A stretch of DNA of 37,998 nucleotides, taken from contig JASGLU010000011.1 of NCBI GenBank assembly GCA_030156825.1, forward strand, positions 1 through 37,998, in the 5' to 3' direction. Within the stretch, counting starts at the first letter, position 1. Every line of letters begins with the position of its first letter. This document shows, one piece after another, positions 1 to 37,998 of this stretch. The notes beneath the pieces are model-generated. The model had not been told where the DNA came from. It saw nothing but the letters and a program-made list of their open reading frames with translations, and made no database searches. This DNA comes from Candidatus Atribacteria bacterium (GTDB lineage: Bacteria; Atribacterota; Atribacteria; Atribacterales; JASGLU01). Both the position numbers and the translations under genes were made by a program.

Positions 1-185
1 GCCCCGCAAACTCACATGGCGTGGATAGCCTCCTATGTGGTTCGTGTTCCTCAGGCCGTGGCTTTGCCTACAGCTTCCTTCAGATTCTACCTCACGATAA
101 ACATCCTTGCTGTTCGGCTAATGGTCGCTGGCACACGCCCATAGCAGACTTTCACTGCCAAGCTATACACCCATGCCGGGCACAC
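1..185 (-). mobile_element. Group II intron, 5' part (cut by window edge)
   Basis: On the minus strand the sequence begins GTGTGCCCGGCATGGGTG at 185, fitting the GUGYG 5' end of group II introns. It continues with blocks I recognise from domain I of bacterial group II introns: CTTGGCAGTGAAAGTCTGC, TTAGCCGAACAGCAAGG and CGTGAGGTAGAATCTGAAGG. No reverse transcriptase/maturase is visible; it would lie beyond base 1. The intron sits downstream of the URO-D-type gene, eight bases after a perfect hairpin (194-226). Insertion behind hairpins is typical of group IIC introns, but I cannot assign a class. Recognition is from memory of such introns, not from a search. Short open frames crossing this region are not believable genes. 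Confidence 0.72.
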
Positions 186-193
186 AGGCGCTC

Positions 194-226
194 ATTCGAA
201 TATTTAGCTTTTACAAATATTCGAAT
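194..226. repeat. Perfect 12-bp inverted repeat at intron insertion site
   Basis: ATTCGAATATTT and its exact reverse complement flank a 9-base loop. On the minus strand the stem ends eight bases before the putative intron start, so it may be the hairpin recognised at intron insertion. There is no long T run after it on either strand, so it is a weak terminator on its own. Confidence 0.6.
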
Positions 227-228
227 AC

Positions 229-273
229 AACCGAGGAAGACGCTTTTCCTTCCTCGGTTATTTTTGTTTTTTT
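229..273 (+). terminator. Rho-independent terminator, plus-strand orientation
   Basis: An 11-bp perfect stem (AACCGAGGAAG / CTTCCTCGGTT, loop 240-248) is followed by ATTTTTGTTTTTTT. The T run makes it a strong terminator for plus-strand transcription, although no plus-strand gene lies upstream in the window. It would stop antisense transcription emerging from the intron. A close relative is at 4790-4834, and one arm of it is at 37936-37947. Confidence 0.75.
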
Positions 274-284
274 ATGTTTTTTGC

Positions 285-371
285 TTTTCGGGGGTTATAG
301 GGGGTTTACCCCCTATAGTTCGGTTGATAAGGGGGGCAGCGCCCCCATTATAGTCGTTTATAGGATAAAAT
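285..371. repeat. G-run/C-run palindrome module, copy A
   Basis: After TTTTCGGGGGTTA comes a perfect palindrome (296-317: TATAGGGGG, loop TTTA, CCCCCTATA), then GGGGGGCAGCGCCCCC (331-346), then an AT-rich tail that ends one base before the stop of the URO-D-type gene. The same ordered parts recur at 4761-4915 and, reversed, at 37861-37945. It may form RNA hairpins at the end of the upstream transcript, but lacks a T tail on the minus strand. Confidence 0.7.
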
Positions 372-1613
372 TCAGCATCGAAATTGGTTAACTTCATCAA
401 ACATAGCAACAATATTCTCTGGAGGAACACCAGCCATAATGTTATGTACTTGCTGAAATACATAGCCTCCCTCGGGAACAAAAACTGAGAGGTTTTTTCT
501 CACATCCGCTCTCACTTCTTCGGGAGTACCAAAGGGAAGGATAGTTTGGGTATTGCACCCTCCTCCCCAAAAAACTATATCCTGTCCAAATTCTTTTTTA
601 AGTCGCTGAGGGTCCATCTCTCGGGCAGTAATTTGCACCGGCTGGATAATATCGAGACCTGCCTCAATAAGGTCAGGCAAGAGACGGTATATACTCCCAC
701 AACAATGGAGAGCCACTTTAAGCTGAGGGTATTTTGTTTTCACCAAGCTCCACATAGCCGCATGCCGGGGTTTAAAAAACTCACGGTACATCTGGGGAGA
801 AATCTGAGGACCGGTTTGCATTCCCAGGTCATCTCCAAAACCAACTACATCTACGTAAGGTCCCACCGCATCCAAAAATTTACTCAAGTTGTCCAAGTGT
901 CGGTCTAAAAGTTTATCCAAAAAATTATGAACCCGTTTGGGGTTAAGAGCGATTTCCATCAGAAAGTTATCCATCCGAAAGGCAAACTCAGCAGCCTCTA
1001 ATAAATTACCACCAAAGGTAGCATAGATAGCTCGGTCGGTTTGAGAGCGAAGTGCGCGAGCAGTATTACGATAAACCTCCTGTCCTTCGGCATCAAATCC
1101 GGCTGGAGCTGGAGGAGAACCCAGTCGGAACCACATAATCTGTCTCAAATAGTACTCAAGCCGATCAAAGTCTTGGTCGGGATTGTCCAGCAAAGGGAAA
1201 TAACATTGTTCAAAGTAAAGGCAGCCTGGTCTTTGAATGCAGATTGGCTGTCCCTCATCTCCTCTAACTATCCATCCTTCCGGAGTTTCTTCTACCGGAA
1301 TATAGGCCGGAATTTTGCAAGGAGTCCCATCAGGGAGTTGCCAGTCTTTCCAATACGATTCATTTTGCAAGAAAAGATAGGCCAAGTTAACCACATCTAT
1401 CTGAAAAAAGTCCAGCACATCTTCTTCCACCATGGCCAATTGCTGAATGAAATCCCAAATGTAAAGAGGGCTCTCTGGAAGATTAAGGGCTCGCCGCAGA
1501 TCCCGATAAGCTTGGACCATGATCCCAGAAGATTGATGACCACCAAAGTCAACTGGAACTTTATCCGGTTGGCGGTGGTTTAAAGCGGAAATTACTCTTT
1601 CCCTCGCATTCAA
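372..1613 (-). CDS. Uroporphyrinogen decarboxylase/corrinoid methyltransferase family protein
   Basis: This 413-residue protein opens with MNARERVISALNHRQPDKVP, the usual start of the URO-D superfamily. It has His303-Cys-Cys305-Gly and Cys353, which fits the H-x-C...C zinc site of methylcobamide:thiol methyltransferases (MtaA/MtbA type) better than true uroporphyrinogen decarboxylase. The likely role, inferred, is methyl transfer between a corrinoid protein and a thiol or similar acceptor; the substrate is unknown. No corrinoid protein or other haem gene is next to it. The start is TTG, with AGGAGG nine bases upstream. It lies 32 bases behind the UPF0210 gene and looks like the last gene of the veg-nfi operon. 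Confidence 0.8.
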   Translation of the reverse strand: MNARERVISALNHRQPDKVPVDFGGHQSSGIMVQAYRDLRRALNLPESPLYIWDFIQQLAMVEEDVLDFFQIDVVNLAYLFLQNESYWKDWQLPDGTPCKIPAYIPVEETPEGWIVRGDEGQPICIQRPGCLYFEQCYFPLLDNPDQDFDRLEYYLRQIMWFRLGSPPAPAGFDAEGQEVYRNTARALRSQTDRAIYATFGGNLLEAAEFAFRMDNFLMEIALNPKRVHNFLDKLLDRHLDNLSKFLDAVGPYVDVVGFGDDLGMQTGPQISPQMYREFFKPRHAAMWSLVKTKYPQLKVALHCCGSIYRLLPDLIEAGLDIIQPVQITAREMDPQRLKKEFGQDIVFWGGGCNTQTILPFGTPEEVRADVRKNLSVFVPEGGYVFQQVHNIMAGVPPENIVAMFDEVNQFRC

Positions 1614-1645
1614 AACTCTCTGCCTCCTTTTACAAAACCCGAATT

Positions 1646-3010
1646 TTAATTTTGAAGACTGGTAATTGGAGCCGGCACCCTTCCTCCCCGGGCAATAAGC
1701 TGAGCTCCACTTGCCGGGTTAACCTCCATAACAACCGTCTCTCCCAGCAGCCCACCCCAGATCACTCGCTCTCCAGCTTTTTTACCCGGCACCGGTATAA
1801 TTCTCACCCCCACAGTTTTATGATTGGTGACACCAATGGCTATCTCATCGCCAATAATACAAGAGATAACCTCTTTTGGAGTATCTCCCGGAATTGCGAT
1901 CATATCCAGCCCGACAGAACAAACACCAGTCATAGCCTCTAACTTCTCCAACCGCAAGGAACCAGCCTCAACGGCCTGAGTCATACCTGCATCTTCACTT
2001 ACCGGAATAAAGGCTCCACTCAAACCTCCCACATAAGAAGAAGCCATGGCACCCCCTTTTTTACAAGCATCGGTAAGCAAAGAAAGAGCCAAAGTAGAAC
2101 CCCAACCTCCACATTTTTCAATCCCCATGGCTTCTAATATTTCAGCCACGCTATCACCTACCCGGGGAGTAGGAGCCAAGGAAAGGTCCACAATTCCAAA
2201 AGGAACACCCAATTTTTGCGCTACTTCCCTGCCTATTAGTTCTCCCACCCGGGTAACTTTAAAAGCAGTCCTTTTAATTGCCTCCGCTATTTCTCCCAAA
2301 TCATATTCCGGATTCCTTTTGACCGTCTCCGCTATTACCCCTGGGCCACTAACTCCTACGTTTATTACCGAATCAGGCTCTCCTGTGCCGTGGAAAGCTC
2401 CCGCCATAAAAGGATTATCTTCGGGAGCATTGGCAAAAACCACCAATTTAGCACACCCAACACCACCTCGGTTGGCTGAACGCTCAGCAGTAGATTTAAT
2501 TACTTCACCCATGGTCAAAATAGCATCCACATTGATACCGCTTTTAGTGGAAGCCACATTTACCGAGGCACATAGTCGCTCAGTTTGAGAAAGTACAGCC
2601 GGCAGTTGATTGATTAAAAGCTGATCAGCCGGGGTAAAACCTTTATGGACCAAAGAAGAAAAACCACCGATAAAATCGAGTTTAAGCTTTTGTGCAACCC
2701 GGTCAACCTGATAAGCTAAATCCAAAATTTCCGGCTGGCTCTCCTGCCCATTTAAAAGTAAAGAAATAGGGGTGAGAGCCACTCTACGGTTTACAATAGG
2801 AATTCCATATTTAGAAGAAACTTCTTCTACTGCCGAATAAAGAGGTGATGCCATCCGAGTAATTTTTTGTATTATCCGGCTTGCAGTATCGGCCAAATCT
2901 ACACCCCGACAATCCAAAAGATTAATCCCCAGAGTGACAGTTCGGACGTCCAAATTTTGGATTTGAAGCATCCTCAAGGTTTCTATAATTTCTGACCGAT
3001 CAAATAGCAC
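1646..3010 (-). CDS. UPF0210 (DUF711/PFL-family) protein
   Basis: The 454-residue protein matches the UPF0210/DUF711 family in length and in features such as the N-terminal SEIIETLRMLQIQNLDVRTV, the glycine-rich middle (GAFHGTGEPDSVINVGVSGP) and the C-terminal NPASGAQLIARGGRVPAPI. The molecular function is unproven. In Firmicutes this gene is typically paired with a small ACT-domain (UPF0237) gene, and the pair is kept here, which suggests a shared role, perhaps amino-acid sensing (inference). Translation starts at GTG, eight bases after GGAGG. A 90-bp inverted-repeat element (3029-3117) has been placed between the two partners, ending only a few bases upstream of this ribosome site. Confidence 0.9.
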   Translation of the reverse strand: MLFDRSEIIETLRMLQIQNLDVRTVTLGINLLDCRGVDLADTASRIIQKITRMASPLYSAVEEVSSKYGIPIVNRRVALTPISLLLNGQESQPEILDLAYQVDRVAQKLKLDFIGGFSSLVHKGFTPADQLLINQLPAVLSQTERLCASVNVASTKSGINVDAILTMGEVIKSTAERSANRGGVGCAKLVVFANAPEDNPFMAGAFHGTGEPDSVINVGVSGPGVIAETVKRNPEYDLGEIAEAIKRTAFKVTRVGELIGREVAQKLGVPFGIVDLSLAPTPRVGDSVAEILEAMGIEKCGGWGSTLALSLLTDACKKGGAMASSYVGGLSGAFIPVSEDAGMTQAVEAGSLRLEKLEAMTGVCSVGLDMIAIPGDTPKEVISCIIGDEIAIGVTNHKTVGVRIIPVPGKKAGERVIWGGLLGETVVMEVNPASGAQLIARGGRVPAPITSLQN

Positions 3011-3028
3011 TTGTTCAACCTCCTTTAG

Positions 3029-3117
3029 CCCAAGTTGCAGATTTTTACCTGAAAATGGGAATCTCCAAAAGAAAAGGTGATATAGGCTGATTTCTAGAAC
3101 TTAGGGTGCAACTTGGG
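3029..3117. repeat. R2 inverted-repeat element, copy a
   Basis: An 89-bp element has terminal inverted repeats CCCAAGTTGCA and TGCAACTTGGG (11 of 11 complementary). The inside resembles 5884-5974 (inverted) and 8222-8298, sharing CCAAAAGAAAAGG and TGATATAGGCTGATTTCT-like blocks. It has no coding capacity. It sits between two co-oriented genes of one operon and immediately upstream of the UPF0210 ribosome site. It is probably a MITE-like or REP-like element, and its transcript could fold end to end. Confidence 0.8.
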
Positions 3118-3142
3118 TCAGCACAGCAAGCACCTACAAAGC

Positions 3143-3484
3143 TCAAATGCGATGCATGGCCCGAAATATACCAGCTTGATGAAGAAAAACCTGCACCCCA
3201 ATTTCTCTCCCCTTTTGCGTTAATTTTTCCCGAAGGTTGCCCAGTTCGAGATTACACTTGCTGATATCAGCTACTAAAATCATGGTAAAGTAGTCACCTA
3301 ATATTTTCTGGGTAATATCTTCGATATTAACCTGATATTCAGCCAAAAGAGAAGTAATGGCAGCAATAATTCCTATTCGATCCTCACCCACCACCATAAT
3401 CACTATCTTATTCTCTACTCCCTGAGTTTGCTCCCAACTGGCATCATAAAAAGGAAAATCTCCTTCGTTCACCAAAAATACCAT
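3143..3484 (-). CDS. ACT-domain protein (UPF0237 family)
   Basis: The ACT domain covers residues about 25-113: KIVIMVVGEDRIGIIAAITS, then LLAEYQVNIEDITQKIL, ending GIFRAMHRI, as in UPF0237 proteins of about 90 residues. ACT domains bind small ligands, commonly amino acids; the ligand here is unknown. The start is uncertain. This frame opens at ATG 3484, giving about 22 extra N-terminal residues and a poor ribosome site. The only later in-frame option near the domain is GTG inside the first strand, with GGGAG 14 bases before it. It begins five bases after the nfi stop and precedes its usual partner UPF0210. Confidence 0.85.
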   Translation of the reverse strand: MVFLVNEGDFPFYDASWEQTQGVENKIVIMVVGEDRIGIIAAITSLLAEYQVNIEDITQKILGDYFTMILVADISKCNLELGNLREKLTQKGREIGVQVFLHQAGIFRAMHRI

Positions 3485-3489
3485 CCCCT

Positions 3490-4167
3490 TCAGGTTTTTA
3501 ACTTAAACTTTTGGGTATAATAATGGGCTAAACGAGTCGGCTCCGGCAGCCGATATTTTCCCCCTACTTTTAATGCCCACTCCAGCGACTTCACCACCCC
3601 AATCCGATTACCGGGAGAGACAAACACCGGTTTTACCCGATCTCTCGTCCTTAAAGCTCCTCCCAACACCCACCTTTGGTACTCCAACCAGGAATAAGAA
3701 CCCCTTCTCCAATGAGGTTGAACAAACTTACCTATCAGAGGTTTTTTAGCTACTCCTATCGATACCACATCAAACAAAACTCCTAAATGAGTGGCTAATC
3801 CTAAAAAACGGGGATGGGCGATTCCCTGACCATCGAAAAAGAAAATATGCGGGGTTAATCGCAAACGAGATAAGGCTTTTTCTACTGCCGGTCCCTCGCG
3901 AAAGGAGAGAAAGCCAGGTATATAAGGAAAGGTAACTTGAGACTTTTCTACCACTACTTCCAACGGCTCTAACTCCGGAAAACTTAAAACCACCACCACT
4001 GCCAGGGCCTGATTTTTCCCGTTGTAAGCAGTATCTACCCCGGCAACCAGATGGACTGAGGAATCATCAAAAGGGAAGATAGATGAAACTCGGTTCCTAA
4101 GCTTTTGCTGGATCAAAACTGCTTCTGGCACATTATCGGCAAAAGAAAAGTCTATTTTTTTATCCAT
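3490..4167 (-). CDS. nfi: Endonuclease V (deoxyinosine 3'-endonuclease)
   Basis: At 225 residues this has the normal endonuclease V length. The metal and catalytic residues are in place: Asp45 in AGVDTAY, Glu91 in PGFLSFREGP, and Asp112 and His118 in FDGQGIAHPRFLGLATHLG. The enzyme nicks DNA one nucleotide 3' of deoxyinosine formed by adenine deamination, starting its repair. The start ATG 4167 gives the expected N-terminus but has only a weak ribosome site. The gene lies between veg and the ACT-domain gene, 44 bases after veg, and is probably co-transcribed from the promoter at 4473-4501. A DNA glycosylase gene lies just beyond, on the opposite strand. Confidence 0.95.
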   Translation of the reverse strand: MDKKIDFSFADNVPEAVLIQQKLRNRVSSIFPFDDSSVHLVAGVDTAYNGKNQALAVVVVLSFPELEPLEVVVEKSQVTFPYIPGFLSFREGPAVEKALSRLRLTPHIFFFDGQGIAHPRFLGLATHLGVLFDVVSIGVAKKPLIGKFVQPHWRRGSYSWLEYQRWVLGGALRTRDRVKPVFVSPGNRIGVVKSLEWALKVGGKYRLPEPTRLAHYYTQKFKLKT

Positions 4168-4211
4168 GCTGCCATAATAGTACTAAAACTCCAAAAATAG
4201 AAGCAAGAAAT

Positions 4212-4445
4212 TCATCTAACCTCAAGTTCTATGGTTTTGGTAAGAATATCACTGTAGTTAAAGGAAATGCGCTGGCAGGAACCATTGACATTCATTCGGA
4301 GAACGAAAAAAAAGGGGTAAATTTCTTCAACTACTCCTTCTCTTACTACTGTCTTTTTTCTACCTTTGTTGACCTCAACTACGACTTCCTTCCCAACAAT
4401 TAAACTGACCCATTCTTTTATTTGATCAACCGTCTGGACAGCCAA
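4212..4445 (-). CDS. veg: Veg-family protein
   Basis: The 77-residue protein aligns over its whole length with the Veg (DUF1021) family of Firmicutes: VDQIKEWVSLIVGKEVVVEV, then a GRKKTVVREGVVEEIYPFFF core, then SFNYSDILTKTIEL. In Bacillus subtilis Veg is linked to biofilm gene expression, but its biochemical role is unclear. The start used here is TTG at 4445, which aligns with family N-termini, although no good ribosome site precedes it. If the upstream run of six T were five, an ATG-ATG start would join this frame, so a one-base sequencing error is possible. It is the first gene of the veg-nfi-ACT-UPF0210 group. Confidence 0.82.
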   Translation of the reverse strand: MAVQTVDQIKEWVSLIVGKEVVVEVNKGRKKTVVREGVVEEIYPFFFVLRMNVNGSCQRISFNYSDILTKTIELEVR

Positions 4446-4472
4446 AAAACATCATCTCGATAGTTTTTGACT

Positions 4473-4501
4473 ATTTTAGCCCAATTGAACTTAAAAAGCA
4501 A
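4473..4501 (-). promoter_or_regulatory. Candidate sigma-A-type promoter for veg operon
   Basis: On the minus strand TTGCTT (4496-4501) is followed, after a 17-base spacer, by TAAAAT (4473-4478). Predicted transcription would start about 20 bases ahead of the veg TTG codon, giving a short leader. Confidence 0.5.
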
Positions 4502-4618
4502 GTATTTTGAGGCTCTCAAAGAAAGAGGTAATAAGGATAGCGCAAAGTCACTGTTTGGCAAAGAGATTTTTTTAGAAGCTTTGCAGTGGACACGCCTCCA
4601 AAGAGATATTATACTATC

Positions 4619-4708
4619 AGGATAGACCCTCATGCTGCTTGAACAGCACCAGATACCAATGAAAACAAAATTCAATATAATTTTAGAGAAACAATAGTGG
4701 TCTATCCT
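4619..4708. repeat. R1 inverted-repeat element, copy a
   Basis: A 90-bp element is bounded by AGGATAGACC and its exact reverse complement GGTCTATCCT. The interior is AT-rich and non-coding. A second copy lies at 8108-8200 in the opposite orientation, with long shared blocks such as CAATGAAAAC, TTCAATATAA and TAGAGAAACAATAGTGGTC. It is MITE-like in size and structure; no related transposase gene is in the window. Confidence 0.82.
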
Positions 4709-4750
4709 TTCAGCTTTTCGTTTCTTTAGTCTTTGCCTTTTATTTTTAGT

Positions 4751-4915
4751 CTTTATCTTTCGGGGGGTTTAAGGGGGGCAGCGCCCCCATTACTGAGGAA
4801 GTGTTCTTCTTCCTCAGTAAGTATTTATCTTTTTAAGCTTTTTTGTATTTGTTTTATCTTTCGGGGGGTTTAAGGGGGGCAGCGTCCCCATTATTGCCGT
4901 TTACGGGATAAGATA
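4751..4915. repeat. G-run/C-run palindrome module, tandem copies B1 and B2
   Basis: The string ATCTTTCGGGGGGTTTAAGG plus GGGGCAGCG(C/T)CCCC occurs twice in the same direction, 101 bases apart (4755 and 4856 onward). The second copy keeps the AT-rich tail (GTTTACGGGATAAGATAG) seen as GTTTATAGGATAAAATTCAG in copy A. A terminator hairpin lies between the two copies. Confidence 0.75.
4790..4834 (+). terminator. Rho-independent terminator, plus-strand orientation
   Basis: A perfect 12-bp stem TTACTGAGGAAG / CTTCCTCAGTAA with a 7-base loop is followed by GTATTTATCTTTTT. It is a sequence variant of the terminator at 229-273 and appears to be part of the mobile G-run module rather than belonging to a gene. 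It would block plus-strand read-through towards the glycosylase gene. Confidence 0.7.
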
Positions 4916-4938
4916 GTTAAAGGGAGGTACAATATATT

Positions 4939-5850
4939 ATGGTGACTTTAGTTCGTTCTTCTTTCCCCTTTACTCTTTTCCCTTATCTGGAAACTTATCA
5001 CCCATTTTTTGACCGTTCTTTTTTCTGGAGCAAAGGCAAGTGGTGGATCGCGTTGAGAGAAAGCAGGGTGGAAGTAGCTGAGGTAAGGGAAAAGAAAGAA
5101 GGAGGAAGCACTCTTTTAGAGATAACCTTAGAGAGCGAAGAGACTATGAAGGAGCTTTCTTCCCTATTGGGTTTAAATGAAAATCCTCTTCCCTTTTACC
5201 GATTAGGAGAAAAAGACCCGGTTATGAGGGAAATTATAGAAGAATTTTATGGAGCGCGCATTCCTCGCTCTCGAAGCTTGTTCGAAGCAGCAATAACCAC
5301 TATTTTAGAACAGCAAATTTCTATGAAAGTAGCTTCGGCTCTGCGAAAACGCCTGGTAGAAAAGTGGGGTCAAGGTCCTCTCTATCAGGAAGGAGAAACA
5401 ATTTTTGCTTTCCCCACTCCTCGGGATATAGCGGAAATCTCTCCTACAGAATTAAGGAAAATAGGAATGTCCGGTGCTAAAGCCCAGACAATTCACCGAT
5501 TGGCCAAGATGATAGAAGAAAAGAAAATAGACCCGGCATCCTGGAAGGAATTGCCTTCTCCCCAAGTAGTTGATTTTTTAACTAACCTCCCAGGAATAGG
5601 GTTATGGAGCGCTCAATTTATAGTCGCTCGCTGGATGCCGGCCAACGATTGTTTTGCCCCCAGCGACCTGGGTTTAAGAAAGGCAATAGCTTTTTTCTAT
5701 CGGGGAAGTGACATCCCAGTCTCCACTACAGACGCTCAAGAAATATTGAAGCGTTTCTCTCCCTATGAGCGCTGGGCAGGTTGGTATCTTCTCATGGCCA
5801 TAGAAAAAGAAAAAAATTCCTTTTCTCTAACGCACCAGCAAGTTCAATAA
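4939..5850 (+). CDS. DNA-3-methyladenine glycosylase II-like (HhH-GPD, AlkA type)
   Basis: The 303-residue protein has an AlkA-like N-terminal half and an HhH-GPD domain from about residue 110 to 290. Seen directly: the LFEAAITTILEQQISMKVAS helix, the helix-hairpin-helix LPGIGLWSAQFIVAR, and the catalytic Asp in FAPSDLGLRK. No Cys iron-sulfur motif follows, which argues against the Nth/MutY type. The enzyme would remove alkylated purines by cleaving the N-glycosidic bond, starting base-excision repair. The start ATG has GGGAGG 11 bases upstream. It is the only genuine plus-strand gene here, isolated between repeat elements, and convergent with rluD. Confidence 0.87.
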   Translation: MVTLVRSSFPFTLFPYLETYHPFFDRSFFWSKGKWWIALRESRVEVAEVREKKEGGSTLLEITLESEETMKELSSLLGLNENPLPFYRLGEKDPVMREIIEEFYGARIPRSRSLFEAAITTILEQQISMKVASALRKRLVEKWGQGPLYQEGETIFAFPTPRDIAEISPTELRKIGMSGAKAQTIHRLAKMIEEKKIDPASWKELPSPQVVDFLTNLPGIGLWSAQFIVARWMPANDCFAPSDLGLRKAIAFFYRGSDIPVSTTDAQEILKRFSPYERWAGWYLLMAIEKEKNSFSLTHQQVQ

Positions 5851-5883
5851 TGTATTGATAAGAAAAAATATAGAGTTTTTTAA

Positions 5884-5974
5884 CCCAAGTTGCACCATAA
5901 GTTCCAAAAAACAGCCTATATCAGGCCTTTCCCTTTTGAGGATTCTCATTTTCTGGTAAAAATCTGCAACTTGG
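5884..5974. repeat. R2 inverted-repeat element, copy b
   Basis: This 91-bp element has ends CCCAAGTTGCA and TGCAACTTGG and is in the opposite orientation to copy a. Its interior is the reverse complement of the shared R2 core. TTAA occurs just outside or at both ends and may be a target duplication or part of longer terminal repeats. It fills the gap between the convergent glycosylase and rluD genes, where its stem may also separate the two transcripts. Confidence 0.8.
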
Positions 5975-6027
5975 TTAAAACCCTTGTCAACAGTCCAGAA
6001 AAAAGGAACCAAAGACCAAGGGAAAAG

Positions 6028-6942
6028 TCAAAAATTAAAACAATGTTCGATAAATTCCCTCATATCTTGCGGGAGAGCAGCGCAAACAGTAAGCGGCCTA
6101 CCAGTAAGCGGATGATTCAGAGTAAGGCAAAAAGCATGTAGAGCCTGACGAGAAAAACAGGACAGCCCAAAAGTGCTTCCGTAAGAGTGGTCTCCTGCTA
6201 TGGGGTGGCCACAAGCACTAAGATGAACCCGCAGCTGATGGGTACGACCGGTTTTAGGAAAAAGGGCAAGCAAAGAAAATTTTTTTCCTCTTCTTAAAAC
6301 CTTTACCCGGGTTAAAGCCGGCCTCAACTTTTTAGCATTGAGAGACATAAGACGGGGATTTTCTCGATCGCGCCCCAGAGCCAGGTCAATCCATTCTCCC
6401 TCTTCCCAGCTACCTTCTACTATCGCCAAATAGGTTTTTTTGACTTTACGGCGTTTAAACTCTTCTACTAAATGGAGGTAGGCACGCTCGGTTTTAGCTA
6501 CCACCATCACTCCGCTTGTATCTTTGTCCAATCGATGAACGATCCCCGGGCGCAGGGGAAATCCATAGTGAGGAAGTTTAATCTGGTGGAACAAAAGGGA
6601 ATTAACCAAAGTACCTCCCTCCAAGGGAGACACCGGATGAACTGCTATCCCTGCCTGTTTATAAATAACTAAAAGCTGATCATCTTGATAAAGCACATTT
6701 AGAGGAATATCCTCTGGGGAAGGAGAAAAAAGATCGCTGTTAACCGGCCAAGTAATTTCTATCCGGTCACCGTTCATCACTTTCTTACTCGGTTTAAGAA
6801 CCGGATGGCCGTTTAAAGTAACCCGCCCTTCTCTAATAAGGCGAGCTAACAGAGAACGGGAAGCATCGGGAAAGTTCAAATGAAGCCAGACATCAAGGCG
6901 TACTAAACCCTGGTCATAAACCGATATCGTTTCTTTTTTCAT
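6028..6942 (-). CDS. rluD: Ribosomal large-subunit pseudouridine synthase, RluD family
   Basis: The 304-residue protein has an N-terminal S4 RNA-binding domain (about residues 10-70: RLDVWLHLNFPDASRSLLAR, then LIREGRVTLNGHPVLKPSKK) and a pseudouridine synthase domain. It carries the family signature GIVHRLDKDTSGVMVVAK with the catalytic Asp, and GRTHQLRVHL further on. It probably converts uridines of 23S rRNA to pseudouridine. The start is taken as ATG 6942, whose first base overlaps the lspA stop (TGATG); a GTG one codon earlier is also possible. lspA followed by rluD is a common Firmicutes arrangement. Confidence 0.93.
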   Translation of the reverse strand: MKKETISVYDQGLVRLDVWLHLNFPDASRSLLARLIREGRVTLNGHPVLKPSKKVMNGDRIEITWPVNSDLFSPSPEDIPLNVLYQDDQLLVIYKQAGIAVHPVSPLEGGTLVNSLLFHQIKLPHYGFPLRPGIVHRLDKDTSGVMVVAKTERAYLHLVEEFKRRKVKKTYLAIVEGSWEEGEWIDLALGRDRENPRLMSLNAKKLRPALTRVKVLRRGKKFSLLALFPKTGRTHQLRVHLSACGHPIAGDHSYGSTFGLSCFSRQALHAFCLTLNHPLTGRPLTVCAALPQDMREFIEHCFNF

Positions 6943-7394
6943 CACTTCTGAAACCAGAAAACCACTAAAAAAAACACCGCTCCCAAAACAATAAAAACAT
7001 CAGCTAAATTAAAAGTAGGCCAAAAAGGAAAAAAAAGAAAATCCACCACAAAACCCAGACTCAAGCGGTCGATCAGATTACCCCAGGCTCCGGCTAAAAA
7101 AAGAGCTACCCCTACCCATCCCCAAAAACGCTGGCCGAAATAACCCCGAAAGAGGAAAAAAAAGAGAATCAAGCTAACTGCTACTGTGATTACCGTCAAA
7201 CCTGGTATCCCCAAAAGCTCTAAACCAAAAGCACTGCCAAAATTCTGCCGATAGCGAAACTCAAAAAATCCGGGGATAACAGTTAAATGCCGGCCAATCA
7301 GATTCTCGCGAACCCACCATTTGCTAACCTGATCAACTCCTATTCCACCTGCTATAGTTAAAAAAAAGAGAGTAAGAATACTGGTTTTAGTCAT
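6942..7394 (-). CDS. lspA: Lipoprotein signal peptidase (signal peptidase II)
   Basis: The 150-residue protein has four predicted membrane segments and both catalytic aspartates in conserved settings: GAWGNLIDRLSLGFVVDFLF and FNLADVFIVLGA. The family RNFGSAFG-type motif is also present. It is an integral membrane aspartic protease that cuts the signal peptide from diacylglyceryl-modified prolipoproteins. It lies 20 bases after divIVA and overlaps rluD by one base, so the three probably form one transcript. The ATG start at 7394 has a poor ribosome site, and translation may depend on coupling. Confidence 0.96.
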   Translation of the reverse strand: MTKTSILTLFFLTIAGGIGVDQVSKWWVRENLIGRHLTVIPGFFEFRYRQNFGSAFGLELLGIPGLTVITVAVSLILFFFLFRGYFGQRFWGWVGVALFLAGAWGNLIDRLSLGFVVDFLFFPFWPTFNLADVFIVLGAVFFLVVFWFQK

Positions 7395-7414
7395 TGATTA
7401 AACAATCGTTGGCC

Positions 7415-7972
7415 TCAAAATTTTGAATTTTTCCCCAAGTCTTTTAAGGAAAATCGAGCCACTTCGGCCTGAGAGGAAGCCAAAGGTTTTTCTTCTTCCC
7501 TGTTGGTTGAAGAAGAAAATTTGGGCTCTTCTGCCTTCCAATCCAAGCTATCAATAAAAGTTTGCAGCAGGGATTTAAACCGCATTCTGAAAATTTGATA
7601 TTTTTCCATCGTTTGTTGATAATCCTGCTCTATTTTAAGTTTTTCCTTTTCCGCTTCTTCTATAATTTTTTGGGCCTTAAGCTGGGCTGTTTGAATTACC
7701 ATCTGTGCTTCCCGCTTGGCCAGTTCTCTTTCTACTTCGTTTTGTTTTTGCCATTCTTCCATTTTACTCTCCAGTTGGTCCAGATATTTCTCTTTTTCTC
7801 TCAACCTTCTACTCAACTCGCGGTTCTCTTCCTGCAGTTTTGCCTGCTCCTTGTATAGGAGTTCCATCTGGTTGGCTATCTCCTCTAAAAATTCATCTAC
7901 TTCATCCGGGTTGTATCCTCTGAAAGAACGGCTAAATTCTGCATTCAAAATTTCTTCTACCCGAAAACTCAT
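7415..7972 (-). CDS. divIVA: DivIVA-family cell-division/polarity protein
   Basis: The 185-residue protein begins with the conserved DivIVA membrane-binding segment (EEILNAEFSRSFRGYNPDEV, DEFLEEI). A long heptad coiled coil (about residues 30-130) and a charged, low-complexity tail follow. DivIVA binds curved membranes at septa and poles and recruits division or growth factors. The start is set at the second of two adjacent ATG codons (7975 and 7972), behind AGGGGTGAGA; a frame extending to 8035 adds unrelated residues. The leader contains the left part of an R2 element (7989-8009). The gene follows the dcw cluster, as in other Firmicutes, but SepF, YlmG and YlmH genes are missing from between them. 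Confidence 0.93.
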   Translation of the reverse strand: MSFRVEEILNAEFSRSFRGYNPDEVDEFLEEIANQMELLYKEQAKLQEENRELSRRLREKEKYLDQLESKMEEWQKQNEVERELAKREAQMVIQTAQLKAQKIIEEAEKEKLKIEQDYQQTMEKYQIFRMRFKSLLQTFIDSLDWKAEEPKFSSSTNREEEKPLASSQAEVARFSLKDLGKNSKF

Positions 7973-7988
7973 CATTCTCACCCCTAAT

Positions 7989-8009
7989 CTAAGTTGCAAA
8001 TCTTTACCA
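7989..8009. repeat. R2 left-end fragment (copy d)
   Basis: CTAAGTTGCAAATCTTTACC matches the left end of R2 (CCAAGTTGCAGATTTTTACC) and then stops matching. The missing remainder may be the piece at 8222-8298, now 210 bp away. Confidence 0.6.
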
Positions 8010-8107
8010 TAAAACTCTCTCTGTTTATAGTACACCTACCCTGGAAATACACCAGGATAGCAGCCTACGGCGTAAAATTAAAAACTTAAAAAACGAAAAA
8101 AACTGAA

Positions 8108-8200
8108 AGGATAGACCACTATTGTTTCTCTAAGATTTATTATATTGAATTCCGTTTTCATTGTTATCTGGTACTGGCAAGCAGCATGGGCGTCTATCCT
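8108..8200. repeat. R1 inverted-repeat element, copy b
   Basis: This 93-bp copy has ends AGGATAGACC and CGTCTATCCT. It is oriented opposite to 4619-4708 and shares most of its interior. One terminal base pair has decayed (C in place of G). It is flanked by other repeat modules in a gene-free gap. Confidence 0.82.
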
Positions 8201-8221
8201 TATCTATCAGTCTTTTAATCT

Positions 8222-8298
8222 GGGTTACCCGAAAATTAGAATCCCCAAAAGAAAAGACCTGATATAGACTGATTTCTGGAACTTATGGTGCAACTTAG
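8222..8298. repeat. R2 element, right part (copy c)
   Basis: It matches R2 copies a and b from TTACC(C/T)GAAAAT through to TGCAACTTAGG but lacks the left terminal repeat. The right end lies directly against the proC stop codon (8300-8302), so it forms the 3' end of the dcw transcript. Confidence 0.72.
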
Positions 8299-8299
8299 G

Positions 8300-9097
8300 C
8301 TAAGTAGATAATTCTTTTGCCCTTTTGCGGGCAGCCTCTATTGCTTCCATCACTGCATTTCTAAAAGCCCTCTTTTCCAAAGCCTGAATCCCGGAAATAG
8401 TGGTTCCCCCCGGAGAGGCCACCTGGTTCTTAAATAAACCGGGGTGGATTCTCTTTTCCTTTAACAGGTAGGCTGTCCCTAAAACAGTCTGCAAAACTGC
8501 TTTTAAGCTTTTATCCCAAGGAATACCCACACCCACTCCCCCATCGGCCAAAGCTTCAATAAAAACTGACACCAAGCCAGGACCACTGCCAGAAAGAGCA
8601 GTAAGAAGGTCTAATTCTTCTTCCTTGGCTTCGAACACCCATCCCAGCGAAGACAATAAAAAAAGCAAATCTTCCTTATCTTCCGCTTCCATCTGCGAGA
8701 TAAAAGCGACTGCTATCACTCCCTCCCCCACTTCTACACAAAGGTTAGGCATAATTCTAACCAACTTACTTCGCCCAGGCAAAATATTTTGCAAAGTTTC
8801 ACCGGTGATCCCGGCAGCTAAAGAAATAAAGATAGCCGAAGAAAATTGGGGCAGAGAAGCAGCTGCCTCTTTTAAATCTTTGGGCTTTACCGCTAAAAAA
8901 ACATAACGGGGTTCAGAAGGCAGAGAAAAATCATTAACAACCTGGCCCTGCACTTCAAGTGCCAGCTGTTCGGCCCGCTCGGATATTACGTCGTAGAGCA
9001 GAAAATCAAATTTTTGATGCAATTTATCCCGATATAAACCCTTAACCAAAGCCGACCCCATATGTCCACAACCAATAAAAAGAATGCTATCTTTCAT
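8300..9097 (-). CDS. proC: Pyrroline-5-carboxylate reductase
   Basis: The 265-residue protein has an N-terminal Rossmann fold (ILFIGCGHMGSALVKGL), the substrate-side block LVRIMPNLCVEVGEGV, and the C-terminal P5CR signature (TALSGSGPGLVSVFIEALAD, then QVASPGGTTISGIQALE). It catalyses the last step of proline synthesis, reducing pyrroline-5-carboxylate with NAD(P)H. The start is ATG 9097 behind AAGGAG, its A being the last base of the yggS stop (TGATG); a TTG one codon earlier is less likely. A yggS-proC pairing is widespread in bacteria. Here the pair ends the dcw cluster. Confidence 0.95.
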   Translation of the reverse strand: MKDSILFIGCGHMGSALVKGLYRDKLHQKFDFLLYDVISERAEQLALEVQGQVVNDFSLPSEPRYVFLAVKPKDLKEAAASLPQFSSAIFISLAAGITGETLQNILPGRSKLVRIMPNLCVEVGEGVIAVAFISQMEAEDKEDLLFLLSSLGWVFEAKEEELDLLTALSGSGPGLVSVFIEALADGGVGVGIPWDKSLKAVLQTVLGTAYLLKEKRIHPGLFKNQVASPGGTTISGIQALEKRAFRNAVMEAIEAARKRAKELST

Positions 9098-9795
9098 CAA
9101 TAACTCCTTTCTCCAAAAATAGCCCGCCCTAAACGAATCATAGTAGCCCCTTCCTCAATCGCTATCTCATAATCGTTACTCATACCCATAGAAAGCTCGC
9201 TCAGTCCGACTGCAGGCATTTCCCGGTTAACCAGCTCTTTAATCTCTCTCAATCTTTTAAAAACTTTTCTAATTTTACTTTGGTCTGAGGTAAGGGGACC
9301 AATGACCATAAGTCCTCGAAGATCAAGATGAGACAATTGGTTCATCCTTTCTATTAAATCAAACAACTCTTCTTCCTTTATCCCTCCTTGAGTCTCTTTT
9401 CCAGTTAGATTGAGCTGCAACAAAACTGGCATTGATTTACCTAAAAGTTCGGCGTGGCGATCAACTGCTTCTGCCAGCTGCAAAGAGTCTAAAGAGTGAA
9501 TCCAATGAAAATAGTTTACCATCTTTTTTACCTTGTTGCGTTGAATCCGGCCGATAAAGTGCCAGTTTACAGGTCTATCTTTAAAAACCCCTATTTTACC
9601 TTCTGCTTCCTGCAGTCGATTCTCCCCCAGCTCTGAGATGCCTGCGTCCACCGCTTCTTTTATCTGCGGAGGAGAGACTCCCTTAGTTACCGCTATTAAC
9701 CGAACCTCCTCCGGTTTTCTTCCCCCTCGTCGACAAGCCAATGCCACCCTATTCCTGACCCGCTCCAAGTTTTCTCGAATTAAACTTTTCTCCAT
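9097..9795 (-). CDS. yggS: YggS-family PLP-binding homeostasis protein
   Basis: At 232 residues this is a standard YggS/PROSC (YlmE) protein: a single alanine-racemase-like TIM barrel with the PLP lysine in RLIAVTKG, then ELGENRLQEA, WHFIGRIQRNKV and SMGMSNDYEIAIEEGATMIR. It buffers free pyridoxal phosphate and has no known catalytic role. The start ATG lies 46 bases inside the end of the upstream radical SAM gene, so translation may be coupled. In many Firmicutes ylmE follows ftsZ directly; here a radical SAM gene stands between them. Confidence 0.94.
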   Translation of the reverse strand: MEKSLIRENLERVRNRVALACRRGGRKPEEVRLIAVTKGVSPPQIKEAVDAGISELGENRLQEAEGKIGVFKDRPVNWHFIGRIQRNKVKKMVNYFHWIHSLDSLQLAEAVDRHAELLGKSMPVLLQLNLTGKETQGGIKEEELFDLIERMNQLSHLDLRGLMVIGPLTSDQSKIRKVFKRLREIKELVNREMPAVGLSELSMGMSNDYEIAIEEGATMIRLGRAIFGERSY

Positions 9796-11401
9796 TTACC
9801 ACCATTCCGCTCGAGTTGAAATCTTTCTTCCGCCAACCATCGTCAAAATCAACCGTATCCCAGGGAAGAGTCTCTTCCCACTCCGGCTGGCGAGGCCACT
9901 CTTCAAAATCTCTTTCTAATTCCTCCATTATTATACGCCATTTAGAAAGGGACCAAGGCCTATTTTCTTCTAAAGTGGCAAGTTTCTCTCCCAAACATCG
10001 ATCTCCCCGAGCAACAATCAGTTGCAACCAGGCTAAGCGGGCGCTTTCTCCAGTTAGAGTTATTCCTATTTTCTCCGCCTCTTTTTCCAACCTGGCTTTT
10101 TCTTTTTTCCACTCCTTGAAAGAAGGGGTGCGCACCTGTTCAAACAAGGTATGCGGTTTAGGAACAAAAAAACTATAAGAAACCGTTATTTTCCCCTTAC
10201 CTCCAGTTTTTTCCACCAGTTCAGATAGGAAAGTTAAATCCTCTTCCACTTCTCTCCAAGGTAAGCCCAACATAAGATACAATTTTATCTTAGATACACC
10301 TTTTCTCAGGGCCCATCTCACCAGTTCTATCCATTCTAACTTCGAGCTACTCTTTCCCAAAATGGCCCGACAATGGTCACTTCCAGTTTCAGGAGCTAAA
10401 GTTAAAGTCTCTGCCCCACCAGCTACAACCAAAGGCAAAAGGTCATCATCTTGAAGAAGACGACGAAGGGAGAGAGAAGAAAAAGTAACTTTTTTGCCCC
10501 GTTTAAGCAAAAAAGAAAGAATAGCTTTGATCTCAGGATGACCTAAAATATCCGACCCCACCAACCCAACTTTAGAACTCCAGCTATCCATCTGGGATAC
10601 CATAGTCTTTATTTGGTCTAAAGGTCGGTATCTAAAGGGATGATAAATTGCCCCTCCCGCACAAAACCGGCAACGAAAAGAACAACCTCGACTTATCTCC
10701 AAAAGAGCCGTTTCTCTAAAATATGAAATCGGAGAATAGAGCACCGTTCTCCCCGGGAAATCTCCCAAATTTACCTTTTGCCTGGTAACTGGTAGCGAAA
10801 CCCCCTTACCGGCAAAAGAAAGCAATTTACGGCCCTGATATTGAGGGGTAATCGACTCCGGTAGGTATACCCCAGCGAGCCCTGACAGCATTTCCTTTGT
10901 TTGCCCGCGATCCTGATCTTTTTCTAAAGCTTGTAACACCTGACCGATTAAGCTTTCTCCTTCACCGATGGTTAAAATATCAGCAAAAGGGGCATACACT
11001 TCCGGGTTTAAAGTAATACTTGGGCCTCCAAAAATTACCCAGGGGTGTATCTCTGACCGTTGCCAGTAAAAAAGTGGGATGTTGGCCTCTCGCAACATAG
11101 ATATAACGTTTAAAATAGCTAATTCATAAGGAAGGGAAAAACCGATAGCCAAAAAGGAACTCAAGGGGGTGCCAGTTTCTAAAGATCGGTTGCCGGTATC
11201 AAGGAAAAATCTTTCTACTCGCCACTCAGGGAGTTCAAAAACCTGATTAAGGATAGTCTGAAAGCCTAAATTAGCCATACCTAAAACGTAGTTTTCGGGG
11301 AAACACAAGCCAAAAGAAAACTTCCCTCCTTTAGAAAGGAGAGAGATCCCCTGCTCCAACTCGTACCTGGATCGAACATCAACCGTTAATTTTCCGTCCA
11401 T
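9749..11401 (-). CDS. Radical SAM protein with N-terminal B12-binding-like region
   Basis: The 550-residue protein has an N-terminal alpha/beta region resembling the cobalamin-binding-like domain of multi-domain radical SAM proteins (about residues 30-200, including HPWVIFGGPSITLNPEVYAP and DILTIGEGE). A radical SAM core follows, with the cluster motif SRGCSFRCRFCAGG (C-x3-C-x2-C), then LAPETGSDHCR and KLYLMLGLPWREVEEDL. The substrate is unknown. It resembles the YgiQ/TIGR03960-like group, usually found near ribosomal RNA-processing genes, so its place between ftsZ and yggS is unusual. Its 3' end overlaps yggS by 47 bases. The start ATG lacks a strong ribosome site. Confidence 0.85.
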   Translation of the reverse strand: MDGKLTVDVRSRYELEQGISLLSKGGKFSFGLCFPENYVLGMANLGFQTILNQVFELPEWRVERFFLDTGNRSLETGTPLSSFLAIGFSLPYELAILNVISMLREANIPLFYWQRSEIHPWVIFGGPSITLNPEVYAPFADILTIGEGESLIGQVLQALEKDQDRGQTKEMLSGLAGVYLPESITPQYQGRKLLSFAGKGVSLPVTRQKVNLGDFPGRTVLYSPISYFRETALLEISRGCSFRCRFCAGGAIYHPFRYRPLDQIKTMVSQMDSWSSKVGLVGSDILGHPEIKAILSFLLKRGKKVTFSSLSLRRLLQDDDLLPLVVAGGAETLTLAPETGSDHCRAILGKSSSKLEWIELVRWALRKGVSKIKLYLMLGLPWREVEEDLTFLSELVEKTGGKGKITVSYSFFVPKPHTLFEQVRTPSFKEWKKEKARLEKEAEKIGITLTGESARLAWLQLIVARGDRCLGEKLATLEENRPWSLSKWRIIMEELERDFEEWPRQPEWEETLPWDTVDFDDGWRKKDFNSSGMVVNGEKFNSRKLGAGQE

Positions 11402-11453
11402 ACTCGCCCATTTACCATCTCCTTTTCTAAGTTAAAAAGTAAATTTGAGCAAT

Positions 11454-12512
11454 TTATTTCTTCCTTAAAAAAGCCGGTACATCCAAATCTTCAAAGGAAA
11501 AAGTATCGGTGGAAATCGCTTCTTGGATTTTCTCCTCTTCCACCTGGGGTTTTTCCGCCTGGTCCAGACCAGTGGCAATAACTGTAACTTTAACCTCGTC
11601 TTTCAGACTCTCATCGATTACTGCCCCAAAAATAATGTTGGCCTCCTCAGAAGCAGCCTGATTAATAACTTCTGCTGCCCGATTGACCTCAAGCAATCCT
11701 AAATTGGGGCTACCGGTAACATTAAACAGAATTCCGCGCGCTCCCTTAAAAGAAGTTTCTAACAACGGGCTGGCAATCGCCATATTAGCCGCATCAGTCG
11801 CTCTGTTTTCCCCTACCGATTTCCCGACACCCATAAGAGAAGTCCCAGCATTTTCCATAATGGTTTTAATATCGGCAAAGTCAAGGTTAATAATCCCCGG
11901 AACAGTAATCAGGTCAGATATGCTTTTTACCCCCTGGAGGAGGACATCATCTACCATCTGAAAAGCGTCTGATATCGAAGTGTTTCGGTTGGCAACCTGT
12001 AAAAGTCGGTCGTTGGGAATTACAATTAAGGCATCTACCTGTTCCCGCAAAAGTTTAATCCCTTCTTCCGCCTGGCGAGCCCTCTTTTTACCTTCAAATC
12101 GAAACGGTTTAGTCACCACAGCAATGGTAAGAATTCCTAATTCCTTTGCTACCGAAGCCAATACCGGCGAGGCACCGGTGCCAGTACCCCCTCCCATACC
12201 AGCAGTAATAAATAACATATCAACCTCATCCAGCACTTTATAAATTTCATCCTTATCCTCTTTAGCTGCCTGTCTTCCAATTTCCGGGTTAGCTCCTGCT
12301 CCTAACCCTCGAGTAAGTTTTTTCCCAATTTGAACTTTAACCTCAGCCAAAGAACTTTCTAACACCTGAGCATCGGTATTCATGACCACAAAAGTCACAT
12401 CTTTAAGCCCAGCCTGTACCATCCGATTAATCGCGTTCCCTCCACCGCCTCCAATTCCAACTACTTTTATATTGACTTTTCCATTTCGGTCTTCTTTACG
12501 TCCAGAAACCAT
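11454..12512 (-). CDS. ftsZ: Cell-division GTPase FtsZ
   Basis: FtsZ polymerises at midcell to form the division ring. The 352-residue protein has the GTP-binding start IKVVGIGGGGGNAINRM, the tubulin signature AGMGGGTGTGASPV, the synergy-loop region (NLDFADIKTIM), a short linker and the conserved C-terminal peptide DLDVPAFLRKK that binds FtsA and other partners. The linker is short for the family. The start is ATG 12512, nine bases after GGAGG; a TTG three codons earlier overlaps the ribosome site. It lies 22 bases after ftsA. The spoIIGA-sigE-sigG genes that often follow ftsZ in spore formers are absent. Confidence 0.98.
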   Translation of the reverse strand: MVSGRKEDRNGKVNIKVVGIGGGGGNAINRMVQAGLKDVTFVVMNTDAQVLESSLAEVKVQIGKKLTRGLGAGANPEIGRQAAKEDKDEIYKVLDEVDMLFITAGMGGGTGTGASPVLASVAKELGILTIAVVTKPFRFEGKKRARQAEEGIKLLREQVDALIVIPNDRLLQVANRNTSISDAFQMVDDVLLQGVKSISDLITVPGIINLDFADIKTIMENAGTSLMGVGKSVGENRATDAANMAIASPLLETSFKGARGILFNVTGSPNLGLLEVNRAAEVINQAASEEANIIFGAVIDESLKDEVKVTVIATGLDQAEKPQVEEEKIQEAISTDTFSFEDLDVPAFLRKK

Positions 12513-12534
12513 TTTTCCCAACCTCCATTAAAAC

Positions 12535-13794
12535 TCATTCCATCATAAAAAAATCCTTAATTTTACCTAAAATCCGTTTTCCAGCATTTGGTGGTTCCAG
12601 AGAAACTAAAGTTTCCTGATCAAAAAAATCATTAACCGCTTGTCTCAGAAGCCCACAAGCGGCAGCGAACATTGGATTTTGCAAAGTTTGAATATTACCT
12701 ACAAAATTTTTGCTTTCCGGATACCCTATCCTTATCGGGAAATTACTAACCGATGAAAAAAGTTCACTCAGCCCATCCAATAGAGAAGAGCCACCAGTCA
12801 AGACAATTCCCCCCCGCAGAGAATGAAAAAACCCGGAGTCTCTGATTCCTCTTCCAATCATGAGCAAAATTTCTTTTGCTCGAGCCTCAATAATTTCACA
12901 GGCATATTTACGGGAAACAGTCTGGAGAGAAGAAAGTCCCAGGTCTTTCACTTCCAGCATCTCATCCTGTCGGATATGACGGCTAAACACAGACCCCTGA
13001 GAAACTTTAATTCTTTCTGCTTCCTCTTTGTTAGTTCGCAAGCCAATAGCCAAATCTGAAGTGATATGTTCCCCTCCTATCGGTAAAACCTGCGAGAAGC
13101 GAACTGACCCCCCGTAAAAAATTGCCAAATCGGTAGTACCACCCCCAATATCCACCAAAGCTGTTCCTATTTCTTTTTCCATAGGAGAGAGAACCGCTAC
13201 CGCCGAAGCCAAAGGTTGAAAAACAATTTTCCTCACTTCCAAGCCAGCATCACTAAAACTTTTTAAAAAGTTGTGGTAATGGTTTTCTTGAGCAGCTACT
13301 ACATGCACTTTTACCTTCAATTTAGAACCAATCATTCCCCGCGGATCGGCAATTCCTTTCTGGTCGTCCAGCTGGTATTCTTGAGGAATGATATGCACTA
13401 TTCTCGACTCGCTCAACTTAAGAGAATTACGCGCCCCTTCCACCACCTTTTCTAAATCTCGGCGGTTAACCTCTCTTCCACTTTTACTAAGAAGAATTTC
13501 ATTTTCCAGGTTAAAAGATGACATAAAATCACCGGCAATACTGGCGTAAATCATTTCCGGGTCTTCTCCGGCTACTTCTCGGGCCAAAGCAAAAGATTCC
13601 CAGATAGCCCGAGTTGCCCGGGCCACATCAACCACTTTACCTTTTCTTATTCCCTGGGAGCTGGAAAGCCCAACTCCTAAAATTTCAACTCCCTCTCCCC
13701 CTTTTTTTCCAATAAGAGTGCACACTTTAGTAGTACCTACATCTACTACGGCTACGACCGGGGAAAGAGTTTGTCTATACCATAAAGCTTTCAA
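12535..13794 (-). CDS. ftsA: Cell-division protein FtsA
   Basis: This 419-residue actin-like ATPase tethers FtsZ to the membrane. Visible motifs are phosphate-1 (VVDVGTTKVCTLIG), phosphate-2 (ALVDIGGGTTDLAIF) and the adenosine motif (GIVLTGGSSLLDGL). The SHS2 (1C) insertion sits between the first two. The C-terminus GKRILGKIKDFFMME can form the amphipathic membrane-binding helix. The start is TTG in a TTGA overlap with the ftsQ stop, eight bases after GAGGAG, which points to translational coupling in the ftsQ-ftsA-ftsZ series. Confidence 0.97.
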   Translation of the reverse strand: MKALWYRQTLSPVVAVVDVGTTKVCTLIGKKGGEGVEILGVGLSSSQGIRKGKVVDVARATRAIWESFALAREVAGEDPEMIYASIAGDFMSSFNLENEILLSKSGREVNRRDLEKVVEGARNSLKLSESRIVHIIPQEYQLDDQKGIADPRGMIGSKLKVKVHVVAAQENHYHNFLKSFSDAGLEVRKIVFQPLASAVAVLSPMEKEIGTALVDIGGGTTDLAIFYGGSVRFSQVLPIGGEHITSDLAIGLRTNKEEAERIKVSQGSVFSRHIRQDEMLEVKDLGLSSLQTVSRKYACEIIEARAKEILLMIGRGIRDSGFFHSLRGGIVLTGGSSLLDGLSELFSSVSNFPIRIGYPESKNFVGNIQTLQNPMFAAACGLLRQAVNDFFDQETLVSLEPPNAGKRILGKIKDFFMME

Positions 13795-14459
13795 GGGTTA
13801 TTCTCCTCAGAAGGTATAATAAATATCTCTTTTTCTGCCCGCAAATCGAATCCTCCCACCTGGAGAGACCTCACTATCGTATCCTCCAAAAGAGGAGCCA
13901 AAACCGGCAGTTTTTCTTCCAAATTTTTGGAATTTTGACACTTAATAAATATACCATTTTGTAACTGCAAAATAAACAATTTTTCATCTTCCACTTTAAT
14001 CCCCAAAAGAGGAAATCTCAAGCGTTGATACCAAATCTTAGCCAACTGAAGTGCTTCCTGCAAAAGCCTGCCCTCGTTTTGGTTCATCCATATCTTAACC
14101 AGGCCTTCTTCCGGTTCTACTTCAACCGGGAGGGCTACCCCTTCGCTATCTACCCAAAAAGTATAACCCCCCACTTCAACCAGGGCAAAAGGCCGCCGCT
14201 CTTCAATCAAAATCTGAAGAGAACCAGGAAAGATTTTTTCTACTTTAGCCTCTTTCACCTGGGGAATTTGCTTCAACTTTTTTTCTATTTCCCACGATTT
14301 AACCGCAAACAGGTTGCGATAATCCGCAACTCCCCCCTGTTCTAACAACAACTCTTTAGTTAAATAACTATTGCCTACTATTTCTACCTGTTTAATGGTA
14401 AAAAAATCGCTCCTCAAGAAAAAAGAAAAAATAAAGAACGAGAGAAAACCTAAAACCAA
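13791..14459 (-). CDS. ftsQ: Cell-division protein FtsQ/DivIB (start apparently frameshifted)
   Basis: The protein has one N-terminal membrane segment, a POTRA domain beginning FFTIKQVEIVGNSYLTKELL, and an FtsQ beta domain (VEKIFPGSLQILIEERRPFA, then GYTFWVDSEGVALPV). It is a membrane scaffold linking early and late division proteins. The frame as drawn starts at TTG 14459 with no ribosome site and cuts the membrane helix short. An ATG in an ATGA overlap with the murB stop (14509) encodes MKSNKAIFLLIQVFFF in a different frame. The two frames join if one T is added to, or the ribosome slips back one base at, the T9 run at 14462-14470. The rest of the gene is intact. The stop overlaps ftsA. Confidence 0.88.
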   Translation of the reverse strand: MVLGFLSFFIFSFFLRSDFFTIKQVEIVGNSYLTKELLLEQGGVADYRNLFAVKSWEIEKKLKQIPQVKEAKVEKIFPGSLQILIEERRPFALVEVGGYTFWVDSEGVALPVEVEPEEGLVKIWMNQNEGRLLQEALQLAKIWYQRLRFPLLGIKVEDEKLFILQLQNGIFIKCQNSKNLEEKLPVLAPLLEDTIVRSLQVGGFDLRAEKEIFIIPSEENNP

Positions 14460-14509
14460 GTAAAAAAAAAGACTTGGATTAAAAGAAAAATGGCTTTATT
14501 ACTTTTCAT
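14460..14509 (-). other. Displaced 5' end of ftsQ with T9 slippage-prone run
   Basis: The minus-strand ATG at 14509 overlaps the murB stop as ATGA, and GAGG lies upstream. Its frame reads a charged start and hydrophobic run (MKSNKAIFLLIQVFFF) and ends at a stop 19 codons later unless the frame changes at nine consecutive T (14462-14470). Possible causes are a homopolymer sequencing error, a true mutation, or transcriptional or ribosomal slippage. Confidence 0.65.
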
Positions 14510-15441
14510 GACCAAAATTCTACCTCGTTTTCTAAAAATATTCCTTTTTGCCGAAACACTTCTCCCTGAATCCATTTGATAATAAAGCGAATCTCGTCGG
14601 CCTTTGCTCCTCCTAAATTTATAATAAAATTGGCGTGCTTATTAGAAACCTGGGCCTGTCCCACTCTCAAACCCTTAAACCCTAAACTTTCAATCAATCG
14701 CCCTGCATAATCACCCACCGGATTCTTAAATACACTGCCAGCACAAAACACACCCTGCGGCTGGTGTTCGGCTCGGCGAGCCTGTAATTCTTCCATCCTC
14801 TTCTTAATTACCTCTTTTGAATCCGGGAAAGCTTTAAAAAGCGCTTTTATCAAAACCACTCCCTCTTTTTTAAAAGAAGAGGAACGGTAACCAAATCCAG
14901 CTTGCACCCGGTTTACCCAGTGGAGCCCCTGATTTCGTTCCCATATTAACACTTGCTCTACCAAATTTCCAATCTCCTGTCCGAAACAGCCAGCATTTAT
15001 CTTGAGTGCTCCTCCTAAAGTACCCGGAATACCAGAAAGAAATTCCATTCCCCCCAAACCTAAAGACAAAGCCAAACTTGCCAGCTTAGGCAGAGAAATG
15101 CCCGCACCAGCTTCTACGAACCCCCCTCCTCCTAAACTTGCCTGGCTTAACTCCCCCTTGAGCCGAATTAAAATTCCCTCATAGCCTTCGTCCCGCGGCA
15201 AAATGTTAGAGCCGGCCCCCAGCACTCTCCAGCATACCTTTCCTTTTTCTAAGTTCTGGATAAGTTCGAGGAAGGCAGACAAGTTACAAACATCTACCAT
15301 TAAAGGAACTTGCCCTCCCACCCTCCAGGAAGTCAGGTCCCGCAAAGAAACATTTCTCCTGACAACTATCCCTTCTACTTTTTCAATTTCTTCGCTTAAC
15401 TCTTCCCATGTTGTTGGCAAAGCAAAGCCCCAACCTTCCAT
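14506..15441 (-). CDS. murB: UDP-N-acetylenolpyruvoylglucosamine reductase MurB
   Basis: The 311-residue FAD enzyme reduces UDP-GlcNAc-enolpyruvate to UDP-MurNAc with NADPH. Seen: the FAD-binding blocks GAGSNILPRDEGYEGILIRL and LSGIPGTLGGALKINAGCFG, the FGYRSSSFKKEG loop, and the catalytic Ser in CAGSVFKNPVGDYAGRLIE. The short C-terminal form is typical of type II MurB of Gram-positive bacteria. The start ATG 15441 overlaps the 3' end of murC by 46 bases and has only a weak ribosome site; a later start may be used. Confidence 0.96.
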   Translation of the reverse strand: MEGWGFALPTTWEELSEEIEKVEGIVVRRNVSLRDLTSWRVGGQVPLMVDVCNLSAFLELIQNLEKGKVCWRVLGAGSNILPRDEGYEGILIRLKGELSQASLGGGGFVEAGAGISLPKLASLALSLGLGGMEFLSGIPGTLGGALKINAGCFGQEIGNLVEQVLIWERNQGLHWVNRVQAGFGYRSSSFKKEGVVLIKALFKAFPDSKEVIKKRMEELQARRAEHQPQGVFCAGSVFKNPVGDYAGRLIESLGFKGLRVGQAQVSNKHANFIINLGGAKADEIRFIIKWIQGEVFRQKGIFLENEVEFWS

Positions 15442-16790
15442 ACGTCACCTGCACCCATAGTAATAACTATATCGCCCGGGGATAAGATCTCCCAACACCT
15501 GCTCGCTACCTCCTGAAAGTTCAAACAGAGGTCCACCGGATGGGAATAAGTTTCTTTCAGTTCCTGGTAAATCAATTCCGAGGAAACTCCGGCTATTTCA
15601 GCCTCTCCCGCCGGGTAAACTGGTAGAAGAAAAACGTAATCAGCCATAGTTAACACTCTACCCATCTCCCGATATAAACGGGAAGTTCGGGTAAAACGGT
15701 GAGGTTGAAAAACCACCACTATTTTACCGGCAGTCTGGTTAAAAGCTGTTTCCAGAACAGCTTTCATTTCCGTTGGATGATGAGCATAGTCATCGATCAC
15801 CTGTGCCCCTTTCACCGTTCCTATAAGCTCAAATCTTCTTTTTACTCCCCGGAAGGTAGCCAGCGCATCAGTAATTAACGGCAGAGGAATATCCAGACCT
15901 AAGCCAACTGCCAAACAGGCCAAAGCATTCAACACATTATGTTTACCCGGAACGTTTAAATAAAAATTGCCCAGTTTTTTCCCTTTCCACTCTACCTGAA
16001 AAACCTGGTTGTTTCCATTTTCTGCTAAAATCATTCCCCGCAAGTCAGATTGACCATTTTGTATACCATAAGAAAAAACAGACTTAACTTTAGTATTTTG
16101 CACAACATTTATCACATTTGGGTGGTCACCACAAACTACGGCAAACCCCCCTTCTTTTATCTGGTTCAAAAACTTAGCAAAAGCTGCCTTTTCCTGATCC
16201 ATACCACCGTAAAATTCCAAATGGTCATCTTCTATGTTGGTCACCACCGCACAAAAAGGGGCAAGGTTCAAAAAAGAGCCATCGCTCTCATCGGCTTCGG
16301 CCACAAAAAACTCTCCCTCGCCCACCTTGGCATTACCACCAATATCCTCCAATTCTCCTCCAATCAAAACTGTAGGTTTTAAGCCAGCTATTTCCAGCAA
16401 CAAAGAAATCATAGAGGTGGTGGTAGTTTTCCCATGGGTTCCAGCAATAGCAATTCCCTGGCGAGGGTTTAAAAGCAAAGACAAAAGTTCCCCTCGATGG
16501 ATAATCGGAATCCCCTGAGAACGAGCCTCCCGCAACTCCTCATTATCCGAAGGAATAGCAGAAGAGATCACCATCGCATCCACCTGCCCGATCTGTTCCC
16601 GCCGGTGACCTACAAAAACTTCGATCCCCCTTTGTCTCAACCTAAAAATAGCTTGGTTGAAAGCAATGTCCGAGCCACTAACCCGACATCCCAATCCATG
16701 GGCTACCAAAGCCAATCCACTCATACCAGTCCCCCCAATACCCACAAAATAAAGACTTCGGGGAAAATCACGAGGCAAAAAGGGTGTCAA
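15396..16790 (-). CDS. murC: UDP-N-acetylmuramate--L-alanine ligase MurC
   Basis: The 464-residue Mur ligase adds L-alanine to UDP-MurNAc. It shows the N-terminal Rossmann motif FVGIGGTGMSGLALVAHGLG, the ATP loop AIAGTHGKTTTTSMIS, the DESDGSF block, the DDYAHHPTEMKAVL motif of MurC, and VVFQPHRFTRTSRL. The start is TTG, seven bases after GGAGG, inside the last codons of murG (23-base overlap). In many Clostridia murC lies elsewhere; here it is inside the cluster, next to murB. Confidence 0.97.
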   Translation of the reverse strand: MTPFLPRDFPRSLYFVGIGGTGMSGLALVAHGLGCRVSGSDIAFNQAIFRLRQRGIEVFVGHRREQIGQVDAMVISSAIPSDNEELREARSQGIPIIHRGELLSLLLNPRQGIAIAGTHGKTTTTSMISLLLEIAGLKPTVLIGGELEDIGGNAKVGEGEFFVAEADESDGSFLNLAPFCAVVTNIEDDHLEFYGGMDQEKAAFAKFLNQIKEGGFAVVCGDHPNVINVVQNTKVKSVFSYGIQNGQSDLRGMILAENGNNQVFQVEWKGKKLGNFYLNVPGKHNVLNALACLAVGLGLDIPLPLITDALATFRGVKRRFELIGTVKGAQVIDDYAHHPTEMKAVLETAFNQTAGKIVVVFQPHRFTRTSRLYREMGRVLTMADYVFLLPVYPAGEAEIAGVSSELIYQELKETYSHPVDLCLNFQEVASRCWEILSPGDIVITMGAGDVWKVGALLCQQHGKS

Positions 16791-17892
16791 AACCTTTCCT
16801 CCTTTGCAAATCTTCTATAACTATGCGAGTAATTTTTTCACCCGCATCGGGTATCAGTCGTCGTTCTTCTCTCTGTAAGGAGAGATTGTCCCGAAGGAGC
16901 TGGTCAATCGCTTCTTTCAATTTCATTCCCGATAACTCTTCCTCTTCCAATACTATAGCTTTTTGTTTTGCTGCCAGCCAGCGAGCGTTCATTAGTTGAT
17001 GACCATCGGCTGCCTGGGCAAAAGGAATAAGAACCGAAGGTAAACCAAAGTAAAAAAGTTCAAAAACTGTGCTTGCTCCGGCTCTGGCAACCACCAGATC
17101 GGAAGCCGCCATTAAAATACCCGGGTTAGAAAAAAAATCAAAAACCAGGTAATTAAATCCAAACTCTTTTGTTTTTTCTCTCCCCCGCTGAAAATCCTCT
17201 GCTCCAGTGATGTGGATTATTTGAAACTCTTGGGGAGAAAAATGGGGCAGTATTTCCCAGAAAACCCGATTAATTATTTGAGAACCTAAACTACCCCCCA
17301 TAATAAGTAAGGTTTTCTTATGGGGATCAAGTCTCAACTTTGCCCGGGCCTCATCAACAAGACCTTTCCAACTGGCTACCTCTTCTCTAATCGGATTACC
17401 AATTACTACCATTTTATCCGTTGGAACATTTTTGAAAAATTCCTTGCTTTCCTCAGTAGAAAGAAAAATCAGTTTAGCCCATTTAGCAATAATCCGATTG
17501 GCTAACCCCGGGTATACGTTTTGTTCATGAAGATAAATGGGAACTCTAAAAACTCGAGCCCACATCGCTCCCAATAGGGAAACGTAGCTTCCCATAGCTA
17601 AAAGAGCAACCGGCCGATGTTTAAGAAAACAATATAAAGTTTGAAAAAAACCAAAAACGTTATCCATAATAGTTAGTAAAAGCCGGCTATTCAGCTGCCG
17701 ATCCCATCCCCGAGCTCTAACAAATTCCACTGCAAACCCTTCATCAGGAAGTATTTTTTTTTCTAAACCTCTTTTAGTTCCTAAAAAAATCACTTGTAAA
17801 GATTTATTATAGCGCCGCATATTCTGGGCAATGCACAAGGAAGGGAAAATATGCCCTCCGGTGCCGCCAGCACAAATAAAAATTTTTTTCAC
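16768..17892 (-). CDS. murG: MurG, lipid II-forming N-acetylglucosaminyltransferase
   Basis: The 374-residue GT-B transferase adds GlcNAc to lipid I on the inner face of the membrane to give lipid II. Visible motifs are the N-terminal glycine loop CAGGTGGHIFPSL, HEQNVYPGLANRI, the second glycine loop MGGSLGSQIINRV, and the donor-site ARAGASTVFELFYFGLPSVL. The start is GTG, six bases after AAGGAG. It lies three bases after ftsW. Confidence 0.97.
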   Translation of the reverse strand: MKKIFICAGGTGGHIFPSLCIAQNMRRYNKSLQVIFLGTKRGLEKKILPDEGFAVEFVRARGWDRQLNSRLLLTIMDNVFGFFQTLYCFLKHRPVALLAMGSYVSLLGAMWARVFRVPIYLHEQNVYPGLANRIIAKWAKLIFLSTEESKEFFKNVPTDKMVVIGNPIREEVASWKGLVDEARAKLRLDPHKKTLLIMGGSLGSQIINRVFWEILPHFSPQEFQIIHITGAEDFQRGREKTKEFGFNYLVFDFFSNPGILMAASDLVVARAGASTVFELFYFGLPSVLIPFAQAADGHQLMNARWLAAKQKAIVLEEEELSGMKLKEAIDQLLRDNLSLQREERRLIPDAGEKITRIVIEDLQRRKGFDTLFAS

Positions 17893-17895
17893 TCT

Positions 17896-19062
17896 TTACT
17901 CCTTCCTTTTATTATGACCAGCTACTTGAAAAATCATCCCTAACTCAATCATAGTCATTACTAAAGAAGAGCTACCATAACTCACCAAGGGAAGGGTAAC
18001 TCCGGTTACCGGTATTAAGTTGAGAACTGCTCCCATATTGATAATAGCCTGGATTAAAATAGCCGATGCAATCCCTAAAACCAAAAGGCTCTGAAACTCG
18101 TCTTCAGACTGATAAGCAATCTTCCAGCTTCTCCAGAGCAAAATTCCAAACAGGAAAACCACTGCTGATGCTCCTATAAAACCCAACTCCTCTCCTACAA
18201 TAGCATAAATAAAGTCGGTATGGCGATCGGGAAGAAAGAAAAATTTCTGTCGGCTTTCACCCAATCCACAACCAAAAATTCCACCCGACCCGAGAGCAAT
18301 CAAAGATTGAATAGTATGAAATCCTTTGCCCAAAGGGTCGCTCCAGGGATCAAAAAAAGCCCGAATTCTGGCCAACCAATAGTTGTTCCCCCTCCCCAAT
18401 ATCAAAAAAAGAGCTAAAGGTAAAAGAGCAACCAAAGCCAACAAGATATGGCTTATTTTCCGGCCACCCAAAAAAAGCATAACAAAAGTAATCAGAAAAA
18501 GGAAAACGGTGGTGCTCAAGTCCGGTTCAATCAGAATTAAAACCCCCATACATCCTACTACCAAAAAAAAGGGGACTACTCCAAATAACAAATCCTGCGA
18601 CCGTTCAGGGTAAGCGACCAACGCATCTGCCATATAAATAATAACACTAAGTTTTGCCAGCTCCGAAGGCTGAAATTGAAATAGGAAAAAATCCAACCAG
18701 CGCCTGGAGCCGCCCGCCTCAATCCCTAATCGGGGAACAAAAACTAAAACTAACAACAATAGACTCAAAAGAAGCAAACTACGACTTAAAGAGCGAACTA
18801 AAAGCAGAGGGAAAAAAGAAAAAATGATAAAGCACAAGAAAGCCAGTAAAAGACCGAATAAATGCCTCTTTAAGAAATAAAAAATATCACCATAAGAATA
18901 AATAGCGGTGGTCATACTGGAACTAAATACCATTATCACTCCCAAAAGAATGAGAATAATCACCGTCCAAAAAAGAACTGGATCTGCTTCCCACCACCAA
19001 ACTTTTGTCTTCCACTCCTTTTTAATTAAAGTTAGCCAGTGAGCATTATTGATAAATTTCAT
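17896..19062 (-). CDS. ftsW: FtsW/SEDS peptidoglycan glycosyltransferase
   Basis: This 388-residue SEDS-family protein has about ten membrane segments and works with a class B PBP to polymerise septal glycan from lipid II. Signature blocks seen are FQPSELAKLSVIIYMAD, the GCGLGESRQKFFFLPDRHTD loop followed by FIYAIVGEELGF, and the C-terminal NLIPVTGVTLPLVSYGSSS. The unusual N-terminal tail of about 25 residues contains WWW. FtsW and its sporulation paralogue SpoVE cannot be told apart here; lying with ftsI, ftsQ and ftsZ it is named ftsW. Its 5' end overlaps murD by 17 bases. Confidence 0.93.
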   Translation of the reverse strand: MKFINNAHWLTLIKKEWKTKVWWWEADPVLFWTVIILILLGVIMVFSSSMTTAIYSYGDIFYFLKRHLFGLLLAFLCFIIFSFFPLLLVRSLSRSLLLLSLLLLVLVFVPRLGIEAGGSRRWLDFFLFQFQPSELAKLSVIIYMADALVAYPERSQDLLFGVVPFFLVVGCMGVLILIEPDLSTTVFLFLITFVMLFLGGRKISHILLALVALLPLALFLILGRGNNYWLARIRAFFDPWSDPLGKGFHTIQSLIALGSGGIFGCGLGESRQKFFFLPDRHTDFIYAIVGEELGFIGASAVVFLFGILLWRSWKIAYQSEDEFQSLLVLGIASAILIQAIINMGAVLNLIPVTGVTLPLVSYGSSSLVMTMIELGMIFQVAGHNKRKE

Positions 19063-20389
19063 AGACTAAACGTTTAAAATGATCCCCTCTTTCTTCAAAA
19101 TTTGAATACTGATCCCAACTGGTACAGGCAGGAGAAAAAAGTACCACATCTCCTGCCAAAGCCAGGGTTCTGGCTAAAGACACTGCCTCTGGTACATCCG
19201 CCACCAGATGACAGTTAAATACGGGAGAGAGGTTGTCCCGAATAGTCTCTCGCGACTCCCCATAAATAACTACCGCTTTTACCCGGTTTTCATTCCAAAG
19301 CTGGTGCAGCTCAGAAAAATCGTCCAATTTTGCCCTGCCTCCTAAAATCAGAATCATTGGCCGGTCTAAGGTTTCTACCGCTATTTTAGTAGCCGAAGGA
19401 GTGGTAGATTTAGAGTCATTATACCAATCTATTCCCTGAAAATTACCCACCTTTTCCAGCCGGTGAGGCAATCCTCGAAAAGTGACAAGGGCAGATTCAA
19501 TATACGAAGGGGAAATTCCTATCAGTCGGCAAACCCCTACTGCAAAAACTAAATTTTCCAAATTGTGTCGCCCGGGAAGTTGCCAATTATCCAAAGAGAA
19601 AAGAGGTTCCAGCTTAGAAGATTCGAAAACCAGATTATCCTTTATCCAAAAACCGGCTGAGGGAACAGCGGAAATACTCAACGGTACTACTTGCGCCCTA
19701 AGGGCTTGACATATTTTAGGACTCCACCAGGAAGAGGTAAAATTAACTAAAGAGAGGTCCTTTCCTTTTTGGTTATCAAAAATTTTCAATTTGGTCTGGA
19801 AATATTGCTCCAGGGTGTGGTGCCGGTCAAGATGATTGGGAAAAAAATTGGTTATTCCCGCCAGTTGGAAACGGGTCGAGCAAGTAAGCTCCAACTGAAA
19901 ACTACTCACCTCTACCACTCCCCACTGAAAAAGCGATTCCTCCTTCAAAGCTTCTACTAAAGGGATTCCCAAGTTACCCCCGACAAAAACCGGTAACCCA
20001 GCTTGAGCACATATATGGCTGATTAGAGCAACAGTGGTGCTTTTTCCGTTAGAACCGGTTACCCCGATTAGTGGGAAACGCAGGTAACGAGAGGAAAAAT
20101 CTATTTCGCTTATCAAAGGTATCCCTTTTTGCATTGCTAACCGAAGAAGTGGATGTTCAGGAGAAAATCCGGGGCTTACAATGCCTTCCTTAATCCAGCA
20201 AGGAGACAATTTATCCCACCAGTCGGAAGGAAGAAGCTGAAAATTGGGAGATTTTTGAAAGAGAGGGGGTAAGTCTTCCCACTTCAGCTGATCATCAACT
20301 GCTATTACTTGTTCCCCTCGCTCAAGCAAAAACCGGCTAACTCCCCGACCAGTTTTACCTAATCCAACTACTAAATAGTGGCTACCCAT
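19046..20389 (-). CDS. murD: UDP-N-acetylmuramoylalanine--D-glutamate ligase MurD
   Basis: The 447-residue ligase adds D-glutamate to UDP-MurNAc-L-Ala. It has an N-terminal Rossmann domain (YLVVGLGKTGRGVSRFLLER), the ATP loop LIGVTGSNGKSTTVALISH, EVSSFQLE, NHLDRHHTLEQYFQTK, and the C-terminal WYNDSKSTTPSATKIA and ILGGRAK blocks. It starts at ATG 20389, shortly after the mraY stop, with a weak ribosome site. Confidence 0.97.
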   Translation of the reverse strand: MGSHYLVVGLGKTGRGVSRFLLERGEQVIAVDDQLKWEDLPPLFQKSPNFQLLPSDWWDKLSPCWIKEGIVSPGFSPEHPLLRLAMQKGIPLISEIDFSSRYLRFPLIGVTGSNGKSTTVALISHICAQAGLPVFVGGNLGIPLVEALKEESLFQWGVVEVSSFQLELTCSTRFQLAGITNFFPNHLDRHHTLEQYFQTKLKIFDNQKGKDLSLVNFTSSWWSPKICQALRAQVVPLSISAVPSAGFWIKDNLVFESSKLEPLFSLDNWQLPGRHNLENLVFAVGVCRLIGISPSYIESALVTFRGLPHRLEKVGNFQGIDWYNDSKSTTPSATKIAVETLDRPMILILGGRAKLDDFSELHQLWNENRVKAVVIYGESRETIRDNLSPVFNCHLVADVPEAVSLARTLALAGDVVLFSPACTSWDQYSNFEERGDHFKRLVYEIYQ

Positions 20390-20395
20390 GTTTTA

Positions 20396-21364
20396 TCATC
20401 CCGTTGCTCCCAAAATAGCCATGATTACTCCTACTCCTTGAATAATCCAAAAACGACTGGTGATTTCGCTCTCCTTTTTCCCCAGTAGTTCAAAATGGTG
20501 GTGAATCGGACTCATCAAAAAAATCCTCCGCTTAAAAACCCGGTAGCAAAATACCTGTAAAATAACCGATAAAGTATCCAAAAAAAAGATTATACCAGCC
20601 AGAAGCAAAAGTAAAGATTGGCCCGAGAGAAGAGCCATAACCCCCATCAAAGCTCCCAGAGGAAGAGAACCGGTATCTCCTAAAAAAATACGAGCTGGCC
20701 AGGCATTAAAAAACAAAAAGGCTAAAAGAGCACCCACCACTGCAAAACTCAACATAGCCAGCTCTCCTTTTTCCTGGAGAGCAAAAACCGCCCCCCAAAA
20801 ACCAAAAGTAAGAGCACCACACCCCCCGGCTAACCCGTCCAAACCATCAGTCAAGTTAAAAGCGTTGGCTGATCCCACCAAAACCAACATTCCATAAAGA
20901 AAGAAACTCCAGCGGGAGAAATAAAAAATCTCTCCGGTAAAAGGAATCTCTACCTCCGGTGGCAATATACCTTCCCCTGCCCAAAGGATAAAGCCCCCCA
21001 AAAGTAATTGCACCAAAAACTTATATCTGGCTTTTAACCCCCAGGGTTTATCCCCAAAAGTTTTAAAATAGTCATCCAAAAACCCCAGTAAAAAAAAGCC
21101 AGCCAGAGGAAGAAAGAAAAAAGATAGGTTCGATTTAAAGCCTCCTATTATTAAAGCAAAAACAAGAGAGAGAAGCACCACCACTCCTCCCATAGAGGGG
21201 GTTTTTTCTTTATGGAGATGCAGATTGGGCCCTTCTTTTTTTATGCTCTGACCCAGAGAATGCTTTTTCTGCCAGGAAATAAAAAAAGGGAAAAATATAA
21301 CTGCCAGGAAAAAAGCGTATAAAGAAGGACTGATTATTCGGGATAAATAACTAAATTCCATCAT
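20396..21364 (-). CDS. mraY: Phospho-N-acetylmuramoyl-pentapeptide-transferase MraY
   Basis: This 322-residue integral membrane enzyme (about ten segments) transfers phospho-MurNAc-pentapeptide to undecaprenyl phosphate to make lipid I. Diagnostic blocks are KEKTPSMGGVVVLLS, DDYFK (Mg-binding aspartates), NAFNLTDGLDGLAGG, FLGDTGSLPLGALMG, and MSPIHHHFELLGKKES. Two adjacent ATG codons could start it; it overlaps the murF end by 14 bases. Confidence 0.97.
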   Translation of the reverse strand: MMEFSYLSRIISPSLYAFFLAVIFFPFFISWQKKHSLGQSIKKEGPNLHLHKEKTPSMGGVVVLLSLVFALIIGGFKSNLSFFFLPLAGFFLLGFLDDYFKTFGDKPWGLKARYKFLVQLLLGGFILWAGEGILPPEVEIPFTGEIFYFSRWSFFLYGMLVLVGSANAFNLTDGLDGLAGGCGALTFGFWGAVFALQEKGELAMLSFAVVGALLAFLFFNAWPARIFLGDTGSLPLGALMGVMALLSGQSLLLLLAGIIFFLDTLSVILQVFCYRVFKRRIFLMSPIHHHFELLGKKESEITSRFWIIQGVGVIMAILGATG

Positions 21365-22763
21365 CTATCCCCCATTCTGGCAGTAGTGCCTTTTCTATGT
21401 TCATAGCCCGCGATCCCTTAAAAGCTACCGCCCAACGGTCAGGTTTTTCCTTTTCCAGTTTATCCCGAAGCAAAGTTTGAGCCTCTTCCGGAGAAGATAG
21501 AAAACAAAACCGTTTTTCGGTTTTAGGATCTAAGCCCATTTCTTCCACCGCCTGTCTGAACCGGTCGCCGTAGATGAAAATCTGATCGACGGCCGAGTGA
21601 AAAAACTTTTCTACCACCTGTCGATGGGCTACCGGTGAAATTTTACCCAGTTCCAACATATCTCCTACCACCGCCCAAACTTGATAGCCTCTTTGAGCCA
21701 GAAAATCCAAAAAACAGATCAACTTGAGATAAGAATGGGGATTGGCATTATACCAGTCATCAATTACCATGCCATTTTTGAAAAAAAGCACTCCTCCTCT
21801 TCCCCGAGGGAGTTTAACCTCTTTTAAAACACTTTGCAACCTTGCTCTGGAAATTCCACTATCCAAAGCAAAATGAACCGCCGGCAAAAGAAGAGAAGCA
21901 ACTTCCGGGAAAAAAATCGGCGCTCGTAGGGTAAGTATTTCACCTTGCCAGGTTATTTCAAAAATACCCATCTTCTGTTCTAAATCCAGGCGAAAGTTAC
22001 TTAACCTCAAATCAGAAGGATAGCTGCCTTTCCCAAAAAGAATCACTTCTTTTCCGGTTTGTTTCAATCTATCTTTTGCCATTTTCCAGAAAGGATTATC
22101 CACATTCAGATAAACTCGATTAGTTTTATCACTTACCAATTTAAGTTTTTCTTCTACCACCATTTCTTCAGTTTCCAGTTCCTGCAGATGGCCTTTCCCG
22201 AAAAAAGTAAAAACCACTATCTCCGGTTGAGTTAAAGTCTGCAAAATCGCCATTTCTCCCTTACAGCTAATTCCAGCCTCCAGAATATAAAAATCACTCT
22301 CCAAAGAAAAATTTGCCAGAGAATAGGCTACCCCCAAGGAAGTATTATAATTTCTGGGAGTAGCTTCTACCTTAAATTCAGCCGCAAGAAGCTGGCGAAA
22401 AAAGCTTTTACAACTGGTTTTACCCACAGTTCCGGTAATAGCAATTTTAGTCCCGCTTATTTCTTCCCGGGCCATTTTTCCAATTCGGATTAGAGAATCT
22501 CTGGAGTTATTCACCTGGAAAAAATAAAAATCGTGGGGAAAATCGGATATCGATCGCTCGGTCACAACCCCCCCTGCTCCTTTTCGCAAAACATCAGGGA
22601 TAAACAAAGCACCATCGGTTTTACTACCCGGAAGAGCGACAAAAAGTTGCCCCGGTTGGCATTCCCGACTGTCAATTGCCACCCCCTCCAACCAGGAAGC
22701 TTTCCCCTCTATCACCATTTTAGGTTTCAAAATTCGAACCAATTGTTGAGGGTATAATCTCAT
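21351..22763 (-). CDS. murF: UDP-MurNAc-tripeptide--D-alanyl-D-alanine ligase MurF
   Basis: The 470-residue Mur ligase adds D-Ala-D-Ala to the muramyl tripeptide. The N-terminal domain has GVAIDSRECQPGQLFVALPG, and the ATP loop is AITGTVGKTSCKSFF. Further on are EAGISCKGEMAIL (the family EMGxxxxGE block with M changed to A), DDWYNANPHSYLKLI and AVVGDMLELG. The start ATG overlaps the murE stop as ATGA. No ddl gene is in the window. Confidence 0.96.
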   Translation of the reverse strand: MRLYPQQLVRILKPKMVIEGKASWLEGVAIDSRECQPGQLFVALPGSKTDGALFIPDVLRKGAGGVVTERSISDFPHDFYFFQVNNSRDSLIRIGKMAREEISGTKIAITGTVGKTSCKSFFRQLLAAEFKVEATPRNYNTSLGVAYSLANFSLESDFYILEAGISCKGEMAILQTLTQPEIVVFTFFGKGHLQELETEEMVVEEKLKLVSDKTNRVYLNVDNPFWKMAKDRLKQTGKEVILFGKGSYPSDLRLSNFRLDLEQKMGIFEITWQGEILTLRAPIFFPEVASLLLPAVHFALDSGISRARLQSVLKEVKLPRGRGGVLFFKNGMVIDDWYNANPHSYLKLICFLDFLAQRGYQVWAVVGDMLELGKISPVAHRQVVEKFFHSAVDQIFIYGDRFRQAVEEMGLDPKTEKRFCFLSSPEEAQTLLRDKLEKEKPDRWAVAFKGSRAMNIEKALLPEWGIDDGI

Positions 22764-24265
22764 CGTTCACCCTTCAGGATTTGCCAGGCTATCCAAAAAT
22801 CATTATGAGGAACTACAAAGTCCTGATAAATTTGAAAACGCTCAGGACCTTTCCCGGCCAAAAGCACTACGTCACCTGTTTGCGCCAGGTTGAAAGCCTT
22901 ACGAATCGCTTCTACCCGGTCAACAATAATCGAATAACATACTTTCTTGGTTTGAGCTACTTTCTTTACTCCCGAGAGAGCATCCTCAGCGGTGGCGAGC
23001 GGATCCTCCCCTCGAGGGTTATCGGTAGTTATGATACAAACATCACTATAGCGAGCACAAACTTCTCCCATTAAAGGTCGCTTAGCCCGATCTCGTTCCC
23101 CTCCACAGCCAAAAACTACAATTAACCTTCCCCGGGAAAGGGAACGGATTTGAGAAAGAATCTGTTCTAAACCATGCCAGTTATGGGCAAAATCAACGAT
23201 AACCGTAAACTTCTGTCCGGCTTCAACCAGTTCCCACCGCCCAGGAACTTTCTGACAACTGGCCAAACCTTCCACCACTGCTTCCCAGGAAACTCCACTT
23301 CCCAGAGCAGTACTGGCTGCGGCCAGGGCATTCATAACATTATGAGTACCCGAAAAGGGGATTTCCACATTTTCTCTTCCCCAAGGGGTACAAAGAGAAA
23401 ATGTGGTTTTTCTCCAACCAATTTCTATTTCCCGGGCCTGCACTTCCGCTTCCTTACCAGCACCAAAAGTCAAAAAAGGAACTCCTATCCCCGAATAGAT
23501 TTTTCGGCAATTTTCATCATCACTGTTAAAAACTATTAATCGGCGGTAATTTTTCAACCTATTTTCTTCTACCTTCTCCAGAAGTTTCCTTTTACTCTGC
23601 AAATAGTGCTCAAAGTTGGAGTGAAACTCCAGGTGCTCGGGAACTAAATTAGTTACGGTTGCTACATCAAATTTTACTTCCTGTACCCGACCCAAAGCCA
23701 GTCCATGAGAAGAAACTTCTATCACTACCTGCTCAATTCCCGCCTCTCGGATAGCCGAGAGGTCACGTTCCAGATAGAGAGATTCTTCAGTGGTATTGGT
23801 AGCTTCTTCTTCCCTGACCCCAACCACATTTTTAACGGTGGTAAGCAAACCGCAGGCCTTACCTGTCTTCTCCAAGACACTCCGAAGTATAAAACAAGTG
23901 GTAGTTTTCCCATTAGTACCAGTTACTCCAAATACCTTCATAGCTGAAGAAGGAGCCTGATAAAAACGGCTGGATAGGGAAGCCATGGCTTCTCGGCTAT
24001 TTTTAACTACCAAGACCGAGATCGGAGAGGAAAATTGATGTCTCAGGTAACGCTCATCTTCCACCACGAGCAAAGTGGCACCGTTTTTTACCGCCTGTTC
24101 AAGATAGCAGTGGCCATCCTGATGAGCGCCCCGAATAGCAAAAAAAACAAAACCGGGTCTTACTTTTCGAGAGTCAAGAGCTAACCCTGTAATTTCCTGC
24201 TGGTTATCAACCAGCTTCTGCTTGTAGCAGTTAGGCACAGCTTTCACTAATTCTTCCAACTTCAA
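22760..24265 (-). CDS. murE: UDP-MurNAc-dipeptide--diamino acid ligase MurE (meso-DAP type)
   Basis: This 501-residue Mur ligase adds the third stem-peptide residue. The ATP loop is FGVTGTNGKTTTCFILRS, and EVSSHGLALGRV and HLEFHSNFEHYLQSKRKLL (carbamylated lysine region) are in place. The substrate motif is DNPRGEDP, where DNPR signals meso-diaminopimelate rather than lysine. The usual DYAHTPD motif is replaced by DFAHNWHG, an unusual change near the nucleotide site. The start is TTG in a TTGA overlap with the ftsI stop, ten bases after GGAGG. Confidence 0.95.
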   Translation of the reverse strand: MKLEELVKAVPNCYKQKLVDNQQEITGLALDSRKVRPGFVFFAIRGAHQDGHCYLEQAVKNGATLLVVEDERYLRHQFSSPISVLVVKNSREAMASLSSRFYQAPSSAMKVFGVTGTNGKTTTCFILRSVLEKTGKACGLLTTVKNVVGVREEEATNTTEESLYLERDLSAIREAGIEQVVIEVSSHGLALGRVQEVKFDVATVTNLVPEHLEFHSNFEHYLQSKRKLLEKVEENRLKNYRRLIVFNSDDENCRKIYSGIGVPFLTFGAGKEAEVQAREIEIGWRKTTFSLCTPWGRENVEIPFSGTHNVMNALAAASTALGSGVSWEAVVEGLASCQKVPGRWELVEAGQKFTVIVDFAHNWHGLEQILSQIRSLSRGRLIVVFGCGGERDRAKRPLMGEVCARYSDVCIITTDNPRGEDPLATAEDALSGVKKVAQTKKVCYSIIVDRVEAIRKAFNLAQTGDVVLLAGKGPERFQIYQDFVVPHNDFWIAWQILKGER

Positions 24266-25953
24266 AACACTCTAACCTCCGCATCCTCAGGGATTATATC
24301 AGTATAACGAAGGATTTGGGAAGCAATTTCTTGAAAAACCGGGGCGGCCACATCTCCCCCATAATACTCGCCTTCAGGTTCATCCAGTACCACTACAATT
24401 CCAAACCGAGGCTGAGGAAGAGGGAAAAATCCTACAAAGGAAGAAAAAAATCTACCCGGGGCATAAGTTCCATCTTCACCCGCTTTTTGGCCGGTGCCAG
24501 TTTTGCCGGCAATCTTAAACCCGGAAACATAAGCTTTTTTACCGGTTCCTTCTCGTACCGTTTTTTCCATCATCTCTAATATCAATCGTGCAGTCTCTCC
24601 GCGCACTACCTGCTTTTCTACAATAGGAGAAAACTCTTCAATCACTCTACCAGCAGCATCTTCTACCCGCATCACTAACCGAGGCTTCATCAGAATTCCC
24701 TCGTTGGCCAAAGCAGAAAGAGCTTGTAATAGTTGGAGAGGAGTAACTGCTACTTCCTGACCGATGGGGACCGCTCCCATAGATAGCAAAGACCAATCTC
24801 GGGGATTGCGCAATATTCCGCTTTCCTCTCCTACCAGATTTATCCCAGTTTTTTCTCCCAGACCAAACTGTTTTAAATAGTAAAATAACTTTTCCACCCC
24901 CAATTTCTGAGCAATAGTTATCACTCCTACATTGCAAGAGTTAATCAATACCTCTTCTAAGGTTTGTTCTCCATGAGAGTGAATGCATCGAACCCGGTGA
25001 TTGTGAACCCTAATAGAACCGTTACAGCGAAATCGATCTCCGAGAGAAACCACTCCTTCTTCCAGAGCGGCAGCCATTACCAACGGTTTAATCGTAGAGC
25101 CTGGCTCAAACACCATAGAAATCCCTAAGTTTTTCCAACGCTCAGGAGGAAAAGCATTAAAAACCTGATTATCAAAAGAAGGACGAGAAGCCATAGCCAA
25201 AATGTCGCCGGTTTGAGGGTTGGAAACTATTACCGTAGCCGATTTTGCTTTGGTCCTTTCCATGGCTCGATCCAGAGCCTCTTCTACAAAAAACTGAATA
25301 GAACTATCTACAGTAAGAACTAAGTTGTTCCCGGGAGAGGGATCAACTCGTTGGACGGTCAAAGGAATTTCTCTTCCTAAAGCATCTTTCTCAAAAAAAG
25401 AATACCCTACCTTACCCACTAAATAATGGTCAAAAGTATACTCTATCCCTTCCAACCCCTGACGATCAGTACCGACAAAACCAATCAAATTACTAAAAAG
25501 AGGGGCCTGGGGGTAAAATCGAGCATAACTTAGAATACAGTCAATCCCCTCCAACCTTTCTCTTTCTATTTTTTGGGCTATATGTAAAGGAATCTGCTTA
25601 TCCAGACAAACTAACCTTTCATCTACCGCTAAAAGCTGAAGGATTTCCTCGGTCGACAGTTCCAAAAAAGGAGAAAGCTTCTCGGCTACTGTTTCTGGAT
25701 GATCGATGAGATAGGGATAAGCATATAACGAGGCTACTCCTATGTCTTTTGCCAAAACCTTTTGATTACGATCTATTATCATTCCTCGAGGAGGCAAAAG
25801 ATTGTTTAATTCCAACCGGGAATGTATTAATTGTTGGTAGAACTGACCGTTTACGATTTGGGTAGAAATTAATCTAAATAGAATAACTATTAAGCAGGCG
25901 AAAAATACAAAAGCCAGAAAATTTGCCCGTTGGGCAAACTTTCTGGTCTTCAC
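24262..25953 (-). CDS. ftsI: Class B penicillin-binding protein, FtsI/SpoVD type, without PASTA
   Basis: The 563-residue transpeptidase has an N-terminal membrane anchor (about 12-32), a PBP dimerisation domain beginning LPPRGMIIDRNQKVLAKDIG, and a transpeptidase domain with SxxK at Ser286 (EPGSTIKP), SxN at Ser339-Cys-Asn341 and KTG at Lys484. It crosslinks septal peptidoglycan with FtsW. It ends about 80 residues after KTG, without the C-terminal PASTA domain of SpoVD and many Gram-positive relatives. The GTG start overlaps the ftsL stop as GTGA. Confidence 0.95.
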   Translation of the reverse strand: MKTRKFAQRANFLAFVFFACLIVILFRLISTQIVNGQFYQQLIHSRLELNNLLPPRGMIIDRNQKVLAKDIGVASLYAYPYLIDHPETVAEKLSPFLELSTEEILQLLAVDERLVCLDKQIPLHIAQKIERERLEGIDCILSYARFYPQAPLFSNLIGFVGTDRQGLEGIEYTFDHYLVGKVGYSFFEKDALGREIPLTVQRVDPSPGNNLVLTVDSSIQFFVEEALDRAMERTKAKSATVIVSNPQTGDILAMASRPSFDNQVFNAFPPERWKNLGISMVFEPGSTIKPLVMAAALEEGVVSLGDRFRCNGSIRVHNHRVRCIHSHGEQTLEEVLINSCNVGVITIAQKLGVEKLFYYLKQFGLGEKTGINLVGEESGILRNPRDWSLLSMGAVPIGQEVAVTPLQLLQALSALANEGILMKPRLVMRVEDAAGRVIEEFSPIVEKQVVRGETARLILEMMEKTVREGTGKKAYVSGFKIAGKTGTGQKAGEDGTYAPGRFFSSFVGFFPLPQPRFGIVVVLDEPEGEYYGGDVAAPVFQEIASQILRYTDIIPEDAEVRVF

Positions 25954-26291
25954 TGCCCACGATCCCCTTCCATCTCTGGTAAGCGATAAGCAATTTCAGA
26001 AGAACCGGCTATTTCTGCTACTTGATACCCGGCTACCAAATAAAGCGATTGCCCTTGAGGAATCATTCCTAACTCAGAAACCGCCAAATAATAAATTCTA
26101 TCCAGAGAAGCAAGTTGAGCTACTTCCACCTCCAGTTTTTCCTTTTCCGCTTTGAGAACTTCAACTTTTTCTCGTTCCGTCTCCACTAAAAACCCTTTCT
26201 CCACCAGATGAGCCTGAAGCACCAGGTATAACAAGGATAGAAAGAAAATGAAAAAAAGTAAAAACGGCAGAAACCTTTTGCTCTTAACCAT
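25950..26291 (-). CDS. ftsL: Cell-division protein FtsL
   Basis: This small bitopic protein (113 residues) has a charged start, one membrane segment (FLPFLLFFIFFLSLLYLVLQ) and a coiled coil (about 40-70, EREKVEVLKAEKEKLEVEVA), followed by a variable tail. FtsL pairs with FtsQ and FtsB-type proteins to activate FtsW-FtsI. The family is poorly conserved, so the call rests on topology and position between rsmH and ftsI. The start is ATG 26291, eight bases after GGGGG and overlapping the rsmH end; a longer frame back to 26342 would add basic residues that are shadows of rsmH. Confidence 0.88.
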   Translation of the reverse strand: MVKSKRFLPFLLFFIFFLSLLYLVLQAHLVEKGFLVETEREKVEVLKAEKEKLEVEVAQLASLDRIYYLAVSELGMIPQGQSLYLVAGYQVAEIAGSSEIAYRLPEMEGDRGQ

Positions 26292-27192
26292 CGTCTTTTC
26301 CCCCTTTTCCCGTCTTTTTTTGTGCAGCTCGCAGGCGGGCACTACGAGCTCGTCGATTTTTTCTGACTTCTTCTTGAGAAGGTTGAACTGGACGAGGGGT
26401 CAAAATTTCAAAAGAGGGCTGATTTTTAAAAAAGTGTTTCACTATCCTGTCTTCCAAGGAATGGTAACTGATCACCACCACTCGTCCCCTTTCTGCCAGC
26501 AACCTGGAAACTTTTTCTAAGCCCTGAGACAATTCTTCCAATTCCCGGTTAACCGCAACCCGAAGAGCCATAAAAGTCCGAGTAGCAGGATGAATCCTAC
26601 CCCTTCGAGTAGGAACTGCTTTTTCTACTATTCGGGCCAGTTTGGAAGTAGTATCAATTTTTTCTTGTCTCCGGTGAAAAACAATGGATCGAGCAATTCG
26701 ACGAGAAAATCTTTCTTGACCAAATTGATAAATAAGATCGGCTAATTCTTTCTCCGGCAGAAAATTCACTATTAAAAAAGCGGTCTTTTCTGTTTCCGGA
26801 TCCATCCTCATATCCAACCGACCTTCCTTCTGAAAACTGAATCCCCTCTCTGCCTCTTCTAACTGTCGGGTAGAAACCCCTAAATCAAAAAGAACTCCAT
26901 TTACTTTCTCTATCTCCATTTGCCGAAGGATCTCATCCAGCTGAGAAAACCGGCCCTGAACTATCTGCATTCGGGGAGCAAAATCCTGAAGGCGTTCCCT
27001 GGACACCTTGATAGCTTTTGGGTCTCGGTCAATTCCCACCAAAACCACCCGAGGAGAAGTTCGACGCAAAATTTCTAAAGCGTGCCCCCCGTCTCCCAGA
27101 GTAGCATCAACATAAACTCCCTCCCTGGCTGTCAGAAGATACTGGCAAACTTCGTCCACCATAACCGGCTGGTGATAAACTTGATTTTCCAT
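26284..27192 (-). CDS. rsmH: 16S rRNA (cytosine1402-N4)-methyltransferase RsmH
   Basis: The 302-residue enzyme (formerly MraW) methylates N4 of C1402 in the 16S rRNA decoding centre. Seen: the N-terminal HQPVMVDEVCQYL, the SAM loop VDATLGDGGHALEIL, the motif VNGVLFDLGVSTRQLEEAER, RGRIHPATRTFMALRVAVN, and VVISYHSLEDRIVKHFF. A basic C-terminal tail ends the protein. It starts at ATG 27192, two bases after the mraZ stop. Confidence 0.98.
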   Translation of the reverse strand: MENQVYHQPVMVDEVCQYLLTAREGVYVDATLGDGGHALEILRRTSPRVVLVGIDRDPKAIKVSRERLQDFAPRMQIVQGRFSQLDEILRQMEIEKVNGVLFDLGVSTRQLEEAERGFSFQKEGRLDMRMDPETEKTAFLIVNFLPEKELADLIYQFGQERFSRRIARSIVFHRRQEKIDTTSKLARIVEKAVPTRRGRIHPATRTFMALRVAVNRELEELSQGLEKVSRLLAERGRVVVISYHSLEDRIVKHFFKNQPSFEILTPRPVQPSQEEVRKNRRARSARLRAAQKKTGKGGKDDG

Positions 27193-27194
27193 AA

Positions 27195-27626
27195 CTAAAG
27201 ACCGGTATCCACAATACTTTCAGCAATTTGAGAAAATTTATCCTCAAGGCCAGTTACATAAGGATCCCACAGAGATTCAGACCAAACTTCAAACCGGGCA
27301 CCAACACCAACTACCACTACCTTATCCTTTATTTGGGCATAACCCCGCAAATAAGGGGGAATGATAATTCTACCCTGAACATCCATCTCTTCCCGAGAAG
27401 CGCTGGCCAGGAACACTCGAGCGAATTCCCGGGTTTCTTTCCGGGTAAGAGAAAGAGAGGAAATTTTCTGATACATTTCCTCCCAGGCATCTTCCGGATA
27501 AGCAAAGATACATCTTTCTACTCCTCGAGTGAGGAATAGAACCTTATCCAAATCCTTCCGGAAATTACTCGGAATGATTAACCGACCTTTAGTGTCAAGA
27601 GAATGGCGAAATTGACCTAAAAACAA
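27195..27626 (-). CDS. mraZ: MraZ, transcriptional regulator of the dcw cluster
   Basis: This 143-residue protein has two SpoVT-AbrB-like halves (MFLGQFRHSLDTKGRLIIPS and EEMDVQGRIIIPPYLRGYAQ) and forms ring-shaped DNA-binding oligomers in studied relatives. The start is set at TTG 27626, preceded by GGAGGGG four bases upstream, which gives the family-typical MF(L/M)G N-terminus. A frame opening at GTG 27659 would translate the operator repeats and is rejected. MraZ binds repeats in front of its own gene and controls the operon, and such repeats are present here (27633-27662). Confidence 0.96.
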   Translation of the reverse strand: MFLGQFRHSLDTKGRLIIPSNFRKDLDKVLFLTRGVERCIFAYPEDAWEEMYQKISSLSLTRKETREFARVFLASASREEMDVQGRIIIPPYLRGYAQIKDKVVVVGVGARFEVWSESLWDPYVTGLEDKFSQIAESIVDTGL

Positions 27627-27632
27627 AGTTCC

Positions 27633-27662
27633 CCTCCGTTTTCCTCCACTTTCCACCACTTT
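27633..27662 (-). promoter_or_regulatory. MraZ operator: three 10-bp direct repeats
   Basis: On the minus strand three contiguous decamers read AAAGTGGTGG, AAAGTGGAGG and AAAACGGAGG. MraZ operators studied elsewhere are short G-rich repeats spaced at 10 bp (AAAGTGG-type in mollicutes, TGGGN in Escherichia coli). The last repeat includes the ribosome-binding site of mraZ, so MraZ could block both transcription and ribosome access. Confidence 0.78.
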
Positions 27663-27681
27663 GTATCACATTGTTGAAAAT

Positions 27682-27709
27682 ATAATAGACCATTAAAGTC
27701 GGTTTGCAA
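27682..27709 (-). promoter_or_regulatory. Sigma-A-type promoter of the dcw cluster
   Basis: TTGCAA (27704-27709) and TATTAT (27682-27687) are separated by 16 bases on the minus strand. The predicted start is about 15 bases ahead of the first MraZ repeat. It is the only good promoter seen for the cluster between 27626 and 8300. Confidence 0.65.
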
Positions 27710-27987
27710 ATAGAACAGATGTTCTAATTGAGGGATAAAATTAACCCAAGTTGCGGATTTTTTCTTATCTATTTTCTCTTTAATCTTACGCCGTAGACTG
27801 TTGGAGGCCAACCGAAGCAATCCTGTAGTTGAAAAACGAGATCACCACACACGAGAGAAAACCGTACTCGCGATGACAAATCGAGGGGCCATTGTGCTAA
27901 CAGAAAAAGAAAGGAGGTGATAAGGGGTTTACCCCCTATATTTCAGACTTGTGATAACGGTTAATTATAATGGATTTTGCGGTTAAC
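27710..27987. other. Repeat-rich gap between PHP gene and mraZ promoter
   Basis: The gap contains, left to right: an R2 left-end fragment (27743-27762, CCCAAGTTGCGGATTTTTTC), the motif TTACGCCGTAGACTG (27786-27800), a degenerate repeat with GAAGCAATCC...CGAGATCACC...ACTCGCGATGACAAA (about 27813-27873) like dispersed GAGATTGC...CTCGCAATGACA repeats of many bacteria, the string AGAAAGGAGGTGAT (27908-27921), and a short G-run/C-run palindrome (27921-27940). No gene was found. Confidence 0.65.
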
Positions 27988-28728
27988 TTAAATAACAGTA
28001 TATCTTCCTTGGTAGTGAATTAGGGCTTTTTTAAGCTCTTCCCAGGTAGGAGCGGAGATAAAAAATTGGGTGGTAACCGAACCAATTTGGTCCAGAGAAT
28101 GAGCATCAGAAGAAGAAACAAAATAATATCCGGTCAGCGACCAGTATTTTTGAACAAAAGCCACCCGTGAGGAAGACGATACCTCTAAAACTTTAAAATC
28201 AAGTCCGGGTGGGAGGAAACCCAAATTCTGAAGTAAACTGTAAGCTTTTCTATCTACATGGGCGGGAATTACCAGTCCACCACAGCCTCTGGCCTTTTTG
28301 GTTACAGTCTCAATACTTACTTGCAGGGGATAAGTCAGGAGATTAGATTTTTTTTCTATAATCTTCCCCTCTTCATCTACCACCCACTCTTCTCCCCATA
28401 TATTCTGGTTTAGAGGCACAGTCGGGAGAAATTGCTGGATAAATTGACCGAATTCTGTCAAATTAGTCAGAGTAGGGAAAAAACAGAGCAGGTGAACTTC
28501 CTCCTGGGTTTCCACTTCTACTCCAGGGATTACCCATATCCCAAATTTTTTTCCTAAAGACAAAAGAGGAGGAACGTTCTGCCAAGCATTATGGTCGGTA
28601 AGGGCTATGATATCAATTCCCTTCTCCAGTGCTTCCAAAATAATGCAGGCCGGTAACATATCTCTTTCCGCACAGGGAGAGAGAACACTGTGCAAATGAA
28701 GGTCGGCAATATATCTCCGATTAGCCAT
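27988..28728 (-). CDS. PHP-domain metal-dependent phosphoesterase
   Basis: The 246-residue protein has the PHP domain metal ligands: IADLHLHSVLSPCAERDM (first motif), ALTDHNAW, GVEVET, VIPAHVDR and SSSDAHSLDQIG. PHP domains hydrolyse phosphoesters using two or three metals; the substrate here is unknown. A stand-alone PHP protein of this size is a recurring neighbour of sensory [FeFe]-hydrogenase genes with DRTGG proteins in Clostridia and Thermotogae, as I recall, and all these partners are upstream here. It overlaps the DRTGG gene by eight bases and ends the operon. Confidence 0.9.
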   Translation of the reverse strand: MANRRYIADLHLHSVLSPCAERDMLPACIILEALEKGIDIIALTDHNAWQNVPPLLSLGKKFGIWVIPGVEVETQEEVHLLCFFPTLTNLTEFGQFIQQFLPTVPLNQNIWGEEWVVDEEGKIIEKKSNLLTYPLQVSIETVTKKARGCGGLVIPAHVDRKAYSLLQNLGFLPPGLDFKVLEVSSSSRVAFVQKYWSLTGYYFVSSSDAHSLDQIGSVTTQFFISAPTWEELKKALIHYQGRYTVI

Positions 28729-29074
28729 CCCTCTTAGTTCCGGGAATTCCCAAGCCAGAAAGGACAGATACCGCTTGATAGCTAGTGAAATGGGTTCTAA
28801 TAACGGTAATTTTTTCCGCCCGAGCTCGCTCCAGAGTATCGTTTTCCACTTCTGCCCAATTGGTTATAACTACACAAGGGATGCCTACTAAAGTGGCCAC
28901 TGCTATAACATTGGGGTGAGACTGAATAGTTATCCAAACACTCCCATCATGGGCATTACCCATTACATCGCTCAGTAAATCCCCACAATAGCCACCAGTT
29001 AGTTCTGCTTCCATTTCTCCAGCGGCCAGCACTTCAGCTTGAAGGGGAGCTATGATTTCATTGACTTTCAACAT
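28721..29074 (-). CDS. DRTGG-domain protein 1
   Basis: The 117-residue single-domain protein contains a DRTGG-type fold: EVLAAGEMEAELTGGYCGDL followed by LSDVMGNAHDGSVWITIQS and a second half (VAVATLVGIPCVVITNW). DRTGG domains occur in CBS-pyrophosphatases and phosphotransacetylases and probably bind a ligand; no enzymatic role is known for the stand-alone form. A second, divergent copy (30865-31215) flanks the hydrogenase homologue on the other side. Start ATG with GGAG seven bases upstream; it overlaps the end of the hydrogenase-like gene by 17 bases. Confidence 0.85.
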   Translation of the reverse strand: MLKVNEIIAPLQAEVLAAGEMEAELTGGYCGDLLSDVMGNAHDGSVWITIQSHPNVIAVATLVGIPCVVITNWAEVENDTLERARAEKITVIRTHFTSYQAVSVLSGLGIPGTKRDG

Positions 29075-30407
29075 TTTCTTTCTCCTTTTCCTCCTTGGGA
29101 GACATAGTTTGAGGCACTCTCTTGGCCAACTCGTAAATTTCCCTCGCTTTTTTCAAAAGTTGGTCACGCAGGAGAAAAGGACAGTCTATCTCCTGGGCTT
29201 TCCCCAAAATAACGTCTTCTGCCAGGGCTCGACAGGTGGGGGATCCACAAGCACCACAATCAAGTCCCGGTAGTTCCTCTAAAAACTTTTCAATCCTCTG
29301 ATACTTTTCCAGTGCCTTTTTAAAGTCTGAGTCTAACTTCAAAACTTCTCGCACCTGATAAGGTCGGGCTCGAGTAAAAACCTGTTTTATCCTCCATTCA
29401 TCCAAGTCCTGCTGAGAAATAGGGTGAAAAGTACCATACCTCTTAACCAAATTATTCACACTAACTTTAGCGATAAAAGGATTTTGTACAGCCAGCACCC
29501 CACCAATACAACCGCCAATACAAGCTTGGGCCTCACAATAGGTTACATTTTTAAGCTCACCCAGCTCGATTTTTTCTAAGACGGAAATCACCTGATGGAT
29601 ACCGTCAACTGCCATGTATTCCCCCTCACAAAGTGATTCCTGTTCTCCTCCAGAACGCCCCCAACCAATTCCTTTCCAGCTGGAAAGTTGAATGTCAGAC
29701 CGATCGGGTAGCTGATCAATTGAATTGATTAAGCGAGCGTAAACAGAGGAAATAGATATGGCTCCATCAATTCGACTCAAGTTCTGTTCGCTCTGGCGAA
29801 CTTCGGTTACTTTTGCCGGGCAAGGAGTAATAAAAAATAACCCTATTTCCTCGGGAGCAAAACCTTTTCGCATTGCCTCTAACCGGGCAATTTTGGATGC
29901 CACCCCCAGTGGAGATTCCAGAGGAAGAAGGTTGTCCAAAAGAGAGGGGAATTTTACTTCTATCAATCTTACCACTGCCGGGCAAGCTGAAGAAATAACC
30001 GGCCGGGTAATTTTTTTCTGACTTAAAAAGCGGTTAATTTCTTCCGCCAGTATCTCTGCCCCTCTTGCCACTTCAAATACTTGATCAAAACCTAAAGACA
30101 GCAGCCCGTTTAACATCTTTCCCAAGGGAGTATTTACCCTAAACTGAGCGTAAAAAGCAGGAGCAGGAAGGGCAATATTATAGCTAAATCTTTCCAGAGC
30201 CACCAGTGGATCAGTGCGAGCATATTTAGCATGGTTAGGGCAGGTCCTTATGCATTCCCCACAATCAATGCATCTTTCTTCATCAATCTGCGCCTTGCTG
30301 CCTTTCACTCGGATGGCTTCAGTCGGGCACTTTCTAATACAATGAGTACATCCTTTACACTTTTCCTCATCTAAGCGAACTGAGTGAAACCGAGCTTCCT
30401 GGTTCAT
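29058..30407 (-). CDS. Putative sensory [FeFe]-hydrogenase (HydS-like)
   Basis: This 449-residue protein has two N-terminal 4Fe-4S motifs (Cys17-Cys27 and Cys46-Cys56), an [FeFe]-hydrogenase catalytic domain (about 75-350) and a C-terminal iron-sulfur motif (381-413, GLDCGACGSPTCRALAED). H-cluster ligands are kept: Cys142 (ISSACPAVV), the Cys of ITPCPAKVTE, and both Cys of EAQACIGGCIGG. The proton-transfer Cys is replaced by Ala141, and the two methionines near the cluster are changed to Thr and Gln. Such changes, and the DRTGG, ATPase and PHP neighbours, mark putative sensory hydrogenases rather than bulk H2 producers. No PAS domain is fused. The start ATG overlaps the upstream stop. Confidence 0.86.
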   Translation of the reverse strand: MNQEARFHSVRLDEEKCKGCTHCIRKCPTEAIRVKGSKAQIDEERCIDCGECIRTCPNHAKYARTDPLVALERFSYNIALPAPAFYAQFRVNTPLGKMLNGLLSLGFDQVFEVARGAEILAEEINRFLSQKKITRPVISSACPAVVRLIEVKFPSLLDNLLPLESPLGVASKIARLEAMRKGFAPEEIGLFFITPCPAKVTEVRQSEQNLSRIDGAISISSVYARLINSIDQLPDRSDIQLSSWKGIGWGRSGGEQESLCEGEYMAVDGIHQVISVLEKIELGELKNVTYCEAQACIGGCIGGVLAVQNPFIAKVSVNNLVKRYGTFHPISQQDLDEWRIKQVFTRARPYQVREVLKLDSDFKKALEKYQRIEKFLEELPGLDCGACGSPTCRALAEDVILGKAQEIDCPFLLRDQLLKKAREIYELAKRVPQTMSPKEEKEKENVESQ

Positions 30408-30862
30408 GAAGATTTCCCACCCTTAGAAGGTTCAAGAAAAAACTCCATTTCCACCTTAGTTCCTTTCCCCATCTCGGTACTGATCTGCAAACGGTCAGAA
30501 CACTTTTTCATATTAGATAAACCATATCCTGCTCCAAACCCCATTTCTCTAATATGGGGAGGGGCGGTAGAATAACCTTCCTGAAAAGCTAATTCTAAAT
30601 CTGGAATCCCCGGTCCTTCATCGTCGATCACCACATATACCCGATCCGGATAAATCTCAGTTAGAAAAACTCCTTGATAGGCATGGATAACTACGTTCAT
30701 TTCGGCTTCATAAACAGCGATAACTACCCGCCGATTAAAGGCCGGTGAAAAACCAGCTTGTTGTAAAATCTTTTTAACCTCGCTCGAAATATCACCTGCG
30801 CTTTGAAAATCTCCTCCGCTTATTTTTCGCTCAATCTTAATCAAAGGAGTATTATGAGCCAT
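30404..30862 (-). CDS. Anti-sigma-factor-like HATPase (RsbT/RsbW/SpoIIAB type)
   Basis: The 152-residue protein consists of one GHKL ATPase domain. The N-box is VYEAEMNVVIHAY, the next motif is IDDEGPGIPDL, and the lid and second glycine motif is FGAGYGLSNMKKCSDRL. There is no histidine phosphorylation domain, so it resembles serine kinase anti-sigma factors and RsbT-like switch kinases. In this setting it may relay the state of the hydrogenase sensor (inference); no sigma factor or antagonist gene is nearby. It lies two bases after DRTGG protein 2, and its stop overlaps the hydrogenase-like start. Confidence 0.88.
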   Translation of the reverse strand: MAHNTPLIKIERKISGGDFQSAGDISSEVKKILQQAGFSPAFNRRVVIAVYEAEMNVVIHAYQGVFLTEIYPDRVYVVIDDEGPGIPDLELAFQEGYSTAPPHIREMGFGAGYGLSNMKKCSDRLQISTEMGKGTKVEMEFFLEPSKGGKSS

Positions 30863-30864
30863 GA

Positions 30865-31215
30865 TTAAGATTCGCTACATCCTCTCAACCCTTTAAGATA
30901 CAAACGTCCACAGGATTCGTACATGGGGAGAGGGGTAGCCAAAAGCGGGATTTTTTTCAAAGAAGCCAACTCTACTGTCGAGGCATCAGGCTTCTTCCCC
31001 CTAACAAATACAATGGCAATTAAGTCGCTCATCTCGGCCGTTCGGATAACTTGAGAGTTAGTAAGACCGGTTAGCAGTAAAGAGTTTTCTTTAGTAAAAG
31101 CTAAAACATCACTCAACAGATCACTTCCACAAGCAGAAGAAGGTTCCCTATCCAACAAATCTTCACCAGTAAGTACCGTTGCTTCTAAAATATCTCTAAT
31201 TTCTCGCAAATTCAC
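30865..31215 (-). CDS. DRTGG-domain protein 2
   Basis: The 116-residue protein follows the same plan as DRTGG protein 1: LEATVLTGEDLLDREPSSAC, then GSDLLSDVLAFTKENSLLLTGL, then a Rossmann-like half ending LIAIVFVRGKKPDASTVELA. The two copies are clearly diverged from each other, and CGSDLLSDVL corresponds to CGDLLSDVM in the other. The ligand and function are unknown. The start is GTG with GGAGG ten bases upstream. It is followed by the HATPase gene after two bases. Confidence 0.82.
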   Translation of the reverse strand: MNLREIRDILEATVLTGEDLLDREPSSACGSDLLSDVLAFTKENSLLLTGLTNSQVIRTAEMSDLIAIVFVRGKKPDASTVELASLKKIPLLATPLPMYESCGRLYLKGLRGCSES

Positions 31216-31229
31216 TTTTAATTTTCCTC

Positions 31230-31832
31230 CTATTGACCAACAAAGACTTCAATGCCCTCATTTTTTAGTTTCTGAGCCGCCTGCTGGGCTTCGGCTTGTG
31301 AAGAAAAACCATAAATGCGTACCCGGTACAAACCTGAAACTGGCTCTGAAACCGCCGAAAAGCCTAATTCTCGGAGAGTATTAACCATTCGCTCAGCATT
31401 TTCTGAGCGAGAAAATGCCCCCGCTTGCACATAATATGTACCTTCAGAAGATGGAGGAGGACTGGTCGGCTGAGGGGGCGAAGCCACTTGAGGAGGAGAA
31501 GCAGATTTAGCCGGTTCCTCTACTTGGGGAACAACCTGGGCTGGAGGTGGAGGCTCTACCTCCGCTTGGGGAGTTATCTCTGCCGGAGGAGCCATTTCTT
31601 CTTCCAAGAATAGCTTCTCCAATTCACTTCTTAACTGGCTTTCCTCTTCCGAAAGGGAAAATTCGGCTTCAAGTGCCCTCTCTTCTGAGGGAAAAATCCC
31701 AGTTAATAGAAATTGAGTATACGCGTCAAGGTCGCCCCTGGCAGTAAAAAAGGCAAAAACAACCACTACCAATCCCCCGGCTAATAAAATCAATATTTCT
31801 ATTAAATTTTTATTACGAAAAAGAGTAATCAT
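31230..31832 (-). CDS. SPOR-domain membrane protein
   Basis: The 200-residue protein has an N-terminal membrane anchor (about 9-30), an acidic stretch (50-80), a proline-rich linker (80-130) and a C-terminal SPOR domain (about 130-200, GTYYVQAGAFSRSENAERMV, GLYRVRIYGFSSQAEAQQAA). SPOR domains bind denuded glycan at septa, so it probably acts outside the membrane at division sites or other sites of wall remodelling. The linker length and topology fit that. Its position between valS and the hydrogenase module gives no functional clue. The start ATG overlaps the valS stop as ATGA. Confidence 0.87.
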   Translation of the reverse strand: MITLFRNKNLIEILILLAGGLVVVVFAFFTARGDLDAYTQFLLTGIFPSEERALEAEFSLSEEESQLRSELEKLFLEEEMAPPAEITPQAEVEPPPPAQVVPQVEEPAKSASPPQVASPPQPTSPPPSSEGTYYVQAGAFSRSENAERMVNTLRELGFSAVSEPVSGLYRVRIYGFSSQAEAQQAAQKLKNEGIEVFVGQ

Positions 31833-34480
31833 TGAATCGTAATCGCCTCAACTAAATCAAATAATTTTTCTCGCTCGCGAGCGATCTCCTCCAAACGCCT
31901 GGTTTCTTTTTCTACTACTTCTCGCGGAGCTCTTTGCCGAAAAGCTTCATTATTCACCCGGGTCTCAACTCGTCTAAACTCTTGTTCCAAATTTTCAATC
32001 TTTTTCCTAAGTCGAGCCATTTCTTCCTGTAAATTAGCCAAGCCTTCCACCTTAAGATAAATATCCGCTCCTTTTGTTCTGCTAATCGCTGCCCCTTTTG
32101 GCCGGGTGATTGCCACTCCCCATTCGCTAACCACACTTTTAGCCAATCTTTCGATATAACCAATACTTTCGGCAAACTGTCCGGACAAAGAGTTGTCAGA
32201 CAGATTAATCACCACTTCCACCGTTTCTTGTGGACCGATAGCTAATTCAGCTCGAAGATAGCGAATCTCCCGTATTATTCTTTGTACAAATTCAACAGCC
32301 TTTTCTGCCGAAGAGTCTACCCACTCACCGCGAGGTTCGGGCCAGGAAGCCACCATAATACTTTCTGACTCTCGAAGGGGAATATTTTGCCAGATTTCTT
32401 CTGTAATATAAGGAATAATAGGATGAAGTAATTTCAAAATGTTCTCCAAAAGGTATTTCAAAACATTCTGGGTTTTAATTTTTTCCTGGGAAGAACCCTG
32501 ATATAAGTCCTGCTTGCTCCATTCCAGATACCAGTCACAAAATTCTCCCCACACAAAATCGTACAAGAGAGAAGCTACTTCGCCGAAATTAAACTGATCG
32601 AGCTCTTCTTTAACCCGAGCGATAACACTTTGCATCCGGGATAGAATCCAACGATCCTTAAGGTCCAAAGGCTGACGGGATAGATCAACCTGCTCAAAAT
32701 CTTCCATATTCATCAACCCAAACCGAGCCGCATTCCATAACTTGTTCATAAAATTACGGGAAGCTTCGATTCTTTTCATAGAAAGGTTGATATCTCTTCC
32801 TTGAATTGTAAGCCAGGCCAGGGTAAACCGTAGAGCATCTATCCCACATTCCTTAGCCACTTCCAGCGGGTCGAGCGCGTTCCCCAAGGATTTACTCATC
32901 TTCCTCCCCTCAGCATCACGTACTAAAGGGGTAATATAGACTTTATGGAAGGGAACTTCGTTCATAAATTTAAGCCCCATCATAATCATCCGTGCCACCC
33001 AGAAAAAAATAATATCAAAACCGGTTACTAAAACATCGGTGGGGTAAAAAATTGCAAGCTCTTCAGTTTCATCTGGCCAACCTAAGGTGGAAAACGGCCA
33101 AAGAGCAGAACTGAACCAAGTATCAAGCACATCTGGATCCTGTTCAATCGGCCCCCCACAGTAAGGGCAACTATCTGGTTGGTCAGTTCGGGCAAAAACA
33201 TGACCGTTTAATCGACAGTAAAATACCGGAATCCGATGCCCCCACCAAATCTGGCGAGAAACGCACCAATCTCGAATATTGTTCATCCATTCGAAATAAA
33301 CCCGAGACCAACGTTCGGGAACAAAGCTTACTTTCCCTTCTTTTACCGCTCGCATAGCCGGTTCTGCCAGCTCCTTCATTTTTACAAACCATTGTTTGGA
33401 AACAAAGGGTTCAATAACAGTATCGCAGCGGTAACATCGGCCTACCGAATGGTTATAGTCTTCTATTTTTTCTAGGTAGTTGTTCTTTTCTAACTCTTGA
33501 ATGATTTTTTCGCGGGCTTCTTCTCGGGAGAGACCGGCAAACACTCCTGCCTCCTGATTCATTTTCCCTTTAGAATCAATAACTTTAATCAAGGGAAGTT
33601 GATGTTTTTTCCCCAACTCAAAGTCATTAGGGTCATGAGCTGGAGTAACTTTTAGCACTCCGGTCCCAAATTGAGGATCAACGTATTCATCAGCTATAAT
33701 CGGTAATTCTCTCCCCACCAAAGGAAGAAGAACTACTTTCCCTATCAAGTTTTGATACCGTTCATCCTGGGGATGAACTGCCAAAGCGACATCTCCCAGC
33801 ATAGTTTCTGGACGGGTGGTCGCCACCAGTAAATACTCATTTGGGTTCTCTTTAAAAGGGTATTTTACATAATAAAGATGGGATGAATTTTCGGAGTATT
33901 CAACTTCAATATCAGCCAAAGCAGTTTCACATCGAGGGCACCAATGAACGATATATTCATCCTGATAAATTAATCCCTCTTCGAACAGCCGGACAAAAAC
34001 TTCTTTTACTGCACGGGAGAGACCCTCGTCCATAGTGAAACGTTCTCGGCTCCAATCACAGGAAGCCCCCATCTTTTTCAACTGGTTGACTATTCTTTGG
34101 TGGTAATCTTCCTTCCATTGCCACACTTTTTCCAAAAACTTTTCTCTTCCCAAATCATGTCTGGTTAAACCATTCTGGGTTAGTTGTTTTTCCACTACAT
34201 TTTGAGTGGCAATCCCGGCGTGATCTGTACCAGGAACCCAAAGTACTTTTTTACCCTCCATCCGTTTCCAGCGAGCCAAGATGTCTTGCAAAGTTAAATT
34301 TAAAGCATGGCCCATATGTAAATAACCAGTCACATTGGGAGGGGGGATAACCATAGAAAAAGGTGGGTGAGGAGAATCGATATCCGGGCTAAAGTATCCT
34401 TTTTCTTCCCAAAAGGAATACCATTTTTCCTCTATTTTTTCTGGCTCAAATACTCGAGGAAGGGATAGTAATCTGTCCAT
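31829..34480 (-). CDS. valS: Valyl-tRNA synthetase
   Basis: This 883-residue class I synthetase charges tRNA-Val. It has the HIGH motif as HMGH (residues 55-58, after PPPNVTGYL), the editing domain (ATTRPETMLGDVALAVHP), DTWFSSALWPFSTLGWP, the KMSKS motif in GRKMSKSLGN, an anticodon-binding domain, and the C-terminal coiled coil (LQEEMARLRKKIENLEQEFR) of ValRS. The start ATG 34480 follows GGAGA. Only 19 bases separate it from clpX, so there is no room for a T-box leader. Confidence 0.98.
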   Translation of the reverse strand: MDRLLSLPRVFEPEKIEEKWYSFWEEKGYFSPDIDSPHPPFSMVIPPPNVTGYLHMGHALNLTLQDILARWKRMEGKKVLWVPGTDHAGIATQNVVEKQLTQNGLTRHDLGREKFLEKVWQWKEDYHQRIVNQLKKMGASCDWSRERFTMDEGLSRAVKEVFVRLFEEGLIYQDEYIVHWCPRCETALADIEVEYSENSSHLYYVKYPFKENPNEYLLVATTRPETMLGDVALAVHPQDERYQNLIGKVVLLPLVGRELPIIADEYVDPQFGTGVLKVTPAHDPNDFELGKKHQLPLIKVIDSKGKMNQEAGVFAGLSREEAREKIIQELEKNNYLEKIEDYNHSVGRCYRCDTVIEPFVSKQWFVKMKELAEPAMRAVKEGKVSFVPERWSRVYFEWMNNIRDWCVSRQIWWGHRIPVFYCRLNGHVFARTDQPDSCPYCGGPIEQDPDVLDTWFSSALWPFSTLGWPDETEELAIFYPTDVLVTGFDIIFFWVARMIMMGLKFMNEVPFHKVYITPLVRDAEGRKMSKSLGNALDPLEVAKECGIDALRFTLAWLTIQGRDINLSMKRIEASRNFMNKLWNAARFGLMNMEDFEQVDLSRQPLDLKDRWILSRMQSVIARVKEELDQFNFGEVASLLYDFVWGEFCDWYLEWSKQDLYQGSSQEKIKTQNVLKYLLENILKLLHPIIPYITEEIWQNIPLRESESIMVASWPEPRGEWVDSSAEKAVEFVQRIIREIRYLRAELAIGPQETVEVVINLSDNSLSGQFAESIGYIERLAKSVVSEWGVAITRPKGAAISRTKGADIYLKVEGLANLQEEMARLRKKIENLEQEFRRVETRVNNEAFRQRAPREVVEKETRRLEEIAREREKLFDLVEAITIQ

Positions 34481-34499
34481 CGAGCTCTCCTTTCTTTAT

Positions 34500-35756
34500 T
34501 CAAGCTGGTTCTTCTCCCACAAAGCCAGAGTCAGTTGGCCAAGGCAAAGCATTTCCTCCCAACACTATTTGTTCATCAATTACTATTTTTCGAGTATCTT
34601 TTCGGGAAGGAAGTTCAAACATAAGGTCTACCATCAGTTTTTCCATTATAGATCTAAGTCCTCTGGCCCCGGTACCTTTAGCCATAGCCTCCTTGGCAAT
34701 CAACCTCAGAGCTCCCGGAGTGAATATCAGTTCTACTCCCTCCATGGCAAACAGTTTTTTATATTGGCGCACCAAACTGTTGTGCGGTTCAGTCAAAATC
34801 ATTACTAACTCTTCTTCTCCCAAGGAATCAAGAGCACAAACAATAGGAATTCTACCGACGAACTCAGGAATCATTCCGTACTTAAGCAAGTCTTCCGGCT
34901 CAACCTGATAGATTAAATTGTCTTCCTCATCCCGGCTTTGGTTGAGTTCTTGAGAGCCAAAACCGACTTTTTTCTCCTTGACCCGACTGCCGATAATCTT
35001 TTCTAACCCAACAAACGCTCCCCCACAAATGAAAAGAATATCGCGAGTATCAATAGAAATAAATTCCTGATGGGGATGCTTCCTTCCTCCTTGGGGAGGA
35101 ACGTTAGCCACCGTTCCTTCCAAAATCTTTAAAAGAGCCTGTTGCACCCCTTCTCCTGACACATCTCGGGTAATAGAAGGACTTTCTGACTTACGAGCAA
35201 TTTTGTCAATCTCATCAATATAAATAATTCCTTTTTCCGCCTTTTTTATATCAAAATGAGCGTTTTGAATAAGCCGTAGGAGAATATTTTCCACATCTTC
35301 TCCTACGTATCCAGCTTCGGTAAGTGTAGTGGCATCAGCAATGGCAAAAGGAACATTGAGAAAACGGGCCAGAGTCTGAGCTAAAAGGGTTTTACCGCAG
35401 CCAGTCGGCCCAATCAACAAAACATTACCCTTTTCCAGCTCCACCTCATCTTGGTCAGAAACAGAGGTAATTCTTTTATAATGATTGTAGACGGCAACCG
35501 ACAAAACAACCTTTGCCCGTTCTTGGCCCACCACATATCGATCGAGAAAAGATTTAATCTCCTTCGGAGAGGGCAACTCGTCCAAAGCCGGAGAATCACT
35601 TTTTCGACCATCATCTTTGATAATCTCATTACAAAGTTCTACACAGTCATTACAAATATATACTCCTGGGCCAGCAATCAGTTTACGTACCTCCGACTGA
35701 CTTTTTCCACAAAAAGAACAACATAATTTCCCTTTTTCCTCTTCAAAACGTCCCAT
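34500..35756 (-). CDS. clpX: ATP-dependent Clp protease ATPase subunit ClpX
   Basis: The 418-residue AAA+ unfoldase feeds substrates to ClpP. The N-terminal zinc-binding domain has Cys13-x2-Cys16 and Cys35-x2-Cys38. Then come Walker A ([20 protein letters not shown]), the [10 protein letters not shown] pore loop, Walker B ([14 protein letters not shown]), the [16 protein letters not shown] block, and the ClpP-contacting IGF-type loop, present here as VGFGSQ. The order tig-clpP-clpX is usual. It lies four bases after clpP. Confidence 0.98.
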
Positions 35757-35760
35757 ACAG

Positions 35761-36387
35761 CTACTTCTCCCTTTTTAAGTTATCCGGGTAAAGAACCCGG
35801 TCTATCAAACCATAATCTTTAGCTTCCTCGGAAGACATAAAAAAGTCCCGTTCGGTATCTTTTCTAACTCGGTCGATCGATTGACCGGTATGGGAAGCCA
35901 GGATTTCGTTCAACTTCTCTCGGATTTTAATCATCTCTCGAGTGTGAATCTCAATATCGGTTACTTGACCTTGCGCTCCTCCCAAAGGCTGGTGAATCAT
36001 CACCCGCGAATTAGGTAAGGCCATCCTTTTACCTTTAGTTCCGCAAGCCAAGATAACTGCTCCTCCACTTGCAGCTTGTCCAATACAGATAGTCGCTACA
36101 TCCGGCTTCACATACTGGATAGTATCATAAATGGCCATGGTGGCGGAAACCGAACCACCGGGACTATTAATATACAGATTAATATCTTTTTCCCGGTTGT
36201 CCGCTTCTAAAAATAAAAGTTGAGCAATAATCAAATTTGCCACGCCATCATCTATTTCCGTTCCCAAGAAAATAATTCTATCCTGCAGAAGACGGGAATA
36301 TATATCATAAGCCCGCTCTCCTCGCGGAGTTTGTTCTACCACTACCGGCACCAGGTAGTTTTGTAAAAAATCTTTTTTTCGGTTCAC
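35761..36387 (-). CDS. clpP: ATP-dependent Clp protease proteolytic subunit ClpP
   Basis: The 208-residue serine protease forms a double ring of seven subunits each and degrades proteins delivered by ClpX. The catalytic Ser is in [10 protein letters not shown], His in [14 protein letters not shown] and Asp in DTERDFFMS. The start is set at GTG 36387, eight bases after GAGGAG, in a GTGA overlap with the tig stop; this leaves an N-terminus of about ten residues before [21 protein letters not shown] frame back to 36426 only re-reads tig. Confidence 0.97.
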
Positions 36388-37682
36388 ACTACCATCTCCT
36401 CTTCCGGAGATTTCAACTCTCTCCACTGATCAAAATTCAAAACCTCATCTACTTCCTTAACTTGGATCCGTTTTTTCAACTCTTCTATCATTTTTCGATG
36501 ACGAATATTATCTTCAACATCTTCAATTTTGTTATTCCTTTCCAAAATAGCTCGAACCTCCTCTACTTTTTTGTCCAATCGTTCGGCTATTTTACCCACT
36601 TCAGCTTCAATTTCCTCCTGGCTAACTTCAATTCCAACTTCTTCAGCGAATTTCTCGAGAACAAAAAATTGGGTCATCTGTCGCTGGGCAGTTTTCCTCA
36701 TATCCTCTTCTAAGGAGGCAAAATCCAAATCATTAACCTCTAAATATTGTTCCAGCGTCAGGTCGTCTCTTTCAAGTTCCTTTTTAAAGTCATCTATTAG
36801 CCGACGAGTTTCTGTTTCGAGCAACGGCTCAGGAAGGGTAATCTCCGACTTATTACATAGTTCCACTAATGCTTCTCGCTCTAAACGGTCTTCTATCAAA
36901 TCACGAGCCATATCTTGTAAGACTTCTTTAATTTTTTTCTTTAAATCTTCTATCGATTTAAACTCTTCTCCTAATTCTTCCAAAAATTCATCATCAATTT
37001 CGGGGATCTTCTCTTTCATGACCGCTTGCACTTCAAACTGTATTTCATCCTCTTCGTCATCTTCTTTTAAAGTAATAGTTTTTTGTTCTCCCTTTTTCAT
37101 GCCCATTACCGCTCGGTTAAGTTCAGTCCCTGCATCTGAAGGGTCGGCTACTACCATCTGTTCTTCTTCCCCCACCTTGATTCTTACCAAATCACCTTTC
37201 TTTGCTTCCTCTTCTGTTTCTTCCCAGGTTTTCTGTGATTCCTGCAAGCGTTTTAATTCCTTTTCCACATCGGAATCTCTAACTTCTAACTGATATTTTC
37301 GAACTTCTAATTGCTCTAAAGGCGGTAAGGTTACCATTGGCCGCTCAATAAGGGTTAACCGAAAAATTAGAGGTGCATCTTCTTCTACCTGTACCAAATC
37401 CAACTCCGGTTCCCCGATAATGTCAATTTCTTCTTGCCTTAAAACCTCTTCTGCCACCTGAGGAACAATTTTTTGGACTAAATTATCAAGGACATAGCCT
37501 TCTCCTAAATAAGTTCTAATAATACCCCGGGGGGCTTTACCCTTGCGGAAACCGGGGATCAAGACTTTCTGACGAAGTTCCCGATATAATTCCTCCAAAG
37601 CATGCTCAACTCGCTCTTCTTCTACTGTAACTTCGAGCTCAACCACGTGTTTTTCTTTCTCTGTCCTATTTACTTCAACCAT
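36384..37682 (-). CDS. tig: Trigger factor with a reduced PPIase domain
   Basis: The 432-residue ribosome-bound chaperone meets new chains at the exit tunnel. The N-terminal ribosome-binding motif is GFRKGKAPR in a normal setting. The C-terminal helical chaperone domain is present (about residues 230-430, with [20 protein letters not shown]). The middle FKBP domain (about 155-235) is short and acidic, and lacks the usual G-F-E-G and I-P-G-F-E motifs, so prolyl isomerase activity is doubtful. Start ATG 37682, with GAGAGGTG about nine bases upstream. It begins the operon that runs to the PHP gene. Confidence 0.96.
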
Positions 37683-37772
37683 TTATCGATTCACCTCTCT
37701 GTGAATTTACCGGGAAAATTCAACCACTGAGTTCTAAAACTATTCCCAGTTAAAGTCGATTAATCATTTTCT

Positions 37773-37781
37773 ATTATAGCA
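37773..37781 (-). promoter_or_regulatory. Extended -10 promoter for tig-clp operon
   Basis: TGCTATAAT on the minus strand is a perfect -10 hexamer with the TGn extension. No good -35 hexamer lies 16-18 bases upstream. The leader to the tig ATG would be about 85 bases. No CtsR or CIRCE operator was recognised. Confidence 0.6.
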
Positions 37782-37860
37782 AAATAATCAATTAATAATC
37801 TAACACTCAAACCATACCACCTAATATTACCTGATTTTAGTTTACTAATCTACCCTACAC

Positions 37861-37950
37861 TATAAGGGGGGGCAAGCCCCCTATAACCCCCGAAAAAACA
37901 AAACAAATCAAATCAAATATAAAAAGATAAATACTAACCGAGGAAGGAAA
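37861..37950. repeat. G-run/C-run palindrome module, copy C (reversed)
   Basis: Read on the minus strand it is TTCCTTCCTCGGTTAGTATT, AT-rich sequence, TTTTTTCGGGGGTTATAG and then a G-run/C-run palindrome, the same order as copy A at 249-317. Only one arm of the terminator stem is kept. Confidence 0.68.
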
Positions 37951-37998
37951 AACAGACAGCCTACGGCGTAAACAAAAAAACAAAAAATAAAAGACAAA

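Follow-up and report, generated by a model that had tools for sequence, protein, structure and literature searches.

Since 2020, in vitro work has treated group D [FeFe]-hydrogenases as putative H2 sensors, and both this type of hydrogenase and its nearness to a kinase gene are already known. In the accessible parts of the published accounts, the group D protein TamHydS of Thermoanaerobacter mathranii binds and turns over H2 (PMC8163306) and responds to H2 with a change in secondary structure (PMC8163306; PMC13104023), and the identification of group D signalling partners is called critical in a paper of April 2026 (PMC13104023). DRTGG or PHP partners receive no mention in the accessible parts of the TamHydS accounts (PMC8163306, PMC10407848, PMC13104023). 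Within the openly readable literature, no description of the five-part module considered here was found, nor anything relevant that combines DRTGG, hydrogenase and PHP. The locus lies in a 37,998-nucleotide stretch of DNA from a Candidatus Atribacteria bacterium of the phylum Atribacterota, hereafter the window.

Layout and distribution of the cassette

The cassette consists of five complete, co-directional open reading frames on the minus strand (31215-27988). They are given below with the gene directly upstream, and the Pfam assignments of the five cassette genes all lie above the gathering cut-offs.

31230..31832, minus strand: SPOR-domain protein, context gene directly upstream of DRTGG-a (PF05036, E 1.7e-19)
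30865..31215, minus strand: DRTGG-a, 116 aa, stand-alone DRTGG protein, GTG start (PF07085, E 1.2e-7)
30404..30862, minus strand: HATP, 152 aa, SpoIIAB/RsbW-type switch ATPase/kinase by sequence (PF13581, HATPase_c_2, E 5.5e-11)
29058..30407, minus strand: HydS, 449 aa, group D (M2e) [FeFe]-hydrogenase homologue (PF02906, Fe_hyd_lg_C, E 3.4e-33; Fer4; PF04060, FeS)
28721..29074, minus strand: DRTGG-b, 117 aa, second stand-alone DRTGG protein (PF07085, E 3.6e-7)
27988..28728, minus strand: PHP, 246 aa, single-domain PHP-family metallophosphoesterase (PF02811 and PF13263; PHP, PHP_C)

The SPOR gene is separated from DRTGG-a by 14 nt and DRTGG-a from HATP by 2 nt, and the remaining junctions overlap by 4 nt (HATP/HydS), 17 nt (HydS/DRTGG-b) and 8 nt (DRTGG-b/PHP). 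Downstream lie mraZ, rsmH and then the dcw cluster. Gene order and spacings agree with the first-pass annotation, which had described five adjacent genes, tightly packed or overlapping, behind tig-clpP-clpX-valS-SPOR; the interval that it assigned to the module, 28721-31215, holds four of them, while the PHP gene (28728-27988) falls outside. It had also said that a promoter or terminator separating the module would speak against it: no such signal rises above chance within the cassette, and a scan across the region returned fewer sites than shuffled sequence.

About half the Clostridia genomes sampled carry the cassette, as does each genome sampled from the host's order within Atribacterota, where an ortholog of HydS is present in 24 of 24. 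Among 148 Clostridia-class genomes, drawn evenly, 72 encode HydS, 71 HATP, 71 DRTGG-a and 70 PHP, and all four families are present in 68 of the 73 that have any of them. The Fisher p values for this co-occurrence, uncorrected for shared ancestry, range from 1e-38 to 1e-40. In nearly all Clostridia genomes that have them the four genes form one cluster, and HATP lies less than 1 kb from HydS in every same-contig case (68/68). The five-gene order is kept in 77 of 88 loci from several phyla, a set that includes some loci drawn twice from the same Atribacterota contigs; most exceptions are contig ends, and such an order is therefore not due to chance. The conserved neighbourhood, the lack of which in relatives had been named as grounds for giving up the module, thus recurs in both Clostridia and Atribacterota.

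In one genome (L167), DRTGG-a and HATP are paired although HydS is missing, and DRTGG-b and PHP remain paired where the cassette is split (G154, G182 and G093). Of the ten family pairs, HydS and HATP show the highest distance correlation (0.76), a value that has no species-tree baseline and is weak evidence. A DRTGG-a copy in G127 (L168) that seemed to adjoin HydA genes was set aside, its label being unreliable; the open reading frames of at least 100 aa at that place are not hydrogenases. This tight co-inheritance names four candidate partners of HydS in a fixed order, so that pull-downs and kinase assays can be designed directly.

A putative signalling chain and its input

Our preferred reading, which we hold tentatively and with somewhat less than even confidence, is that the five proteins form a conserved cytoplasmic module for H2/redox signalling, running from HydS through HATP to the DRTGG proteins, with PHP in opposition. 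HydS would provide the input: its conformation would shift when H2 binds or when its clusters are loaded with electrons, and HATP, the SpoIIAB-type switch kinase encoded next to it, would in turn change in activity. By analogy with RsbW/SpoIIAB kinases acting on their STAS partners, HATP would phosphorylate the DRTGG proteins. The likeliest site is an invariant Ser within a DxxS motif (S35 of DRTGG-a and S34 of DRTGG-b), and PHP would act as the opposing phosphoesterase. The output may be control of the machinery that balances H2, ferredoxin and NADH, often the neighbouring HydABC or Rnf. A chain from sensor to kinase-like ATPase to PHP phosphoesterase had been suggested from the outset; it is plausible because the kinase boxes and metal ligands are complete and conserved, and its individual steps remain putative. 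The cassette contains no sigma factor, STAS protein or DNA-binding protein, which counts against the preferred reading. More doubtful is the full form of the proposal, whereby a kinase of the SpoIIAB type, driven by an [FeFe]-hydrogenase, phosphorylates DRTGG rather than STAS proteins, PHP rather than PP2C reverses the reaction, and the whole controls HydABC/Rnf redox balance across Clostridia and Atribacterota. If confirmed, the module would account for the way in which many fermenting anaerobes adjust their hydrogenase and Rnf activity to the pressure of H2, and DRTGG and PHP proteins would gain a signalling role. In keeping with the preferred reading, accumulating H2 inhibits the growth of the relative Atribacter laminatus (PMC7736352).

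HydS carries two N-terminal 4Fe-4S motifs, the H-domain and a C-terminal Cx2Cx4Cx16C motif. The first-pass annotation had read it as a sensory-type hydrogenase that keeps all four H-cluster cysteines, has Ala141 in place of the proton-transfer Cys and is changed at both cluster-side methionines, and each point is borne out: C142, C196, C296 and C300 are present, Ala141 stands at C299, and Thr194 and Gln294 occupy the positions of CpI M353 and M497. The proton-path residues S252, E255, D268 and E292 correspond to S249, E252, D265 and E289 of TamHydS, the numbers being matched by motif and offset without aligning the TamHydS sequence, and fit the group D residue features given in the accessible part of PMC10407848. 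A placement within catalytic group A had been named as evidence against the sensory assignment. In the tree, a 30-row clade of cassette HydS proteins (SH-aLRT 100) stands outside groups A, B and C as sister to the PAS-bearing group C (SH-aLRT 92), with the window protein inside an Atribacterota subclade (SH-aLRT 100). Pfam found no PAS domain in the window HydS, whereas group C controls do show one. The protein also scores below the NCBIfam cut-offs for groups A and B (TIGR02512, 102.5 bits vs 405.95; TIGR04105, 150.2 vs 450), which group A control proteins exceed for their own model and group B controls in two of four cases. Judged by its sequence, the window protein belongs among the group D (M2e) [FeFe]-hydrogenases, a membership assigned through the published residues and through its cassette relatives, in a tree built without TamHydS itself.

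The nature of the input is where the preferred reading meets its strongest rival, according to which HydS uses its Fe-S clusters to read the redox state of ferredoxin or thiols rather than H2 as such, the H-cluster being optional or lost in some lineages and the rest of the module unchanged. Maturases were searched for with TIGR03918 (HydF) and TIGR03955 (HydG), and 14 of the 72 HydS-bearing Clostridia genomes, including the single-contig 2.45 Mb genome G135, yielded no HydF and no HydG above the cut-off. A divergent HydS subgroup of nine genomes (G092, G094, G126, G128, G155, G168, G181, G183 and G205) has lost Ala141 and E255, the counterpart of proton-path E252, and HydF and HydG were not found in five of the nine, these loci having been picked by score and HydF status. 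Together, the 14 genomes and the HydS proteins devoid of the proton-path Glu imply that H2 need not be the input everywhere, and Rnf, a ferredoxin:NAD oxidoreductase, follows the cassette at five loci. The divergent subgroup keeps all its Fe-S cysteines, which fits the rival; it also keeps all four H-cluster cysteines, which argues the other way. Among the genomes without HydF, several are fragmented drafts that also contain group A hydrogenases with intact motifs, so that a maturase locus may have been missed. Against the redox reading stand also the H2 turnover of TamHydS and the window genome itself, which combines group D residues with a HydG found by the TIGR03955 search; the H-cluster can thus probably be made there. 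Input of redox state alone is, on balance, unlikely.

Partner proteins and genomic setting

Both DRTGG proteins are predicted with high confidence (pLDDT 96 for DRTGG-a and 97.5 for DRTGG-b), and the best PDB match of each model is the archaeal DRTGG protein 2ioj (Foldseek E 1.5e-7 and 2.3e-7, respectively), followed for DRTGG-a by the DRTGG domain of a CBS-PPase and then by HPr kinase/phosphatase. Invariant positions include D32, S35 and D36 in DRTGG-a, where C102 is nearly invariant (alignment A1), and D31, S34, N54 and A83 in DRTGG-b (numbering of alignment A2). Both proteins have DxxS where 2ioj has GAMSP; the conserved Ser begins a helix in both models, and it may simply be a helix cap. 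The PHP protein has its metal-site residues (HxH, DHN, E, H, DAH) and an invariant C19, each of the metal positions HxH, DH, E, H, H, D and H being at least 90% conserved (alignment A4), and its nearest PDB relatives are EndoQ and other PHP phosphoesterases. PHP is missing from the Desulfofundulus/Desulfovirgula cassettes (L071, L072, L074) and from G109, and a spirochaete cassette (L115) has neither DRTGG-b nor PHP; PHP is therefore not essential.

These proteins could instead produce or degrade a small signalling molecule, for instance a nucleotide, that the DRTGG domain senses, with no cycle of protein phosphorylation. Such a role is consistent with the occurrence of DRTGG domains in nucleotide-regulated CBS-pyrophosphatases and with the nucleases and nucleotide phosphatases among PHP relatives. 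In CBS-pyrophosphatases, however, the nucleotide is bound by the CBS domains, the cassette proteins have DxxS at the position of GAMSP in 2ioj, and the DRTGG-a/HATP/HydS core exists without PHP, all of which make this account distinctly unlikely.

The N, G1 and G2 boxes of HATP are complete, with the general-base Glu and the Mg-binding Asn in place, and across 35 sequences Y45, E46, E48, N50, DxGxG, GFGAG.GL and GT are invariant (numbering of alignment A3). The best PDB match of its profile is the anti-sigma F factor SpoIIAB (E 2e-12). Since SpoIIAB and RsbW, its nearest relatives in sequence, are both kinases and anti-sigma factors, HATP could hold a sigma factor, the DRTGG proteins serving as anti-anti-sigma factors in direct control of transcription. 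We regard this as improbable: by Pfam the operon has no STAS-domain substrate, it has no sigma factor gene, and RsbT-type relatives are not known to bind sigma factors. HATP moreover forms a group of its own, scoring about 200 bits where other SpoIIAB-like proteins of the same genomes reach 60 bits at most. It falls below the equivalog cut-offs of TIGR01925 (55.1 vs 135 bits) and NF003144 (29.0 vs 145 bits). Its sequence places it in the same superfamily as SpoIIAB and RsbW, as a member that is neither of them.

Every Atribacterales locus of sufficient length shows one and the same order, clpX-valS-SPOR-cassette-mraZ. Outside Atribacterota, about half of the Clostridia cassettes adjoin the bifurcating hydrogenase HydABC or Rnf, the usual alternative being no recognisable partner; clp and valS are not nearby in most. 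A tie to protein quality control, which the first-pass annotation had put forward, does not hold as a general feature: the order from clpX to mraZ is fixed in Atribacterota only, so that the link is positional. That the cassette serves these genes or cell division is highly improbable, even with SPOR 12-43 nt upstream of DRTGG-a in some Clostridia and valS directly upstream once, as neighbourhoods of essential genes are stable for reasons besides function.

Comparison with known systems

As far as its accessible accounts go (PMC8163306, PMC10407848, PMC13104023), TamHydS shares with the window HydS the domain layout, the Cx2Cx4Cx16C motif, Ala for C299, a hydroxyl residue for M353, the proton-path S/E/D/E, the lack of PAS and a nearby HATPase gene; the M497 position differs, being Leu in TamHydS and Gln here. 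The TamHydS gene is reported to lie upstream of genes for a bifurcating hydrogenase, with an AraC regulator as a neighbour, whereas the window HydS lies between valS-SPOR and mraZ, and no AraC regulator was seen in the window. TmHydS of Thermotoga maritima, from the sister group C, is likewise a putative sensory hydrogenase and has its accessory clusters in common with group D; group C has PAS, and group D is without PAS and without a SpoIIE-type phosphatase. The window genome also encodes a group C protein (L053, 7934-9646), next to a SpoIIE-type phosphatase.

The regulatory [NiFe]-hydrogenase HoxBC with HoxJ offers a further likeness, an H2-binding protein that feeds a kinase. It differs in its metal centre and in its true histidine kinase and response regulator, neither of which is in the cassette (accessible part of PMC8163306, and general knowledge). 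In its proposed logic, the cassette comes close to the RsbRST stressosome and the SpoIIAB/SpoIIAA partner switches, in which a GHKL-type Ser/Thr switch kinase, small acceptor proteins and an opposing phosphatase work together. Where these switches use STAS proteins and PP2C, the cassette has DRTGG proteins and PHP, and its input is a hydrogenase, with phosphorylation a putative step.

Gene set and hydrogenase class

The cassette consists of five complete genes, 31215 to 27988 on the minus strand, each overlapping the next or lying no more than 2 nt from it, with these Pfam domains in order:
DRTGG-a: DRTGG
HATP, a SpoIIAB-type ATPase/kinase: HATPase_c_2
HydS, the [FeFe]-hydrogenase homologue: Fe_hyd_lg_C with Fer4 and FeS
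DRTGG-b: DRTGG
PHP, a phosphoesterase: PHP

A SPOR-domain gene that overlaps valS lies 14 nt ahead, with clpX, clpP and tig upstream, while mraZ, rsmH and the remaining dcw cluster follow after a gap of about 330 nt. Gene calls and Pfam thus bear out the five packed genes behind tig-clpP-clpX-valS-SPOR described in the first-pass annotation.

The window HydS scores 102.5 bits against the NCBIfam group A model (cut-off 406) and 150.2 bits against that of group B (cut-off 450). A tree of 63 sequences resolves group A (SH-aLRT 99), group B (95), group C (97) and the cassette HydS proteins (100) as distinct groups. The tree check called for by the annotation places the window HydS outside group A, with the other cassette proteins. 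The sister of this cassette group is group C (SH-aLRT 92), whose sequences in the tree bear a PAS domain, and the window HydS falls within an Atribacterota subclade (SH-aLRT 100). Residue inspection shows that the annotation was right on the four retained H-cluster cysteines and on Ala141 for the proton-transfer Cys; both cluster-side Met changes are also confirmed, now as Thr194 and Gln294. The group D protein of Thermoanaerobacter mathranii, TamHydS, is characterized by the absence of PAS, by Cx2Cx4Cx16C, Ala at C299 and a hydroxyl at M353, and by the proton path S249/E252/D265/E289 (PMC8163306, PMC10407848). All of these marks are found in the window HydS, with the path at S252/E255/D268/E292, and we class it as a hydrogenase homologue of group D.

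Conservation and co-inheritance

A HydS ortholog is present in 24/24 sampled genomes of the window's order (68-74% identity) and in 0/25 sampled Atribacterota genomes outside it (at a threshold of E 1e-40). By its named matches the window belongs to Atribacterota, class OP9. Within the order, every contig of sufficient length has the same arrangement, clpX-valS-SPOR-DRTGG-HATP-HydS-DRTGG-PHP-mraZ-rsmH. Clostridia have just the five genes, again in this sequence, and parts of the arrangement also turn up in Desulfofundulus, Coprothermobacter and one spirochaete. The conserved neighbourhood holds across genomes, with the complete cassette in 77 of 88 loci, some Atribacterota contigs being counted twice in the 88. 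Among 148 evenly drawn Clostridia-class genomes, for which the co-occurrence tests ignore shared ancestry, HydS scores split into at least 446 bits (72 genomes, group D) and at most 224; HATP occurs in 71, DRTGG-a in 71, PHP in 70, and all four together in 68. HATP adjoins HydS in 68/68 genomes having both on one contig. Where HATP or DRTGG-a is missing from cassette genomes, contig ends account for it; a PHP match was not found in G109, a HydS-bearing Clostridia-class genome.

Outside Atribacterota, 55 cassette loci had sufficient flank. HydABC (bifurcating hydrogenase) or Rnf (ferredoxin:NAD oxidoreductase) genes lie downstream in 25 and a divergent hydrogenase operon upstream in 3; neither was within range in 27, in 2 of which HydABC is further away. 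In G135 the cassette is followed on its own strand by an entire Rnf operon (L188 11033-15938), and Rnf genes come after it in like orientation at L117, L178, L195 and L197. Because settings vary across these loci, clp/valS is one among several; we do not take it to indicate a functional link with protein quality control, which is not supported as a general feature. Several Clostridia likewise have a SPOR gene 12-43 nt ahead of DRTGG-a, and one has valS 12 nt upstream (together L182, L184, L186, L187, L192, L196 and L180), echoing the Atribacterota gene order.

A proposed signalling scheme

Every SpoIIAB-type kinase box of HATP is invariant in an alignment of 35 sequences, and its nearest solved relative is SpoIIAB; it falls under the cut-offs of both the SpoIIAB and RsbW family models. 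The aligned PHP protein has a complete metal site. Both DRTGG proteins are confidently predicted to adopt the DRTGG fold, and their alignments show a common DxxS motif, invariant in both and missing from the archaeal DRTGG protein 2ioj. The DRTGG-a/HATP and DRTGG-b/PHP sub-pairs can each occur away from the other cassette genes. From the kinase boxes, metal site, DxxS motif and separable sub-pairs, we infer a signalling scheme: HydS would be the input, HATP the kinase, the DRTGG proteins its substrates, PHP the opposing enzyme and the redox machinery the output. What the analysis demonstrates is the parts list with its co-inheritance.

One DRTGG-a/HATP pair without HydS (L167 1912-2764), flanked by CoA-disulfide-reductase-like and MsrA/MsrB-like genes, is possibly a thiol-stress version of the core pair.

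As to the input, PMC8163306 and PMC13104023 describe TamHydS as H2-reactive, with a change in secondary structure and a C-terminal cluster unresponsive to H2. The window's genome encodes the maturase HydG and three other [FeFe]-hydrogenases, and H2 accumulation inhibits a cultured relative (PMC7736352). The maturase HydF and an above-cut-off HydG were both not found in 14/72 cassette-bearing Clostridia genomes, among them G135, a single contig of 2449552 bases. In most of the 14, group A hydrogenases are present and their H-cluster motifs are intact; the gap reflects either missed loci or maturation via an unrecognised route, and draft incompleteness may be a partial cause. A divergent HydS subgroup keeps all Fe-S cysteines, including those of the H-cluster, and has Gln or Ala for the proton-path Glu and Asp, Asn, Ser, Thr or Phe for Ala141:
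Genomes: G092, G094, G126, G128, G155, G168, G181, G183, G205
Loci: L185, L196, L195, L184, L187, L177, L197, L186, L182

The HydF/HydG gap and this lost Glu argue against a pure H2 role for HydS.

Relation to known sensor-type hydrogenases

Two other hydrogenase loci were observed. In the window's own genome, a group C PAS hydrogenase is followed within one operon (contig C96, L053 7641-15241) by a SpoIIE-type phosphatase and by HydCBA; the genome thus has another sensory hydrogenase system, distinct from the cassette. In G128 (L243 946-3588), an 881-aa group C-like hydrogenase has a C-terminus resembling in sequence a sigma-54 activator, DNA-binding end included.

An Atribacterota study reported FeFe groups A3 and C only (PMC11227167). 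No description of the DRTGG and PHP partners was found in the mainly open-access literature searched. According to Carere and colleagues, D(M2e) hydrogenases occur close to kinases and to bifurcating hydrogenases (PMC3561251), and Land and colleagues report HATPase and AraC flanking TamHydS (PMC8163306). A known sensor-type hydrogenase sits here in a widely conserved five-part module that is apparently undescribed.
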